A DNA stretch of 64,000 bases. It comes from Rhodothermia bacterium (GTDB taxonomy: Bacteria; Bacteroidota; Rhodothermia; Balneolales; Balneolaceae). The notes beneath the pieces were generated by a model. That model saw only the letters and a list, made by a program, of their open reading frames with translations. It did no database searches and was not told the DNA's origin. The position numbers were made by a program, and so were the translations under genes. Below, piece after piece: positions 1 to 64,000 of the stretch. The stretch lies in assembly GCA_030427885.1 (NCBI GenBank), contig JAUICM010000001.1:1-64000 (forward strand). Direction: 5' to 3'. How positions within the stretch are numbered: position 1 is the stretch's first letter; each line of letters opens with the position of its first letter.

Positions 1-695
1 GATTCGTATATGACGATGATGGAAACAAACTCATCGCACCTAGTGGATTCTACACTCGTGAGCTGAACGCAGAGATGGGATACATCCTTCCAGATTGGAC
101 AGGTGGTTTCAGAACCGATGTTTCTTACAAGAACTTCACCTTCGGAGCTTTCATTGACTTCCAGAAAGGTGGCCAGTTCTACTCTATCTCTAAAATGTTC
201 GGAGCCTACTCTGGTCTGACTAATGAGACTGTTGGAAACAACACTCTTGGAAACCCACTGCGTGATCCAGTACTTGATTCAAACGGAAACGAAGTAACTA
301 TCATCGCTCTTTCTGATGCGGGTAGTAACTCCGGTGGTGTTCTTGTTGAAGGTGTTGATGCAACCACTGGTGAGCCAAGACAAAGTCTGATGAATGCAGT
401 TTCTTATTTCGGAAACGTATATGGCATTAAAGACGCCTGGATCTACGATGCAAGCTATGTTAAACTGCGTGAGTTAAGTGTTACGTACAACTTGCCAGGT
501 AGCATGCTTTCTAATCTTCCACTGCGTCGTGCCAGTGTTTCTTTAAACGCTAAAAACCTATGGTTGATTTATGCTCAAGAAGATGGTACTGATCCATCAA
601 CTGTACAGAACGGTACTACCGGATTCTCTTTCTGGGAAGGTGGTGGACTACCAGGTACTCGTTCAGTTGGTTTCAGTGTAAATCTTGGCTTCTAA
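1..695 (+). CDS. SusC-type TonB-dependent outer-membrane receptor, C-terminal part (5' end outside window)
   Basis: The reading frame is open from base 3 to the stop at 693-695, so only the last 230 or so residues of a longer receptor are present. The visible part is rich in alternating polar and aromatic residues typical of outer-membrane beta strands. It contains the late SusC hallmarks: a YVKLRELSVTY strand, then SLNAKNLW, then a final strand ending in GFSVNLGF with a terminal Phe, the usual insertion signal for barrel proteins. SusC barrels form the channel through which oligosaccharides captured by a SusD lid enter the periplasm, powered by TonB. A SusD gene starts 19 bases after the stop, as expected for a susCD pair. 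The substrate cannot be read from this fragment; xylo-oligosaccharide is inferred from the gene context. Confidence 0.93.
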   Translation, partial: FVYDDDGNKLIAPSGFYTRELNAEMGYILPDWTGGFRTDVSYKNFTFGAFIDFQKGGQFYSISKMFGAYSGLTNETVGNNTLGNPLRDPVLDSNGNEVTIIALSDAGSNSGGVLVEGVDATTGEPRQSLMNAVSYFGNVYGIKDAWIYDASYVKLRELSVTYNLPGSMLSNLPLRRASVSLNAKNLWLIYAQEDGTDPSTVQNGTTGFSFWEGGGLPGTRSVGFSVNLGF

Positions 696-714
696 TCATA
701 ACAGAGGCAATAAC

Positions 715-2193
715 ATGAAACTTCCAAATAAGAAAATGACTATGAATTCTTTTAAAAAACTAAGCGTAGTTCTACTTGCAGTGGTTGTATTCGCAAATTG
801 CGATGACTTCGGAGACATTAACGTGGATCCGAACAACCCTTCATTAGTAAAGACGGAGCTACTTTTGACAAATTCACTTAGAGGTGTAAGTGATGTGATT
901 GGAGCAACAACACCAATGGCATATGTTCAACATACTGCTTGTACTCAGTACAACGAAGAATGTCGGTATCAGAATGTAAGCTTTGACTTCAGTGGGTGGT
1001 ATTTTACTGAACTAAAAGACCTTCAAACCATCATTGATCTAAACACCGATGAGACAACCAAAGGCGATGTGATCAGCGGTGGTAGCAATGCCAACCAGAT
1101 CGCAGTAGCCCGTATCATGAAAGCCTACTTCTATCATATGATGACAGACCGCTGGGGATATCTCCCATACACCGAAGCCTTGCAAGGTGCTGACAACTTC
1201 TCTCCTGCTTACGATAGCGATCAGTCCATCTATACTGATCTTATTAAAGAGCTCAAAGAAGCTGTTGCTCAAATGGATGGTGGAGTTGGTGTAAACGGTG
1301 ATTTCATCTTTGATGGTGATATGGATAAGTGGGCTAAATTTGCGAATACACTTCGCTTGAGAATAGCCCTCAGAATGTCTGAAGCTAACCCTTCTCTTGC
1401 AGAAACTGAATTCGTTTCAGCACTGAATGCAGGTGTGATCACAGATAACGTCTGGTATCCATACCTTGCAGAAACAGCAAACCAAAACCCTTGGTATGCA
1501 CGTTTTATTACCAGAACGGATTATGCGATCACTGATGTACTTGCGGACACTATGGCTGCTCTTACTGATATGCGTCTTACTGCATATGCCGATCCTGCTC
1601 CAAATGCAGATGATGGTGATGGTGTTACAGAGATCTCTGATATCGTTGGTCTTTCCTACCATATCTCCGATCCGGGTTCTATCACAAATGCTGAAGTATC
1701 CTTCCCAGGTCAGGCTATGCGTGCACAGGATGCACCACTGGCAATCATCTCAATGGCAGAAGTTAAGCTTGCACAAGCGGAAGCTGCTCACAGAGGTTGG
1801 ATCGCTGGTGGAGATGCTACAGCTGCTACCTTGTATGCTGAAGGTATTGCCGCTTCCTGGGATCAGTGGGGTGTAACCGGTGACGGTACAGCTCTGGCTG
1901 CTTACATGGCTAACGCAGAAGTTGCTTACACTGCAGGAAATGCAATGGATCAAATTGCATACGAAAAGTGGGTAGCTCTGTACGGTAATGGTTACGAAGC
2001 ATGGAGTGAGTGGAGAAGACTGGATCACCCAACGCTTGTTCCGCACCCAGATGCCTTGAACACTTCAGGCCAGATTCCTGTTCGTCACGGATATCCTTCA
2101 TCTGAAAGTCAGCTTAACGAAGCTGCTTACACTGCAGCGGTTTCTGCTCAGGGAACGGATGACGAATCAACTCACGTTTGGTGGGATAACTAA
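715..2193 (+). CDS. SusD/RagB-family nutrient-binding outer-membrane lipoprotein (SusD-like_2 type)
   Basis: The product is about 492 residues. The ATG at 715 is preferred over a TTG at 685 that lies inside susC, because it gives a lipoprotein signal of normal length ending in a lipobox (VFANC) about 29 residues in; ATGs at 736 and 742 are also possible. After the Cys the sequence reads DDFGDINVDPNNP, characteristic of the SusD-like_2 branch. The TPR-like helical body follows, with the conserved late stretch AYEKWVALYGNGYEAWSEWRR. SusD proteins sit on the cell surface and hold the glycan over the SusC channel. The gene directly follows susC and is followed by a strong terminator, so the pair is the end of a transcript. 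Glycan specificity is inferred only from the xylan-degrading neighbours. Confidence 0.95.
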   Translation: MKLPNKKMTMNSFKKLSVVLLAVVVFANCDDFGDINVDPNNPSLVKTELLLTNSLRGVSDVIGATTPMAYVQHTACTQYNEECRYQNVSFDFSGWYFTELKDLQTIIDLNTDETTKGDVISGGSNANQIAVARIMKAYFYHMMTDRWGYLPYTEALQGADNFSPAYDSDQSIYTDLIKELKEAVAQMDGGVGVNGDFIFDGDMDKWAKFANTLRLRIALRMSEANPSLAETEFVSALNAGVITDNVWYPYLAETANQNPWYARFITRTDYAITDVLADTMAALTDMRLTAYADPAPNADDGDGVTEISDIVGLSYHISDPGSITNAEVSFPGQAMRAQDAPLAIISMAEVKLAQAEAAHRGWIAGGDATAATLYAEGIAASWDQWGVTGDGTALAAYMANAEVAYTAGNAMDQIAYEKWVALYGNGYEAWSEWRRLDHPTLVPHPDALNTSGQIPVRHGYPSSESQLNEAAYTAAVSAQGTDDESTHVWWDN

Positions 2194-2217
2194 GATAGTT
2201 TCTGAATTATCTTGATT

Positions 2218-2249
2218 TTAAAGGCCTGCTGGTACCAGCAGGCCTTTAA
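2218..2249 (+). terminator. Palindromic terminator after susD
   Basis: This is a perfect 32-base palindrome with arms reading TTAAAGGCCTGC. It is GC-rich at the core and A/T at the base, and lies 24 bases after the susD stop. There is no long T-run, but the A/T-rich edges fit a factor-independent terminator working in both directions. Confidence 0.75.
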
Positions 2250-2536
2250 GTTATATGTAGGTACCAGACGAGTAATTAATATCATTCCAGAACATCAAGT
2301 TATTTATCTGCTTATCACAAAAAGTACATATATATATATAATCATTGCTAGCTTTTAGTACCTGATGTCAGGAGTCAAATTTTTAAGCATAGTTACCTTG
2401 AAAACATAGATGACCTCTATATCGACAAGTGACATCAGGACTATTTTATACTTGATAGCCAAAGTTTCGTAACTGAATTGTTGCGAAACTTTTTTAATAT
2501 GGATTAGACCAAAATATCTTTATGGTGAGAAAATTT
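2250..2536. other. Intergenic stretch with hairpins, no gene seen
   Basis: No credible coding frame is visible. It holds a short TA-dinucleotide run near 2329-2340, a 10-base inverted repeat (CCTGATGTCA at 2361-2370 and TGACATCAGG at 2430-2439) and a terminator-like hairpin at 2461-2495. Confidence 0.6.
2461..2495. terminator. Terminator-like hairpin
   Basis: AAAGTTTCG at 2461-2469 pairs with CGAAACTTT at 2484-2492 around a 14-base loop, and a T-run follows on the plus strand. It lies between susD and the convergent small HTH gene, so it could stop transcripts from either side. Confidence 0.6.
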
Positions 2537-2863
2537 TCAAGGAGATTTTAATACTTTAGTAACCCATGCTCGACTAACCCCAAATTTTCTTGCCAAATCT
2601 GCTTTTGAGTCTACTTTTCCTTCATTTATTAATTGGGTAAATAATTCTTTTTGTTCGGCTCGTGAAAGTTTTTTATTGGCCTTATTTTTTCGTTTCTGAA
2701 GTTTTGGAGAGTTAACAATTAATAAGGGTGTTAACCTAAAGTTCGCATCTTCTAAAAATGGGTATTTTTTCACTTGATCTGATCTAATGAGACTTAGTTT
2801 TTGTTGACCAAGATCATTCGAAACTGTCTCTACGTGCCATATTACGCTAAAATAAGTTCGCAT
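2537..2863 (-). CDS. Small orphan helix-turn-helix protein
   Basis: This 108-residue frame ends in a clear HTH of the kind seen at the C-termini of recombinase-associated proteins: a basic KLSRAEQKELF segment, then SKADLARKFGVSRAWVTKVL at about residues 85-105. The N-terminal 55 residues match nothing I recognise. Lys and Arg are abundant, which fits DNA binding. The only Met is the first residue (ATG at 2863), with no ribosome binding site. A terminator-like hairpin lies only about 23 bases upstream of the start, so its promoter would have to be very close or the message is read through from the araC side. It may be a remnant of a mobile element or a free-standing regulator. The HTH is visible; function is unknown. 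Confidence 0.55.
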   Translation of the reverse strand: MRTYFSVIWHVETVSNDLGQQKLSLIRSDQVKKYPFLEDANFRLTPLLIVNSPKLQKRKNKANKKLSRAEQKELFTQLINEGKVDSKADLARKFGVSRAWVTKVLKSP

Positions 2864-2885
2864 TTCGCCCTGAGCCGGGGAGCTA

Positions 2886-2925
2886 AAAAGGACAAATTAG
2901 CGCATGTTGGTTTGTCTTTTTTTTT
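2886..2925. terminator. Terminator hairpin with long T-run
   Basis: An A-rich arm ending in GGACAAA pairs with TTTGTC plus following Ts, giving about 11 pairs including one G-T. Nine Ts follow on the plus strand and five on the minus strand. It most plausibly ends the araC transcript on the minus strand, since no plus-strand gene lies just upstream. Confidence 0.55.
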
Positions 2926-3150
2926 ATGGACAGGAATTACTACTTATACATATTAAGATCTCAGCTCAAAGAAACCTACAATGTTGCGGAGTCAGGTGGG
3001 TAAAGTTGGGAAACTTAAAGGTGTTGTACTTTTTTCACCTTTCCATTCAGGTATTGGTGTTATTTTTATGATCCTAATATGCTAAACATCCTGTGACACT
3101 CTGTTCAAGCCACAGGAAAATAAATATTTACTGTTGTTGATAATATTAAT

Positions 3151-4080
3151 CTACAGTTTATTTCTATACTCAGAAGGAGAAAGCTCGATCAGTTTTTTAA
3201 AGGTTCGAGAGAAATAAAAGGGATCGTTGTACCCCAGTTTATAAGCAATTTCCTTTATACTTTTGTCTGTGAAACTCAGATAGTTACATGCCTTCTGAAT
3301 TTTTAAATGATTAAAATAGCTGATTGGTGTATAACCCGTTCCCTTTTTAAACAGTGAATAAATATGTGAAGCGGAGTAATTCAGGTGATTGGCTAGCTCT
3401 TCAATCGATAATGATGAATGTAAATTCATCTGCATGTATTGAATTACAGAGTTGACAACATCAGAACTGTTTTGGGTAGTATTATTTTTTGCGTGAAAGT
3501 GGGGGTATATAAATGATCCCAATAGTTGTGAAAGACGGATATTTACATACTCAATAATGTCGGTACTATATCCCTTTTCAAGCAATGCAATTATATCCTC
3601 AAAATAACTTATACGTTTATCAGTAAAAGGTATGTTGTGGGCTATCTTTCTTTCGGTAAGCTCTAAGTTCAGATATTTTCTATAAATGCTGTCTGCAATT
3701 TTTCCTCTAAAGTGAACCCAATAAATACTCCATGGTTTTTTTTCTTCAGCTCCGTATTTATGGGGTAGATTAGCAGGTATTATGACATACGAATTTGGGA
3801 TAATTTCAAAAATAGTACTATTCATTTCTATCCACCCACGCCCTTCTAAACAATAAATCAAGATATATTCTTCAGCTCCATTATCCCTTTTTCTAAAGTG
3901 ATTCTCTGCATGCGGGTAATATCCTATATCAGTCAGATATAGATTCTCTGTGATCGGATTATTCTTAATAGTTCTTCTGAGTTTACTGGGGATAACGACC
4001 ATTTTCTGGCCTAAGAACCCTTCTCCTTTCATATGTAATTTAATAGTAGAATTGTCCATGTTTTTTAACCTTTTGTCCAT
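3151..4080 (-). CDS. AraC/XylS-family transcriptional regulator
   Basis: This 309-residue regulator has an N-terminal cupin-like sugar-sensing half (about residues 45-180, with VIIPANLPHKYG in the beta-barrel) and a C-terminal double HTH (about residues 205-307). The latter shows the family signature IKEIAYKLGYNDPFYFSRTFKK followed by SPSEYR. Proteins of this shape bind a sugar in the cupin and switch transcription of uptake and catabolic genes. It is divergent from the sugar porter gene at 4223 with a 142-base shared intergenic region, a layout that suggests it controls the porter and following genes, probably in response to xylose or arabinose (inference). Translation could start at 4080 or at the second Met (4059). 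There is no signal peptide, as expected for a cytoplasmic regulator. Confidence 0.92.
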   Translation of the reverse strand: MDKRLKNMDNSTIKLHMKGEGFLGQKMVVIPSKLRRTIKNNPITENLYLTDIGYYPHAENHFRKRDNGAEEYILIYCLEGRGWIEMNSTIFEIIPNSYVIIPANLPHKYGAEEKKPWSIYWVHFRGKIADSIYRKYLNLELTERKIAHNIPFTDKRISYFEDIIALLEKGYSTDIIEYVNIRLSQLLGSFIYPHFHAKNNTTQNSSDVVNSVIQYMQMNLHSSLSIEELANHLNYSASHIYSLFKKGTGYTPISYFNHLKIQKACNYLSFTDKSIKEIAYKLGYNDPFYFSRTFKKLIELSPSEYRNKL

Positions 4081-4222
4081 TTATTAACAAATATGCTAAC
4101 ATATATTGTTCATTATAAAATCCTATTGCTGTAGTTTAATACATTAAAGTATCTGCAATTCAAATGGATGAATAAAGCAACTTATTATTTTGTAATAAGA
4201 TTTTAATCGAAAGTTGGATTAA
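4081..4222. promoter_or_regulatory. Divergent promoter region, araC / sugar porter
   Basis: This AT-rich 142-base region separates the divergent start codons of the AraC regulator and the symporter, so promoters for both and the regulator's sites should lie here. I could not assign a clean Bacteroidota-type promoter box or a convincing repeated operator by eye. Confidence 0.5.
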
Positions 4223-5635
4223 ATGGATCATAAAGACGCGTACAAATTCAGGTTCAGCTATATCCTGGCGATCTCATCAGTAACTGCCTTAGGTGGGTTT
4301 TTATTCGGGTATGATTGGGTTGTGATCGGGGGAGCCAAACCATTTTATGAGGCATATTTCGGACTTGAGTCTTCAGCGGAAATTGGCTGGGCGGTAAGTA
4401 ATGCCCTGGTTGGGTGTTTGATCGGGGCAGCAATGTCTGGTTTTTTCACTGACAAATATGGTCGAAAAAAAATACTCATACTTTCCGGAATATTATTCAC
4501 GATTTCAGCGGTAGGAACGGCACTTTCAGATTCCTTTTCCTTTTTTGTATATGCCCGCATTTTAGGTGGAATCGGTATTGGGTTAGCCTCCAATGTTTCT
4601 CCAATGTACATCGCGGAAATAGCACCGGCCAAACACCGTGGAAGTCTGGTATCTATTAACCAGCTTACTATCGTATTTGGAATTCTTGCAGCACAAATAG
4701 CCAACTGGGTGATCGCCGAGCCTGTAGGAGAGAGCGCTTCAAATGAATATATCCTTAGTTCCTGGAACGGGCAGTTTGGCTGGCGATGGATGTTCGGAGT
4801 AGAGGCTTTACCTGCCTTCATTTTCTTTGTACTGGCATGGTTTGTTCCGGAAAGTCCCAGATGGTTAGCTAAGCAGCAGAGGAATGGAGAAGCGGAAAAA
4901 GTATTACGAAAAATTGGTGGGGCCGGGTATGCAGCTACTGAATTGAAGTCGATAAAGAATACACTGAATAGTGAGGTTAAAAAGGTAGATATAAAAGAAT
5001 TATGGCAGCCTTCTGTGCTTCCCATTTTGATGATAGGAATAGGATTAGCTGTATTCCAGCAATGGTGCGGTATAAATGTAATTTTCAATTATGCCGATGA
5101 AGTATTTACCAGCGCCGGGTACACCGTTACGGATATGTTGTTCAACATTGTAATTACCGGGGCTGTAAATCTCATCTTCACACTTGTTGCTATGAAAACG
5201 GTTGACAGTATCGGGCGTAAAAAGCTGATGTTGACCGGATCCGGAGGACTTGCCGTGATCTACTTGGTTCTTGCTTTCTTTTACTATACACAGATGCTTG
5301 GAGTTCATATGCTGATACTTGTTGTAGCTGCAATAGCCTTTTATGCAACCTCTCTGGCTCCGGTTACCTGGGTTATTATTTCCGAAATATTTCCAAATCA
5401 TATCCGGGGAGCAGCAATGTCAGTTTCAGTATTTGCTCTGTGGGCAGCTTCTCTGGTACTAACCTATACCTTTCCGATGCTAAACGAAGGGCTTGGGGAA
5501 GGCTCAAAAGGTACAGCACTGACTTTTGGACTATATGCGTCCATTTGCATTTTAGGATTTGTACTGATCCGTAAAAAATTACCGGAAACTAAAGGGAAGT
5601 CACTGGAAGAGCTTGAAAAAGAACTTACAAATTAA
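4223..5635 (+). CDS. Sugar porter of the major facilitator superfamily (XylE-like sugar:H+ symporter)
   Basis: The 470-residue protein has the twelve hydrophobic segments and all signature motifs of the sugar porter family: GGFLFGYD at about 24-31, DKYGRKK at 77-83 between helices 2 and 3, PESPRWL before the central loop, QQWCGINVIFNY at about 280, DSIGRKK in the second half, PVTWVIISEIFP, and PETKG near the end. Members in xylan-degrading bacteria carry D-xylose, L-arabinose or glucose across the inner membrane with protons. It begins the plus-strand run and is divergent from araC, with a DUF5107-TPR gene 19 bases downstream. Xylose as substrate is inferred from context; the family cannot be resolved to one sugar by eye. 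Confidence 0.95.
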   Translation: MDHKDAYKFRFSYILAISSVTALGGFLFGYDWVVIGGAKPFYEAYFGLESSAEIGWAVSNALVGCLIGAAMSGFFTDKYGRKKILILSGILFTISAVGTALSDSFSFFVYARILGGIGIGLASNVSPMYIAEIAPAKHRGSLVSINQLTIVFGILAAQIANWVIAEPVGESASNEYILSSWNGQFGWRWMFGVEALPAFIFFVLAWFVPESPRWLAKQQRNGEAEKVLRKIGGAGYAATELKSIKNTLNSEVKKVDIKELWQPSVLPILMIGIGLAVFQQWCGINVIFNYADEVFTSAGYTVTDMLFNIVITGAVNLIFTLVAMKTVDSIGRKKLMLTGSGGLAVIYLVLAFFYYTQMLGVHMLILVVAAIAFYATSLAPVTWVIISEIFPNHIRGAAMSVSVFALWAASLVLTYTFPMLNEGLGEGSKGTALTFGLYASICILGFVLIRKKLPETKGKSLEELEKELTN

Positions 5636-5654
5636 TGCAGGAATAAGTTTGGTA

Positions 5655-8600
5655 ATGAAGGACAATAATCTGGTCAAAATCTGGGAAGAAAAAGTTTCTA
5701 TACCTACTTATCCGGTTGATAAGCCGGAAAAGAATCCCATGTTTTTCCAGAAAAGGGTATACCAGGGCAGCAGTGGAGTGGTTTATCCAAATCCGATTAT
5801 TGAAAAGATTCACGATGATAAAATAGAAAAGATTTATAACGGTCTGTTTCTGGAGAACAAGTACATCAAGGTTCTGATTCTGCCTGAACTCGGAGGGCGG
5901 GTTCAAATGGCATACGACAAAATTAAAAAGAGGCATTTTGTATATCATAATCAGGTTATAAAACCGGCTCTTGTTGGATTACTAGGACCATGGATATCGG
6001 GAGGGATTGAGTTTAACTGGCCTCAACACCATCGCCCGAGTACCTTTCAGCCGGTAGACTATAAGATTGATGAAAATGAAGATGGCTCTGTAACAGCCTG
6101 GACCAATGAAATTGAGCTAATGTTCCATACAAAAGGGATGGCCGGTTTTACCATCTACCCGGATAAAGCCTATCTTGAAATTAACGTTCAATTGTATAAT
6201 CGTAACGCTCTCCCTCAAACATTTTTATGGTGGGCGAATCCTGCAGTAAGTGTAGATGAACATTATCAATCGGTATTCCCACCGGATGTTAATGCAGTTT
6301 TTGATCATGGGAAGCGTGATGTAGCTACCTTTCCGATCGCCGAAGGAACTTATTATAAAGTTGATTATTCGCCGGGTACTGATATTTCAAGATACAAGAA
6401 CCTGCCTGTACCAACATCATATATGGCTATTCAATCGGATTACGACTTTGTTGGTGGATATGAGCATAATACCGAAGCAGGACTGTTACATGTAGCCAAC
6501 CATCATATTTCTCCGGGTAAAAAACAATGGACCTGGGGAAATGGTGATTTTGGAAAGGCATGGGACCGAAATTTAACGGATGAGGACGGGCCCTATATTG
6601 AGCTTATGACAGGGGTATTTACTGACAATCAGCCGGATTTTTCCTGGTTAATGCCTTATGAGGAAAAGTCGTTCTCACAATATTTTATGCCCTATCAAAA
6701 ACTGGGAGTAGTGAAAAATGCTACAAAGGATATTTTATTAAACATTGAACCCAGTGATGATAAAAAAACAGACCTGAAGATCTATGCGACCTCGGTACAA
6801 GAGCGGGTTCAGGTTAAGTTATTTGCAGAGGGTGAGTTGATCTATGAAGATCAAACTGACCTCAGTCCTGAATCTGCGTATGAAAAAAGCATTGATTCAG
6901 ATCATTCACTTAACAATAAAGATTATGTACTGATTGTAGAAGACAGAGAGGGGTTCGAGCTTATCAGGTATGAACCATCCAAAAACCGGAAGGAAGAAAT
7001 TCCGGAGCCGGCAAAATCTGCAAAACAGCCGGAAGAAATTGAGGGTACCGAACAACTCTATCTCACAGGTCTGCATCTGGAACAATATCGACATGCCACG
7101 TACCAACCCGAACTTTATTATAAGGAGGCCCTGAAAAGAGACCCCAAAGATATCAGGAATAATAATGCACTAGGTACATGGTATTTGCGGCAAGGACGGT
7201 TTGAGGAAAGTGAGGCTTATTTCAGAAAAGCAATTGAAACGCTAACTGAAAGGAATACTAATCCATATAACGGAGAAGCTTTTTATAATCTGGGTCTTTG
7301 TCTGAAATATCAGGGAAAATTAGCTGAGGCATATACTGCTTTTTATAAATCTGTATGGAACAGCGCCTGGCAGGATAAAAGCTATTTCTCATTGGCTGAA
7401 ATTAATACAAGTCGGGGCGAGTTTGAGAAAGCCCTTGAGCATATCAACAAGTCGCTTGACCGGAATGCTGGGAACAGCAAGGGTTGGTCACTTAAAACAG
7501 CCAATCTTAGAAGAAAAAAGGAATATAAAGCAGCCCTGGAAAGCACAGAAACTGCTATTAGCAGGGACCCTTTTAACCTAAGTGCTTATTTTGAAAAGTA
7601 TCTTATTTATGAGCTGACAGGTGAAACAGAAAAAAGGAAGTCCGCTCTGGATAAGTTTATAAAGTTATCACGTCTATCTGTTCAGAATTTGATAGCCTAT
7701 GCGCTTGATTATGCTTCTTCCGGACTATATGATGAAGCTGTGAGTTTGCTCTCGCACGCTGTTGATGACAGCTTGGAAAGAACATACCCGATGGTTCTGT
7801 ATTATCTGGGATGGTTTTATAACAAAAAGGGTGATAAAAAATTGGCTCTTAAGTTCTATCGTATAGCCGCTGCCGCTTCTCCTGATTACTGCTTTCCTAA
7901 TCGGTTGCAGGCGATTCCAGTGTTGAGGGAGGCCATGGAGTTGAACAAAGAGGATGCTATGGCCCCCTATTATCTTGGCTGTCTTTTTTATGATAAACGA
8001 CAAGATGAGCTCGCAATAAGTTATTGGGAGACATCTAAAAGAATAGATAACAGTTTTCCAACAGTACACCGTAACCTGGGGATTGCTTTGTTCAACAAGT
8101 TAAAGGAGCCTGAAAAAGCAATTCAAAGTTATGAAAAAGCCTTTTTCCTGGATCCTTCAGATGCACGTATTCTCATGGAGCTAGATCAGTTGTATAAACG
8201 AACAAACAAAGATCCCCGGGAGCGTCTGGCTTTTCTGGAAGAGCATTTGGAATTGGTTGAGTTCCGGGATGACCTCTATCTTGAACGAGCCGCTCTCAAT
8301 AACTTTCTTGGCCGGTACGGTGAAGCATATGACCTCCTAATGGGGCGTAAATTTCATCCCTGGGAAGGAGGTGAAGGAAGAGTTTCTGATCAGTACGTTT
8401 ATAGCCTGACCGAATTGGCAAAAGAAGATATATATAGAGGGGAATACCATCATGCTATTGAAAAGCTGGAAAAGGCTCGTACTTATCCGGAAAATTTGGG
8501 GGAGGGGAAACTTTTAGGTACTCGCGAAAACGACATTTTCTACTGGATTGGTGTAGCCTGTGAGCAATTAAATGATACTGTTAGGGCAAAAGAATATTGG

Positions 8601-9011
8601 GCTAAAGCTGCAGAGGGAGAGTATGAACCTGCCGCTGCCATTTTTTATAATGACCAACCCGCTGATAAAATATTCTATCAGGCATTGGCCTGGCAAAAGC
8701 TGGAGGAACACGGGAAAGCAGAAGAGTTAAATCAAATGCTGATCAACTATGGAAAAAAACATATGAATGATGAGGTCAAAATTGATTATTTCGCTGTTTC
8801 CCTGCCTGATCTTCTCATTTTTGACGGTGATCTCCCTCTGAGAAATAAAATCCATTGCACTTATATGATTGCCCTGGGGAATCTTTTAGCGGGTAATATC
8901 TCTGAGTCAAGTGCCCTGTTCAATGATATTCTGGCTAAGGATGCTATGCACTTTGGAGCCAAAACACATCTTGATTTTACCAAGTACCAACATGTTAAGT
9001 TGAATAGCTAA
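5655..9011 (+). CDS. DUF5107 (mutarotase-like) protein with C-terminal TPR array
   Basis: The frame extends upstream to a TTG inside the symporter gene, but the ATG at 5655 is the sensible start and gives about 1118 residues. Residues about 35-390 match the DUF5107 type, a galactose-mutarotase-like beta-supersandwich with the characteristic LPELGGRV and GGIEFNWPQHH segments rich in aromatic and His residues. Residues about 480-1090 are a long series of tetratricopeptide repeats (for example NNALGTWYLRQGRFEESEAY and later LEKA, YYLG and NLG units). There is no signal peptide, so it is probably cytoplasmic. It lies 19 bases after the xylose-type symporter, suggesting a role in handling imported sugar or sensing it. 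The family has no function that I can state firmly; sugar binding is inferred from the fold. Confidence 0.88.
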   Translation: MKDNNLVKIWEEKVSIPTYPVDKPEKNPMFFQKRVYQGSSGVVYPNPIIEKIHDDKIEKIYNGLFLENKYIKVLILPELGGRVQMAYDKIKKRHFVYHNQVIKPALVGLLGPWISGGIEFNWPQHHRPSTFQPVDYKIDENEDGSVTAWTNEIELMFHTKGMAGFTIYPDKAYLEINVQLYNRNALPQTFLWWANPAVSVDEHYQSVFPPDVNAVFDHGKRDVATFPIAEGTYYKVDYSPGTDISRYKNLPVPTSYMAIQSDYDFVGGYEHNTEAGLLHVANHHISPGKKQWTWGNGDFGKAWDRNLTDEDGPYIELMTGVFTDNQPDFSWLMPYEEKSFSQYFMPYQKLGVVKNATKDILLNIEPSDDKKTDLKIYATSVQERVQVKLFAEGELIYEDQTDLSPESAYEKSIDSDHSLNNKDYVLIVEDREGFELIRYEPSKNRKEEIPEPAKSAKQPEEIEGTEQLYLTGLHLEQYRHATYQPELYYKEALKRDPKDIRNNNALGTWYLRQGRFEESEAYFRKAIETLTERNTNPYNGEAFYNLGLCLKYQGKLAEAYTAFYKSVWNSAWQDKSYFSLAEINTSRGEFEKALEHINKSLDRNAGNSKGWSLKTANLRRKKEYKAALESTETAISRDPFNLSAYFEKYLIYELTGETEKRKSALDKFIKLSRLSVQNLIAYALDYASSGLYDEAVSLLSHAVDDSLERTYPMVLYYLGWFYNKKGDKKLALKFYRIAAAASPDYCFPNRLQAIPVLREAMELNKEDAMAPYYLGCLFYDKRQDELAISYWETSKRIDNSFPTVHRNLGIALFNKLKEPEKAIQSYEKAFFLDPSDARILMELDQLYKRTNKDPRERLAFLEEHLELVEFRDDLYLERAALNNFLGRYGEAYDLLMGRKFHPWEGGEGRVSDQYVYSLTELAKEDIYRGEYHHAIEKLEKARTYPENLGEGKLLGTRENDIFYWIGVACEQLNDTVRAKEYWAKAAEGEYEPAAAIFYNDQPADKIFYQALAWQKLEEHGKAEELNQMLINYGKKHMNDEVKIDYFAVSLPDLLIFDGDLPLRNKIHCTYMIALGNLLAGNISESSALFNDILAKDAMHFGAKTHLDFTKYQHVKLNS

Positions 9012-9056
9012 TTCAAATACTGAGAATAGGTTCTGTAACCATTTATGGGTTTATAA

Positions 9057-12014
9057 ATGAGTGAACACAAAAAGATGAAATTCTTAAATCAATCAATAGT
9101 TCCAGGTATGAATGAAATATTAAAAAGATCAATTTACCTATTTCTGGTAGTGTTTATGCTTCCGGGATGTTCTCAAAATAATGATCCCAATCTGATTTCA
9201 TTATCAGGAGAATGGCAATTTAAAATGGATACTCTTGATGTTGGAGTTAGTGAAGAATGGTTTGCCAGAGACTTTGAAGATTCTATTCGGCTGCCCGGTT
9301 CCATGATGGAATATGACAAAGGTTTTGAACCCACTTTAGAAACACAGTGGACCGGTTCTATTTACGACAGTTCATTTTATTATGATAACCGGTATGAAGA
9401 ATATCGCCAGAAGCATGATATTAAATTTCCATTCTGGCTTACTCCATCTAAACATTATGTTGGAGCTGCATGGTACAGCCGTGAAATTACCATTCCGGAG
9501 AGATTGAGTAATAATAAAATTGAATTGAATCTGGAGCGTCCACACTGGGAGACAACTGTTTGGGTGGATAATATGAAAGCAGGGCCTGCACAACGTAGCC
9601 TTTCCACACCTCACAAGTACGATCTTACGAAATTCTTAAGCCCGGGCACACACAGACTAACTATTCGGGTAGATAACCGGCTAAATGAAGTTAACGTTGG
9701 TCCTGATTCCCACAGCCTTACCGACCATACTCAGGGAAATTGGAATGGTATTGTGGGTGATTTGGAGCTTAAGGCCAGTCCGCCGGTTCACATAGCAGAT
9801 ATAGAACTCTATCCTGACATAGAAAACCAATCTGTTAGAGCAGTTATTGATATCAGGAATATGACCGGAAAGGCGGCTGCCGGTGAAGTTCAGCTTTCTG
9901 CAAATTCATTTAATTCAGATAAAAGCCATAAAGTGCCTGTTTTTACGAAATCTTTTAGGGTGGAAGGAGATTCACTGAGCATGGAAATTGAATACAAGCT
10001 TGGAGAAGATGTCCAGTTTTGGGATGAATTTAACCCGGCATTGTACCGGTTAACAGCAGAATTATATGTAGATGGGATTAAGAGTACACATAGTATTCAG
10101 GAAGAGTTTGGTATGCGTGAGTTTACTGCTGAAGGGACCCGATTTGCAGTAAATGGTCGCCCTGTTTTTCTTCGTGGAACACTGGACTGTGCCGCTTTTC
10201 CACTTACGGGATATCCACCGACTGAAATTCCAGAGTGGGAAAAAATATTCAAGACTGTGAAAGAGCATGGGCTTAATCATGTTCGTTACCACTCATGGTG
10301 TCCTCCAAAGGCAGCATTTCAAGCAGCAGACAGGGTGGGCATTTATCTGCAACCCGAGGCGGCAAGTTGGCCTAATCATGGTGTAACTGTGGGGGATGGT
10401 CAGCCAATTGATGATTACCTGATGGAAGAGACAAGCCGAATACTGGATGCGTACGGTAATCACGCTTCATTTGTAATGATGGCGGCAGGGAATGAACCAG
10501 GAGGAGGAAATCAGGTCGGATATCTCAACGCTTATGTCAACCACTGGCAGGCACAAGACCCACGGCGACTATATACAGGAGCTTCAATAGGAATGAGCTG
10601 GCCGATTGTTCCTGAAAGCGACTTTTTGGTGCGTTCGGGTCCCAGGGGACTTAAATGGAAAGATGGTACACCGGGCACGATGTTTGATCATTATGAAAGT
10701 ATTAAAGATACGGATATTCCTTACGTGGCTCATGAGAACGGACAGTACAATGTATTTCCAGACTTCAGAGAGATTGACAAATATACCGGTGTGTACAAAG
10801 CGAAAAACTTTGAGCTTTTCCGGGCTCTTATGGAAAAAAATGGAATGAAAGGAAAAGGTCACGACTTTATGATGGCCTCTGGAAAACTGCAGTCAATTAT
10901 GTATAAAGCCGAGATCGAAGCTGCACTCAGAACTCCGGGTTTTGCCGGCTTCCAGTTACTGGATCTGAATGATTTTCCAGGGCAAGGAACAGCATTGATC
11001 GGGGTTTTAAATACATTTTGGGAAGAAAAGGGATATATCTCTCCAGAAGAATTCCGACGATTTTCAGGTGCAACAGTGCCACTGGCTAGGATTGAAAAAT
11101 TTGTTTGGGAAAACAATGAAACCTTTCATGCCAGCGCCGAACTATCGCATTTCGGCCCGAAGCCTTTAGATGATATTGAAGCCCGATGGGTAATTAAAAG
11201 TGATAATGGAGAAGAAGTAGCATCCGGTAGTTTCCCCCCCCGAACAATACCATTAGATAATACCATTACACTCGGAACAGTGAAATTGAATCTTTCACAA
11301 TTTGATAGAGCTCAAAAGTTAAACCTTACAATCACAGTTGATGGTAATGCCAATGATTGGGATTTCTGGGTATATCCCGCTGACCCAATACAACCGGGAA
11401 TTTCAAACATTTATATAACCGACAGCCTTGATACAGCAGCTAAGAATGTCTTGAATGAAGGAGGAATAGTTTTTGTTGATGCTGCCGGAAAAGTGCAATA
11501 CGGGAAAGACATTATTCAATACTTTCGTCCTGTTTTTTGGAACACATCCTGGTTCCAGATGAATCCTCCTCACACATTGGGCATTTTTTTGAACCCGGAG
11601 CACCCTGCATTTAATGATTTTCCGACGGAATACCATAGCAATTATCAATGGTTTGATATTCTGAACCGGCAACAGGTAATGTGGCTAGAGGGTTTTCCGG
11701 ATGATTTTGAGCCTTTGATTCAGCCCATTGATACCTATCACCTAAACCGGAAATTAGGTCTTGTTTTGGAAGCACAAGTTGGCAAAGGAAAGCTGCTTAT
11801 AAGTAGTACTGATCTGACCAACAGATTAGATGAAAGGCCGGCAGCGAGACAGTTACGTCAAAGCCTGATTAAGTATATGGGTTCAGAAAATTTTAATCCT
11901 GAATATACCGTAGAGATGTCAGTGATTGAAGATATATTCAGAAAACAGTCGGAAAGATTAAACTTTTATACCAATGAAAGTACCGATGATCTGAAACCTG
12001 AAACACAAAACTGA
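9057..12014 (+). CDS. Glycoside hydrolase family 2-type lipoprotein (beta-galactosidase/glucuronidase clan)
   Basis: The 985-residue protein has a lipoprotein signal ending MLPGC (Cys38 counted from the ATG at 9057; an ATG at 9108 would give a more typical 21-residue signal). The GH2 order is visible: sugar-binding jelly roll (about 45-235), immunoglobulin-like domain (about 240-345), then a TIM barrel. The acid/base is Glu480 in GNEPGG and the likely nucleophile is Glu560 in HENGQY. About 300 further residues follow, including a segment (about 790-950) with GKGKLLISS and RPAARQL that resembles the amidotransferase-like tail seen in large Bacteroidota GH2 enzymes. It is probably anchored in a membrane facing the periplasm or surface. 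Substrate unknown; a side-chain galactosyl, arabinosyl or uronosyl linkage is plausible in this locus. Confidence 0.88.
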   Translation: MSEHKKMKFLNQSIVPGMNEILKRSIYLFLVVFMLPGCSQNNDPNLISLSGEWQFKMDTLDVGVSEEWFARDFEDSIRLPGSMMEYDKGFEPTLETQWTGSIYDSSFYYDNRYEEYRQKHDIKFPFWLTPSKHYVGAAWYSREITIPERLSNNKIELNLERPHWETTVWVDNMKAGPAQRSLSTPHKYDLTKFLSPGTHRLTIRVDNRLNEVNVGPDSHSLTDHTQGNWNGIVGDLELKASPPVHIADIELYPDIENQSVRAVIDIRNMTGKAAAGEVQLSANSFNSDKSHKVPVFTKSFRVEGDSLSMEIEYKLGEDVQFWDEFNPALYRLTAELYVDGIKSTHSIQEEFGMREFTAEGTRFAVNGRPVFLRGTLDCAAFPLTGYPPTEIPEWEKIFKTVKEHGLNHVRYHSWCPPKAAFQAADRVGIYLQPEAASWPNHGVTVGDGQPIDDYLMEETSRILDAYGNHASFVMMAAGNEPGGGNQVGYLNAYVNHWQAQDPRRLYTGASIGMSWPIVPESDFLVRSGPRGLKWKDGTPGTMFDHYESIKDTDIPYVAHENGQYNVFPDFREIDKYTGVYKAKNFELFRALMEKNGMKGKGHDFMMASGKLQSIMYKAEIEAALRTPGFAGFQLLDLNDFPGQGTALIGVLNTFWEEKGYISPEEFRRFSGATVPLARIEKFVWENNETFHASAELSHFGPKPLDDIEARWVIKSDNGEEVASGSFPPRTIPLDNTITLGTVKLNLSQFDRAQKLNLTITVDGNANDWDFWVYPADPIQPGISNIYITDSLDTAAKNVLNEGGIVFVDAAGKVQYGKDIIQYFRPVFWNTSWFQMNPPHTLGIFLNPEHPAFNDFPTEYHSNYQWFDILNRQQVMWLEGFPDDFEPLIQPIDTYHLNRKLGLVLEAQVGKGKLLISSTDLTNRLDERPAARQLRQSLIKYMGSENFNPEYTVEMSVIEDIFRKQSERLNFYTNESTDDLKPETQN

Positions 12015-12115
12015 CAGCTGATCTTATCCAGTTTAAAAACTTAGAACGGTACCTCTTTTTTCTGGAATTAGTCTTATATATTAGTCGAAAAATTTATCTG
12101 GTAAGATTTCGGGTA

Positions 12116-14257
12116 ATGATTTCTGTTAATCCAAAAAAGACATTCAAAATGAAGAACTACTCGTTCGTTTTCAAAAGACCAAAGCCTGTATTGATGGTTT
12201 TGTTTGTATTCCTGATTATGAATTGCAAACCATCTGGTAATGGAGAACAACTTAAAATTGATCCGGAGACCGGTCAATATGTCCATAAAGCGGTGGGTAA
12301 TCCTTATTTACCTTTATGGGAACATCTTCCGGACGGTGAACCAAGAGTTTTCGAAGATCCTGATAACCCGGGGAAATATCGTATCTACATAATCGGTTCC
12401 CATGATGTAAGTACAACCAGTTATTGCGGCCCCGATATCAGGGCGTGGTCGGCTCCGGTTGAAGATCTTACCAACTGGAGAGATGAAGGTTCTCTATTCA
12501 CTTATCAGATCAACGGAAGATGGGATGTGATGTTTGCTCCTGATCTGGTTGAAGTAAAGAGAAAGAATGGCGCAAAGGAATATTACTTATACCCGCACAG
12601 CCGGGGATGGGGAAGAGAAGCCATGGTCGCTAAAAGTAATCGACCTGATGGTCCGTTTGAAGTATTAAATCTGACGGATGACAGTACACGAACGGTGGAA
12701 GGAAGTATCATGGGCTTTGATCCAGCGGTTTTCATAGAATACATCACAGACAAAAATGATCCTGACTACGACATTGGTTTCAGAGCATATGGATACTGGG
12801 GATTCCAGCGATCACTTGCTGGCGAACTGGATCAAAATACGATGTACTCTCTTCGCCCCGGAACAGAAGTAATTGACAGGTTTATCCCAGCCAGCTTCAG
12901 ATATGGGGTGATCAGAGATCCGAAAGGCACTAAATATCCACACGTTTACCCGGATGAGGATCTTGGAGCATTTAACTTTTTTGAAGCGGCATCAATTCGA
13001 AAAATCGGCAATAAGTACTTGTGGGTATACAGCGGGTATTCTGGTCCTGATTATGGGTTGAGCAGTACCAATTCAGCACTCAGATATGCTTATGGAGACT
13101 CTCCACTCGGGCCATGGAAAAGCGGAGGTGTTCTTGTAGACTCGCGTGCCGTTGTACCTGGAGAAGATGGTACCACTCTTCAGACAACTTATGCCGGACA
13201 TAATACTCATGGTAGCATTGAGCTGATCAATGATCAATGGTACGCGTTCTACCACCGGGCTCCGAGAGGTTTTGGAAATGCACGTCAGCCAATGGTGGCA
13301 CCTGTTACTATTGAATGGGATGAAGAACCCGTATCAGAGGGAGGTAAGGTGGTAATCAGAGCATATGATCCATACGCGGATGATAATATCTGGACTGCAA
13401 AAGATAGTCAGGGCAATGAGTACACTGGCGCTGAAGTAACATCCGAAGGCTTTAATATTTACGGATTGGATCCTTATAAATACTATTCAGCAGGGTATGC
13501 TTCCTACCTTTCGGATATCAGTAAACAATCAGATTCCTGGGATATCTGGGACAACAATATGCCGGTCTCAAATGTTGAGAATGGTAATATAATCGGCTAT
13601 AAATATTTTGGATTTGGTGGGCTTGAGGAAGACAAAAAAGGCCTAAAAGCATTTAAGGGCACTAAACCAGGAAACAATACCACATTCAGTTTATTTCTGA
13701 CCCCTAAAACATCCAAGGCTTTCAGGGTTAATGTTTGGTTGGATGGCCCCTGGGATAATGATACCTGGAATGGTACCAAAATCGGAGAAATCAATGTTCC
13801 TGTAAATTCAACTCAACAAATCACAGAGTTCACTATAAATGTATCTGATCAGGTGGATAATCTGGATCAAAAAAATGCATTGTTTCTTGTGGCTGAAGGT
13901 GCCGATACAACCGCTCTTTTTGATTTAATAGGTCTTGGTTTTAGTTCCGACAAAAAGAAACTTGTCCGCCCTGTTGTTCCAACTGTTAGTATTCAGGTTA
14001 ATGGGGAAGAACTAAAGATTCCGGAGACACCGGTAAGGTCAACGCCTCAGAATGGAATTGTAGGCTATGACCAGTATGAAGTTGTTTACACTCTTCCGTC
14101 ATCAGTTACGAGTGTGCCAACTGTAACTGCTTCTGCAAGTGATCCAGAAGTAGGAATTCAGGTAAATCAGGCCGAATCTATATCTGGGACAGCAGTAGTA
14201 GAATTTGAATTCCAGGGTGTAGTGAAAACGTTTAATGTTATATTAGCCTCAGAATAA
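12116..14257 (+). CDS. Glycoside hydrolase family 43 lipoprotein with CBM6-like and extra C-terminal domains
   Basis: The 713-residue protein carries a lipobox (LIMNC, Cys37). An ATG at 12149 may be the true start. The five-bladed GH43 propeller spans about 60-430, with putative base Asp81 (VFEDP), the WAPD-like Asp143, modulator Asp202 (GFDPAVF) and acid Glu290 (FFEAASIRK). A beta-sandwich of CBM6 character follows (about 455-625). The final domain (about 625-713) closely resembles one near the end of the GH3 at 42527-46330. GH43 enzymes in xylan loci are beta-xylosidases or alpha-L-arabinofuranosidases; the subfamily here is uncertain. The gene is 101 bases after the GH2 gene and ends at a terminator shared with the convergent esterase. 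Confidence 0.88.
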   Translation: MISVNPKKTFKMKNYSFVFKRPKPVLMVLFVFLIMNCKPSGNGEQLKIDPETGQYVHKAVGNPYLPLWEHLPDGEPRVFEDPDNPGKYRIYIIGSHDVSTTSYCGPDIRAWSAPVEDLTNWRDEGSLFTYQINGRWDVMFAPDLVEVKRKNGAKEYYLYPHSRGWGREAMVAKSNRPDGPFEVLNLTDDSTRTVEGSIMGFDPAVFIEYITDKNDPDYDIGFRAYGYWGFQRSLAGELDQNTMYSLRPGTEVIDRFIPASFRYGVIRDPKGTKYPHVYPDEDLGAFNFFEAASIRKIGNKYLWVYSGYSGPDYGLSSTNSALRYAYGDSPLGPWKSGGVLVDSRAVVPGEDGTTLQTTYAGHNTHGSIELINDQWYAFYHRAPRGFGNARQPMVAPVTIEWDEEPVSEGGKVVIRAYDPYADDNIWTAKDSQGNEYTGAEVTSEGFNIYGLDPYKYYSAGYASYLSDISKQSDSWDIWDNNMPVSNVENGNIIGYKYFGFGGLEEDKKGLKAFKGTKPGNNTTFSLFLTPKTSKAFRVNVWLDGPWDNDTWNGTKIGEINVPVNSTQQITEFTINVSDQVDNLDQKNALFLVAEGADTTALFDLIGLGFSSDKKKLVRPVVPTVSIQVNGEELKIPETPVRSTPQNGIVGYDQYEVVYTLPSSVTSVPTVTASASDPEVGIQVNQAESISGTAVVEFEFQGVVKTFNVILASE

Positions 14258-14259
14258 AA

Positions 14260-14284
14260 AAAGGAGTCTCCCGGAGACTCCTTT
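14260..14284. terminator. Bidirectional terminator between convergent genes
   Basis: GGAGTCT pairs with AGACTCC, flanked by A-run and T-run bases on both sides. It starts three bases after the GH43 stop and lies 39 bases from the end of the convergent esterase gene. Confidence 0.85.
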
Positions 14285-14322
14285 AACATTCGGTTCGCAA
14301 TTAAATAGAAGGGCAGATTTTC

Positions 14323-15255
14323 TCAATTAGTCTCAAGAAAATCATTTACCTCTAACCAGTAAATGAAGGCATCAAACCAGCGATTGCTGGTACGGTCAGG
14401 ATTTCCAAGTCCAAAGCCATGGCCGCCATTCTGGTATAAGTGAAATTCAACTGGCACTCCTGCTTTATACCATGACTCAATTACACCGTTCTGTCCATTG
14501 AACAGGAAGTCATCTGTTGCAATAACATTAAACATTGCTGGAGCATTTTCAGGCACATCAACAGGTCCCATGCCGCCATAAATAGGTCCAATGAATGCAA
14601 GTTTCATAGTTTTTGAATTAAGGGTAGAATGCATGGTTAAGCCTGCACCAGCAGAAAAACCGATCATACCAATACGGTCGGTATCAACTCCCCATTCATC
14701 AGCCCGGTCGATGATCATTTTATAAGCTGCTTCAGCATCTTCAAGCTGATTGTCCAGGTTCCAGCGTGGCGGTGGTGGTGGAGGGGTATCTCCGGATTCA
14801 GCAGAATTTGTTGGAGGAGCAGGACGTGGTCTTGGATTATTCATAAAATCTGTGAAATCATCCAGTGATTCTGCAGTAGGGCGAAGTCTGTATTTAAGTA
14901 CAAAAGCTGCAATTCCCTGCTCGGCAAGTGCTTCAGCAACTTCCCATCCTTCATTCCCCATCGACAACCACATGTAACCTCCACCGGGTGCAACAATCAC
15001 AGCCGCACCGTTGGCTTTATCAGGATCGGGGAGAAAAGGAGTTAAAGTTGCAGTAGAAATGTTGCGGGCCATGGGGTCTCCCCATTGGCGAAACCATGAT
15101 TCAGGAGCAGGCTGGTTTTCTACGCCTCCTGTTCCAAGCGGTATGGCATTGGGTTCATCAGGAGCTTCAAGTGGATAAATGGTGCCGTCTTGCGCCACAG
15201 CAGAAGCTGCGAAGAAGAGCACCGAAAAGAAGAGGAGTGTTTTTGTGAGTTTCAT
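14323..15255 (-). CDS. Secreted alpha/beta-hydrolase esterase (acetylxylan esterase-like)
   Basis: The 310-residue protein has a signal peptide ending SAVAQ. The alpha/beta-hydrolase fold of the BD-FAE/acetyl esterase type shows an oxyanion segment APGGGY (about 89-94), nucleophile Ser201 in GFSAG, acid Asp248 or Asp249 in ATDDF, and His279 in GGHGFG. A Pro-rich, probably flexible insertion (about 141-163, including a run of six Pro) interrupts the domain before the WNLDNQLEDA helix. Enzymes of this kind remove acetyl or feruloyl groups from xylan. It lies on the minus strand downstream of a GH97 gene with a 61-base gap and may share its transcript. The exact ester cleaved cannot be read from sequence. 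Confidence 0.88.
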   Translation of the reverse strand: MKLTKTLLFFSVLFFAASAVAQDGTIYPLEAPDEPNAIPLGTGGVENQPAPESWFRQWGDPMARNISTATLTPFLPDPDKANGAAVIVAPGGGYMWLSMGNEGWEVAEALAEQGIAAFVLKYRLRPTAESLDDFTDFMNNPRPRPAPPTNSAESGDTPPPPPPRWNLDNQLEDAEAAYKMIIDRADEWGVDTDRIGMIGFSAGAGLTMHSTLNSKTMKLAFIGPIYGGMGPVDVPENAPAMFNVIATDDFLFNGQNGVIESWYKAGVPVEFHLYQNGGHGFGLGNPDRTSNRWFDAFIYWLEVNDFLETN

Positions 15256-15316
15256 AATTGTTAGTGGTTGGTTATGGTTGTTTTATGAGAAAAACATTGA
15301 CTACGTTTCTAAATAT

Positions 15317-17263
15317 TTATCTCTGATCGAAAAGCATTACAAATCCTCCGGCTGGTTCCAGATCTATACTGATAGGTTCTCCGTTTTGAGTGACCGATTC
15401 CCGATCAAACATATAAGTACCCGTTCCGTCTTTGATGAGTGTTCCGGAAGTTCCTTCAGGAATAAATGACAGATCAACTTCAACCGTTTTGGATTCATAT
15501 TCTCCATTAATTCCGGCGATGAACCAACGGCTTCCCTGTCTTCGGGCCATAATTACAAGCTTACCGGGATAGCCATCAATAAACTTCATTTCATCCCAGT
15601 CAACCGGGATACTTTTAATAAAGTCCTGGGCAAATTCAGGAACTTGTTTCATACCCAGATCAGTTTCGGCATAATGCTGAATACCGGAGGTGAAAATAAC
15701 AGGCAGTGCAATTTCAAAAGCTGGAGTTGTTTTTCGTTCAACCGTTCTGATAGGGGTTGGACTCATTGGAGTAAAATCCATAGGGCTGAATACATTTCTT
15801 GTAAATGGAATCATGGTGCTTATTGTAGGTTCCAGATCCGCATTGCCCTGGAAGAAAGTTATAAACTCAAATCCTTTAATTGATTCCATGGTCATAAGAT
15901 TTGGCCAAGTACGGTGCCAGCCACGGGGAAGGGTAGCTCCATGTGTATTAACTAAAAGTTCATAGTCAGCAGCATCTTTAAATATATCCAGATAGTACTG
16001 GATCATAGATTGACCATCTCCCGCAAAGAAATCGACTTTGATACCTTTAACACCCATTTCATGGATTCTGGAGAATTCTTTAACACGATCTTCATGGGTC
16101 AGTAAAGCACTTTTCGGGGTCATCTCGGTATCATTCCAGCTTCCGGAAGAATTATACCAAAGAAGAATTCCAACATTTTTTGTTGCAGCGTAATCAATAA
16201 GGTCCTGCATCTTATCGTATCCAATATTACGATCCCAGAAAGCATCAATAAGTACATATTCCCACCCCATTTCAGATGCATAATCAATGAAACGGATCTG
16301 CACATCATATATAGTGGCCGCATCTCCTAATTTCACCCAGCTCCAAGATGATCGTCCGGGTTTGATCCAATCTGTATTCATTTCAACAGCGGGGTCAGCA
16401 AGGTCAGTACCCAGGGTAGACTCAGCTATCGTATTCAGATCGCCGATAGCTATAATTCTCCAGGGGGTTTCCCAGGGAAATGTTGATTCCGGATCCAGGG
16501 CCTTACCCGGAAATTGTTCACCCCACTGAGGAAACTCAATTTTATAGTTTCCACTTTCAGAATATTGCTGAAGTTTGGTGCCGGGGTATGAACCGTCTAA
16601 TCCTGCTTCCGAGATCAGAACCCAGGTATTACCTGTATTGAATAATGCCGGGAATACCCAGCCTGCAGTATCGGGAGCGGGTGTACCCACTTTTATATCT
16701 ACCGAATAATTTTCTTCATAGGAAGGATTGGTTCGGGCAAACCCCGTTTTAGCATTCGCCATGTGCTGCAGCCAGGCTCTGGAACTATCCGGAAAATTGA
16801 ATGAGGTGTATTCTTCCTTAATGAAATGAATTTCGCTTCCACTACCGGGAATTTGATACTTAAATCCTACTCCATCATCCGAAACGCGGAAAATCACCGT
16901 GTATTCCTGTCCACCAGAATGACGAAAAGTATAACTCTTTTCGTTCGCTTCGTAGCTGATCACTCGCTGTTTACCATGCAGCATTTCATACTCTTCAGAT
17001 ATTTTTGAAACTGTGGATGTTTCCACGAGTTCAGTTCCATCAGACAGATTAACACCATCAAGATTTAGTCCGAGACTGGAAGGCTCAATAACTTCAATCC
17101 CTCCAGATCTAATTTGATAGTACGGTTTTGAGTTTTCCGTGTACACAGAAACGGAGATGTTGCCATCAGGACTTTCAATATCTGTTTTTGAGACTGAACA
17201 TCCCGCCAGAGTTAACATAATCAACGATAGTACAACCGAAATACACTTACTGTTCTTATTCAT
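15317..17263 (-). CDS. Glycoside hydrolase family 97, retaining type, lipoprotein
   Basis: The ATG at 17263 is chosen over an upstream TTG at 17284, giving about 648 residues with a lipobox LTLAGC. The order is typical of GH97: N-terminal beta-sandwich (about 30-265) beginning SPDGNISVSV, TIM barrel (about 275-555) with TDWIKPGRSSWSW, and a C-terminal beta domain. Asp411 in GIKVDFF aligns with the nucleophile of retaining GH97 enzymes and Glu460 in MTMESIKG with the acid/base. This places it with the alpha-galactosidase-like branch rather than the inverting SusB-like alpha-glucosidases (family knowledge, alignment by eye). It is divergent from the SASA esterase at 17449. Substrate in this locus is unknown. 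Confidence 0.92.
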   Translation of the reverse strand: MNKNSKCISVVLSLIMLTLAGCSVSKTDIESPDGNISVSVYTENSKPYYQIRSGGIEVIEPSSLGLNLDGVNLSDGTELVETSTVSKISEEYEMLHGKQRVISYEANEKSYTFRHSGGQEYTVIFRVSDDGVGFKYQIPGSGSEIHFIKEEYTSFNFPDSSRAWLQHMANAKTGFARTNPSYEENYSVDIKVGTPAPDTAGWVFPALFNTGNTWVLISEAGLDGSYPGTKLQQYSESGNYKIEFPQWGEQFPGKALDPESTFPWETPWRIIAIGDLNTIAESTLGTDLADPAVEMNTDWIKPGRSSWSWVKLGDAATIYDVQIRFIDYASEMGWEYVLIDAFWDRNIGYDKMQDLIDYAATKNVGILLWYNSSGSWNDTEMTPKSALLTHEDRVKEFSRIHEMGVKGIKVDFFAGDGQSMIQYYLDIFKDAADYELLVNTHGATLPRGWHRTWPNLMTMESIKGFEFITFFQGNADLEPTISTMIPFTRNVFSPMDFTPMSPTPIRTVERKTTPAFEIALPVIFTSGIQHYAETDLGMKQVPEFAQDFIKSIPVDWDEMKFIDGYPGKLVIMARRQGSRWFIAGINGEYESKTVEVDLSFIPEGTSGTLIKDGTGTYMFDRESVTQNGEPISIDLEPAGGFVMLFDQR

Positions 17264-17448
17264 GACTTTCCTATTCCTATACAATTTTGTTCAAATTGGT
17301 GAACTTTTAATAAAACGCAACAACATTGATACTTTGAGTCAATTTATTAAATTGTAAGTGTGGATGAAACACTTATAGTTAAATTGGAGTTGGCCAGGAA
17401 TTCTAGTGAAATGTTGGTTCCTTCCGAATTGGAGTTACAATTTTAAAA
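17264..17448. promoter_or_regulatory. Divergent intergenic region with 21-base inverted repeat
   Basis: This is the region between the GH97 and SASA start codons. It contains TAAGTGT at 17355-17361 and its exact complement ACACTTA at 17369-17375, separated by seven bases. The size and position would suit an operator for either gene, but no regulator can be assigned. Confidence 0.4.
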
Positions 17449-19095
17449 ATGAAGTATAGCGATACTATGCGCGCAGCATTCTTACTTTTTACTTTCACCG
17501 TTCTTTCAATAACAACTTATGCTCAAAATGCAGAACCTGATTCAAATTTTTACATTTACCTGGCATTCGGGCAATCAAATATGGAAGGAGGGGGAACAGT
17601 TTCTTCCGAGGACCAGGTAGCAGACCCTCGTTTTCAGGTTTTTCAAGCGGTGGATTGTACAAATCTTGATCGTGAAAAGGGCAACTGGTACCCTGCAACG
17701 CCACCTTTAGCCCGCTGTTACACTGGGCCTTCACCGGCTGATTATTTCGGGCGAACTATGGTGGAACATTTGCCAGATAGTATTCGGGTCGGAATCATTA
17801 ATGTCTCAGTAGCTGGAAGTAAAATTGAGCTTTTCCAGAAGTCAGTCTACCAGGATTATGTCGATTCAGTAACCGAAGACTGGCTGATCAATATTATTAA
17901 TGAATATGATGGTAATCCTTATCAATACTTAGTAGATCTGGCTTTGGAGGCTAAGAAAGACGGAGTAATTAAAGGCTTCATCATGCATCAGGGGGAGTCG
18001 AATGGTGGAGATCAGCAGTGGCCAAACAAAGTTAAATCGGTGTATGACAGCCTTATTGTTGATCTGGAACTGGAAGCAGATTCTATTCCACTGCTGGCAG
18101 GAGAATTAGTTAATCAGGATCAGGGTGGAGCGGTAGCGGGAATGAATTCTATCATAAACACCCTTCCACAGGTAATTCCCAATTCCTACATTATTTCTTC
18201 CAGTCGATGTACGGTGCTTGCGGATAAACTCCATTTTGATGCCAGTGGAAAGCAAAAGTTAGGAACACGATATGCTGCTCAAATGCTTTCATTACTCGGA
18301 ATTGAGATCGAACTCAATGAAGAGACCGGAGGCCCGGTTAATACGTATGCTGCTTTTTATGAACCGGAATGCGCCATTGTGGGGAGTAATTGGGAAGTTG
18401 TGGAAGATGCGGGAGCTTCAAACGGTCGTTATGTGACTTCGCGAGACGGAATGGAAAATGTTAGCGGAGCCACTTCAGATACTGCCAGCCATATTATCAT
18501 TCCATTTTCTATTGATACTGCTGGTGAATATAAACTACTTGCCCGTTTTAATAATCCCACTTATGACGATGACTCCTTTTATATGAGATTCAATGAGGAA
18601 GAGTTTTTTACGATCAATGGACAGGTAACATCCGGATGGCAATGGGTAAATCTGGGTTTGTATGAATTGCCCGAAGGTGAGCATACATTTACTGTAGCTT
18701 TCAGAGAGAATGGTGCCAAGCTGGATAAGATCGCATTATCCAATTATGAGCAACTTCCGGAGGGCTTGGGTGATGAAGCAGTCAATATTTGCCAGATCAC
18801 AAATAATGAAACGGGTACAAATATTCCTTTCGATTATCAGCTTAAACAAAATTACCCAAATCCATTTAATCCAACCACACAGCTTAGTTACAGCTTGCCT
18901 GAGTCAGCATACATTACACTCAAAGTATTTGACGGACTTGGGCGCGAAATTGCTGTTTTAGTTGATGCACAGCAAGCTAGCGGTTCTCATCAGGTTACTT
19001 TTGATGCGACCGGACTTTCAAACGGGGTGTATTATTACCGGTTGAAAACATCCAAAGGGTTCACTCAGACTAAAAAGATGACATTACTTAAATAG
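17449..19095 (+). CDS. SASA-type acetylesterase (CE6-like) with carbohydrate-binding module and C-terminal sorting domain
   Basis: The 548-residue secreted protein starts with a signal peptide ending TTYAQ. The SGNH/SASA esterase domain (about 32-285) shows the GQSNMEG block with nucleophile Ser43, a HQGESNGG block, and the DKLHF block with Asp259 and His262. A beta-sandwich of CBM6/35 character follows (about 295-435). The last 80 residues carry the NYPNPFNP-type domain ending TKKMTLLK, which in this group directs export by the type IX system and surface attachment or release. Family members deacetylate xylan. A second SASA enzyme lies at 37572 and a broken one at 50145. The next gene, a GH43, starts six bases after the stop, so they are probably co-transcribed. 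Confidence 0.92.
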   Translation: MKYSDTMRAAFLLFTFTVLSITTYAQNAEPDSNFYIYLAFGQSNMEGGGTVSSEDQVADPRFQVFQAVDCTNLDREKGNWYPATPPLARCYTGPSPADYFGRTMVEHLPDSIRVGIINVSVAGSKIELFQKSVYQDYVDSVTEDWLINIINEYDGNPYQYLVDLALEAKKDGVIKGFIMHQGESNGGDQQWPNKVKSVYDSLIVDLELEADSIPLLAGELVNQDQGGAVAGMNSIINTLPQVIPNSYIISSSRCTVLADKLHFDASGKQKLGTRYAAQMLSLLGIEIELNEETGGPVNTYAAFYEPECAIVGSNWEVVEDAGASNGRYVTSRDGMENVSGATSDTASHIIIPFSIDTAGEYKLLARFNNPTYDDDSFYMRFNEEEFFTINGQVTSGWQWVNLGLYELPEGEHTFTVAFRENGAKLDKIALSNYEQLPEGLGDEAVNICQITNNETGTNIPFDYQLKQNYPNPFNPTTQLSYSLPESAYITLKVFDGLGREIAVLVDAQQASGSHQVTFDATGLSNGVYYYRLKTSKGFTQTKKMTLLK

Positions 19096-19101
19096 GATCA
19101 A

Positions 19102-20709
19102 ATGATGTTGAAAAAAGGAATTCCATTTCTAAAAATAAAAACACTAAGAGCAGTTATGTTACTTAGTCTGGCATCAGTATTAGCTTTTGGATGCGAGAAT
19201 TCACCACCTGGAGTTAAAATGGGAGCGACCAATCCCATCATTTGGGCAGATGTTCCTGATGCGTCCATGATCAGGGTCGGGGATACTTATTACATGAGCA
19301 GCACTACCATGCATATGAGTCCCGGGGTTCCAATTATGAAATCAACAGACCTGTCGAATTGGGAACTGGTTAATTATGCCTATGATACCCTGGTTGATAA
19401 CGATGCTATGAATATGGAAAATGGTGAGCAAACCTATGGTCGCGGCTCCTGGGCCAGTTCACTGCGCTTTCATGATGGAACCTATTATATATCCACGTTC
19501 TCAGCTACCAGTGGAAGAACTCATATTTACACAACCAAAGACATCGAAAACGGACCATGGGAAGAACATACTTTTGCACCTTCACTGCATGACAACACTC
19601 TGATTTTTGAAGATGGAAAAATGTACCTGGTCTGGGGAGCAGGAGAACTTCGAATTGTAGAATTAAAACAAGACCTATCTGGTATTGTTGAAGGAACAGA
19701 ACAAGTGTTGATTGAAAATGCCACGGAACCTTCAGGGCCGAATATTATGCTTCCTGCTGAAGGGTCACAGATGTATAAAGCGAATGGTAAATACTATTTA
19801 TTCAATATCAGCTGGCCCAGAGGTGGAATGAGGACGGTGATTATCCATCGTTCTGATTCCCTGTTCGGTCCTTATGAAGGTAGAGTTGCCCTGCAAGACA
19901 GAGGCATTGCTCAAGGCGGATTAATTGAAACCCCGGAAGGTGACTGGTACGCATTTCTGTTCCGTGACTATGGCTCAGTAGGAAGAATTCCATATTTATC
20001 TCCCGTAACCTGGGAAGATGGATGGCCAATAATTGGCACTGATGGAGTGGTCCCTGACACCCTCTGGTCTTTACCGGCAAGTAAAAGCCTGATTCCCGGT
20101 GTTGTAAATTCAGATGATTTCAGCAGAGAAGCAGGAGATCCTGATTTACCATTAGTGTGGCAATGGAACCATAATCCTGTTAATGAATACTGGTCGGTTT
20201 CGGAGCGCCCCGGATATCTTCGGATTACCAATCACCGCGTGGGAGATTCGTTTGTTTATACTCAAAATACACTTACTCAGAGAACCATTGGGCCAAGATC
20301 CACCGGTGAAATTGCAATTGATGTGGGCAATATGAAGAACGGTGATGTGGCCGGACTTGGTGCTCTTCAGGCTAATTATGGCTATATCGCAATCAAAATG
20401 GTTGGTGGAAAAAAGTCTTTGATCATGGCAAAAGGAAGTCCGAGGGAAGCAGAAGAAATCGTGGAAGAAATTCCTCTGGATCAGAGTGTGATTTACCTGA
20501 AAGCCGCTCTGGATTTTGAAGAACGTAAAGATAAAGGACACTTTTTGTATAGCCTTGATGGGGAAAACTGGAAAGAGTTGGGATCAGAAATTCAAATGTC
20601 TTATACCTTACCTCATTTTATGGGCTACCGGTTTGCGCTGTTTAATTATGCAACCGAATCAACAGGTGGGTTCGTTGATTTTGATTACTTCAACATTACT
20701 GCTGAATAA
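19102..20709 (+). CDS. Glycoside hydrolase family 43 (subfamily 12-like) beta-xylosidase/arabinofuranosidase lipoprotein
   Basis: The 535-residue protein has a lipobox LAFGC (Cys31). The GH43 propeller (about 42-320) opens NPIIWADVPDASMIRVGDTY, typical of subfamily 12, giving putative base Asp53, modulator Asp164 (SLHDNTL) and acid Glu220 (PAEGSQMYK). The C-terminal concanavalin-like beta-sandwich (about 340-535) with LYSLDGENWKELG and FDYFNI is the usual xylosidase partner domain and resembles the last module of the GH3 at 42527. Enzymes of this type act on xylo-oligosaccharides and arabinosylated xylan. It is six bases after the SASA gene and 21 bases before the GH31 gene, so it is inside an apparent operon. 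Confidence 0.93.
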   Translation: MMLKKGIPFLKIKTLRAVMLLSLASVLAFGCENSPPGVKMGATNPIIWADVPDASMIRVGDTYYMSSTTMHMSPGVPIMKSTDLSNWELVNYAYDTLVDNDAMNMENGEQTYGRGSWASSLRFHDGTYYISTFSATSGRTHIYTTKDIENGPWEEHTFAPSLHDNTLIFEDGKMYLVWGAGELRIVELKQDLSGIVEGTEQVLIENATEPSGPNIMLPAEGSQMYKANGKYYLFNISWPRGGMRTVIIHRSDSLFGPYEGRVALQDRGIAQGGLIETPEGDWYAFLFRDYGSVGRIPYLSPVTWEDGWPIIGTDGVVPDTLWSLPASKSLIPGVVNSDDFSREAGDPDLPLVWQWNHNPVNEYWSVSERPGYLRITNHRVGDSFVYTQNTLTQRTIGPRSTGEIAIDVGNMKNGDVAGLGALQANYGYIAIKMVGGKKSLIMAKGSPREAEEIVEEIPLDQSVIYLKAALDFEERKDKGHFLYSLDGENWKELGSEIQMSYTLPHFMGYRFALFNYATESTGGFVDFDYFNITAE

Positions 20710-20730
20710 AAGTTAATTAACTAAAACCTG

Positions 20731-23169
20731 ATGGAGATTGGTCTTATGAATAAGGTTTGTTTATTCATTTTTCTAAGTGTTCTGATCTCATTTTCAGTTC
20801 AGGCTCAGGATCATACAGTAACTAAAACGGGTTTAGAATTAACTGTTCGATCAGTACATATCAAAATTCAGCTGTTCGATGAATCAACGATTCGGGTAAT
20901 AAAATTTCCGGCCGGAGATAAGTTCACAAAAGAAAGCCTTTCAGTGATCAAAGAGGCTGAGAACACAAAGTTTTCAGTTTCAGAAGAGAATAATTCTGTA
21001 GTGGTTCAAACCAGGAATCTTAAGGTTGCCGTAGATCGACAAACGGGTCAGGTTATATTTTTAAGTCCTGATGGTAAACCTTTACTCAAGGAAAAAGCCG
21101 GAGGAGTTAATTTTGAAGATTTTAATGATGCCGGAGAACAAACCTATTCCGTAACTCAATCTTTCACTCTTGATGAAGACGAAGCGGTGTATGGGCTTGG
21201 CCAGCTGTATGCGGGAAATATGTCGCAAAGGGGCGTGGAAGTGCGGATGGTTCAGAACAATACCGAAGATTTCACATCCTTCCTGCATTCCATAAAGGGA
21301 TATGGGCTATTCTGGGACAATTATTCTCCAACCATTTTTAAAGATACTACTGATGAAACGTCGTTTAGATCTGAAGTAGGTGAAGGAGTCGACTATTATT
21401 TTATGTATGGTGGAGATGCCGATGGGGTGGTTGGGAAAATGCGTGATCTCACAGGTCAGGCTCCCATGTTTCCGCTGTGGACTTTTGGCTACTGGCAGAG
21501 CCGGGAGCGTTACAGAACGCAGGATCAAACCGTTGGGGTTGCTCAGAAATATCGTGATCTGGGTGTCCCGCTTGATGGCATTATTCAGGACTGGCAATAC
21601 TGGGGAAATAACTACCTGTGGAACGCTATGGAATTCCTGAATGTGGACTTTTACGATCCTGAAAAAATGGTCGACGATATTCATGATTTAAATGCTCATA
21701 TCATTATTTCAATCTGGTCTTCATTCGGTCCCGAAACCAAACAATATAAAGAGCTGAGTGAGAAAGGGATGTTGATGGATTTCTCCACCTGGCCTCAATC
21801 AGGTTCTCAGAAATGGCCGCCGAATATGGATTATCCATCTGGTGTTCAGGTGTATGATGCCTATCACCCCGAAGCCCGGGATATCTATTGGAAATATTTA
21901 AAAGACGGACTTTATTCAGTGGGCATCGATGGCTGGTGGATGGATTCAACCGAACCGGATCACCTCGATCAGAAAGACGATGACCTGGATAACCAAACCT
22001 ATATGGGTTCTTTTCGGAAAGTCCGGAATGCCTATCCGCTAATGACGGTAGGTGGAGTGTACGAACATCAGCGAGATTTTACTTCTGATAAGCGGGTATT
22101 CATCCTTACGCGGTCTGCTTTTGCAGGTCAACAGCGTTATGGCGCTCAAACATGGTCTGGTGATATTGTGGCTTCCTGGGACGCCCTGCACGCACAAATT
22201 GCAGCAGGACTGAATTTCTCACTCACGGGAATTCCATACTGGAACAGTGATATTGGCGGATTCTTTTTGTGGGATTACCCAAACCCTTTGGAAGATCCTG
22301 AATACCGTGAAATGTATGTGCGGTGGTTACAATTCGGAGCTTTAACCCCAATGATGCGCTCCCACGGAACCGATGCACCCAGAGAAATTTACCAGTTTGG
22401 AGAATTGGGAGATCCTGAATACGATGCCATTGAGAAGTTCATAAATCTACGATACCGATTGTTGCCATATTTGTATTCCACTTCATGGCAGGTTACCAAT
22501 AATCATTCCACCATGATGCGTGCCTTGATGATGGATTTTGCCGACGATAAAAAAGTGCACGATCGTAATGATGAATACATGTTCGGGAAGTCTATTCTGG
22601 TAGCACCGGTCACCACTCCAATGTATTTCCGGAAAGAAGTACAGGGAACAGATACAGTGAATGTGAGAGATCTTTCAACGATCAAATCAGAAGAAGTATA
22701 TCTGCCAGCCGGTACCGAATGGTATGATTTCTGGACCGGTGAGAAGCATACTGGTGGGGCAATTATCAAAAAAGAAACTCCTTTGGATATCATTCCGCTG
22801 TACCTGAAAGCCGGTTCCATTCTGCCTTTCGGTCCTGATGTTCAGTACGCTGAACAGAAAAAATGGAATGATCTGGAAATCCGGATCTATCCGGGCGAAG
22901 ACGGGGAGTTTGTGTTGTATGAAGATGAATTTGATAATTACAACTATGAAAAAGGGGTGTACTCTACCATCTCGTTTAACTGGGATGATGCTGAACATAA
23001 GCTGACGATTGGCGATAGAAAAGGGTCATTCCCGGGAATACTTGAGGAGCGAGGCTTTAACATCGTCATTGTTGATTCTGAAAGAGGAACCGGAATAAAG
23101 CATTCAACCAGCTTCAATCAGAAGGTTGAGTACACAGGAGATATGTTAGAAGTGTCTTTTGAAAATTAG
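20731..23169 (+). CDS. Glycoside hydrolase family 31 alpha-xylosidase/alpha-glucosidase
   Basis: The 812-residue protein carries a signal peptide (an ATG at 20746 starts a more compact one ending SVQAQ). It shows the N-terminal beta-sandwich, the TIM barrel, and C-terminal beta domains of the DUF5110 type. The nucleophile is Asp405 in GWWMDSTEPD and the acid/base is Asp478 in WSGDIVASW. The WWMDSTEP form and GYWQSRERYR are common in bacterial alpha-xylosidases. Unlike the larger xyloglucan-specific enzymes it has no PA14 insert in the N-domain. It lies between GH43 and GH97 genes with gaps of 21 and 26 bases. Alpha-xylosidase is the best guess, alpha-glucosidase is possible. Confidence 0.93.
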   Translation: MEIGLMNKVCLFIFLSVLISFSVQAQDHTVTKTGLELTVRSVHIKIQLFDESTIRVIKFPAGDKFTKESLSVIKEAENTKFSVSEENNSVVVQTRNLKVAVDRQTGQVIFLSPDGKPLLKEKAGGVNFEDFNDAGEQTYSVTQSFTLDEDEAVYGLGQLYAGNMSQRGVEVRMVQNNTEDFTSFLHSIKGYGLFWDNYSPTIFKDTTDETSFRSEVGEGVDYYFMYGGDADGVVGKMRDLTGQAPMFPLWTFGYWQSRERYRTQDQTVGVAQKYRDLGVPLDGIIQDWQYWGNNYLWNAMEFLNVDFYDPEKMVDDIHDLNAHIIISIWSSFGPETKQYKELSEKGMLMDFSTWPQSGSQKWPPNMDYPSGVQVYDAYHPEARDIYWKYLKDGLYSVGIDGWWMDSTEPDHLDQKDDDLDNQTYMGSFRKVRNAYPLMTVGGVYEHQRDFTSDKRVFILTRSAFAGQQRYGAQTWSGDIVASWDALHAQIAAGLNFSLTGIPYWNSDIGGFFLWDYPNPLEDPEYREMYVRWLQFGALTPMMRSHGTDAPREIYQFGELGDPEYDAIEKFINLRYRLLPYLYSTSWQVTNNHSTMMRALMMDFADDKKVHDRNDEYMFGKSILVAPVTTPMYFRKEVQGTDTVNVRDLSTIKSEEVYLPAGTEWYDFWTGEKHTGGAIIKKETPLDIIPLYLKAGSILPFGPDVQYAEQKKWNDLEIRIYPGEDGEFVLYEDEFDNYNYEKGVYSTISFNWDDAEHKLTIGDRKGSFPGILEERGFNIVIVDSERGTGIKHSTSFNQKVEYTGDMLEVSFEN

Positions 23170-23195
23170 AAATACAGAACCGAAAATTTAAAACA

Positions 23196-25130
23196 ATGAA
23201 TTTCAAAATCAGCTCATTTTGTGTTGCAATTACATTAGCAGCTACCGTTTCGGTGACAGCCCGGCAGGCTGTGATACAGTCTCCTGATAAGCAAATCTCA
23301 GTAGAATTATCATGTGAGCCTGAATGTGAAAATGGGATATGGCATCTTACAGTAAACTATTCTGATGGGGAAGAAGCCGCAGAACTCATTCCAAAAATCA
23401 GTTTGGGCCTCATCCGAAATGATCAGAGTTTTTCAGAAGGTTTGAAACTGGTAAAAACAGGTAAAGCGAAAACAATAACAGAAAAGTACACGGCAGTTCA
23501 TGGAAAACGGAAAGATCGTGCAAATACTGCAAGGGAAGTTACCGTAGAGTTTCAGTCTCCATCTAAAGCAAAACTTAACCTGGTAATCCGGGTGTTTGAT
23601 GATGGGGTTACCTTCCGGTATGAGTTCCCTGAAAAATCTGGTACTTATAAAATAATGGATGAACTCACTGCCTATCATATTCCTGACAGCACCAAACGTT
23701 GGTTGCAGCCCTGGAATCCTGCGAATGAGCGGGTATATGATGAAATGCTGGATGGATCCGTTCAGCAGGACTGGGGTATTCCGGCACTTTTTAATGTCAA
23801 AGACACAGAGTATTGGTATTTGATCCATGAAGGGGACCTGGGCCGGGATTATGTTGGAACAAAACTCAGAAATACTTCAGATGGCAATATCTACAAGTTG
23901 GCTTTTCCTGATTCAGGTGATGCCCGCAGTACCGGGGTTCCTGAACCGGAAATTGAACTTCCATGGAAGTCCGCCTGGCGTGTAATTATTATCGGCGATC
24001 TGGGAGATATTGTTGAGTCTACTTTGATTGAGGATGTTTCTCCACCTTCGAAAATAAAGAATACTGACTGGATCAAACCCGGTATTGCTTCATGGAATTA
24101 CTGGTCAAATAATCACGGAACCAAAGATTACCAGGTAGTTAAGAAATTTGCTGATCTGGCAGCTTATATGAACTGGCCATACACCTTACTTGATTGGGAG
24201 TGGGATGCGATGGGGAATGGAGGTGATCTGAAAGATGCGGCAGCCTATATCGAATCAATCGGGGTTAAGCCATGGATCTGGTATAATTCAGGCGGAGATC
24301 ATAACTGGGTCCCGGCTACACCGAAAGACCGAATGCTTACTCATGAGAACAGAGTAGAAGAATTCACTAAACTTAAAGAAATGGGGTTTGTAGGTGTGAA
24401 AGTAGATTTCTTTGAAAGTGAAAAACAACACATGATCAACTACTACCTGGACATCATCGAAGATGCTGCCGAGTTTGAGATGATGGTAAATGTACATGGA
24501 TCAATCGTGCCACGTGGCTGGTCAAGAACGTATCCGAATTTCATGAGCTCTGAAGCAGTTCGTGGTGCAGAGTGGTATAACAACACCCCGGAACTAACGA
24601 CCACTGCCCCAAAGCATAATACTACCTTGCCGTTCACACGAAATGTGGTAGGTCCCATGGATTATACACCAGTTACATTTACCAATTCCCAGCATGCACA
24701 TATTACCTCATATGGACACGAACTGGCGTTGAGTGTGGTTTTTGAATCGGGTATTCAGCATTTCGCCGACCGGCCTGAAGGATATTATCAACTTCCTGAT
24801 GAAGCCCGCTCATTTTTGAAAGAAGTTCCGGTAGTGTGGGACGACACTCGCTTTGTGGATGGATATCCGGGTAAACTTGCTGTTCTTGCACGGCAGAAAG
24901 GAGAAAACTGGTATGTGGGAGGTATCCGCTCCGACCGTTGGGATACAAACTATACTCTTGATCTTAGCTTTTTGCCTAAAGGAAAAAAGTATAAGCTCAC
25001 TTTGATCTCAGATGGCGAATATGATGCAACATTTGAAACAAAACATTTAGTAGTAACACAAGATAGCACGGTTGACTTTCGACTTCTTCGAAGAGGTGGT
25101 TTTGTGGCCCAACTGACGGTGTTCAATTAA
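23196..25130 (+). CDS. Glycoside hydrolase family 97, retaining type (second copy)
   Basis: The 644-residue protein has a signal peptide ending TARQA with no lipobox, unlike the other GH97 here. The beta-sandwich starts with SPDKQISVEL, and the barrel has KNTDWIKPGIASWNYW, putative nucleophile Asp404 in GVKVDFFES and acid/base Glu453 in SSEAVRG. The same Asp-type catalytic arrangement appears in the gene at 15317-17263, so both belong to the retaining branch, but the two differ in many places and are not a recent duplication. It is 26 bases after GH31 and 23 bases before a GH43. Likely a periplasmic alpha-galactosidase or a related alpha-glycosidase. Confidence 0.92.
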   Translation: MNFKISSFCVAITLAATVSVTARQAVIQSPDKQISVELSCEPECENGIWHLTVNYSDGEEAAELIPKISLGLIRNDQSFSEGLKLVKTGKAKTITEKYTAVHGKRKDRANTAREVTVEFQSPSKAKLNLVIRVFDDGVTFRYEFPEKSGTYKIMDELTAYHIPDSTKRWLQPWNPANERVYDEMLDGSVQQDWGIPALFNVKDTEYWYLIHEGDLGRDYVGTKLRNTSDGNIYKLAFPDSGDARSTGVPEPEIELPWKSAWRVIIIGDLGDIVESTLIEDVSPPSKIKNTDWIKPGIASWNYWSNNHGTKDYQVVKKFADLAAYMNWPYTLLDWEWDAMGNGGDLKDAAAYIESIGVKPWIWYNSGGDHNWVPATPKDRMLTHENRVEEFTKLKEMGFVGVKVDFFESEKQHMINYYLDIIEDAAEFEMMVNVHGSIVPRGWSRTYPNFMSSEAVRGAEWYNNTPELTTTAPKHNTTLPFTRNVVGPMDYTPVTFTNSQHAHITSYGHELALSVVFESGIQHFADRPEGYYQLPDEARSFLKEVPVVWDDTRFVDGYPGKLAVLARQKGENWYVGGIRSDRWDTNYTLDLSFLPKGKKYKLTLISDGEYDATFETKHLVVTQDSTVDFRLLRRGGFVAQLTVFN

Positions 25131-25153
25131 TTAGATCAGATAATTCACGAAAC

Positions 25154-26131
25154 ATGAAATCTATAAAATCAACAATGAAGTACAGTTATATCGCGCTGAT
25201 TCTGGTGCTGCTTGGAACCTCACTCAGCCAGGCACAAAATCCAATAATCACAGAACTATTTACAGCCGATCCCGCACCTATTGTTCATAATGGAACGGTT
25301 TATCTGTATACCGGACACGACACGGCTTCTGTGGACGCGGATAATTACAGGATGCCCGACTGGTATGTTTTCTCTTCCACCGATATGGTGAACTGGAAAA
25401 ATCACGGGCCTAAACTTTCACCCGAAGTATTTTCCTGGGCAGAAGGAGATGCCTACGCAGCGCACGTTACCGAACGCAATGGCAAATTCTACTGGTACGT
25501 CTCCACCTTTCATAAAAAGAATGAGGATAGTGAAGGCGGGGCAGCCATTGGGGTAGCCGTTTCTGATAGTCCAACCGGCCCTTTTAAAGATGCCATTGGC
25601 AAAGCACTTATTGTAAACCAGATGACCACCGACATGCCACACGGCTGGGATGACATAGACCCGGCAGTGTATATTGATGATGATGGACAAGCCTATCTTT
25701 TTTGGGGAAACGCAAGTTGTAAGATGGTGAAGTTAAAAGACAATATGATCGAGCTTGATGGTGAAATTGAGATTGTTGAGCTTGATAATTTTATTGAAGG
25801 ACCATGGATATATAAACGCAATGACCTTTACTACCTGATCTATGCAGGCAGAGGACAAGGAGCCGAACAAATCGACTACGCAACTTCCACAAGTATTGAA
25901 GGTCCCTGGGAATACAGGGGAATTATGGCTGGGAGTGCTGAGAATACTTTTACCATTCATCCGGCTGTTATTGACTATAAAGGACAAACCTACTTCTTCT
26001 ATCATAACGGGACACTGCCCACAGGTGGAAGTTATCGACGCAGTGTTACAGTGGATTATCTCTACTTTAACGAAGATGGGAGCATTAAAAAGGTGGTGCA
26101 AACCAAAGAAGGGGTTAAGCCAGTAAAATAA
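25154..26131 (+). CDS. Glycoside hydrolase family 43 (subfamily 1-like) exo-enzyme
   Basis: This compact single-domain enzyme of 325 residues has a signal peptide ending SQAQ. The complete propeller is visible with base Asp39 (TADPAPIV), modulator Asp169 (DIDPAVYID) and acid Glu215 (IEGPWIYKR). MPDWYVFSSTDMVNW and GNASCKMVKL are typical of the subfamily that contains beta-xylosidases and alpha-L-arabinofuranosidases of Bacteroidota. There is no extra binding module. It is 23 bases after the second GH97 and 71 bases before the GH3, so it probably belongs to the same transcript. Confidence 0.92.
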   Translation: MKSIKSTMKYSYIALILVLLGTSLSQAQNPIITELFTADPAPIVHNGTVYLYTGHDTASVDADNYRMPDWYVFSSTDMVNWKNHGPKLSPEVFSWAEGDAYAAHVTERNGKFYWYVSTFHKKNEDSEGGAAIGVAVSDSPTGPFKDAIGKALIVNQMTTDMPHGWDDIDPAVYIDDDGQAYLFWGNASCKMVKLKDNMIELDGEIEIVELDNFIEGPWIYKRNDLYYLIYAGRGQGAEQIDYATSTSIEGPWEYRGIMAGSAENTFTIHPAVIDYKGQTYFFYHNGTLPTGGSYRRSVTVDYLYFNEDGSIKKVVQTKEGVKPVK

Positions 26132-26202
26132 AGAATGTAGTATCACACATTTCAGGCGGAGGGATATCATTACCACGTTCTGAATGCTCAGACCAGAAGA
26201 CA

Positions 26203-28824
26203 ATGACAATGAATTCAAGAAATATGAAAAAAGGATTACTCGTTTGTATTCTTTTATTTACCGGAATACCACTCAACGCTCAGCAATACCCATTTCAAAA
26301 CCCCGAATTAAGTTCCGAAGAACGGGCCGTGGATTTGATCTCCCGTCTGACCCTTGTTGAAAAAGCGTCGCTGTTGCAGGATCAGTCGCCAGCTATTCCA
26401 AGGTTAGGAATTCCCAAATTCAACTGGTGGAGCGAGGCCCTGCACGGCTATGCAAATAACGATAGTGTTACCGTGTTTCCTGAACCTATCGGTATGGCCG
26501 CTTCTTTTGATGATGAATTGCTCTACGAGATCTTCGATGCTGTTTCGGATGAAGGCCGGGCTAAATACAATCTGGCAAGGAGCCGCGGAGAAGAAAACCG
26601 TCGCTTTTTAAGTCTCTCAGTTTGGACACCAAACGTGAATATTTTTCGGGATCCACGATGGGGACGTGGTCAGGAAACGTATGGCGAAGATCCTTATCTA
26701 ATGACCAGAATGGGCGTTTCAGTTGTAAAAGGATTGCAGGGGCCAGAAGATGAGAAATATTTGAAGCTCCTTGCTGCAGCAAAACATTATGCTGTGCATT
26801 CCGGACCTGAGTGGAGCAGGCATTCTATCAACCTGACAGATATTGACCCAAGAGAACTTCATGAGACCTATTTGCCGGCTTTTAAAGCATTAGTTCAGGA
26901 AGCGAAGGTCCGACAGGTTATGTGTGCATACAACCGGCTGGATGACGATCCTTTATGCGGAAGCGAACGTATGCTGGATGAGCTCCTCCGGGAGATCTGG
27001 AATTATGAGTACCTGGTGGTAGCAGATTGTGGTGCCGTTCATGACTTTTATACTTCTCATGGGGTGTCTACTGATCCGGTACATGCTGCGGCTAAAGCAG
27101 TTAGGGCAGGAACGGATCTTGAATGCGACTGGGCGAATTATACCTACAAAAGCCTTCCGGAAGCCGTCGACCGACAACTGATCCGGGAAAAGGATATCGA
27201 TCAGGCGTTAAAAAGAGTACTAATAGGACGGTTCGATTTGGGTGATTTTGACGATGACTCTATTGTCAAATGGGCACAGATACCGCCATCTGTTATCAAT
27301 AATGAAAAACACCGGGCACTTGCCTTGGAAATGGCTCAGAAATCAATGACCCTGCTTCAGAATAAAAATAATGTACTCCCACTCAGCAAAGACATTGAGA
27401 AAGTAGCAGTGCTGGGTTCTAATGCAGATAATGAAGTAATGCTTTGGGGGAACTATAATGGAACACCGATCCGCACCATCACCATTCTTGATGGGATTAA
27501 ATCTAAAATTCCGGAAGATCATATATACTACGATCAGGCAATTGATCTGGTAGAAGACAAAGTGCTGGAAAGCTACTTTGGAGACATTAGCTTCGATGGG
27601 AAAAAAGGTTTCAAAGCAACCTACTGGAACGATCCTGACTGGAATGGGGATCCGGTAACAACCGTGCAGATTGTAAATCCCATGAAACTCACAGTCGCGG
27701 GTCAGCACCAGTTTGCTCCGGGTGTGGGTTTGGAGGATTTTTCTGCAATCTATGAAGGAGAATACACCCCTAAAGAAGACGGAGAATTAGTATTCAGATT
27801 CGGAGCTACTGGTTTCTTTGATCTGATTGTGAACGGCGAATCACAGGAACAATACACTAACTGGCGGACACTTCCATCCAGAGTAGCTTATACTGTGGAA
27901 GCAGGAAATACATATTCCATTGAGATCCGGTATGCTCAACGGGAGAACTGGCAGGCAAACCTTGAATTTAATCTCGGTAAAGAACTTGATGTTACCTACG
28001 ATCAGATTATTGAGAAACTGGATGATATTGAAACCGTTATTTATGTAGGCGGACTTTCCACATTGCTGGAAGGAGAAGAAATGCCTGTTTCGTATCCGGG
28101 GTTCAAGGGTGGTGACCGAACCAATATTGAATTGCCATCTGTACAGAGGGAGTTTTTGAAAGCACTCAAGAAAGCCGGAAAGAAAGTTATTTATGTTAAC
28201 AATTCCGGATCAGCGATTGCATTAACCCCGGAAACAGAATCTGCTGATGCAATTCTTCAGGCCTGGTATGGCGGGGAATCGGGCGGTCAGGCGGTAGCGG
28301 ATGTTTTGTTTGGGGATTATAATCCTTCAGGAAAACTGCCGGTTACTTTTTACAGACATTCTGATCAGCTTCCGGATATCGAAGACTATTCTTTTGAAGG
28401 CCGCACCTATCGCTATATGAAAGAAGGAGAAGCACTTTTTCCGTTTGGTTACGGACTAAGTTATACCTCCTTCAAAATAAGGGAGGCTGAAGTCAGCAAA
28501 ACTACCTTCAAACCCGACGAAACCATTAGCCTTACTATTCCGGTAACAAACACCGGGGGCATGGCAGGAACCGAGATTGTGCAGGTGTATATTCGAAAAA
28601 TTAACGATGTGGACGGACCGGTAAAAACATTAAAAGGATTTGAAAGAGTTGAACTTGCCCCTGATGAATCAGTTAATGCCGTAATAGAATTACCTCCGAA
28701 GTCTTTTAAATTTTATAACCGGGACCAAAGAAAAATGACCGTTACTCCCGGTGAATATGAAGTTTTTTACGGAAGTAGTTCAAATTCCGGAGATCTGAAA
28801 AGCCTGATCGTCAAAATTATCTGA
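26203..28824 (+). CDS. Glycoside hydrolase family 3 beta-xylosidase-type enzyme with PA14 domain
   Basis: The 873-residue protein has a signal peptide ending PLNAQ; the start may be 26203 or the later ATG at 26224. The GH3 N-domain (about 35-360) contains GRGQETYGEDPYL, KHYAVHSGPE and the nucleophile Asp275 in VVADCGAVHD. The GH3 C-domain is split by a PA14 module (about 465-590) and carries LEGEEMP with the likely acid/base glutamate at about 623-626. A fibronectin-III-like domain closes the protein (GYGLSYTSFK to the end). This plant-BXL-like architecture is typical of beta-xylosidases and some arabinosidases. It is the last gene before a 409-base intergenic gap. Confidence 0.94.
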   Translation: MTMNSRNMKKGLLVCILLFTGIPLNAQQYPFQNPELSSEERAVDLISRLTLVEKASLLQDQSPAIPRLGIPKFNWWSEALHGYANNDSVTVFPEPIGMAASFDDELLYEIFDAVSDEGRAKYNLARSRGEENRRFLSLSVWTPNVNIFRDPRWGRGQETYGEDPYLMTRMGVSVVKGLQGPEDEKYLKLLAAAKHYAVHSGPEWSRHSINLTDIDPRELHETYLPAFKALVQEAKVRQVMCAYNRLDDDPLCGSERMLDELLREIWNYEYLVVADCGAVHDFYTSHGVSTDPVHAAAKAVRAGTDLECDWANYTYKSLPEAVDRQLIREKDIDQALKRVLIGRFDLGDFDDDSIVKWAQIPPSVINNEKHRALALEMAQKSMTLLQNKNNVLPLSKDIEKVAVLGSNADNEVMLWGNYNGTPIRTITILDGIKSKIPEDHIYYDQAIDLVEDKVLESYFGDISFDGKKGFKATYWNDPDWNGDPVTTVQIVNPMKLTVAGQHQFAPGVGLEDFSAIYEGEYTPKEDGELVFRFGATGFFDLIVNGESQEQYTNWRTLPSRVAYTVEAGNTYSIEIRYAQRENWQANLEFNLGKELDVTYDQIIEKLDDIETVIYVGGLSTLLEGEEMPVSYPGFKGGDRTNIELPSVQREFLKALKKAGKKVIYVNNSGSAIALTPETESADAILQAWYGGESGGQAVADVLFGDYNPSGKLPVTFYRHSDQLPDIEDYSFEGRTYRYMKEGEALFPFGYGLSYTSFKIREAEVSKTTFKPDETISLTIPVTNTGGMAGTEIVQVYIRKINDVDGPVKTLKGFERVELAPDESVNAVIELPPKSFKFYNRDQRKMTVTPGEYEVFYGSSSNSGDLKSLIVKII

Positions 28825-29233
28825 GGTTCAAAACCGGCTTTAAAACTCAAACATATCCATAATCTGTTGGGAGACATAAGAAAAGCTGGTGAAAATTATT
28901 GGGCAAATTTTGCTCATTAAGATCAGATAGATATAATCACATATGAAATAGTAATAAAGCCAATTTTACATTGGTTTACTCGAGATTTATTTCCATTATT
29001 AGTGATTATAAAGTACATTATTTGCTCAAATATGCGCAACAATTGCGTAACTAACTGGAGTCAAATTTTTTTAATGTTGATTGGAAGCGTTTCCCGGCAA
29101 TAAACAATTATGCAGGTATTAATCTGGTCATTTTAGACTTCCTGAATAGGAGGAACCAGATTTTGCTTTCAGATCATTGATTAAGAAAGACAATAGCGCA
29201 ATTTAAACCTTAGCTCTAACTATTACTGACATC
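28825..29233. other. Long intergenic region upstream of the GH10 xylanase
   Basis: No gene is seen in 409 bases. It holds a 13-base hairpin-like repeat (CGCAA and TTGCG at 29035-29047) and a LacI/GalR-like palindrome at 29083-29094. The length and the sites suggest the regulated promoter of the xylanase gene. Confidence 0.5.
29083..29094. promoter_or_regulatory. LacI/GalR-type operator candidate
   Basis: GGAAGCGTTTCC is a near-perfect palindrome centred on CG, the classic form of LacI/GalR-family and catabolite-response operators. It lies about 140 bases before the GH10 start codon. No lacI-type gene is in the window, so the regulator would be encoded elsewhere. Confidence 0.5.
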
Positions 29234-32143
29234 ATGAAAAAAAGGACAATATTAAATACCATGAATATAAATTTTAGTAGGTGGTTAGCTGTCATCGCAG
29301 GGTTGCTTTTTTTAGGGAGCAGCACATTGCATGCACAAGTGAATACGAACTGGGATTTTTCACAATCCACCCTTGGGGATTCTACAACAGCTGATTGGTG
29401 GATCTTAGGCGAAGATTTTGCAGATCACGAATTTATTAAAGATCCCGATGATTCTACCAATATTTTACTTCAAACCACACTTACAGATACAGCCAGCGTA
29501 GATAATCCGTGGGACGTTCAGGTAACAAGTGTAAATACCTTATTAGAAGCAAATTCAACCTATGTGATATCAGGCCGGATAAAATTCATTAGTTCTGATT
29601 CAGAATCCGGAGTCCTGAATTTTGTTTCAGGTGATGTCGGGCTTAATCAGTATGGGGCTGCAATTAATCATAATGAGTGGACGGTTTTTGCTTTTGATAC
29701 AGTGTATACTGATACCGCAGTAACTGCTAATGTTGGATTCCATCTCGCTGATCCATCAATAGGAAACGGAGATATTTTTCAAATCGATTATATAAGCGTA
29801 GCGAAAATCGAAGAGCCAACTGAAGAGCCATCTACACCAGAAGATTTTGTGAATGCTAACGGTGACTTTTCTGATTCCGAGTTAGGACCGACAACAGGTA
29901 CACCAAACTGGTGGATTTTGGGTACTGATTATGCAGAATATGAAATAATAGAAGACCCGGATAATGCGCCTAACAGACTTCTGAAGGCTAAACTGACTGA
30001 TGTTGGGTCTGTAACCAATGCCTGGGACATTCAGGCTGTAAATACAGGAATACAATTTGAGGCAAACTCCAAATACGTAGTTTCAGCCCGATTCAAATAT
30101 ATAAGTTCAACAGGCGCTTCAACCGGATCAATTAGTTTTGATCCAGGACCTGCAGTTGGCGGAGCCCGGTATGGTGTTTCTATTCCAAGCGGAGAGTGGA
30201 CTGTAATTACTTTAGATACAGTTAAAACGGATACAGCATTCATTGCTAATATTGGGTTACATTTAGGTTTTGAATCCCATGCCAATGGTGACAGTACTTA
30301 TATCGACTACATCAAAGTAGAAAAGTATAGCGAAGTATCTACGTATCCAGATTCAATTCCTGAACCTCCTTATGCTGTTGGAGAAATCATCAACTATAAT
30401 GGTAGTCTTACCTTTAGTGATTCAGGGGCTACAGCACCTGAAAACTGGACCATTTCTGCAGCAACCGGATCGTCTGTTGAGGTAACCGATGATGCCGCTG
30501 ACGGGGATGAACGTGCTCTGGTATTTAATGTAAGCTGGAATAGCAGTACCAATTGGTATGAAAATGAGGTGGTAAATGAGCCTATAAACGTAGTACAAGG
30601 AGAAAAGTATCGTGTATCAGCGTATATGAAAGCAGATTCTGAAGGCCGAATCGGTCGCATGTATTTAGGTATGCCAGAAAGTGGTGGATGGGAGCGGGCC
30701 AGAGGCTTCGAAACTCCTCAGCTAACTTTAAACACAGAATACAAGGAATTCAGTTTTGAGCATGTTGCTTCGGCCAGTAATGAGACCAATGGAATGAGAG
30801 TTGGTATCGAATTTAACAATGAAGTTAATGATGGTGCTACGATAACTATTGATAATGTCCGGGTTACAAAACTACCGAATGTGGTTGAAAAACAGGAACC
30901 AATCGCAAAGGGTAAGAATAAATGGCTGGGTAACATTTACAGTTCTCCACAGATCCAGAATTTTGAAAGTTACTGGAATCAGGTAACTCCTGAAAACGCT
31001 GGTAAATGGGGAAGTGTGGAAGGAACACGAGACCAAATGAATTGGGGAGGATTGGATGCTGCTTATAATTTAGCTAAAGACAACGGATTCCCGTTCCGGT
31101 TCCATATTCTTATTTGGGGTGGACAGCAACCAGGCTGGATTAATGACCTGAGCAGTGAAGAACAGCTCGAGGAAATTGAAGAATGGATGGATGCTGTTGC
31201 AGAACGATATGATGATCTGGATTATGTAGAAGTGGTTAATGAAGGGTCGAACGGGCACCAATTACCTGATGGCCAAAGTGGCGAAGCAAATTATATTGAG
31301 GCACTCGGTGGAACTGGTGAAACCGGGTTTGACTGGATAATTACTGCTTTTGAAATGGCTCGGGAGCGATTCCCTAATAGCAAACTTATGATCAATGATT
31401 ATAACATTGTTAGTAGTGTTTCATGGGGATCTCAAGCCGCACGTAATTACAAGCGAATTATTGACGAGTTGAAATCCCGTGGTCTTATTGATGCAATCGG
31501 CGTCCAGGCTCATGCTTTTTCGACCGTAGGTACACAAGCTGAGATGCGTTCTGTACTCAACTTACTTGCCGAAACAGGACTTCCTATTCAGGCAACAGAG
31601 CTGGATATCGATGGTGATGCTAATGCCATAGCCGATGCAACTTCAGATGCAAAGCAGCTTGAGAATATCAAACGTATTTTTCCGGTATTCTGGGAGCACC
31701 CTGCAGTAGAGGGTGTTACCATGTGGGGTTGGAGATCAGGCATGTGGAGAACCGATCAGGATGCATTCCTGATCCGTGATGATGGTGGGGAACGCCCTGC
31801 ATTGAATTGGTTGAGAGCCTATGTTGATACAGCAAATGTTCAATTTAGTGTTTCCAATGAGATTGAGGAAACATTGCCGGGCGAATTTAAATTGGATAAT
31901 AATTACCCAAATCCATTTAACCCGAGTACCAGCATTTCATATCAAATACCCGCTGCTGCCGATGTAAAAATCAATGTATATGATATCACAGGAAGGTTGG
32001 TACAATCTTTAGTGAATGCAAGACAATCAGCTGGATCTTATACGATCAACTTTAATGCATCAGCATTATCTACTGGTGTGTATTTCTATGAATTAAGAGC
32101 TGGTAGTTTCAGGGATGTTAAAAAGATGACATTGATTAAATAA
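29234..32143 (+). CDS. Modular GH10 endo-beta-1,4-xylanase with three N-terminal CBM-like domains and C-terminal sorting domain
   Basis: The 969-residue protein starts with a signal peptide ending LHAQ. Two similar CBM4/9-like beta-sandwiches follow (about 37-195 and 207-370; both begin with NWDFS or NGDFS and contain WWILG), then a third of the same class (about 385-545). The GH10 barrel spans about 550-870, with acid/base Glu670 in VVNEGSN and nucleophile Glu789 in ATELDID. The usual LVWH segment reads LIWGGQQPGW, so the conserved His is Gly. The end (about 885-969) is the NYPNPFNP sorting domain ending KKMTLIK, which implies a secreted or surface enzyme. This is the only clear endo-xylanase in the window and defines the locus substrate. 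Confidence 0.95.
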   Translation: MKKRTILNTMNINFSRWLAVIAGLLFLGSSTLHAQVNTNWDFSQSTLGDSTTADWWILGEDFADHEFIKDPDDSTNILLQTTLTDTASVDNPWDVQVTSVNTLLEANSTYVISGRIKFISSDSESGVLNFVSGDVGLNQYGAAINHNEWTVFAFDTVYTDTAVTANVGFHLADPSIGNGDIFQIDYISVAKIEEPTEEPSTPEDFVNANGDFSDSELGPTTGTPNWWILGTDYAEYEIIEDPDNAPNRLLKAKLTDVGSVTNAWDIQAVNTGIQFEANSKYVVSARFKYISSTGASTGSISFDPGPAVGGARYGVSIPSGEWTVITLDTVKTDTAFIANIGLHLGFESHANGDSTYIDYIKVEKYSEVSTYPDSIPEPPYAVGEIINYNGSLTFSDSGATAPENWTISAATGSSVEVTDDAADGDERALVFNVSWNSSTNWYENEVVNEPINVVQGEKYRVSAYMKADSEGRIGRMYLGMPESGGWERARGFETPQLTLNTEYKEFSFEHVASASNETNGMRVGIEFNNEVNDGATITIDNVRVTKLPNVVEKQEPIAKGKNKWLGNIYSSPQIQNFESYWNQVTPENAGKWGSVEGTRDQMNWGGLDAAYNLAKDNGFPFRFHILIWGGQQPGWINDLSSEEQLEEIEEWMDAVAERYDDLDYVEVVNEGSNGHQLPDGQSGEANYIEALGGTGETGFDWIITAFEMARERFPNSKLMINDYNIVSSVSWGSQAARNYKRIIDELKSRGLIDAIGVQAHAFSTVGTQAEMRSVLNLLAETGLPIQATELDIDGDANAIADATSDAKQLENIKRIFPVFWEHPAVEGVTMWGWRSGMWRTDQDAFLIRDDGGERPALNWLRAYVDTANVQFSVSNEIEETLPGEFKLDNNYPNPFNPSTSISYQIPAAADVKINVYDITGRLVQSLVNARQSAGSYTINFNASALSTGVYFYELRAGSFRDVKKMTLIK

Positions 32144-32186
32144 TGTTCATTACATCTGATAAAGAAGCATGAGTTGAATTGAAAGA

Positions 32187-32217
32187 ACCCGGTATATATC
32201 TCATGCCGGGTTTTTTT
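32187..32217 (+). terminator. Terminator after the xylanase gene
   Basis: AACCCGG pairs with CCGGGTT, followed by seven Ts, 43 bases downstream of the GH10 stop. It separates the xylanase transcript from the esterase series that follows. Confidence 0.88.
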
Positions 32218-32373
32218 ATAAAACTTAATTAACTGACAGGTTATTAATGAGTTGAACTAAAAGTTAATTTCATTACATTATAAATGTATTTAATACACTT
32301 ATTAGGTTCTGGTATCTTTCTGAAATTGGTGATTATGCATAAGCAATACCTGATGAACTAATGGATTCATAAA

Positions 32374-33945
32374 ATGAAGAAAATAACACACGTATTTTTG
32401 GTAGCGCTTTTCGTTGGTTTAGCCGGGTGTGCTACTAATGACCCGACAACAGTTGTTGTAGAACAGGGCATACTAAAGGGATATATGGATGACGGACTTG
32501 TGATATTTAAAGGGATTCCTTTTGCTAAACCACCAGTCGGGGATCTTCGATGGGCAGAACCAAAACCAGCGGAATCCTGGAATGGAACAAGATCAGCAAC
32601 GGAATATGAGCCGGCATGTTGGCAGGGTGGAGAGCCTTCAACGGGTAAAAGTGAAGATTGTCTGTATTTGAATATCTGGAGCCCGGCGACATCACCCAAT
32701 GAGAAATTACCGGTAATGGTATGGATTCATGGTGGTGGTTTTGCTTTTGGCTCACCATCGGATGACTGGACTTCCGGAGAAATGCTTGCAGAGAAAGGAG
32801 TGATACTTATAAGTGTGGCTTACAGATTGGGTCAATTAGGATTCCTTGCACATCCGGAACTAACAACAGAAAGTTCAAATAATGCATCCGGCAACTATGG
32901 ATTAATGGATATGATTGCCGGACTAAAATGGATTCAGACTAACATTAGCAAGTTTGGAGGAGATCCTGAACGGGTAACAATTTTTGGAGAGTCAGCCGGA
33001 GGAATCGCGGTGAGTCAGCTGGCAGCATCGCCTGAAGCGGCAGGTCTGTTTCAGGGAGCGATTTCTCAGAGTGGAGGATCATTTGGTCCAAACCGACCAA
33101 GAACCTTTCCCGGTGAGAATATGAAATTACTGAAGGATGCTGAAAAAGACGGACTTGCCTTACAGGATCGGGCAGGAGTTTCATCTCTTGCAGAACTTCG
33201 TGCTATAGAACCTCAGGATTTGCCCGGTGGATTTGGAGTAGGTGGAGGATGGCCTATTGTAGATGGCTATATAATCCCTGATGATCAGTACAAAATGTAC
33301 GAAGCCAATAACTACAATGATGTTCCGGTATTAATAGGATATAATTCGGATGAAGGACTGAGTTTTTCAAGAACTACAGACCCTCTGGAACACATAGAAA
33401 GTGTGGAACAAAGATTCGGTCCTTATGCCGATGATTTGCTCGAAGCCTATCCGGTTGGAAAAAATAATGTACCTAAAACTGCTAGGGATCTGATTCGGGA
33501 TGCCGCGTTTGGATGGCAAACCTGGGCATGGGCTAAGCTCCAGGCGGAAACTGGAACTTCGAAGGTATTCTACTACTACTTCGATCAACACCCCGAGTTT
33601 CAGGAAGATTCCCCAAAATATGGACATGGAACTCCTCACGGACACGATGTTGGATTTGTGTTCAAGCACGTAGATCTGGAAAGTGAGAATTACACTGATT
33701 CCGACCTTGAATTATCAGAAGTTATGGCTACTTATTGGACCAACTTCGCGAAACATGGTAATCCAAATGGTAATAGCGTACCTGAATGGCCACAATTTAC
33801 GAACGAAAATCCCGATGTGATGTATCTAAAAGGAGCGGTTCCTTTTGTGGGTCCAGTTCCGAGTGAAGAAGCTCTGGAAGTACTGGATGACTACTTCGAA
33901 TGGCGCCGCACTGATGAAGGAGTCACATGGGCAAAAACAAACTAG
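32374..33945 (+). CDS. Type-B carboxylesterase lipoprotein
   Basis: The 523-residue protein has a lipobox LAGC (Cys19). The type-B carboxylesterase (PF00135) signatures are clear: FKGIPFAKPPVGDLRW, SEDCLYLNIW, IHGGGF, and the triad Ser207 in GESAGG, Glu327 in NSDEG and His422 in PHGHD, with the family's usual spacing. It starts the esterase-rich half of the locus after a terminator, so it probably has its own promoter in the 230 bases before it. In xylan loci these enzymes may act as feruloyl or acetyl esterases; specificity is inferred from context. Confidence 0.93.
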   Translation: MKKITHVFLVALFVGLAGCATNDPTTVVVEQGILKGYMDDGLVIFKGIPFAKPPVGDLRWAEPKPAESWNGTRSATEYEPACWQGGEPSTGKSEDCLYLNIWSPATSPNEKLPVMVWIHGGGFAFGSPSDDWTSGEMLAEKGVILISVAYRLGQLGFLAHPELTTESSNNASGNYGLMDMIAGLKWIQTNISKFGGDPERVTIFGESAGGIAVSQLAASPEAAGLFQGAISQSGGSFGPNRPRTFPGENMKLLKDAEKDGLALQDRAGVSSLAELRAIEPQDLPGGFGVGGGWPIVDGYIIPDDQYKMYEANNYNDVPVLIGYNSDEGLSFSRTTDPLEHIESVEQRFGPYADDLLEAYPVGKNNVPKTARDLIRDAAFGWQTWAWAKLQAETGTSKVFYYYFDQHPEFQEDSPKYGHGTPHGHDVGFVFKHVDLESENYTDSDLELSEVMATYWTNFAKHGNPNGNSVPEWPQFTNENPDVMYLKGAVPFVGPVPSEEALEVLDDYFEWRRTDEGVTWAKTN

Positions 33946-33997
33946 AAGTAAACTTAAAAATGATATTCAGTTTTATCCTTTAAGCTTGACTGAATAA

Positions 33998-37495
<3,498 letters not shown>

Positions 37496-37571
37496 CAGAT
37501 TTATTGCTATGATCTATAAGCATACAAAGCTGACTTATTTGTTTTGATAAATTTATAAAACTGAATATTTC

Positions 37572-38459
37572 ATGAACCTTAAAACTATAACTTCCATTAT
37601 TTTTCTGGCATTACTATCTGTAAATACTGCCTACTCACAAAGCCCTGATCCGGACTTCCACATCTATATAGCTTTTGGGCAGTCCAATATGGAGGGTTTT
37701 CCAGGGATTGAAGAACAGGATAAAGGATATGAAAACGACCGGTTTCAGGTATATGCCTCAGTTGATTTCCCAGAGCTGGAACGACAGAAAGGAACATGGT
37801 ATACGGCTAGCCCTCCATTATGCCGACCTAACAGTGGACTGAGTCCTGCAGATTATTTTGGAAGAACCTTGGTGGAAAACCTTCCCGAAAACATTAAGGT
37901 TGGTATTGTTAGTGTTGCCGTAGCAGGTAGCAAAATTGAGTTATTCCAGAAAGACAATTTTCAGGAATATGCATCAACAGCACCAGGTTGGATGGAAGGT
38001 ATTATCAAGACCTATGATGGAAACCCTTATCAATATTTAATTGATAGAGCTAAAGAGGCTCAAAAAAAAGGTGTTATTAAAGGAATATTACTCCATCAGG
38101 GTGAATCCAACACCGGAGATGAAGAATGGCCAGATAAGGTTCGGGGCATCTATAATAATATCATCAAGGATCTGAATTTAGATGCGAGCCAGGTACCTTT
38201 ACTAGCTGGAGAGTTGGTTCATGAAGATCAGGAAGGGGCTTGTGCGAGTATGAATAAAATCATAGCAACACTTCCTGAGGTAATTACTAATTCCTATGTT
38301 ATTTCTTCCTCCGGAGCACCTGCACGGCGTGATCATCTGCATTTTACCCCGGAAGGGTACCGGATACTTGGAACCCGATACGCAGTTCAAATGCTGAAAT
38401 TAATGGGTTATGAACAGGAAGAAATTAAGATGCCGGAGAATGTCTCAGTAAATAAATGA
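37572..38459 (+). CDS. SASA-type acetylesterase (CE6-like), single domain
   Basis: The 295-residue protein has a signal peptide ending AYSQ. It has the same SGNH-type esterase domain as the enzyme at 17449 (IYIAFGQSNMEG with Ser38; HQGESNTGDEEWPDKV; DHLHFTPEG with Asp254 and His257), but without the binding module or sorting domain. It is therefore probably periplasmic where the larger one is exported. Likely role is deacetylation of xylo-oligosaccharides. Its stop codon overlaps the start of the next esterase gene in ATGA, a sign of coupled translation. Confidence 0.93.
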   Translation: MNLKTITSIIFLALLSVNTAYSQSPDPDFHIYIAFGQSNMEGFPGIEEQDKGYENDRFQVYASVDFPELERQKGTWYTASPPLCRPNSGLSPADYFGRTLVENLPENIKVGIVSVAVAGSKIELFQKDNFQEYASTAPGWMEGIIKTYDGNPYQYLIDRAKEAQKKGVIKGILLHQGESNTGDEEWPDKVRGIYNNIIKDLNLDASQVPLLAGELVHEDQEGACASMNKIIATLPEVITNSYVISSSGAPARRDHLHFTPEGYRILGTRYAVQMLKLMGYEQEEIKMPENVSVNK

Positions 38460-39382
38460 CAGAAATTAAAACCAACATCAATAGTATGAAGAAGTTTATA
38501 CTTTTAATATTAACCGTACTACCACTTACAGTAGCTGGTCAACAGGTTATTCCATTGTATCCGGGGGAGGTACCAAATAACCGGGTCACAGGCTCAGATG
38601 CTGATCCCCGGCCGGCAATGCTCCGAAAAGTGATAAATCCAACGCTGGAAGTGTATCGGCCCGATGAAAATAATGCAACCGGTGCCGCGGTTATAATTTG
38701 TCCTGGTGGTGGCTATAGCGTAATTGTTTTCGAAGGCGAAGGAGTTACTGCAGCAAAAGAATTTGCCCGAAATGGAGTTACTGCTTTTGTACTGAAATAC
38801 CGGCTTCCGGAGGATACTCTTCAGGTAAATAAAACCATAGCTCCATTACAGGATGCACAACAGGCGGTAAAGATCATAAGGGAACAAGCAAAAGAATGGG
38901 GACTGGATTCAGACAAAATCGGAATTATGGGCTTTTCAGCAGGTGGTCATCTTGCTTCAACTGCAGCTACCCATTTCGAAAATGTACTAATAGATAATCC
39001 TGAAAATACCAGTGTACGTCCTGATTTTCAGATCCTGGTTTATCCGGTCATAACTATGCAGGCAGAACTTACACATCAGGGTTCAAGAGACGAATTATTG
39101 GGATTAAACCCAACTAAAGAAACAGTAGATCTTTATTCAAATGAGCTTCAGATCACAGAAAAAACTCCTCCGGCATATATTACTCACAGTGGTGATGATA
39201 GTTTGGTACCGGTCAAAAATAGTATTCAATACTATAAGCAGTTGCTCAAACATAAGGTGCCAGCAGAAATGCATTTATATCCGAAAGGGAATCACGGATT
39301 TGTACTAAGGGAGCCTGTTGAGGAATGGATGCATCCACTCTTCAGGTGGATGCGTAATTCGGGCTTTATTTCCACACCCTAA
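38456..39382 (+). CDS. Alpha/beta-hydrolase acetyl esterase (BD-FAE-like)
   Basis: The 308-residue frame starts in a four-base overlap with the previous gene; an ATG at 38486 would give a shorter signal peptide ending VAGQ. The fold is shown by CPGGGYSVIVFEGEG (oxyanion region), nucleophile Ser161 in GFSAGGH, Asp247 or Asp248 in SGDDSLVP, and His280 in GNHGF. This family contains bifunctional feruloyl and acetylxylan esterases from xylan loci of gut Bacteroidota. It is co-transcribed with the SASA enzyme and 34 bases upstream of the fourth CE1-like esterase. Confidence 0.9.
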   Translation: MTEIKTNINSMKKFILLILTVLPLTVAGQQVIPLYPGEVPNNRVTGSDADPRPAMLRKVINPTLEVYRPDENNATGAAVIICPGGGYSVIVFEGEGVTAAKEFARNGVTAFVLKYRLPEDTLQVNKTIAPLQDAQQAVKIIREQAKEWGLDSDKIGIMGFSAGGHLASTAATHFENVLIDNPENTSVRPDFQILVYPVITMQAELTHQGSRDELLGLNPTKETVDLYSNELQITEKTPPAYITHSGDDSLVPVKNSIQYYKQLLKHKVPAEMHLYPKGNHGFVLREPVEEWMHPLFRWMRNSGFISTP

Positions 39383-39398
39383 TAAAATCGATCGTTAA

Positions 39399-40532
<1,134 letters not shown>

Positions 40533-40541
40533 TAGAATAGC

Positions 40542-40647
40542 AATTCCCCAACGCTTGCAGATCCAGTGTAAGCAACGAGGTTGCGATAGAATTAAGCCGA
40601 TATGACAAGAACCTGTGTACGTCCGAAGGACTTCACAGCGTTCGGTT
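40542..40647. repeat. Left RAYT-associated repeat
   Basis: This is a degenerate copy of the repeat on the other side of the transposase gene, in the same orientation. It starts AATTCCCCAACGCT, contains one AACGAGGTTGC unit with AGAATTAA, and ends GAAGGACTTCACAGCGTTCGG. It lies just past the stop of the plus-strand esterase. Confidence 0.85.
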
Positions 40648-40664
40648 TAAAGAAAAAAGATGAA

Positions 40665-41291
40665 TTAAAATTCAAACTCACTTTTCCCATAATTCCCCTT
40701 AAACTCCTGATGAGCTGCTTTAAAATTATTCTTTCCGCCAAATACGTTTAATACCAGATCTGAGAAAATAATATCAGAGGAATTATTTAAGCATGCAGAA
40801 TATGAGGAATGCGGATAATCAGAATAGGTATCGGTAATACCATGATGAACTGGATTTCTGTGGATGTAGCATAAAACATTTTGAAGGTATTCTTCAGAAT
40901 CGATGATTCTTTTGTTAATTCTGCCATCCCAAAGCGGACCAGTTCTGTTGTATTTAGAGTTGAAATGCTTGGAATAACTATTCATCCAATGACTGATCAA
41001 AGTATGAACGGGGAATGATCTTTTATCAGGATTTGGAAGTATATAATGTGAGTCAAAATCAGACTCCGGAACTACGCTTATTTTATTATCCGATTCATTT
41101 TCGTGAAGCACCTTAATAAGAAAATGGAAGTGATTTTTTAAAATACAATAAGCATAGGTTTCAACAGTAAGAGAGAGGTAATACCTGAATTTTTCAAGAA
41201 AGAAAGCATAGTCCTGTGTTGTGTGGAAAGTATTAGCAGAATTTACCCCTCTATTGTATATGTGATAATATGAACCCAGTTCAAATCTCAT
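40665..41291 (-). mobile_element. REP-associated tyrosine transposase (RAYT, Y1/HUH type)
   Basis: The 208-residue protein belongs to the TnpA-REP branch of the IS200/IS605-like single-strand transposases. It has GSYYHIYNRGVN near the N-terminus, the HUH metal site His54/His56 in NHFHFLIK, and the catalytic Tyr142 in CYIHRNPVHHG, all intact. RAYTs are thought to mobilise or amplify short REP repeats rather than themselves. Here the gene is flanked on both sides by related repeats in direct orientation and sits where two convergent transcription units meet, a typical neutral location. Its coding frame shows no damage, so it may still be active. Confidence 0.93.
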
Positions 41292-41376
41292 TAATGTGAA
41301 AGTACATTAGTGGAGATCTTAATTCAATTATCATATTTGTTTAGCTTTATTGCAGTTTCCGAATCAAGCCTTTTCA

Positions 41377-41571
41377 AATTCCCCAACGCTCGCAGGTCCA
41401 GTGGACGCAGCGAGGTTGCTATAGAATTAAACCTATTATGACAGAACCTGTGAACGCAGTGAGGTTGCTATAGAATTAAACCTATTATGACAGAACCTGT
41501 GGACGCATTGAGGTTGCTAACGTAGTATGGCAGAACCAGCGAGCGCCCGAAGGACTTCACAGCGTTCGGTT
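41377..41571. repeat. Right RAYT-associated repeat with 49-base tandem units
   Basis: This is the expanded counterpart of the left repeat. After AATTCCCCAACGCT it contains two full 49-base tandem units (41401-41449 and 41450-41498; each has GAGGTTGCTATAGAATTAA and ends ACAGAACCT) and a third partial unit. It then closes with GAAGGACTTCACAGCGTTCGG as on the left. The end can fold, with CGAACGC facing GCGCTCG on the minus strand, as in a REP palindrome. The stop codon of the adjacent hydrolase begins at the next base. Confidence 0.85.
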
Positions 41572-42489
41572 CTAATCAATATTCTTTTTATCCACCGTCC
41601 AAAGCTCTGAAGCAGCCAATCCCGGAGGATTTCCGGTAAACATCTTTCCAGCCTCTTCATCACTTTTTAGCTGCCATTGATACCAAGCCGTAGCTACTTT
41701 CGCAAAATCCCCGCCATGTGGCTGACGATAGGTGCCCCCGTGACCCACATCCATATTGGCAACAAATACCGGAACATGATCAATTCTTTTAAAATCATCC
41801 ATTCCATTATTGTAGGCTATATCTGACTCGCCACCAAGCATATATATTGTTGGTGAGTGAAGTTTTTCAAGATGATCTTTTGTGAGAGCAGGCATCCCTG
41901 GAAATCCGCCGGGCTGAGGAAGAATTCCACTGTTAAATACACCCAATGTTTTAACTCTTGGATCAGGGGCGGCTTCCAGAGCCTGAAGTCCACCACAAGA
42001 CATTCCACTTACTGCAATATGTTCAGTGTCCACCTTGTTGTAATATGGACTTTTGCTGTCTTTATTCTGTGCGACAGCCCAGTCAATGGCATCAGTTAGC
42101 TGAGAAGAGGTGGATCTTTCTCCCGGACCACCTTCAACACCTTCCTCAGGCATCGGCCCGATGGCAATCACCAGAAATCCATAAGATGCAACTTCATTCA
42201 GAAAGTTCACATGCTCCCATGGAGAGTTGGCGCATGCTCCGTTTCCCCAGGCAATAACTGGTAGTTTTTGATCCCCTTCAAAAGAACTGAGATCAGAAGG
42301 CCTGAAAACAGTATGGGTAGGAAGGGAGGCTTCGGAGATCATCAGTGCGTTGTAAGGGCCCGTTCCCCCGTCTTCAACGACTCTGCTTGTGGTTTGTGCA
42401 TATAATTGTGTTGATAATAGTATCCCCGTGACTACCAGAAAAAGAAAGAGGTAATACCTTCTGGCGATGTTAAGTTTATATGTTTTCAT
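41572..42489 (-). CDS. Secreted alpha/beta hydrolase
   Basis: The 305-residue protein has a long signal peptide ending LYAQ. The hydrolase core shows an AWGNGAC oxyanion segment (about 80-86), nucleophile Ser164 in GMSCGG, acid Asp223 in GGESDIAY and His250 in DVGHGGTY, the arrangement of dienelactone-hydrolase/chlorophyllase-like families. A cysteine follows the nucleophile, which is common in this group. The substrate is unknown; an ester on plant polysaccharide is likely from context. Its stop codon directly abuts the RAYT repeat. It is the last gene of the minus-strand group, 37 bases after the large GH3. Confidence 0.85.
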   Translation of the reverse strand: MKTYKLNIARRYYLFLFLVVTGILLSTQLYAQTTSRVVEDGGTGPYNALMISEASLPTHTVFRPSDLSSFEGDQKLPVIAWGNGACANSPWEHVNFLNEVASYGFLVIAIGPMPEEGVEGGPGERSTSSQLTDAIDWAVAQNKDSKSPYYNKVDTEHIAVSGMSCGGLQALEAAPDPRVKTLGVFNSGILPQPGGFPGMPALTKDHLEKLHSPTIYMLGGESDIAYNNGMDDFKRIDHVPVFVANMDVGHGGTYRQPHGGDFAKVATAWYQWQLKSDEEAGKMFTGNPPGLAASELWTVDKKNID

Positions 42490-42526
42490 GGTTGCTTTGA
42501 TTAGTTATTACTGTGTTTAGAATGTC

Positions 42527-45500
42527 TTATTTGATGCCCGAATTTGAAATATGGAAGTAATCAAAGGAAACGTCAAAGGGCGCCTCAGGTTTGTTGGTTG
42601 ATGAATCAAACCAGAAAGTACTTGTCATGCTTTGAGTTATAATTCCATCACTCACTATTAAACCTGCTTTTATGTCTTTCAGAAGAATGGCATCTGAGCC
42701 GAGTTCTTCCCAGGACTTACCATCGAGTGAATACAAAGCCGTGTAAGTACTTCCTTGCTTATTAAGTTTCAAATAGAGTGGGTTATCACCAATGATCTCT
42801 TCTTTCAGATTGAAAGAACCTGCAGATTTCGCTATCCCATTTTCTTCAACTAAAAGGTCGATGGTTCCTGGCTGAACTCCGGTTTGGCGGGTAGTTTTAA
42901 TAACCGCTCTGAACATCAGTTTCACAAAATTGTCATCATCCTGATACGCCAGAATTCCGGCATTCTCGGGTTGTGCAGGAGTCCGTGATGCAACAAGTTT
43001 GGTTTCAATGCTCCAGTCGTTGTTGGCACTTTGCAGCAGCAGATTCTTTCCACTGTTGCTGCCTTCAGAAACATCACCCGGCTGACTGGTTATAGTGAGA
43101 GCGCCGGAATTGGACGAAAGACTGTATCTGGATTTATCTTCCCGAACCCATTCCCACTGTGATCCCAACTTGCCGTTAAACTCATCACTTTTTGAAGCCA
43201 CATCAAAATACACGTAGTAGGTATTCTTTTGATAAGTGTTGTAATCAATAAAGCTGACGACCGCTGTTCCGGGTACCGTCTCAGCCTGCTCTATTTCAAC
43301 AGCAGTATTTTTATTTTTTGCGGATGCAGTGATCTGAGGGACTTTTGATCCGTTTTTCAGAAGGTAGCTATAAGCCTTGGTTTCCGGATTAAACCCTTTA
43401 ATACTCTTTCCATCCACTGCAACTATTTCAGGTGTAAGATCAGGCATCACTTTAACCGGGTAGCTGTCTGATTTGGTAATTCCATCATAGCTTACGTATG
43501 CGAAAACAGAAGCAATGCCCGGATTGTGAGTAGTTACTTTTCCTGACCTGTCAACCGTAGCTACTCTGGTGTTATTACTTTTATAGCGGATTTCAGCTTC
43601 GTTCAAATCAATAAAGCTGTCGTCGGATAAACTCGCGGTAAGGCTTGTCTGAGTGCTTTCGCCCGGTTCAAATACGATCTGATCAGATTCAGCTACTACG
43701 GTGTATAGTTTGGCATCAAAGCTCCCACTCATTTTTGCGGTTACCTCGCCTTTGATATCTCTGAATGAGGCACCTACTTCAAAAACATAGGTTCCCTGGT
43801 CAAAGGTGATTCGATCGTTTTCGGAATCCCAGAACCATAGATCAGCTCCGTCTACTTCAATAGATACCGTTTTTGTATGTCCGGCAGGGATAGTAACTCG
43901 CTTGAAACCTTTCAGGCGTTTGATTGGGCGTTGCCATGCTTCCGGACTTTCAGGCGTTTTCACATAAACCTGCACAATTTCGTCGCCATCAACATCTCCG
44001 GTATTGGTTACATCCACTGAAATAGCAACGGAACTATTAGGGGTGATGGTTTTGCTGCCAATCTCAAAGTTAGCATATTCAAAGGTGGTGTAAGACAGAC
44101 CATATCCGAATTCGTAAGAAACATCACCATCATAATACCAGTAAGTCCGGCCGTCACTTTCTGGTCCACCGCGCAAGGTGTAGTCGTTAAAGTCGGGAAG
44201 ATCGTTAACTGACTTGTACCAGGTCACCGGAGTTTTGCCACCGGGATTCACTTCACCAAACAGGATCTTGGCCATTGCAGCTCCCTGAGCCTGACCGTTA
44301 TAGCCGGTGAATATTATTCCGGGGATATTCTCGTGATATCTGAAGTCTTCCACTTCAACCATTCCCATTGTCTGCATAACCACAATGGTATTGGGATTAA
44401 TTTTGGCGACAGCTTTGATCAAATCCATCTGATTACCTGGGAGTGCCAATGAAAACCGGTCTGATTCCTCACGGCCGGTACTTTGATCGGTTCCCACAAA
44501 AATGATTGCAGCATCTGCTGAAGCCGCAATATCGAGAGTGGCTTTGTCGGTAGCAGGGGCTTCAGGTTCACGAAAAACCAGGTAAATATTTCTCGGACCG
44601 TTTATACCTAAAGTATTTACTTCAGTATTGATAGTGGCAGAGCGACCAAAAAAGCCACCTTGTTGATCACTGGATACCTCTGTTGATGCCAGAATATTCC
44701 CGGTAGGAGAACCTTCACGAACTTCAACAGCACCACCGTTGGAAGCCACGTTAAAGTTAAAACGGATCGAATCCAGTTTGGTGATCTCAATATTTCCATA
44801 GGCTACCCAGTCTCCGTCCTTAATACCACGAATAGACGTTCTTCCGAAACGTGATGCTGTGATTAATCCGGGAGCAGCGTCATCATAATTTGTTGCATCA
44901 TATTCTTTTACTTCACCATCAGAGTAAATCGCTGAGAACCGAAGTGGTGTGAAGAAGTCATTTTTCCGTTCAAGATTTCCCCCTGAAGCGTGAACTATCT
45001 CGATATCTAATCCATGTTCATCTACATAATTCTGAATTCCTGCAAGGGGAGTGCTTTGCAGTGAATCTTCAACCGGACCTGAGTAATCCCCTAATTCAAT
45101 TTTATCTGATTGAGGTCCCAATACCGCTATTTTTTTAATGTTTTTATCGCTAAGCGGGAGTGCCTTTTCTCCTGTAGAAGAAGCCTTCTCGTTTTTTAAT
45201 AGCACAGGTGTTTTGGTAGCAATTTCAAGAGCAAGATCATTGTGAGACGGATCATTGATGATATCTGGTTTGATTCCAGAATAAGGAACAACTTCACGTG
45301 GATCGAATTCGCCCAGTTTCATCCTGATGGTGAACATGTTAATGAGTGCACGATCGATGTCAGTCTCAGACATCAATCCTCTTTTTAAAGCCTCCAGTGT
45401 ATTATTCTGATACTCACCTCCACAGTCTGTATCAACACCGGCTATCAAGCCCTTCGCAGTTGCAACTGCTCCATCTTCGGAGTAATTGTGACCACGAATC

Positions 45501-46330
45501 ATATCTGCAATAGCACCGCAATCGCCGGTTACATAGCCCTGCATGCCATATGTTCTTCGTGCAACGGTATCAATTAAAAATTCACTGGCTGAAACCGGAG
45601 TACCATTAACCGCATTGTATGCAGTCATTATAGATGGAAGATCGTCTTCCCTGATCAGATTTCGATATGGTTCCAGATAATACTCCCGCATATCACGGTC
45701 ATCCATATCCGAACTTCCGGTGTGCCGGTTAAATTCGGTATTATTTGCAATGAAATGTTTACCGGTTGGAACAGCCTGATAATATTTTGGATCATCACCC
45801 ATAAGTCCTCTGATAAATGCACTACCAATTTCAGATACTAAGAATGGATCTTCTGCAAAAGATTCAGCGGTTCGTCCCCAGCGTGGATCACGGGTTGGTT
45901 CCACTACCGGAGACCAGTAGGTGAGGGTGAAGATCAGATCATGATTAAAACCCCTGGCTTCATCAGCGATAACTTCAGTTTCTCTTTTTATGAGATCCGG
46001 ATCCCATGTAGAGCCAGCAGCGATACTATTGGGAAATGAAGTGGCGGTCATTCCCGCGTTGTTATTTCTACCCATGATTCCGTGTAGGGCTTCACCCCAA
46101 ACATCATATTTATTAACGCCTAATCGGGGAATTGGGGGCATGGTATTCCCAAGCTGACTTTGTTTCTCTTCAAGGGTCATTCTGGAAACAAGGTCAGCTG
46201 CGCGTTCCTCGAATGAATAAGAAGTGTTTAAATAAATGGGTTTCTCAGAAGTTTTCTGGCTTGATAAAAATGCGGTCGCAGCTACAGCGAGAAGAACACA
46301 TGCTAAAATTCCAAAAAAGTAATGTTTCAT
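42527..46330 (-). CDS. Large five-module GH3 enzyme (GH3 with CBM6-like insert, Ig-like, unnamed and ConA-like C-terminal domains)
   Basis: The 1267-residue exported protein has a hydrophobic N-terminus. The GH3 N-domain spans about 40-360 with the nucleophile Asp270 in VTGDCGAIAD. The GH3 C-domain is split by a CBM6-like beta-sandwich (about 465-600) in the place where PA14 sits in the other GH3. It then carries the fibronectin-III-like domain (GYGLSYTTFEY to about 850), an Ig-like domain of Big2 style (about 870-955; VATVDRSGKVT), a roughly 80-residue domain shared with the GH43 at 12116, and a concanavalin-like lectin domain (about 1043-1267; LYSLDGKSWEELG, FDYFHI) normally seen in GH43 xylosidases. 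Usual GH3 enzymes end after the fibronectin domain. Predicted beta-xylosidase or arabinosidase. Confidence 0.92.
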   Translation of the reverse strand: MKHYFFGILACVLLAVAATAFLSSQKTSEKPIYLNTSYSFEERAADLVSRMTLEEKQSQLGNTMPPIPRLGVNKYDVWGEALHGIMGRNNNAGMTATSFPNSIAAGSTWDPDLIKRETEVIADEARGFNHDLIFTLTYWSPVVEPTRDPRWGRTAESFAEDPFLVSEIGSAFIRGLMGDDPKYYQAVPTGKHFIANNTEFNRHTGSSDMDDRDMREYYLEPYRNLIREDDLPSIMTAYNAVNGTPVSASEFLIDTVARRTYGMQGYVTGDCGAIADMIRGHNYSEDGAVATAKGLIAGVDTDCGGEYQNNTLEALKRGLMSETDIDRALINMFTIRMKLGEFDPREVVPYSGIKPDIINDPSHNDLALEIATKTPVLLKNEKASSTGEKALPLSDKNIKKIAVLGPQSDKIELGDYSGPVEDSLQSTPLAGIQNYVDEHGLDIEIVHASGGNLERKNDFFTPLRFSAIYSDGEVKEYDATNYDDAAPGLITASRFGRTSIRGIKDGDWVAYGNIEITKLDSIRFNFNVASNGGAVEVREGSPTGNILASTEVSSDQQGGFFGRSATINTEVNTLGINGPRNIYLVFREPEAPATDKATLDIAASADAAIIFVGTDQSTGREESDRFSLALPGNQMDLIKAVAKINPNTIVVMQTMGMVEVEDFRYHENIPGIIFTGYNGQAQGAAMAKILFGEVNPGGKTPVTWYKSVNDLPDFNDYTLRGGPESDGRTYWYYDGDVSYEFGYGLSYTTFEYANFEIGSKTITPNSSVAISVDVTNTGDVDGDEIVQVYVKTPESPEAWQRPIKRLKGFKRVTIPAGHTKTVSIEVDGADLWFWDSENDRITFDQGTYVFEVGASFRDIKGEVTAKMSGSFDAKLYTVVAESDQIVFEPGESTQTSLTASLSDDSFIDLNEAEIRYKSNNTRVATVDRSGKVTTHNPGIASVFAYVSYDGITKSDSYPVKVMPDLTPEIVAVDGKSIKGFNPETKAYSYLLKNGSKVPQITASAKNKNTAVEIEQAETVPGTAVVSFIDYNTYQKNTYYVYFDVASKSDEFNGKLGSQWEWVREDKSRYSLSSNSGALTITSQPGDVSEGSNSGKNLLLQSANNDWSIETKLVASRTPAQPENAGILAYQDDDNFVKLMFRAVIKTTRQTGVQPGTIDLLVEENGIAKSAGSFNLKEEIIGDNPLYLKLNKQGSTYTALYSLDGKSWEELGSDAILLKDIKAGLIVSDGIITQSMTSTFWFDSSTNKPEAPFDVSFDYFHISNSGIK

Positions 46331-46400
46331 TGCTCAGGTTGGTTTAATTGGCATTCAATAGTTTAATGCCGGTTAATCTGGTTTAAGATCTTTTTGAATG

Positions 46401-47288
46401 TTATTCCGATTCCGATAAAAAGAAATCAACCATTCTTTTAAATGTATTTTGGTTGAAAGTTACCGGTCCGTGTCCGCCTCCTTCAACAGTGACAAAGTCC
46501 GTGAGTATCCCGGCCTCATCCAATAAACCGGAGAATAATTCACTCTGACAATGTGGGACGACATTATCAGCATCACCATGTATAACCAGAAAAGGAGGGT
46601 CGGATTCGTCTACAAAAGTAACGGGACTTAATAATGCTATTGCTGCCGGATAGTCCGCCGGATTTCCTTTGATCATTGCAGCTTCCGGTGACGAAGCATC
46701 TTTAAACTCGGTACAATTATTATCCATGTTGGCAAGATCCACGGGACCAAACCAATCCGTAACTGCATCCACCGAACTACTGACGGAGGTAAACTCCCCA
46801 AGATCTCCTTCCAGATTCATAGTAGTATCGTCAACAGTGTATTCTACGAGATCGTTAGTGACTCCAGCAAGTGATGCCAGATGTCCACCTGAGGAAAACC
46901 CGGTTATTCCGATGAAAGAGGGATCAATTTGATATTCCTTCGCGTTGGCTCTTACAAATCGAATAGCAGCTTTAACATCATGAATCTGAGCAGGGTAGGG
47001 GGCGTCTCCACTTGAACGGTGATTGATAGAAATAACAGCAAAACCATTTTCAAGCAGCGGCTTCCCCATGGCCTGATAAGTCATCCCTTTCATATTATTG
47101 GCAAACCACGCACTGCCATATATGATGATCACTGCTTTGTGAGCGGGCTCATCATTGTCAGGCAGGTAAATATCCATATTGTGATATTCTTTGCCGTCTC
47201 CTGCATAGTTTACATCCAGCCACTGCTCCTGTGAAAAGAGGGTTGAATAACTTAAAAGAAGGGCAAATGTTAGGATGACGGTTTTCAT
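46401..47288 (-). CDS. Alpha/beta-hydrolase esterase (acetyl esterase/BD-FAE-like)
   Basis: The 295-residue protein has a signal peptide ending LFSQ. The oxyanion segment reads IIYGSAWF (about 55-62) where HGGGW is more usual. The triad is Ser132 in GFSSGG, Asp239 or Asp241 in HGDADNVVP and His273 in GGGHGP, intact and in the usual order. It lies between the GH43 and the large GH3 on the minus strand with gaps of 61 and 70 bases, and probably removes acetyl or hydroxycinnamoyl groups from arabinoxylan fragments. Confidence 0.9.
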   Translation of the reverse strand: MKTVILTFALLLSYSTLFSQEQWLDVNYAGDGKEYHNMDIYLPDNDEPAHKAVIIIYGSAWFANNMKGMTYQAMGKPLLENGFAVISINHRSSGDAPYPAQIHDVKAAIRFVRANAKEYQIDPSFIGITGFSSGGHLASLAGVTNDLVEYTVDDTTMNLEGDLGEFTSVSSSVDAVTDWFGPVDLANMDNNCTEFKDASSPEAAMIKGNPADYPAAIALLSPVTFVDESDPPFLVIHGDADNVVPHCQSELFSGLLDEAGILTDFVTVEGGGHGPVTFNQNTFKRMVDFFLSESE

Positions 47289-47349
47289 AGTTAAAGCTTA
47301 GCTTAAGGATTCAATTTCTTCTGTTATTACGTTGCTGATCATAATGAGA

Positions 47350-48489
47350 TTAATTACTGTCGTTATCACCGACTACAACCTTCCAGTGATTGGTAATGGC
47401 TTCTAATTCCTGTTTCGTCAGATAGGTGATTGCTCCATGTTTAGGGCGTTCAAAATTGGTGCCTTTCATGACACCTTCGTTGAATCGACCGATGTTCGTG
47501 TAGTTTTCAAAATCCTTGGTTTCGCTGAAGCCCATATTATTCGGGCGACCCCCGTAAATATCATACATCAGCACCCAGGTATCAGTGCCAATGCGCCGGA
47601 ATACCTGAGGAGCTTCGGTTGGAACTTCATCGGGATTAATTTGTACATCACCCGGCTGAAAACCCTCGTTGATTTTATCTGATGTGGAATGAAGGATTTT
47701 TTGCTCGGACACATAGTGCATTTGCCAGATATCGCCCACTTTGGTGAGATCAGCATCAATACCGCCGATGTTTTCAATCTTTTTTGGAAGAGTTTCAAGT
47801 TTGGTAAACTCCTCATTGGCATATGAGGTGTAAATATTCGCGTATTCATTGTTATAGCGAATGGTAAAGTAGACCATCATTTTATCTTCGATAGGATCGT
47901 ACACCGTCTGGGGAGCCCAGGAACAATCTATGTCGCCCAGTTCCGGAAAAGCCAGATCCACCCGGAAATCTGAATGTGTCCAGTGAATTAAATCGTAAGA
48001 TTTCATCATCACAATAGCCCTGTTGTTGCCCCAGCCATGTTCTTCAATGGGGCGTTGCCAGTCTGTTTCCCGGAATCCGGCACGTTTCCCAAAAATGTGG
48101 AGGTCGGTCATAACCAGGTAAAAAGCACCATCAGGTCCACGGGTAATGTGAGGATCACGAACTCCTTTTTGCTCCGCCAGTTCTTCCCCGATAAAAATTG
48201 GATCACTGTTGTTCAAATCTGTAAAGGTATAACCATCTTCACTTACAGCTAGGTAGGCAGACTGAGTCTGGTCTTTAAAATAAGCCAGGATATATCCACC
48301 ATAATCAGCTTCATCAAACTTTTCTGTTCTTTGGTCATCATTAAGTGAGGGTACAATTTCTATTCCTGTGTTCTTATTAGTTTGTGCTAAGGCTGAAGAA
48401 CTGATCAGTATTAGTGTGCATAATGAAATAGATATTGTTGCAATTACCCAAAGAATCAGGGAAGTGACTGATCTAAACTTTTCTTTCAT
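47350..48489 (-). CDS. Glycoside hydrolase family 43 arabinosidase-type enzyme
   Basis: The 379-residue protein has an unusually long N-terminal signal region ending SALAQ. It has the GH43-type five-bladed propeller: VRDPHITRGPDGAFYLVMTD (Asp112), then CSWAPQTVYDP (about 189-199), then TEAPQVFRR (acid Glu, about 293). The order fits the branch that includes alpha-L-arabinosidases. The start codon overlaps the stop of the GH51 gene by one base (TAATG), so the two are almost certainly translated together and are likely to attack the same arabinose side chains. Confidence 0.88.
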   Translation of the reverse strand: MKEKFRSVTSLILWVIATISISLCTLILISSSALAQTNKNTGIEIVPSLNDDQRTEKFDEADYGGYILAYFKDQTQSAYLAVSEDGYTFTDLNNSDPIFIGEELAEQKGVRDPHITRGPDGAFYLVMTDLHIFGKRAGFRETDWQRPIEEHGWGNNRAIVMMKSYDLIHWTHSDFRVDLAFPELGDIDCSWAPQTVYDPIEDKMMVYFTIRYNNEYANIYTSYANEEFTKLETLPKKIENIGGIDADLTKVGDIWQMHYVSEQKILHSTSDKINEGFQPGDVQINPDEVPTEAPQVFRRIGTDTWVLMYDIYGGRPNNMGFSETKDFENYTNIGRFNEGVMKGTNFERPKHGAITYLTKQELEAITNHWKVVVGDNDSN

Positions 48490-50087
48490 TATTCCTTCTC
48501 CACGGTCAATATCGTTACAGATTGAGGTTTTAATTTTACTGTTATCTTGCCTTCCGAAATATCAGGACTCAGTGGATTTGGGCTTACATTCTCAGGATCT
48601 TCAAATGTGTTAATGGCATCAATAGTTGAAGCGTACAAGGTTTCTCCAACCACGTTCTTTATCGATATTCCAGCAAGAGACAGCTCTATAGTAGTGGGTT
48701 CTTTGGGATTCACGTTGGTTAATGCAATGATAATTCTGCCTTTATCATCCTGAGCAGCAACAGCATCGATCCCAGGTAAAGTCACTTCTCCTGATTCATA
48801 ACTCCCTGCATCAAATTCAATATCCAGACGGGTAGCATTCTGAAAGGGCACATACATCCGGAATGCGTGGTAAGTAGGGGTTAGTATCATTTTTTCCTGT
48901 TTGGTCAGGATCATAGCCTGAAGCACGTTGATCATCTGTGCGATGTTTGCTCCTTTCACACGATCTGCATGCCTGATAAAAATGTTGAAATTCAATGCAG
49001 CTACGATGGCATCTCTTATTGAATTCTGTTGCTCCAGATATCCTTCAGGAGATCCTTCGGTAGCTTTATACCATGTTCCCCATTCATCTACATAAATACC
49101 CACCTGAACTTCAGGATCATATTTATCCATGATGACTTTATTTCTGGATATGTACCCATCCATACCCAGTGTTTCATGGATGACAGCTGCATATTGAGCT
49201 TCGTTAAAATCGGTGGCAATGATATTAGGAGGCCAACCATTTCGGGTATACCGGTGCAGGGAAAGTCCCTGAATATTCCACGCCCAGCTTTTTTGGGCCC
49301 ATTCTTTCATAATCACTTCTGTATACTCTCCAAAGCCATCTCCATCAGGACCAACAGCCACATGTTTAGTGGGCATTTCAGGATTATAGTTGGTGCTAAA
49401 ATTGGAAAATTGCTTGAGCTCTTTAAGATATTCTTCAGCAGTAAAGGGTCCGCCACAGCCCCAAACTTCATTGCCAATACCCCAAAATCCCACTTCATAG
49501 GGTTCCGGATGCCCATTTTTCGCTCGTTCCTCAGCCAGTGTAGATCCTGTTGCTGTGAGATACTCAAGCCAGTCGGCGGCTTCCTGTACTGTCCCTGAAC
49601 CTACATTGGCAGAAATAAAAGCCTCTGCACCAATTAAATTCAGAAAATCAAAATACTCATGTGTTCCGAAAGTGTTGGGCTCGACACGACCTGCCCAGCT
49701 GGCGTTTAATCTCTTCTGGCGTTCTTCGGGTGCTCCAATTCCATCTCTCCAGTGGTATTCATCAGCAAAACATCCACCGGGCCAGCGTACGTTAGGGACT
49801 TTGAGTTTTTTCAGGGCTTCAATAACATCATCTCTAAGTCCACGGGTATTTGGGATTTCAGAGTCAGGCCCTACCCATACGCCTTCGTAAATACCTTTCC
49901 CCAAATGCTCTGCGAACTGACCGAAAATATGCTTATTGATAACCGGCCCTGTTTGATCAGGATCAACGGTGATTTGTAATGGGGTTGAATTTTGTGCTGC
50001 AGCTGAATCCGTGCAACAAATGGTCAGTACCGAAATAAACAATAGATAGCGTGAGATACCTCTGAAAGGCTGTGTTATTTCTTTCAT
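48489..50087 (-). CDS. Glycoside hydrolase family 51 alpha-L-arabinofuranosidase
   Basis: The 532-residue protein has a signal peptide ending SAAAQ. Family marks are clear: HIFGQFAEHLGKGIYEG near the N-terminus, NVRWPGGCFADEYHWRDGIG, acid/base Glu207 in GIGNEVWG, and nucleophile Glu335 in VDEWGTW. A C-terminal beta-sandwich completes the fold. Length and order are normal for an exported GH51. It cleaves alpha-L-arabinofuranosyl side chains from arabinoxylan. It heads the minus-strand group with the GH43 gene coupled to it. The fragment of a SASA gene lies just upstream on the same strand. Confidence 0.95.
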   Translation of the reverse strand: MKEITQPFRGISRYLLFISVLTICCTDSAAAQNSTPLQITVDPDQTGPVINKHIFGQFAEHLGKGIYEGVWVGPDSEIPNTRGLRDDVIEALKKLKVPNVRWPGGCFADEYHWRDGIGAPEERQKRLNASWAGRVEPNTFGTHEYFDFLNLIGAEAFISANVGSGTVQEAADWLEYLTATGSTLAEERAKNGHPEPYEVGFWGIGNEVWGCGGPFTAEEYLKELKQFSNFSTNYNPEMPTKHVAVGPDGDGFGEYTEVIMKEWAQKSWAWNIQGLSLHRYTRNGWPPNIIATDFNEAQYAAVIHETLGMDGYISRNKVIMDKYDPEVQVGIYVDEWGTWYKATEGSPEGYLEQQNSIRDAIVAALNFNIFIRHADRVKGANIAQMINVLQAMILTKQEKMILTPTYHAFRMYVPFQNATRLDIEFDAGSYESGEVTLPGIDAVAAQDDKGRIIIALTNVNPKEPTTIELSLAGISIKNVVGETLYASTIDAINTFEDPENVSPNPLSPDISEGKITVKLKPQSVTILTVEKE

Positions 50088-50144
50088 GAAATTATGTGTT
50101 TTATGTTAGTATCTATCATAACCGGCTTTCTGTTTTCTGATTTT

Positions 50145-50398
50145 TCATTCTATACTAAATGGTGATGCTGGCAATCCTTCTTTATTGTACAGGTTCGAAA
50201 TCTGGTTTTGTATTCTTCACCACCGAAAGAGATTTTTATGTCCTCTTTTGGCTCAGCCCACCCCCACATAGGAACTACGGCATTACGTTGCATCACCATA
50301 CCATCTGAGACCAGTTTTGGAAGTTTGATTTGTGCCGAGACGGAAAGAGTTTTCAGGCTTAGCAACAAGCTGAGTAAGACTGACTTATAGATTCTCAT
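50145..50398 (-). pseudogene. Collapsed sialate/xylan O-acetylesterase (SASA) gene: N- and C-terminal ends joined
   Basis: From the ATG at 50398, a signal peptide ending SVSAQ is followed by IKLPKLVSDGMVMQRN and VPMWGWAEP, the invariant start of roughly 470-residue or longer SASA esterases. At about 50196-50200 this stops, and one frame over the sequence continues SNLYNKEGLPASPF to a TGA at 50145-50147, the typical end of the same family. The whole catalytic middle, with the GQSNM block, is gone. As written, the frame reads on for about 20 meaningless residues to a stop near 50150. This is a single internal deletion, not assembly noise, unless long reads show otherwise. It sat upstream of the GH51 gene in the same direction. 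Confidence 0.85.
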
Positions 50399-50638
50399 AT
50401 TAAAATAAAGTGTATTAGTGACACCGTTATTTTAGAGTATAAATAAGGCAGATTCAATTAAAATTTTGTGCTGATTAGTAATCACAAGCATTAGCTTCGA
50501 GCAAGCATCTGGAACATTTTCAGCACCCTCGAAATCACCCATCAACTGGGGTCTAAGTTTGCTGGCTGAAGCAGGTAGTACGAATGTTTTTAAGAAGCTG
50601 ATAGATAAGAATACTGACTAATCTGGTTTGAAGAGGAC
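50399..50638. other. Intergenic region with possible decayed C-terminal coding remnant
   Basis: No intact gene is seen. On the plus strand a frame ends NVFKKLIDKNTD at a stop near 50621, resembling a remnant near 52797 on the other side of the arsenic genes. It may be degraded coding sequence. Confidence 0.3.
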
Positions 50639-51247
50639 TTAAACCAAACTCATCATATAAAACATCTCAGAGGCTATCTGGAAGCAGCGTTCATCATAGG
50701 TTTCAGGTTCATGAGTTGTACCGTCCGATTCCTTGGGGTCGCGGTAAGTAACCGGGATCCTGAATTCAGCACCAGGAATGAATGGGCAATTCTCATCAGC
50801 ATCGGAGCAGGTCATGATTGCAGCAAAACCGGAAGTAGGGTTCACCGGGTCATCAAATGTTTTTGAGAAGCAGATGAAAGGGGAGCTGTCATCATCGTAT
50901 CGAATTTCGTATTTCGGATTTCCACCACCAGGGTTATGAACCTTAAAGCCAGCTCTTTCGACTGCCATCACAGCTCTGGGGTTAAATGCAGTTGCCTCAG
51001 TTCCACCCGAATAGGTTTCAATTCCTTCTAACCCAAAATGGTGAGCTGCAAGTCCTGTCCAGAGCTGCGCCAGGTGGCTTCTTCTACTGTTATGGGTGCA
51101 AATGAAATTAAGCCTGACTGGTTCGGAAGAATCAATTTTTTTACGGATGTATCCGGATACTTTTTCCAAAGTCTCTTTACGGGATGCTGGAATGCCATCA
51201 ATAGATAGCATGATCTCCGAGATATAATTTTCCAGATAACTATACAT
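50639..51247 (-). CDS. arsC: Arsenate reductase-like protein (low-molecular-weight tyrosine phosphatase family)
   Basis: The 202-residue cytoplasmic protein has a P-loop CX5R active site with nucleophile Cys50 and Arg56 (FICTHNSRRS), close to the N-terminus as in thioredoxin-coupled ArsC. Further cysteines (126, 147 and 154, the last two in MTCSDADENC) are placed as in arsenate reductases that relay the disulfide. About 40 extra N-terminal residues precede the domain. It reduces arsenate to arsenite, supplying the substrate of the methyltransferase 15 bases upstream. Third gene of an arsR-arsM-arsC operon. A plain protein phosphatase is less likely in this context. Confidence 0.9.
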   Translation of the reverse strand: MYSYLENYISEIMLSIDGIPASRKETLEKVSGYIRKKIDSSEPVRLNFICTHNSRRSHLAQLWTGLAAHHFGLEGIETYSGGTEATAFNPRAVMAVERAGFKVHNPGGGNPKYEIRYDDDSSPFICFSKTFDDPVNPTSGFAAIMTCSDADENCPFIPGAEFRIPVTYRDPKESDGTTHEPETYDERCFQIASEMFYMMSLV

Positions 51248-51262
51248 GAACGAATAAGGTTT

Positions 51263-52171
51263 TTAGCAACATCCTGAACCTGTGCAACAGGAACTCCCGG
51301 ATTCAGCAATGACAGAGATCGTTTCGGTTTTTTCCGGAATGGGCTGAGTTTCTCCGGGTTTCTGAGCAAAAACGGTGATACTGTAGATGCCTGTTTTTCC
51401 AGTATTAAATTCAGCAATTTCCTCATCGGATAAATACTGGCCCAGAATATCATCCGGGATCTGAATAGGTTTTTGTTTTTGGAGTTCTACTTCAACAAAT
51501 CCGGTTTCCTGAATATGCCCGATATAATCATCATTTTGGATCGCTCCGGCTACACAACCAGCATACATTTCGGCATCATTTTTAAGAGCATGTGGAAGTT
51601 CACCTTCCAGTACAATATCTGAAATACTGAAATGTCCACCGGGCTTTAATACTCTGAAGATCTCGCTGAATACTTTTTGTTTATTTGGTACAAGATTGAG
51701 TACACAATTACTTACGATCACATCAGCTGTACTATCTGATACCGGCATTTCTTCAATATCACCGAAACGGAATTCCACATTATTAAAACCAAGTTTTTCA
51801 GCATTCAGGCGGGCTCGATTGATCATAGGTTCGGTAAAGTCGATCCCGATCACTTTTCCTTCAGCTCCCGTTTCATGCCGGGCAACAAAACAATCATTGC
51901 CAGCTCCCGAACCCAGGTCGATCACGGTGTCACCTTTGCTGATCCTGGCGAATTGAGTAGGGAGGCCGCATCCCAGTCCAAGGTCTGCATCTTTACTGTA
52001 TCCCTCGAGTTCCGAATAATCATCGGTCATAATATTATATACTTTCTTTGATTCCCCTCCAGCCCCACAGCAACTCCGGGCATTGTAGTCCGCGCCTTGT
52101 TCACTGATCTGAGCATATTTATTTCTTACAGTATCTTTGAGTTCTTCGGGGGTTTTCTCTTGTGTATGCAT
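51263..52171 (-). CDS. arsM: Arsenite S-adenosylmethionine methyltransferase
   Basis: The 302-residue protein has the SAM-binding motif VIDLGSGAGND (about 83-93) and cysteines in the ArsM pattern: Cys34/35 in RSCCGAGG, Cys68 in GLGCG, Cys156 in SNCVLN and Cys206 in AGCVAGA. The 50-residue spacing of the last two matches known ArsM enzymes. It methylates As(III) to methylarsenicals in the cytoplasm. The C-terminus ends in a Cys-rich tail, CCTGSGCC, which could add thiol ligands. It begins one base after the arsR stop, so translation is coupled. Confidence 0.94.
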   Translation of the reverse strand: MHTQEKTPEELKDTVRNKYAQISEQGADYNARSCCGAGGESKKVYNIMTDDYSELEGYSKDADLGLGCGLPTQFARISKGDTVIDLGSGAGNDCFVARHETGAEGKVIGIDFTEPMINRARLNAEKLGFNNVEFRFGDIEEMPVSDSTADVIVSNCVLNLVPNKQKVFSEIFRVLKPGGHFSISDIVLEGELPHALKNDAEMYAGCVAGAIQNDDYIGHIQETGFVEVELQKQKPIQIPDDILGQYLSDEEIAEFNTGKTGIYSITVFAQKPGETQPIPEKTETISVIAESGSSCCTGSGCC

Positions 52172-52172
52172 A

Positions 52173-52508
52173 TCAACAGCAGTTTTGATCGTTTAAAGAA
52201 TCCAGTTGTTCGATAAAAGGGAGGGCAAGATCTTTAAGTAACTTAACTCCTTGCTCGCTAAGGCAATAACAGGTTCTCACCCCATCGATTTCACCTTTGA
52301 TAAGGCCAGCACTTTTTAAAGCCTTCAGGTGCTGAGAAACCGTTGATTGAGCAAGTGGTAGTCGTTCTGTAATATCTCCACAAATACAGCTCTGCTGTCT
52401 GGCTAGTAATTCCAGTATCGCAAGCCGGGCCGGATGTCCCATAGCTTTAAGCATCTCAGCCGTTTGTTGAAGTTCTTTTGAGAAGAGTTCAGTCTTGGTA
52501 ATTGCCAT
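52173..52508 (-). CDS. arsR: ArsR/SmtB-family arsenic-responsive repressor
   Basis: The 111-residue repressor has a winged HTH (about 45-90; LAQSTVSQHLKALKSAGL). A possible metalloid-binding Cys pair (Cys41, Cys43) lies in the QSCICGD segment before the recognition helix, with further cysteines at 80 and 82 and a terminal Cys-Cys. It should release its operator on binding As(III) and so induce the arsenic genes. First gene of the operon, with a palindrome just upstream of its start. Confidence 0.93.
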   Translation of the reverse strand: MAITKTELFSKELQQTAEMLKAMGHPARLAILELLARQQSCICGDITERLPLAQSTVSQHLKALKSAGLIKGEIDGVRTCYCLSEQGVKLLKDLALPFIEQLDSLNDQNCC

Positions 52509-52519
52509 CTTAATCGTTT

Positions 52520-52535
52520 ATCGTAGTAATACGAT
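52520..52535 (-). promoter_or_regulatory. Candidate ArsR operator
   Basis: ATCGTA and TACGAT form a 16-base palindrome with a four-base centre, ending 12 bases before the arsR start codon. Size and place are those expected for an ArsR/SmtB autoregulatory site. Part of a second half-site (TAATCGTTTA) lies between it and the gene. Confidence 0.65.
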
Positions 52536-52863
52536 TTAAAGTATAGTGTTTTTGGATCGCAATCAAGATAAAAGTAGATCAGATTTATATATCAGTCGCA
52601 TGATCAACTGCCCATAGATGGATGTCACAAATCAAAGCATTCCATATGGGAATAATGAACTAAAAAAAACGGTAATACACTGAAATACAGAAAGTTGAGT
52701 TGTTGTTGAGTTTTGGGAATCAACTAACGGAAATGTCTTTCTTGGAGCTGCTGTAGATATGTTCGATTTTAAGAAACTCAGGGATAAGAAGAATCAGTAA
52801 CTAGCCGGGTTAATTTGAATAAGAACCCTGCTAAGTACAACCATATGTTCAGGAACTTATACC
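52536..52863. other. Intergenic region upstream of the arsenic operon
   Basis: No intact gene is seen. A plus-strand frame ends MFDFKKLRDKKNQ at a stop near 52797 and looks like a decayed C-terminus, similar to one near 50621. Confidence 0.3.
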
Positions 52864-53757
52864 CTAGTAGGTACAGCTTTCAGGATCTGACTTAACGAAA
52901 TAGCTTTTGTAGTTAGAAGCTTTCGGATCCTTGCATCCTTCAAGGTTTAGAAGTTCTACTTTGCGGAAATCAACAGGCTGTCCTTCGCTTTGAAGAGCTA
53001 TATATCCTTCGGATAAAATTTTCCCCTCCTGAAACACTTCCGGATCATAATTATTTACCACACCTCCGCCAATCTGAGGTTTGGAATATTGAAGCACAGT
53101 ATCACCTTCAACAATATGGGTGACGAGAGAGTCACCCAGTACAATTAACTCAACCTGAACCCACTGATCGACATCATAGGTTTTTGAACTGGAGTTAATA
53201 CAATGAGTAGTATCAAGTTTCCCTTCATAAACGATATTGGTTCCGGGAGAACACATATTTCCCGTTGGCCGGGGATTGCCATTACCAAGGCCTCCAAGAA
53301 GCTGAAATTCCACAGAGATCGGCCAGTCCTGATTTATGGGCATGGTATATGGCGATTGTGAATGGAACATGATGCCACTGTTTCTGATGACATAGTTTGG
53401 GGCATCCGGCATCATTTCACCAACAAAGCGGTATTCGGCAACCAGATGAAAATAGGAGAGGGGTTCTTCATAATAGAGATGGGCAAACTGCATATTAAAA
53501 CCATCATATTCATCATACCTAACTTTCAGCAGGCTATCTTCCACCCGAAAGGTATTTCCCCAGTTTTCTCCGGCCTCATGATGATTCATTTTTACAATCC
53601 AGTTCTTAATGTCCTGCCCGTTGAACAGGGAAACCCACTCTTCAGTATTTGAATTCTTTGCAGCTTGATTACATCCATTAAATATTACGATCGATGAGAG
53701 AACTAGAAGTAATATGGGTAGTTTGATATGAGTTCCTGAACGCTTAGCTGTATACAT
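52864..53757 (-). CDS. DUF1080 (3-keto-disaccharide hydrolase-like) lipoprotein
   Basis: The ATG at 53757 is chosen over one 54 bases upstream because it places a lipobox (IFNGC) about 29 residues in. The mature part is the concanavalin-like DUF1080 fold: WVSLFNGQDIKNW, then the RNSGIMFHSQSP and PISVEFQLLGG segments. A Cys-rich tail (GCKDP to the final SCTY) is appended. The family occurs widely in polysaccharide loci of Bacteroidota and Planctomycetota and includes hydrolases of 3-keto-glycosides. Substrate here is unknown. It is on the minus strand, divergent from a GH43 gene, and may belong with the pectin-like module that follows. Confidence 0.88.
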   Translation of the reverse strand: MYTAKRSGTHIKLPILLLVLSSIVIFNGCNQAAKNSNTEEWVSLFNGQDIKNWIVKMNHHEAGENWGNTFRVEDSLLKVRYDEYDGFNMQFAHLYYEEPLSYFHLVAEYRFVGEMMPDAPNYVIRNSGIMFHSQSPYTMPINQDWPISVEFQLLGGLGNGNPRPTGNMCSPGTNIVYEGKLDTTHCINSSSKTYDVDQWVQVELIVLGDSLVTHIVEGDTVLQYSKPQIGGGVVNNYDPEVFQEGKILSEGYIALQSEGQPVDFRKVELLNLEGCKDPKASNYKSYFVKSDPESCTY

Positions 53758-53980
53758 TTTGATTTGGTCAGTTTTATTTAGAATTGAATGTAACTGAAAT
53801 TTCATTGGCATGTCTTTTTAAATCCATTTCAGGATCAGGCAGCAATATGTTATGACTGATCAGAGCTGAATAATGAGTATATCCCACGTTTGTATGGCTC
53901 TTTATACATACTGCAATGGTCTGTGATTCCAGCTTAGCTGACCACGAATTTAGAATCCTGATGTACCGGATAAATCCTTT

Positions 53981-54985
53981 ATGAGAAAAAGGTCACCTTA
54001 TTTATTTACGCTAATGATTGTGTTTATCCCAATATTAAATATAAAGGCGCAGCAACAGATCAAAAGGGACGTACCATTGAATTCCATTCGCCTGAGTGAT
54101 CCGAGTATTTTAGCAGATAAGGATACAGAGACTTACTACATGACCGGCACAGGTGGGAGACTATGGAAAAGTAAAGATCTGAAGTATTGGGATGGACCGT
54201 ACAAAGTGGCTATGACAGATCCCGATTCCTGGATGGGGCCAAACCCTATGATCTGGGCAGCGGAAATCCATGAGTATAAAGGCAAATATTATTATTTCGC
54301 CACCTTTACAAACCGGGATGTAATAATTGATACCGTTAGAGGAAACGAGATCGAGAGGAGAGCCAGTCATGTTTTGGTAAGTGATGATCCTGAAGGTCCT
54401 TATAAACCAATGGAGGATCCAACATATCTGCCTGCCGATCAGCCTACCTTAGATGGTACTTTCTGGGTTGATCAGGATGGAAAACCTTACATGGTCTTTT
54501 GTTATGAATGGTTGCAGAACTGGAATGGTACAATGGAAAAGATCGAACTGAAATCTGATCTGAGTGGTACCGTAGGAGAGCGTAAAGTCATGTTTCGGGC
54601 TAAGGATTCTCCCTGGAGCAAAGAAGAATATGAAGACGGGACTATCGGTCCTCATAAAGTAACCGATGGACCATATATCTTTCGAACTGAAACCGGCCGG
54701 CTTGGAATGATATGGTCCAGCTGGGTATTTGATGTGTACACACAAGGTGTGGCTTATTCAGAAAGCGGTACCTTAGACGGTCCATGGGTACAACAAAAAG
54801 AACCCATCACTCCACCCAATTTTGGGCATGGAATGCTGTTCCGGACTCTGGAAGGTAAGCTGCTAATGGTAGCCCATAGCCATAAAAGTGTAAATGGGCG
54901 TTACTTTAGGTATCCCCATTTGTTTGAAGTGGATATATCTGGTGACAAACTGAAAGTGGGGGATATATTCAACCCCCAAAATTGA
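53981..54985 (+). CDS. Glycoside hydrolase family 43 enzyme with TDGP-type active-site motif
   Basis: The 334-residue protein has a signal peptide ending IKAQQ. Asp40 in LSDPSIL is the putative base. DGTFWVDQDGKPYMVF (about 157-172) follows. The third motif reads VTDGPYIFR with Asp229 where most GH43 enzymes carry Glu, a pattern I know from subfamilies close to 8 and 34 (family knowledge, not verified). Most relatives cleave arabinose or galactose. It is divergent from DUF1080 and followed 75 bases later by the PL11 lyase, so it may belong to a rhamnogalacturonan or arabinan side-chain module. Confidence 0.87.
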   Translation: MRKRSPYLFTLMIVFIPILNIKAQQQIKRDVPLNSIRLSDPSILADKDTETYYMTGTGGRLWKSKDLKYWDGPYKVAMTDPDSWMGPNPMIWAAEIHEYKGKYYYFATFTNRDVIIDTVRGNEIERRASHVLVSDDPEGPYKPMEDPTYLPADQPTLDGTFWVDQDGKPYMVFCYEWLQNWNGTMEKIELKSDLSGTVGERKVMFRAKDSPWSKEEYEDGTIGPHKVTDGPYIFRTETGRLGMIWSSWVFDVYTQGVAYSESGTLDGPWVQQKEPITPPNFGHGMLFRTLEGKLLMVAHSHKSVNGRYFRYPHLFEVDISGDKLKVGDIFNPQN

Positions 54986-55060
54986 CTATAAAGTCAGGAT
55001 CAGACTTTCTGTGAGGGTTGGAAAGTGTCTTATAGAATCAGAAATCCAAAATCAATAAGT

Positions 55061-57883
55061 ATGATAGATAGAAAGAATACCAAGTACCTAAGGATTGGAA
55101 TAAGAATTTTTCTTTTGTTCCTGATGTTCATTGGTGGATTGACACTAAGTGGAGCTGAGGTATTTGCTCAAACCAAACAAGTGGAAAATCTGAATCGTGG
55201 GTTGATAGCTATTGTGCAGGATAATGGTTATTTGCTTTCATGGCGCCTTTTAGGAAATGAAGAATATGACACTGGATTCAATGTGTACCGGGATGGAGAA
55301 AAAATGAACGATGAAGTCATCACTGGTGCAACGATTTTTACAGACACAGTAGGAGGAGATTTCCCCGAATTTACAGTTCGCACAGTAGTTGAGGGCGTGG
55401 AACAATCAGACAGCAAACCGGCCCGACTAATTACAAATAGCGAAGGCGAGAATTCCGGTTATTTTGATATTCCTTTAAACCAGCCGCCCCAAGGTCCGGA
55501 AGGTGGCTACTATTCCCCAAATGATGTATCGGTTGGAGATTTGAATGGCGATGGTGAATACGAAGTGATAGTGAAATGGAATCCTTCGAACGCTAAGGAT
55601 AATTCTCAGTCTGGGGTAACTGATAATGTGTACCTTGATGCTTACACTTTGGATGGTGCTATGATGTGGCGGATTGATTTGGGACGCAATATCCGTGCGG
55701 GAGCTCATTATACCCAGTTTATGGTATTTGATTTTGATGGAAACGGGAAAGCTGAGCTTATTGTGAAAACTGCTCCGGGAACCAGAGATGGGAATGGAAA
55801 TTATCTAAGTAAAGGTCCTGCTGGTTCCGCTAATCACTCTGCTGATTATCGCAACAGAGACGGATATATTTTGGAGGGACCGGAATACCTGACAGTGTTT
55901 GACGGTGAAACCGGCGCAGAGCTTGCAACTACAACATATGTGCCGGCGCGCGGCAATGTAAACGATTGGGGTGATAGTTATGGTAATCGGGTTGATCGTT
56001 TTCTGGCAGGAGTAGCCTATCTGGATGGTGAAAGACCAAGCGCCATTTTCGCCCGTGGTTATTATACCCGGATGGTAGTTGCAGCCTGGGATTGGAGTGA
56101 TGGTCAGCTCACAGAGCGCTGGATATTTGATACCAATGACCCGGAATATGATAGTTCCTGGGAGGGGCAGGGTAACCACCAGCTTTCAGTGACCGATGCC
56201 GACAACGATGGGAAGCACGAAGTGGTATATGGCGCAGTGGTTATTGATGATGATGGTTCAGGTCTTCATACCTCGGGGCAAGGACATGGCGATGCCTTGC
56301 ATGTTACACAAATGATAAAAGATGATCCTATTCCCAAGATTTTTACCCCACATGAGTGGGATCAATATGGAGTTTCGTTGCGTAATGCAGATGATGGCTC
56401 TATGCTGATTAATATCGATAAATCCGGAGATATAGGGAGAGGTGTCGCAGCAGAACTGGATCCTGAAGTCCCGGGCTTTAAATTTTGGGCTGCCAGTGGT
56501 ATGGGCTTGTATGATATTGATGGGGATGTAGTTGGACAAGTTCCAAACTCCATTAATCATGTGGTATGGTGGGATGGGGAACTAAGTCGTGAGCTTCTTA
56601 ATGGCAACAGGGTAACCAAATGGAGTGTGGCAAGTAACTCGGGAACTACTTTACTGAATGGTAATGGTACAGGTTCTATAAATGGATCCAAATCAAATCC
56701 TAATTTGCAAGCCGATATATTGGGTGACTGGCGTGAGGAAGTGATTTTACGTACAAATGATAACGCCCATTTGCGGGTATTTACTACTACTATGCCTACC
56801 GAACATAGGCTTTATACCTTCATGCATGACCCAGTCTATCGTTCGGCAATAGCATGGCAGAATACAGGCTACAACCAGCCACCTCATCCGGGATTCTATG
56901 TAGCTTCTGATATGGATTTCCCACTATCTGCACCAAACGTTGAATTTGCTCAAACTGGATTATCAGGATGCACTCTAACACCTATACATCCCTATTTGAA
57001 GATAGGAGAAGATGATTTTAAGGCTTCGTCTAATGCTTTTCTTGAGTTTGGTACAACTATAACACTGGGGCCTCAGGCTGAGGCTGAGGGGAGCTGGAGC
57101 TGGACTGGTCCCGAAGGCTTTACATCTGAAGAACGGGAAATTACCCTGGAAAAAATGACAGATGCACAGGGAGGCGATTATATCGTTCGATATACCAATG
57201 CATGTGGTAGTCAGAGTAAATACACTTTTAATATTCATGTAGAGCAAGATCCCACGGAAATTCGCTTTGCAGTGGATATGGAAGGGCAGGATACTTCCCG
57301 AGGTGTGTATATAACCGGGGTGATGGTAGAGTGGGACATTGTGCCCATGGAAAATGTATACGGTGACATTTATACTTACGTGGCTGAACTTAAGCCAGAA
57401 GAAAAGGGTATCTATTATTATTTGACGACCGATACATTGGAGAATGCCAATGATTACCGGGAAAGTTTACCGATCTCATGTTCTGCTTTTTACGACTCAA
57501 ACCGTGGTCGTGGTTATGTTGTAGGTGAAGAGGATATGATTTTAGCTCATAAATGGGGCTCTTGCGAGTCCTTCGATTATGAACTGGCTATTTCAAACGA
57601 AAACGTTACCGCCCTGCCTGGAGAATTTGCCCTGAAACAGAATTATCCTAATCCATTCAATCCTTCTACGATCATTAGTTTTCAGCTACCGAAGGATAGT
57701 AAGGTGAAATTACAGGTATTTGATATGACAGGGCGCAAAGTTACTGTACTTGTGGATGGCGAAATGCCGGCGGGAATCCATTCAAAGGTGTTTGATGCAA
57801 TGAACCTGGCTTCAGGAATGTATATCTACCGCTTGGAAGCCCAGGATTTCTCACAAACGAAAAAGCTATTACTCATTAAATAG
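55061..57883 (+). CDS. Polysaccharide lyase family 11 rhamnogalacturonan lyase with sorting domain
   Basis: An upstream GTG at 55025 is less likely than the ATG at 55061, giving about 940 residues with a long signal peptide ending VFAQ. The PL11 eight-bladed propeller fills about 40-620: ENLNRGLIAI, then the DLNGDGEYEVIVKW, DFDGNGKAELIVKTAPGTRD and DADNDGKHEVVYG calcium-binding loops, then LGDWREEVILR and FYVASDMDF. Two further beta domains and a NYPNPFNP sorting domain ending KKLLLIK follow. PL11 enzymes cut the rhamnogalacturonan I backbone. It is the only pectin-specific enzyme here and probably works outside the cell. It ends convergent with DUF4861. Confidence 0.93.
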   Translation: MIDRKNTKYLRIGIRIFLLFLMFIGGLTLSGAEVFAQTKQVENLNRGLIAIVQDNGYLLSWRLLGNEEYDTGFNVYRDGEKMNDEVITGATIFTDTVGGDFPEFTVRTVVEGVEQSDSKPARLITNSEGENSGYFDIPLNQPPQGPEGGYYSPNDVSVGDLNGDGEYEVIVKWNPSNAKDNSQSGVTDNVYLDAYTLDGAMMWRIDLGRNIRAGAHYTQFMVFDFDGNGKAELIVKTAPGTRDGNGNYLSKGPAGSANHSADYRNRDGYILEGPEYLTVFDGETGAELATTTYVPARGNVNDWGDSYGNRVDRFLAGVAYLDGERPSAIFARGYYTRMVVAAWDWSDGQLTERWIFDTNDPEYDSSWEGQGNHQLSVTDADNDGKHEVVYGAVVIDDDGSGLHTSGQGHGDALHVTQMIKDDPIPKIFTPHEWDQYGVSLRNADDGSMLINIDKSGDIGRGVAAELDPEVPGFKFWAASGMGLYDIDGDVVGQVPNSINHVVWWDGELSRELLNGNRVTKWSVASNSGTTLLNGNGTGSINGSKSNPNLQADILGDWREEVILRTNDNAHLRVFTTTMPTEHRLYTFMHDPVYRSAIAWQNTGYNQPPHPGFYVASDMDFPLSAPNVEFAQTGLSGCTLTPIHPYLKIGEDDFKASSNAFLEFGTTITLGPQAEAEGSWSWTGPEGFTSEEREITLEKMTDAQGGDYIVRYTNACGSQSKYTFNIHVEQDPTEIRFAVDMEGQDTSRGVYITGVMVEWDIVPMENVYGDIYTYVAELKPEEKGIYYYLTTDTLENANDYRESLPISCSAFYDSNRGRGYVVGEEDMILAHKWGSCESFDYELAISNENVTALPGEFALKQNYPNPFNPSTIISFQLPKDSKVKLQVFDMTGRKVTVLVDGEMPAGIHSKVFDAMNLASGMYIYRLEAQDFSQTKKLLLIK

Positions 57884-57953
57884 AGAGAATAGTTTTTGTT
57901 TTATCTGGTTTGAAAATTTTGAAGTAGAATTGATCAAACCACTCGTAGCTATG

Positions 57954-59234
57954 TTATTCGATAGTTACCGGATTTGAGAGTTTCCGAACGGCATCAATAA
58001 TGTAGTTTTGAAAATATTCCTGGCTTGTAAAACCTTTGTTTCCTAATTCCCATCCTGCAAATGCATAATAGTCGAATGTTTTATCGCCGGAAAGTTCAAT
58101 ATAATTCAGATAGGTATTGGTGATACCAGCGCCACTTTCAGGAGACTCTTTAACCATTAAATACTTATCAGAAGGAAATGCCAAAGCCATTCCGAGATAA
58201 TACTCCTTTTCATAAGTTTGTTTGTCGAAAGTACTAAATAAGGTGAAAGCTGGATTATCTTCGTTCAATACCGGATCCAGATCATTGTTTATGTTTACCA
58301 AGCCAACCAGCAATGTATCTAAAGTATCATCACTTTTTAGCTTAACTGTATTTTTATAACCATAACTTCCAGCCCATATAGTAACAGTATTTTCCAGGCT
58401 GAGTTCTTCAGTCCCAACTTTCCAGCCTTCATAGTTTAAAGTAAAGATGCTTCGTACAGCACCTTCAGTAATTAACTCATAGTTTGTTAGTTCAATATTA
58501 TTTCTTTCATCGTCTAGTCTAATACCAAGTCTGACAGGCTGTTCATCTTTGAGAATGGCAATTCCACCTAAACCTAAGGAATTACCTACTGCTAAAATAT
58601 CTCTACCCCAGGGCAGCATCACGTGATAGTTATCTTCCAGTCCACCTGTGGGTGAAATTCCAACAGTATCAAGAGCCATACCAGGGAGCTTTTTTCCATA
58701 AAGATCCCGGGCATTTCTGCCATCAATATATTGTCTGAAACCGATCAAATCATTCTCCCATGCAGGCCCATCCATTTGAAACCGGGCAAAGGGTTCTGTA
58801 GGTACTTCGTCAGCTTTTATGGATAAATTTGTACGATTTGTGATTGCACCTGACTCATCTTTAACCCCAAAACGGACATTCGTTCGTTTTGAAAATGCCG
58901 GATACTCGGAGTTCTTTACGTACTGAACCGTAACAGTTTTAGATTCATTAGCCGAGATGTTTAAAGTGAAAGCTAATTCATCCCATGAACCATCCTGATT
59001 TATATCATCAACCTGAGAGGGTATGGGCTTATTATTGAAAAAGACAATAGGTAATAAATTGTCATCGCTAAATCTGGTTTTATTAGTAATCTCGCTTCTT
59101 TTAATAACTACAGGTTCGTCAGTTCTGTCCAATTCTGAGTTATTAGTAATCACAAATGTACACGTATCAGAACTACAGGATGTTAGTACCAGAATAAAAG
59201 GAACAACTAGCGACAGATAAGTATTGTATTTCAT
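57954..59234 (-). CDS. DUF4861 lipoprotein
   Basis: The ATG at 59234 is preferred because it gives a compact lipoprotein signal with the lipobox VLTSC; the frame is open a further 51 bases upstream. The product is about 426 residues of mostly beta structure with ELDRTDEPVVIKRSEI, QVDDINQDGSWDELAF and FARFQMDGPAWENDLIGFRQY, characteristic of DUF4861. The family occurs in pectin-degradation loci with unsaturated-uronate enzymes, but I cannot state a reaction for it. It lies between PL11 and a SorC regulator, which supports a pectin-related role. Confidence 0.88.
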   Translation of the reverse strand: MKYNTYLSLVVPFILVLTSCSSDTCTFVITNNSELDRTDEPVVIKRSEITNKTRFSDDNLLPIVFFNNKPIPSQVDDINQDGSWDELAFTLNISANESKTVTVQYVKNSEYPAFSKRTNVRFGVKDESGAITNRTNLSIKADEVPTEPFARFQMDGPAWENDLIGFRQYIDGRNARDLYGKKLPGMALDTVGISPTGGLEDNYHVMLPWGRDILAVGNSLGLGGIAILKDEQPVRLGIRLDDERNNIELTNYELITEGAVRSIFTLNYEGWKVGTEELSLENTVTIWAGSYGYKNTVKLKSDDTLDTLLVGLVNINNDLDPVLNEDNPAFTLFSTFDKQTYEKEYYLGMALAFPSDKYLMVKESPESGAGITNTYLNYIELSGDKTFDYYAFAGWELGNKGFTSQEYFQNYIIDAVRKLSNPVTIE

Positions 59235-59373
59235 TGAATCAGATATAAAATTTAATCGAAAGAGTTTACAGTTTGAAAGAGACATTGCAGATCAATTCAT
59301 ACTGTTAACATCTCAAATATTCTCAAAAGTGATATAAAGAAGATTTCGATGAGTATGAGTTCAATACGAGTAA

Positions 59374-60333
59374 TCAGGTATTCAGTAAAGCTTCTGCTGT
59401 CAACTGGTCAGTTATTAATACATCAATTAGTTCTCCGGAAAGAGCTCCTTTAATAACTTTTATTTTCCCGGGTCCTCCGGCCAAAGCTACTACAGTATCA
59501 ACTTTCTTAACTTCTTCGATGGTTATTCCAATAGTTAGTTCTTCAAGCTTCGATACGATTGAATTTCCATGAATATCAAAAAACCGAAGTGCTATATCAC
59601 CTACTGCTTCTGAATTAATTATTTCATTGTAAAGTGAATCAGGTATTTCATGGGATCCTGGTTTTAAAACAGGGTTGGTCTCAATTGATCCGAGACCTAC
59701 ATATAGTGTGTTGATCTTAGAAAATAAATCTAAAGCTGTTTTTACCTGTCTGTCGGAAAGCAATACTTTTTTTGCATCAGTGCTACCTACAATACCCGGA
59801 GCAGGCAGGAGGGTAAGCCGACTGTTCAATAATTGAGATAGTCTGCGTGAAATATCAGTTGTGTGAGCTCTATCTTCTGGTGGTCCGACTCCACCAAGCG
59901 CCTGAACCACATGTATATTTTCAATTTCATTAGGAGGTAAGGCGTCAATAAAAGCTTCCAGAGTAGTACCCCAGCTTACTCCTATAGTATCACCATTTGA
60001 GATCGTACGATGGAAAAAATTAGCTGCTGCGGTACCAATTTGCTTTTTTAACACTTTACCGGAAGCCTGAGGATCGGCTTCCACAATCAGAACTTCTTTC
60101 AGCCCAAACTTGTCTTCAAGGGCATTTTCAAGTTCTATAAAATTCTCAGCGGGTGAAACTACTGATATCTGAACTATACCAACTTCACGAGCCTGCTTTA
60201 GAAGTCGTGAAATTTTTGGACGAGACAAATGTAATCGATCTGCTATCTGTTGCTGGTTATACCCCTGATCATAATACATGGAGCTTACTTTGGTAAGCAG
60301 ACGCTTTTCGAGTGAATTATTAACTCTGATCAT
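59374..60333 (-). CDS. SorC/DeoR-type sugar-binding transcriptional regulator
   Basis: The 319-residue cytoplasmic protein has an N-terminal HTH (about 10-50; YNQQQIADRLHLSRPKISRLL) and a C-terminal effector domain of the SorC sugar-binding family (about 60-315; IGVSWGTTLEAFI, VQALGGVG, GLGSIE, AGGPGK). Such regulators bind phosphorylated sugars or sugar acids and act at spaced palindromes. Tandem palindromic half-sites lie 305-320 bases upstream, between this gene and the sigma factor. It is on the same strand as DUF4861 with a 139-base gap. Effector unknown; a rhamnose- or uronate-derived phosphate is a guess from neighbours. Confidence 0.9.
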   Translation of the reverse strand: MIRVNNSLEKRLLTKVSSMYYDQGYNQQQIADRLHLSRPKISRLLKQAREVGIVQISVVSPAENFIELENALEDKFGLKEVLIVEADPQASGKVLKKQIGTAAANFFHRTISNGDTIGVSWGTTLEAFIDALPPNEIENIHVVQALGGVGPPEDRAHTTDISRRLSQLLNSRLTLLPAPGIVGSTDAKKVLLSDRQVKTALDLFSKINTLYVGLGSIETNPVLKPGSHEIPDSLYNEIINSEAVGDIALRFFDIHGNSIVSKLEELTIGITIEEVKKVDTVVALAGGPGKIKVIKGALSGELIDVLITDQLTAEALLNT

Positions 60334-60722
60334 AAATGACTATAAAAATACAATTTTCCTTGTGATCTCATGGAGTCGAAGGGACTGAAAATACATAAAC
60401 CAAGACTAAGGGGAAACGATTCTTTCCCGCTATGTTAGCAGGCACGGCTGATTAACTGAAGCGCAATAGTACCAGTTATACACTTAATAAAATATCCCCT
60501 GATATTTGGATAAAAAGAATATATCGACTTTTAAATGATAGTTAATTATGCGCTTAATTTAATTCAAAATTTGAAACCACTTATTTATTGACAATGAAAT
60601 AATATTTTTTAAATTGGTAAAGAACATTGTTTCACAAGTGAACATTTGTTCACTCTCTGATTTTAGACTCAGAAGTGCTATTAAGAGTTGAGATCTACTA
60701 TTTGGAGAACTGATATAAAACA
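60334..60722. other. Divergent regulatory region, SorC regulator / ECF sigma factor
   Basis: This 389-base region has no gene. It holds an 18-base inverted repeat with GGGAAA and TTTCCC around CGATTC (60411-60428), similar in centre to LacI/GalR operators, and the GTGAACA palindrome array at 60622-60653. Confidence 0.55.
60622..60653. promoter_or_regulatory. Tandem palindromic operator candidate (SorC/DeoR type)
   Basis: A perfect palindrome of GTGAACA and TGTTCAC with a two-base centre spans 60638-60653. A weaker version (GAACATTGTTTCAC) starts 18 bases earlier at 60622. The two overlap through a TTCAC/GTGAA inverted pair. They lie between the SorC gene and the sigma gene. Similar TGTTCA half-sites are known for DeoR/SorC regulators. 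Confidence 0.55.
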
Positions 60723-61349
60723 ATGTGTTGGATTCGCAAAAAAAGTAGGACAAAAATGTTAGCCAAAATCACAAAACCCAAGCAATGGAATTCTGAAAGT
60801 AGCGAGAGTTGGGAGAAGTTATGGCTTAAGAGCATAAATGGAGACAGGAATGCTCTTTCAAAACTATATTGTTATTCCTATTCAGACCTATATAAGTACG
60901 GGTATAAAATTTATCCCGACAACGCTCTGGTAAAAGATGGTATACAGGAATTGTTTTTGAATATTTGGGGAAACAGAAACAGTTTAAGCCAAGCCAATTC
61001 AGTTAAGTCATATTTATTTTCTTCGCTTCGAAGAGTTCTTCTTCGCCGTTTACAAAAAAACAGAAATCAGGCAGTGCGTAACAGAACTTATGAGCAAAAT
61101 AGTTTTGAGCAGATCTTTAACTGCGAAGAACTTTTAATTCATTTCGAAACAGAACGTTATAAAAAACAGAAATTAATGGAAGCGCTTCGCTTACTAACTA
61201 AGCGCCAGAAGGAAGCTGTATATTTGAAATTTTATAGTGGTCTCTCAAACAATGAGATTTCAAAAATCATGGATTTGAATAAGCAAAGTGTATATAACCA
61301 TATATCTAAGGCTATTAATCGCATGCAGGAATTTGTGCAGGTATTGTAA
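60723..61349 (+). CDS. ECF-type RNA polymerase sigma factor
   Basis: The 208-residue protein may start at ATG 60723 or ATG 60756. Region 2 (about 40-110) contains DGIQELFLNIWGNRNSL and a YLFSSLRRVLLRRLQ helix. Region 4 (about 150-205) contains LTKRQKEAVYLKFYSGLSNNEISKIM and an HTH ending VYNHISKAINRM. This is the FecI-like group used by Bacteroidota for TonB-receptor and polysaccharide loci. It is followed 78 bases later by a short anti-sigma-like gene and then a TonB-dependent receptor, the expected order for a cell-surface signalling trio, although the anti-sigma is reduced. Confidence 0.92.
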   Translation: MCWIRKKSRTKMLAKITKPKQWNSESSESWEKLWLKSINGDRNALSKLYCYSYSDLYKYGYKIYPDNALVKDGIQELFLNIWGNRNSLSQANSVKSYLFSSLRRVLLRRLQKNRNQAVRNRTYEQNSFEQIFNCEELLIHFETERYKKQKLMEALRLLTKRQKEAVYLKFYSGLSNNEISKIMDLNKQSVYNHISKAINRMQEFVQVL

Positions 61350-61399
61350 GCTTAGTTTCATCAGTTCAATTCTTTAATGAGTAGATTTGAAGCCTGAGA

Positions 61400-61421
61400 A
61401 CCTCTTTAGCAATAAGGAGGT
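61400..61421 (+). promoter_or_regulatory. SD-sequestering hairpin with GCAA tetraloop before the anti-sigma-like gene
   Basis: ACCTCTTTA (61400-61408) pairs with TAAGGAGGT (61413-61421) around a GCAA loop (61409-61412), with nine pairs including one U-G. The 3' arm is a consensus Shine-Dalgarno sequence for the TTG start at 61428, so folding would hide it completely. Such a site is exceptional in this window, where most genes have no SD. It could act as a thermosensor, a ligand- or protein-controlled switch, or a brake relieved by ribosomes coming from the sigma gene. Confidence 0.7.
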
Positions 61422-61427
61422 GCTAAT

Positions 61428-61697
61428 TTGAAGAATGAAACGAAGAATTTCAGTGCACTAATCAATAATGAGTCTTTTTTGCGTTGGCTGAGGGGAACGA
61501 GTTCAGCAGACGAAACAACAAAGTGGCGTAAATGGCATTTAGAAAGTTTCTACAACCAGGAATTGACTCGTAAAGCTAAAAAAATTATAAATATGCCTTT
61601 CGAAAACCCGGATGTTTCTGCTGAAGATGTAAAAAGGGAGATTGAAAGATTCAACAAGCATTTTCTGAGACTGGTAAACGATAAAGGCTCTGAATAA
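61428..61697 (+). CDS. Minimal anti-sigma-like protein (FecR N-terminal-domain type, soluble)
   Basis: The 89-residue protein starts at TTG 61428. The start is decided by the SD AAGGAGG at 61414-61420, seven bases upstream; no in-frame ATG is near. The sequence NESFLRWLRGTSSADETTKWRKW followed by a long charged helix looks like the N-terminal cytoplasmic sigma-binding domain of Bacteroidota FecR anti-sigma factors. The transmembrane helix and the periplasmic FecR domain that normally follow (in all over 300 residues) are absent, and no continuation is seen in any frame downstream. It lies between a FecI-like sigma factor and a TonB receptor. The function is inferred from position and resemblance only. 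Confidence 0.65.
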   Translation: MKNETKNFSALINNESFLRWLRGTSSADETTKWRKWHLESFYNQELTRKAKKIINMPFENPDVSAEDVKREIERFNKHFLRLVNDKGSE

Positions 61698-61883
61698 AGG
61701 ACTAAGGGCTTAGGTTTATAAATTTGGAGATACAAATAGTAAATAAGATTGTTCACTTGGAGAATATTTTTTTCACGAAAAGTGAGTAGATAAAACTTAT
61801 TGGTGTCTCTTAAAACAAAACAGGAAAGTAACATTATGAGAAAAGCTGATGCTTTAAGCGGAAGCGCTTTTCAGATAAAAGTC

Positions 61884-64000
61884 ATGGATAAAAAGAATAT
61901 GTGGAATGACAGAAAGAAATTTTTTCTAACGCTATTTGTTTTCTTACTGGGGATGACATCTTTATCAGCTCAGTCTGGTCAAATAAAAGGTATGGTTCTG
62001 GATAGCTCTACTGAAGAACCATTGATCGGAGTGAATGTAGGTATAAGCGGGACTAGTATTGGTGCACCCAGTGATGTAGATGGGGAGTTTGTGATTAACC
62101 GGGTTCCCGCTGGTAGTTATACTCTTGTAGCCAGTTCTATCGGGTATAAGGATTATACTGCCGAAATAGAAGTGGTTGGTGGTCAAGTACTGGAGTTGAA
62201 TATTTTATTAGAACAGGAAACGCTAGAAGGAGAAGAAGTAATAATTTCAGCACAGGCCCAGGGACAGAGGTCTGCAATTAACGAGCAGATATCTTCTAAT
62301 ACTATAACAAATGTGGTATCAGCAGAAAGAATTCAGGAAATCCCGGATATGAATGCGGCAGAATCAGTTGGGCGTTTATCGGGGGTTTCTGTAGTAAGAA
62401 GTGGTGGAGAAGGACAGAAAGTAGCAATTCGTGGTTTGTCACCACAATACAATGTGGTCATGGTTAATGGTATTCGAATGCAATCCACAGATCGTGATGA
62501 TCGTAGTGTGGATCTGAATATGATCGCTCCCAATGTACTATCCGGAATTTCAGTAACGAAAGCATTAACTGCTGATATGGACGCTGATGCAGTAGGTGGA
62601 ACAGTTAACCTTAGAATTGGTAAAGCCAGAGAAGGTTTTCATAGTAATTTTTCGCTACAGTCAGGATATGCATCTATGGCTTATACGGCTAAGCAAACAT
62701 ACGGTAATTATCGACTTTCAGGATTAGTTACTAACCGGTATTTAAATAATAAGTTGGGAGTGCAGGTTTCAGGTTTTCTGGAAAATCAAAATAGAAACTC
62801 AGACGCCTTAGGAGCTGGCTATACTACCAATAGGGAAGATATCAGAGATGACAGCGATCTTATCAAGCTTAATCTGTCAAGTGTCACCATTACTGATAGA
62901 GTTACCGACAGACAAAGAGCGGGAGGAAGTCTTGTTTTAGATTATGAACTTCCAAACGGCTCATTAATATTGAATAATTTTATAAGCAGTCTGAATGAGG
63001 AAGGGGTTACACAGAGTAATACTTTTGATACAGGATATGGTTGGAGGGGGTATGCATCAACAGGTGAATTCACAAACACTGTAATTAATAATGCACTTCA
63101 GGGTGAATTTGATTTTGGGTTATTTCAAATGGATTTCTCCCTTTCTAATTCAGTGTCTAAGCAAGACAATCCCAATACCTTAAGAATGGATGTGCGGACA
63201 CTATTAGGAGGAGAAACGGGATTTACAGCTGATCCAAGTCTTACCTTAAATCAACTTAGTCCGATAGAATTACTAAATGCTGCTGAGATCATACCTAGAG
63301 ATAAGCTGGCATCAGGAACCAGTTCACAGATAAGGGATGTAACCGATCAGGCACAGGCTGTAGCACTCAATTTTAAGTTACCTTTTAACTTTACCGATAA
63401 TATTACCGGAAACATGAAGTTTGGAGGAAAGGCTGAACGTAATGAGAGAGATAATGATGAAGAAGTATTATCGATTAATACGGACAGAGGCGGGCTTACC
63501 GGCAGTTTTATTGACCTTTTAAGAACCGAATGGCCGGAACTTGGTATTGCTGATGATCAGTCACATATAGCACATACCCTGGTATACGATCCGAATTATG
63601 AAATAACTGATTTTCTTGCTGGTAATGAGGGTGTTAATGCGAGCAGGTTTTACAACTTAATTTCACTGGACAAAATGCGCCGTATGGAGCAAATCGCCAG
63701 AGAATTTGACTTCTATCTTCCTGATCCATTAGGATCAACCCAGTATGATTATAATTATACAAGGAATTTCCAGGCATTTTATGCCATGGCTGAAATTAAT
63801 CTTGGTAAATATATTACTCTTCAACCAGGAATTCGGTATGAACAATTTAATTTCGATTATACTGCGGATTCAACAGTTGTATTTGGTAGGCTTACAACCC
63901 CTGGTGAACACTATTATAATTCGGCAACATTACAAAGTGATGTCACCGAAGGGAAAAATTGGTTTCCGCAAATGCAGCTCCGTATTAAGCCTACCGAATG
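61884..64000 (+). CDS. TonB-dependent outer-membrane receptor, N-terminal part (3' end outside window)
   Basis: The frame is open from ATG 61884 (an in-frame ATG at 61836 is also possible) to the end of the window, about 705 residues. A signal peptide ending SLSAQ is followed by a carboxypeptidase-regulatory-like domain (about 33-115; GVNVGISGTSIGAPSDVDGEF), a plug with IQEIPDMNAAESVGRLSGV and VAIRGLSPQYNVVMVNGIRM (about 135-250), and barrel strands after that. The plug is of the TonB-Xanthomonas/Caulobacter type, often used for plant-polymer oligosaccharides. There is no secretin/STN signalling domain. It is not a SusC partner in this window, as no SusD is visible before the end. Confidence 0.93.
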   Translation, partial: MDKKNMWNDRKKFFLTLFVFLLGMTSLSAQSGQIKGMVLDSSTEEPLIGVNVGISGTSIGAPSDVDGEFVINRVPAGSYTLVASSIGYKDYTAEIEVVGGQVLELNILLEQETLEGEEVIISAQAQGQRSAINEQISSNTITNVVSAERIQEIPDMNAAESVGRLSGVSVVRSGGEGQKVAIRGLSPQYNVVMVNGIRMQSTDRDDRSVDLNMIAPNVLSGISVTKALTADMDADAVGGTVNLRIGKAREGFHSNFSLQSGYASMAYTAKQTYGNYRLSGLVTNRYLNNKLGVQVSGFLENQNRNSDALGAGYTTNREDIRDDSDLIKLNLSSVTITDRVTDRQRAGGSLVLDYELPNGSLILNNFISSLNEEGVTQSNTFDTGYGWRGYASTGEFTNTVINNALQGEFDFGLFQMDFSLSNSVSKQDNPNTLRMDVRTLLGGETGFTADPSLTLNQLSPIELLNAAEIIPRDKLASGTSSQIRDVTDQAQAVALNFKLPFNFTDNITGNMKFGGKAERNERDNDEEVLSINTDRGGLTGSFIDLLRTEWPELGIADDQSHIAHTLVYDPNYEITDFLAGNEGVNASRFYNLISLDKMRRMEQIAREFDFYLPDPLGSTQYDYNYTRNFQAFYAMAEINLGKYITLQPGIRYEQFNFDYTADSTVVFGRLTTPGEHYYNSATLQSDVTEGKNWFPQMQLRIKPTE

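Follow-up and report, generated by a model that had tools for sequence, protein, structure and literature searches.

The window, a stretch of 64,000 nucleotides from a Rhodothermia bacterium genome, carries a probable operon that includes a sugar porter gene, the long gene at 5655–9011 and two genes for proteins resembling glycoside hydrolases (GHs), with a divergent regulator gene beside the porter (Table 1). At E 1e-20 no second sugar porter was found in this genome, and XylE is the closest relative of the porter among solved structures. The GH2 protein scored 1465 bits against NF049890, slightly below the cut-off of 1500, and the best evidence for the GH43-like protein is its match to an arabinofuranosidase/xylosidase (PDB 9no3); no Pfam family matched the latter at 1e-3. 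An inverted repeat, located by a consensus-only scan that returned 13 sites where 9.2 were expected, separates the convergent ends of the genes at 12116–14257 (+) and 14323–15255 (−).

Table 1. Features of the locus, with positions in the window and the evidence for each.
Feature	Position	Strand	Evidence
AraC-family regulator, divergent, probable local regulator	3151..4080	-	family models; same cluster in 59/81 loci
Sugar porter family MFS symporter	4223..5635	+	family models; pocket signature N298/Y383/A388/L415 (XylE numbering)
YphG-type DUF5107-TPR protein	5655..9011	+	1118 aa; ORF, Pfam, 40% identity with E. coli YphG across 1081 aa, structure model
DUF5107 / galactose-mutarotase-like domain	5781..6686	+	residues 43-344; Pfam 184.8 bits; structural match to 3mwx
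TPR helices	7047..9005	+	residues 465-1117; TPR models, structure model; invariant long-loop motifs
GH2 putative lipoprotein, near exo-beta-1,4-galactosidase BT4151 family	9057..12014	+	NF049890; lipobox-like LPGC by eye
GH43-like protein, final gene of probable operon	12116..14257	+	PDB 9no3 match E 7e-30
Inverted repeat, 11 pairs + T tail	14260..14284	-	consensus scan

The gene is a single uninterrupted frame from the ATG at 5655 to the stop at 9011. A TTG 42 bases 5′ of this ATG would lengthen the frame, and we prefer the ATG because the aligned starts of relatives match it. The original prediction described a DUF5107–TPR fusion with a mutarotase-like fold, lacking a signal peptide and placed between a sugar porter and a GH2 lipoprotein, and this description held throughout. 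The porter stop codon lies 19 bases before the ATG, and 45 bases separate the stop at 9011 from the start of the GH2 putative lipoprotein gene. Both halves of the fusion were confirmed: DUF5107 (PF17128) matched well above the Pfam cut-off of 24.4 bits, Pfam TPR models start near residue 480, and the modelled helices amount to ~650 residues of TPR structure. The N-terminus contains no hydrophobic stretch (maximum Kyte-Doolittle 15-mer of 0.43), and 81 of 82 orthologs likewise lack an N-terminal 15-mer above 1.6; the exception (L069) has a hydrophobic N-terminus and resembles an over-extended ORF start. The proposed cytoplasmic location is thus supported, and the sequence places the protein, without a signal peptide, in what appears to be a cytoplasmic YphG branch.

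By VIA comparison, the DUF5107 domain resembles several mutarotases (Z 16–20), including 3mwx (Z 19.8, rmsd 2.8, 259 residues) and E. coli YphB (3nre; Z 16.5, rmsd 3.0, 243 residues). Seven of its residues, E67, N68, E119, H126, N195, D309 and E316, are invariant in an alignment of 82 orthologs. The aldose 1-epimerases GalM and YphB share the fold, but the window protein is 3–4 times longer, with its TPR half, and their catalytic His appears to be replaced by Asn195. This replacement is read from an hhalign comparison with a YphB/DUF4432-like profile, the sole usable profile alignment, given that direct alignment to a GalM profile had a probability of 0.2. The position of E316 resembles that of the mutarotase base, as judged from the motif only. 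We know of no mutarotase-fold enzyme with an activity beyond sugar 1-epimerisation. Pfam lists PF17128 as a domain of unknown function, and we found no function for it among open-licence papers.

Among the closest known systems is E. coli yphG (b2549), whose product is a collinear, full-length homolog of the window protein (437/1081 residues identical, 2% gaps) with both halves. Like the window gene, yphG adjoins sugar importer genes, and it also adjoins an aldose 1-epimerase gene; unlike the window, the yph unit has an ABC importer and a zinc dehydrogenase, no porter or GHs, and a ROK-type (NagC-like) rather than an AraC regulator. Of 5426 complete E. coli genomes, 5369 (98.9%) carry yphG. 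BDI_1685 of Parabacteroides distasonis (PDB 5cd6) also combines DUF5107 with TPRs (VIA Z 29.5, 485 residues, rmsd 22.7 over several domains) and retains equivalents of E119, H126, N195 and E316, but it departs from the window protein at K289 and at several further invariant positions, its solved chain has 580 residues, and, when the DUF5107 part of the window protein served as the query, the sequence match spanned only residues 43–348. Five signal-bearing DUF5107–TPR paralogs from Balneolaceae (L021–L025) are 25–34% identical to the window protein over most of its length, and the four that were aligned (L021, L022, L024 and L025) have many invariant residues in common with it. These paralogs differ in their hydrophobic N-termini, and the three loci examined (L023–L025) have different neighbours, that of L024 including Gfo/Idh/MocA and 3-keto-disaccharide hydrolase genes. 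We found no function for YphG in the open-licence literature searched, and one may be published elsewhere. One study uses yphG purely as a marker for PCR, which 1623 of 1649 K. pneumoniae genomes contain (PMC10569728), and passages of three others contain no recognisable treatment of a YphG or DUF5107–TPR protein (PMC6955870, PMC10434189, PMC11036162).

To survey the neighbourhood, we compared 81 loci, consisting of the window and the 80 top-ranking relatives out of 453 or more. These relatives come from several phyla; 79 are 53–62% identical to the window protein over nearly full length, and one is 82% identical. A member of the porter cluster lies nearby in 68 of the 81 loci, equivalent to 68 of the 70 that we assign to Bacteroidota/Balneolota, an assignment presumed from organism names, with 'bacterium A37T11' (L035) counted as Bacteroidota. 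In 41 loci the porter gene immediately precedes the YphG-type gene in the same orientation, with −23 to 284 bases between them. All 53 long loci contain the porter compared to none of 40 control stretches, which were taken in even steps along three of the same genomes with the locus itself excluded, although this contrast is somewhat flattered because the search models were built from case loci. The window gene itself adjoins a sugar importer, as expected of the YphG family.

Aldose 1-epimerase genes (clusters 6 and 30) occur within ~10 kb in only 18 of the 81 loci, and the one cluster-30 member scanned was a weak match to the aldose 1-epimerase family. A minimal unit in Klebsiella consists of a ROK regulator, YphG, a porter and an aldose 1-epimerase, and no gene for a kinase, a dehydrogenase or a GH immediately adjoins it; the Cetobacterium unit consists of an ABC importer, an AraC regulator, YphG and an aldose 1-epimerase; and that of E. 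coli comprises the ABC importer YphDEF, YphC, YphB and YphG. The importer type therefore swaps, from a porter in Bacteroidota/Balneolota and Klebsiella to an ABC system in Cetobacterium and E. coli. The nearest relatives of the Cetobacterium binding protein are L-arabinose-binding proteins, and the matches of YphF include binding proteins of the ribose, YtfQ and galactose types. Judged by such matches, and by the closeness of the porter to XylE, the importers of YphG units are of the monosaccharide type.

The 68 linked porters share a pocket signature, in XylE numbering, of Y383 (68), L415 (68), N298 (64) and A388 (62), with G388 in six; L415 also occurs in one of eight unlinked porters. The Klebsiella yph porter has the same signature, and E. 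coli AraE has Y383 and A388 in common with the linked porters. SH support for the porter clade was 0.56, rising to 0.72 once Klebsiella was included, and was 0.999 for an inner clade of 66 that contains Klebsiella. Xylose or xylan was rejected as the conserved sugar, as the window porter falls short of the XylE model (score 415.9, cut-off 608) and departs from the XylE residue at 6 of 15 checked pocket positions. L-arabinose metabolised through AraA was weakened as a general route, with araA not found in 3 of 9 genomes containing the YphG-type gene. Nor does a missing galactokinase explain the gene: all 9 genomes have galK, and thus the plain galactose pathway requires no additional enzyme. 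The best models for the sugar acid dehydratases in Chloroflexota loci are those for D-galactonate and D-mannonate, and these leave the sugar undecided because all matches fall below cut-off.

GHs recur around the gene in Bacteroidota and are galactosidase-type enzymes of mixed families (such as GH30_2, GH36, GH95 and GH97). One of these types was also found in 5 of 40 control stretches, PUL-rich genomes holding many GHs, and two of the single GH clusters did not differ clearly from control (GH97, P 0.23; GH95, P 0.13). Of 104 neighbours lacking other annotation, 74 were scanned, the remaining 30 being set aside for size, for annotation present or found in similar ones, or as near-duplicates. 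The scan gave scattered families only; GH10 and GH43 are absent from the 25 of 127 families shown, and single occurrences may lie among the others. The annotated neighbourhoods of the Klebsiella and Cetobacterium units contain no GH. Thus, the tie to sugar transport that had been suggested for this gene is strong, whereas the suggested role in xylan use is unsupported by the porter pocket, by the recurrent GHs or by the neighbours scanned, among which no xylan family recurred.

These neighbours bear on one alternative, that YphG is a cytoplasmic glycoside hydrolase: the porter would import a small glycoside such as galactosyl-glycerol or a disaccharide, YphG would cleave it through the acid pair E119/E316, and a mutarotase would then handle the released sugar. 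The galactosidase-type surroundings and the invariance of the carboxylates E67, E119, D309 and E316 are consistent with this model, the Y298N and Q415L differences could enlarge the porter pocket, and a study of stramenopiles places a DUF5107 ortholog group beside digestive enzymes among phagotrophy markers (PMC8163842). We nevertheless regard hydrolysis as unlikely, given importers of monosaccharide type and the lack of any match to Pfam or NCBIfam GH models at 1e-3; moreover, the window's own GH2 and GH43-like proteins would already act outside the cytoplasm, because both carry export signals by eye.

Across the 82 orthologs, 199 positions of the whole protein are invariant. In the TPR part, 39 of the invariant residues are polar or aromatic, and 15 of these lie in long loops, which hold motifs such as FHPWEGGEG at residues 900–908. 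Conservation of at least 97% was observed for 43 of 184 loop residues compared to 55 of 465 helix residues in this part, although we would expect a plain TPR scaffold to conserve its loops less than its helices. In the model, pLDDT is below 50 in conserved loops 37–40 and 106–117. TPR folds are frequent protein binders, but the invariant residues and their placement in long loops suggest that the TPR half is probably something other than a plain scaffold. This bears on the possibility that YphG is a sensor or adaptor, in which the mutarotase-like domain binds but does not convert a sugar and the TPRs signal this binding to another protein, for example the importer or regulator. The apparent loss of the mutarotase His and the linkage of an AraC cluster in 59 of 81 loci would suit such a sensor. 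Its partners, however, vary: importers (MFS or ABC) and regulators (AraC or ROK) change, and the compared neighbourhoods therefore show no constant protein partner. With both halves also strongly conserved, we consider a sensor distinctly unlikely. Of the two roles in the original prediction, a cytoplasmic enzyme or a sugar sensor on a scaffold, the enzyme fits better because of the invariant TPR residues, an argument rather than proof. A large, one-sugar form of true aldose 1-epimerase, despite the shared fold and the placement of E316, is very improbable, as the catalytic His aligns with Asn, the E. coli, Klebsiella and Cetobacterium units carry a separate small mutarotase, and Aldose_epim (PF01263) is not among the Pfam matches at 1e-3.

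We tentatively propose instead that the window protein is a cytoplasmic YphG-type enzyme that converts an imported galacto-configured monosaccharide, a reaction and a sugar that we infer from the conserved unit and fold. In this proposal, galactosidase-type exo-enzymes such as the GH2 protein would free a sugar of D-galactose, L-arabinose or D-fucose shape outside the cytoplasm, the symporter would import it, and the aldose 1-epimerase, in units having one, would provide the correct anomer. The mutarotase-fold domain of YphG would bind this sugar, conserved loops of the TPR solenoid may reach over and close the pocket, and a carboxylate pair, possibly E119/E316, would act with H126 and D309. 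The product would be a sugar usable by ordinary metabolism, most likely formed by isomerisation or epimerisation of the free sugar. Points against this proposal are the lack of a known precedent among enzymes of this fold, the low model confidence in some conserved loops, the small share of loci with a nearby aldose 1-epimerase gene, the general presence of galK, the below-cut-off dehydratase matches, the imperfect porter signature and the mixed GH neighbours. More speculatively, and in a form that we consider doubtful, YphG would represent a new kind of sugar enzyme, with a mutarotase fold lacking the epimerase His and TPR loops completing its active site, and its conversion of a galacto-configured monosaccharide, in unphosphorylated form, would be the one committed step of a portable unit. 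Such a unit, made up of an importer, YphG, a regulator and in many cases a mutarotase, would extend from E. coli to Bacteroidota of gut and sea.

The YphG neighbourhoods reduce an open-ended search for a function to the question of how one imported sugar is handled, and the four-gene Klebsiella-type unit is small enough to guide a functional answer. If the TPR solenoid does form half of an active site, this would be an uncommon role for a fold that is generally interpreted as a scaffold for protein interactions.

The reading frame of the DUF5107-TPR gene is intact and encodes 1118 residues, of which residues 43–344 are covered by DUF5107 (184.8 bits against a cut-off of 24.4 in Pfam), with TPR models beginning at approximately residue 480. 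The genome of the window contained no second DUF5107 match. Together with the sugar porter, a GH2 putative lipoprotein, and a GH43-like protein, the gene forms a collinear set of four lying opposite an AraC-type regulator, with intergenic gaps of 19, 45, and 101 bases, in that order. The N-terminus of the DUF5107-TPR protein was free of any hydrophobic stretch, in agreement with the original prediction of a protein without a signal peptide directly behind a sugar porter.

Coordinates of the DUF5107-TPR gene and surrounding features
Feature	Position	Strand	Remark
Inverted repeat	2217-2250		strong, 15 pairs, downstream of SusD-like gene; could possibly end the preceding transcription unit
AraC-type regulator	3151-4080		divergent from the sugar porter gene
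Sugar porter	4223-5635	+	
DUF5107-TPR gene	5655-9011	+	
GH2 putative lipoprotein	9057-12014	+	1465 for exo-beta-1,4-galactosidase BT4151 family model, slightly below cut-off 1500
GH43-like protein	12116-14257	+	713 aa, hydrophobic N-terminus; no Pfam match at 1e-3; resembles GH43-type arabinofuranosidase/xylosidase 9no3 (E 7e-30)
Xylan locus	17449 onward		SASA esterase, GH43, GH31, GH97, GH3, GH10, esterases

An AlphaFold2 model (39 sequences, mean pLDDT 87.5, pTM 0.87) predicted a beta-rich N-terminal part, further strands at ~360–439, and ~35 helices spanning residues 465–1117. The nearest solved fold by Z score was 5cd6, also a DUF5107-TPR protein (29.5 over 485 residues; rmsd 22.7 across domains). 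Mutarotases ranked high as single-domain matches, including 3mwx (Z 19.8, rmsd 2.8 over 259 residues) and E. coli YphB, 3nre (Z 16.5, rmsd 3.0 over 243 residues), and the mutarotase-like fold proposed originally was recovered in the model. The C-terminal half matched TPR proteins such as the TPR domain of O-GlcNAc transferase.

E. coli YphG (b2549) is 40% identical to the window protein across 1081 residues. Of 5426 complete E. coli genomes, 5369 carry YphG over at least 80% of its length, which places the window protein in a family with a core E. coli member, one left unexplained by the literature searched. Literature searches on DUF5107, PF17128, yphG, and yph gene pairs found no function for YphG; the family to which the window gene belongs is known but has yet to be explained. 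Among 128 genomes of the window's order, only two (its own included) carried the gene at >80% identity, a third had a 39% relative, and five had 30–34% relatives, a patchy spread that would fit horizontal transfer. Signal-bearing DUF5107-TPR paralogs also occur in Balneolaceae (in the regions L024:2104-14652, L025:10541-16469, and L023:5734-10085), beside Gfo/Idh/MocA or GH109-type oxidoreductases (L024, L025), a 3-keto-disaccharide hydrolase (L024), a sulfatase (L025), or a GHL10 protein (L023), neighborhoods suggesting that these paralogs may take part in oxidative glycoside cleavage.

We clustered neighboring genes in 81 loci, consisting of the window and the best 80 of at least 453 relatives. 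The porter cluster was present in 68 loci, an AraC regulator cluster in 59, and an aldose 1-epimerase cluster in only 18. Because the 13 porterless loci were from Bacillota or Chloroflexota (11) or were short contigs (L071 and L074), the porter accompanied the gene in 68 of 70 Bacteroidota/Balneolota loci. It lay immediately upstream on the same strand in 41 loci (gaps of −23 to 284 bases), and was 1–5 genes away or on the opposite strand in the remaining 27; an ABC permease cluster replaced it in 6 of 9 Bacillota loci. Three of these genomes were sampled for 40 control stretches, each 20 kb long. Relative to the controls, the 53 long loci from Bacteroidota were enriched for the porter (53/53 vs 0/40), AraC (43/53 vs 0/40), GH2 (31/53 vs 3/40), GalM (13/53 vs 0/40), and galactosidase-type glycoside hydrolases of any kind (47/53 vs 5/40). 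In all seven genomes searched, the porter closest to the window's was no more than 5 kb away from the DUF5107 gene, and three of these genomes, including the window's own, had no second porter at E 1e-20. The original observation is confirmed, and its emphasis on the transporter link was right.

The Klebsiella yph locus, found in two records, contains a ROK regulator, YphG (43% vs the window protein), a sugar porter, and an aldose 1-epimerase, and its flanking genes place it between glyA and csiE. Both are large plasmid records (NZ_CP093490.1 and NZ_CP129873.1) in which the yph unit sits inside ordinary chromosomal genes, purL to iscA, apparently chromosomal DNA on a plasmid. The porter of the first record nests within the clade of linked Bacteroidota porters and, like them, carries N298, Y383, A388, and L415 (XylE numbering). 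Among 68 linked porters, Y383 and L415 were found in 68, N298 in 64, and A388 in 62 (G388 in 6); eight unlinked porters from four of the genomes had Y298, G388, and F or H at 383, with L415 in one. The Cetobacterium YphG gene has as neighbors an AraC regulator and an ABC importer whose binding protein resembles arabinose-binding ones, and its end is overlapped by a gene for an aldose 1-epimerase; the E. coli yph genes encode the ABC importer YphDEF, dehydrogenase YphC, and epimerase YphB. Sugar import and YphG are the constant elements, joined in these three by a mutarotase, and the import machine differs, which argues that YphG units have a sugar in common and not one unchanging partner protein.

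The importers beside YphG proteins are of the monosaccharide type. Bacteroidota neighbors included GH2, GH35, GH36, a weakly GH36-like group, GH97, GH30, and GH95, with sulfatases in some loci; BT4151, whose family model the window GH2 approaches, belongs to a pectin locus according to PMC8002723, which describes it as an exo-beta-1,4-galactosidase located in the periplasm. Two Chloroflexota loci (L067 and L104) encode an SDR and several sugar acid dehydratases of the mandelate racemase type. The models that these dehydratases match best are D-galactonate or D-mannonate dehydratase, in every case below cut-off, and the matches do not settle the sugar. A 7-bladed lactonase was identified by scanning in L067, and its cluster has an L104 member; this gene set resembles an oxidative sugar pathway. 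Of nine genomes checked, galK was present in all and araA in six. We take the imported sugar to be one of the galacto-configured class, and the xylan framing of the gene should be dropped. Cluster 8 (L086:7794-9980 and 11 relatives, ~730 aa), also near YphG homologs, is possibly an undescribed glycoside hydrolase group: the one member scanned had almost no Pfam signal and a weak likeness to GH36 alpha-galactosidases (1zy9, E 0.12).

Across the protein, 199 positions were invariant (≥98% of 82 orthologs and identical in YphG), and mean conservation was 0.82–0.89 for residues 101–350 and 0.39–0.49 for the beta linker. When the profile was set against that of YphB-like proteins (probability 96.5), N195 aligned to the mutarotase catalytic His; the GalM profile gave no usable alignment. 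The TPR half contains 39 invariant polar or aromatic residues, 15 of them within loops of at least five residues. For a plain scaffold, we would expect conservation mostly at helix-packing positions. In the TPR half, 43 of 184 loop residues vs 55 of 465 helix residues were conserved at ≥97%, and mean conservation was 0.66 for loops vs 0.60 for helices, with values of 0.95 for loop 534–540, 0.87 for loop 897–908 (which contains FHPWEGGEG), and just 0.33 for loop 703–711. The portable unit, the porter signature shared with Klebsiella, and the conserved TPR loops are new here, and in combination they make a long-standing E. coli unknown open to testing.

Follow-up and report, generated by a model that had tools for sequence, protein, structure and literature searches.

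A putative sigma factor promoter inside a Shine-Dalgarno hairpin as a candidate lock on an anti-sigma message in a Balneolaceae bacterium

Analysis of the first 64,000 nucleotides of contig JAUICM010000001.1 (hereafter the window) revealed a 22-base hairpin just upstream of a putative anti-sigma gene, in which the 3' arm carries a full-strength Shine-Dalgarno sequence and the 5' arm coincides with the putative -10 box of an ECF-type promoter. We propose that the hairpin locks one isoform of the anti-sigma message and not the other, a reading to which we give a modestly better than even chance. The fuller proposal is that placing a sigma promoter in the anti-Shine-Dalgarno strand makes only sigma-started messages translatable, and that a stand-alone cytoplasmic anti-sigma domain is set by dosage and perhaps translated by special ribosomes; this is offered more tentatively, at slightly under an even chance. 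Sequence and comparison between genomes show that the hairpin exists and is conserved in a second genus, that the paired promoter motif recurs before pectin genes, and that such a promoter motif stands before anti-sigma genes across the family.

Genes of the locus

The first gene of the locus encodes an ECF-type sigma factor (61349 being its last position and 60756 its first, + strand), which matched the Sigma70 region 2, region 4 and sigma70-ECF models. The listed open reading frame begins at 60723; alignment with the relative places the start at the ATG of 60756. The orthologue in genome G022 is 77% identical. The second gene (61428-61697, +) encodes a protein of 89 residues that is related to the N-terminal domain of FecR-type anti-sigma proteins and stands alone. 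The frame has no in-frame start near its beginning other than the TTG at 61428, and the same TTG lies at the same distance in Gracilimonas mengyeensis.

The 89-residue protein gave no convincing Pfam match and no FecR match. It aligned with the first 80 residues of proteins of 350-370 residues from the same bacterial family, and FecR and FecR_C domains were found in all three of these long relatives that were scanned. Because it aligns only with the N-terminus of relatives that bear FecR and FecR_C, we read it as probably a free-standing anti-sigma domain without a membrane segment, and its anti-sigma role is a putative one that follows from this alignment. The AlphaFold model was all helical with a mean pLDDT of 82. 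Searches of solved structures with the anti-sigma profile or model returned nothing usable, giving weak RGS matches and Foldseek E-values of 6.5 and worse.

The third gene encodes a TonB-dependent receptor (61836-64000, +, running past the end of the window to about 64862) with CarbopepD_reg_2, Plug and TonB-Xanth-Caul matches, and is a likely target of the sigma factor. A run of genes for pectin and rhamnogalacturonan degradation follows it on the 3' side. The order of ECF sigma factor, FecR-like protein and TonB receptor, with polysaccharide-degradation genes alongside, resembles that of the FecI-FecR-FecA systems, including those of Bacteroides polysaccharide utilization. In contrast to those systems, the window protein consists of the N-terminal domain alone (89 residues, with no membrane segment, FecR or FecR_C), so that the classical FecR signal relay is unavailable to it.

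Other stand-alone N-terminal anti-sigma domains of about 80-95 residues were observed at loci L005, L006 and L030, where no Shine-Dalgarno hairpin is present; each of these genomes has sigma factors about 50% identical to that of the window. We also observed a palindrome, GTGAACATTTGTTCAC (60638-60653, +), 5' of the sigma gene, which also fits a terminator-like pattern. It occurs once in the window against 0.23 expected with two mismatches allowed, is largely retained in G. mengyeensis, and is possibly an operator for the adjoining SorC/DeoR-like regulator (59374-60333).

Structure of the hairpin and strength of the Shine-Dalgarno sequence

The hairpin occupies positions 61400-61421 of the + strand and comprises the 5' arm ACCTCTTTA (61400-61408), a GCAA loop of the GNRA class (61409-61412) and the 3' arm TAAGGAGGT (61413-61421). 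As an earlier note on this DNA had stated, nine pairs are closed by the GCAA tetraloop; eight are Watson-Crick pairs and one is a U-G pair (61405-61416). The isolated hairpin folded at -10.0 kcal/mol. A 36-base segment containing it reached -12.0 kcal/mol, compared with -4.9 +/- 2.2 kcal/mol for shuffled sequences (z of -3.3; two of 200 shuffles were equally good), and a 101-base segment around it gave a z of -2.6 against shuffles. Hairpins of nine pairs are common enough in themselves, as 88 were counted in the window and 61-75 in its shuffles. The hairpin was also considered as a terminator and rejected, as no T run lies 3' of the stem and the scan for terminator-like sites reported none there.

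The Shine-Dalgarno sequence AAGGAGGT (61414-61421) lies within the 3' arm and ends six bases 5' of the TTG. Its pairing with the 16S tail was calculated at -14.8 kcal/mol, and that of the G. mengyeensis site at -12.5 kcal/mol, which bears out the earlier description of a full consensus ribosome site for this start codon. The window site is the strongest among the 56 anti-sigma loci of the family. No 16S gene was found in the source assembly; the 16S tail of the relative G022, GGATCACCTCCTTT, is intact. Over 100 kb, matches of at least five bases were found 5' of the first ATG for 5 of 58 genes, as against about 6% of random positions, in agreement with the earlier statement that most genes here lack a Shine-Dalgarno sequence. 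Such sites are thus not enriched in this Balneolaceae genome, and the anti-sigma site is exceptional.

A promoter motif in the 5' arm and the putative regulon

Upstream of the hairpin we found a putative -35 box of the anti-sigma promoter, GAGTAGAT (61379-61386, +), all eight positions of which are kept in G. mengyeensis. Together with the downstream bases it forms the motif GAGTAGAT-N15-CTCTT, whose CTCTT (61402-61406) falls inside the 5' arm, and this arm therefore coincides with what is, by its motif, the putative -10 box of an ECF-type promoter. ECF promoters usually show a distance of 23 bases between the starts of the two boxes, as is the case here. A second copy of the motif lies 5' of the TonB receptor gene (61784-61811, +; 25 of 28 positions kept). 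The N15 spacing was identical at all four sites in the two species, that is, at the hairpin and the TonB gene in each, and among the matches listed the exact motif occurred in both genomes at these sites only.

A looser form, NAGTA-N16-GTCTCTT, was found six times in the 100 kb searched, compared with 0.085 expected from base shuffles, and its sites precede genes for a GDSL esterase, a PL4 rhamnogalacturonan lyase and oligogalacturonate-lyase-like proteins. G. mengyeensis has similar looser sites before similar pectin-related genes. The putative sigma regulon comprises the site at 61784-61811, those at 66936, 77221 (-), 82092 and 88191 of G000:C2, and possibly one at 59304 (-), a weaker site overlapping the start listed for its gene; the genes concerned are those for the TonB receptor, the GDSL esterase, the PL4 lyase, oligogalacturonate-lyase-like proteins and others. 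The window's own sigma factor probably reads the hairpin promoter.

The position of the promoter is shared more widely than the hairpin. At 37 of the family's 56 distinct anti-sigma loci, GAGTA-N17..19-TCT was present 5' of the anti-sigma gene; the antisense strand gave no match and reversed sequence gave four. A predicted promoter between the sigma and anti-sigma genes is thus a family trait. Its Balneolaceae-wide form before FecR-type anti-sigma genes can be written GAGTA(G/C)-N17..19-TCT (loci L007-L032 and L113-L141).

Two further inverted repeats were observed near such promoters. One, at G000:C2:66936, is a perfect repeat, CTCTTTA-AAAT-TAAAGAG, directly 3' of the promoter core before the GDSL esterase gene, with a p of 0.07 when taken alone. 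The other lies 5' of the anti-sigma gene at L005, TTTACATG ... CATGTAAA; this repeat spans the leader, its first arm reaching the -10 box, and is possibly a different kind of lock.

Conservation of the hairpin and the likelihood of chance pairing

Comparison of the window with G. mengyeensis revealed that 21 of the 22 hairpin positions are identical, the sole change being GCAA to GTAA, which keeps the GNRA loop. The surroundings were far less similar, with 10 of 29 positions identical before the -35 box, 6 of 13 in the spacer and 4 of 6 between the Shine-Dalgarno sequence and the start codon. Thus, on the aligned sequences, the hairpin is retained in two genera while nearby non-coding DNA diverged. 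A search of 129 genomes of the order for the promoter joined to AAGGAG returned these two loci and two chance-looking matches, one inside a reading frame and one lacking any neighbouring sigma or anti-sigma frame. We therefore rejected the idea that the hairpin is shared by the whole family, as a strong Shine-Dalgarno sequence is present only in the window and G. mengyeensis among the 56 anti-sigma loci. The comparison of homologous loci for which the earlier note had called gave a hairpin kept almost unchanged in one relative and absent at the other loci of the family, which have the promoter without a strong Shine-Dalgarno sequence and without this hairpin; the absence elsewhere counts against the lock.

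The main alternative, which we consider unlikely though it deserves serious weight, is that the stem is a by-product. A -10 box rich in pyrimidines and a Shine-Dalgarno sequence rich in purines would lie close together and in register by chance, and the hairpin would have no role. CTCTT is complementary to AGGAG by construction, each arm has its own reason to be conserved, one as a -10 box and the other as a Shine-Dalgarno sequence, and as a set the -10 boxes of the regulon pair with their own leaders no better than chance (Fisher p of 0.13), so that such pairing is not a rule of the regulon. When the full consensus GTCTCTT is taken as the -10 sequence in the observed register, 14% of random flanks yield nine pairs if wobbles are counted. 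With CTCTT and AAGGAGGT fixed in that register, however, nine pairs with any number of wobbles arise with 3.6% of random flanks, and a stem such as the observed one, with at most one G-U pair, arises with only 0.4%. When these two elements are given and both register and flanks are random, 0.7% reach -10 kcal/mol.

Further points argue against chance pairing. The bases between the -10 box and the Shine-Dalgarno sequence, and the GNRA loop, were also retained within the 21 of 22 positions. In both species the -10 context at the hairpin is ACCTCTT, compared with GTCTCTT in the regulon, and both departures from the consensus convert wobble pairs into Watson-Crick pairs; this change of GT to AC lowers the folding energy from -6.6 to -10.0 kcal/mol. 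Moreover, a read-through RNA would be locked regardless of whether selection built the stem. Chance pairing keeps the weight given above because the two species, in which both arms are invariant, amount to a single comparison rather than two independent ones and thus yield no covariation signal.

A lock that would depend on where the transcript starts

In the proposed lock, transcripts running on from the sigma gene would contain both arms, the Shine-Dalgarno sequence would be paired and little anti-sigma protein would be made. The scan for terminator-like sites reported none between the sigma and anti-sigma genes, which makes read-through transcription between them plausible. The 5' arm would double as the -10 box of a promoter probably used by the sigma factor itself. 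With the -10 box at 61402-61406, usual ECF promoter geometry would have the sigma-dependent message begin near 61411-61415 (+), within the loop or the early 3' arm; a message starting there would lack the 5' arm and could not form the stem. Its full-strength Shine-Dalgarno sequence, six bases 5' of the start codon, would be free. The position of the transcription start thus probably decides which message contains the hairpin. Production of the anti-sigma protein would have to wait for active sigma factor, so that negative feedback would set in with a delay: the sigma factor would build up first and then be capped by the anti-sigma protein.

The calculated cost of opening the Shine-Dalgarno sequence differed between the two RNAs in both species. 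In the window it was 6.6-9.1 kcal/mol in the read-through RNA compared with 0.5-4.8 kcal/mol in the start-site RNA, the upper value reflecting partial folding of the latter in some 3' contexts; in G. mengyeensis the corresponding ranges were 9.2-11.4 and 0.4-2.0 kcal/mol. Given this difference, a single 22-base element should keep the read-through message locked and leave the start-site message free.

The earlier note had taken the hairpin for a regulatory device that sets the ratio of sigma to anti-sigma factor. A paired, full-strength Shine-Dalgarno sequence kept in two genera, in a genome where such sites are not enriched, speaks for such a device, whereas the three mechanisms named for it, a thermometer, coupling to sigma translation and a switch, fared poorly. 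The usual layout of an RNA thermometer is a paired Shine-Dalgarno sequence in a short stem, and the hairpin has this layout, so that it might be thought to open with heat. When folds were computed over a range of temperatures, however, the Shine-Dalgarno sequence stayed closed from 15 to 55 °C in the model, with a mean unpaired probability of 0.02 throughout and 5.8 kcal/mol still needed to open it at 55 °C. Rfam gave no family match for the hairpin, thermometer families included, and a pectin regulon offers no reason for heat sensing; we give this explanation almost no credence. Coupling would have ribosomes that finish the sigma gene open the hairpin and so fix the ratio of the two proteins. 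The two genes do follow in order on one strand, with the hairpin just 5' of the second, but 50 bases separate the sigma stop codon from the stem (52 in G. mengyeensis). A distance of 50-52 bases exceeds the reach of a terminating ribosome, and coupling is very improbable. As for a ligand switch, we found nothing in its favour.

Shine-Dalgarno use by Bacteroidota ribosomes

In Bacteroidia, the anti-Shine-Dalgarno sequence is hidden by bS21, bS18 and bS6, and the ribosomes largely ignore Shine-Dalgarno sequences (PMC9976891); it is therefore uncertain whether the ribosomes of this organism would use the anti-sigma site. Messages with very strong Shine-Dalgarno sequences are better translated by ribosomes lacking bS21, of which rpsU, with an extended Shine-Dalgarno sequence across Bacteroidota, is the known case (PMC9976891). 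The gene was located here as well (L150, G000:C11:20774-20935, minus strand), with the extended sequence GAAAGGAAGTGAGG at -16.0 kcal/mol, which as expected fits bS21 autoregulation in Bacteroidota. Another strong Shine-Dalgarno sequence, AAAAAGGAGGTAACC, was observed at G000:C2:73817, 13 bases 5' of a glucuronyl-esterase-like ATG, with no comparable hairpin.

A different account of the locus is that the anti-sigma gene, like rpsU, is a client of bS21-lacking ribosomes and that the hairpin silences it on ordinary ones. Reporters with strong Shine-Dalgarno sequences respond to bS21 loss in F. johnsoniae (PMC9976891). The window's anti-sigma site lies beyond the -13 kcal/mol threshold of that paper and the G. 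mengyeensis site falls just short of it, as judged by our own energy program, which differs from the one used there. Against this account, such control is confined to rpsU in most Flavobacteriales (PMC9976891), nothing ties the sigma system of the window to ribosome assembly, and the promoter in the 5' arm is left unexplained. We consider it improbable as a replacement for the lock; if the anti-sigma gene were indeed read by bS21-lacking ribosomes, this would be an addition to the lock. The anti-sigma site and rpsU are alike in having an exceptionally strong Shine-Dalgarno sequence on a rare gene in a genome that hardly uses such sites. They differ in that control of rpsU relies on ribosomes lacking bS21 and on an extended site that is left free, whereas the site of the anti-sigma gene is closed within a stem and linked to a promoter.

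Comparison with phage T4 and significance

In phage T4, long transcripts of gene e (lysozyme), soc, 49 and I-TevI that start upstream hide the ribosome site in a helix, I-TevI being controlled by a similar sequestering structure (PMC3014915). For gene e, the long transcripts are the early ones; the DNA encoding the 5' strand contains a late promoter used by another sigma factor, and transcripts from there lack that strand and are translated (PMC3014915). The window locus is alike in that its ribosome site pairs with an upstream strand in the predicted fold of the long transcript. It may also be alike in the placement of its promoter, as sequence comparison puts a promoter motif at its 5' strand and promoter geometry puts the expected start in the loop or the early 3' arm. 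The two systems are not identical. The mechanism was experimentally shown in T4 and is deduced here; the T4 structures time phage lysis or endonuclease expression, whereas the window product is the probable antagonist of the sigma factor that would read the promoter, which would close a feedback loop; and the window locus belongs to a phylum that rarely uses Shine-Dalgarno sites. As far as a limited literature search shows, promoter-in-hairpin logic is new for a bacterial sigma/anti-sigma pair with feedback in a genome without general Shine-Dalgarno use.

If the proposal is correct, one 22-base element would join transcriptional and translational control into a feedback delay for the sigma factor, and the T4 gene e arrangement would be at work in a bacterial operon. 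The element would also offer synthetic circuits a compact building block. From the promoter motif the pectin regulon of the sigma factor can be predicted, and from its related form, anti-sigma promoters across Balneolaceae. For the organism, the anti-sigma protein is probably a brake on a regulator of sugar uptake, and the lock would explain the retention of a perfect Shine-Dalgarno sequence in a genome where such sites are scarcely used.
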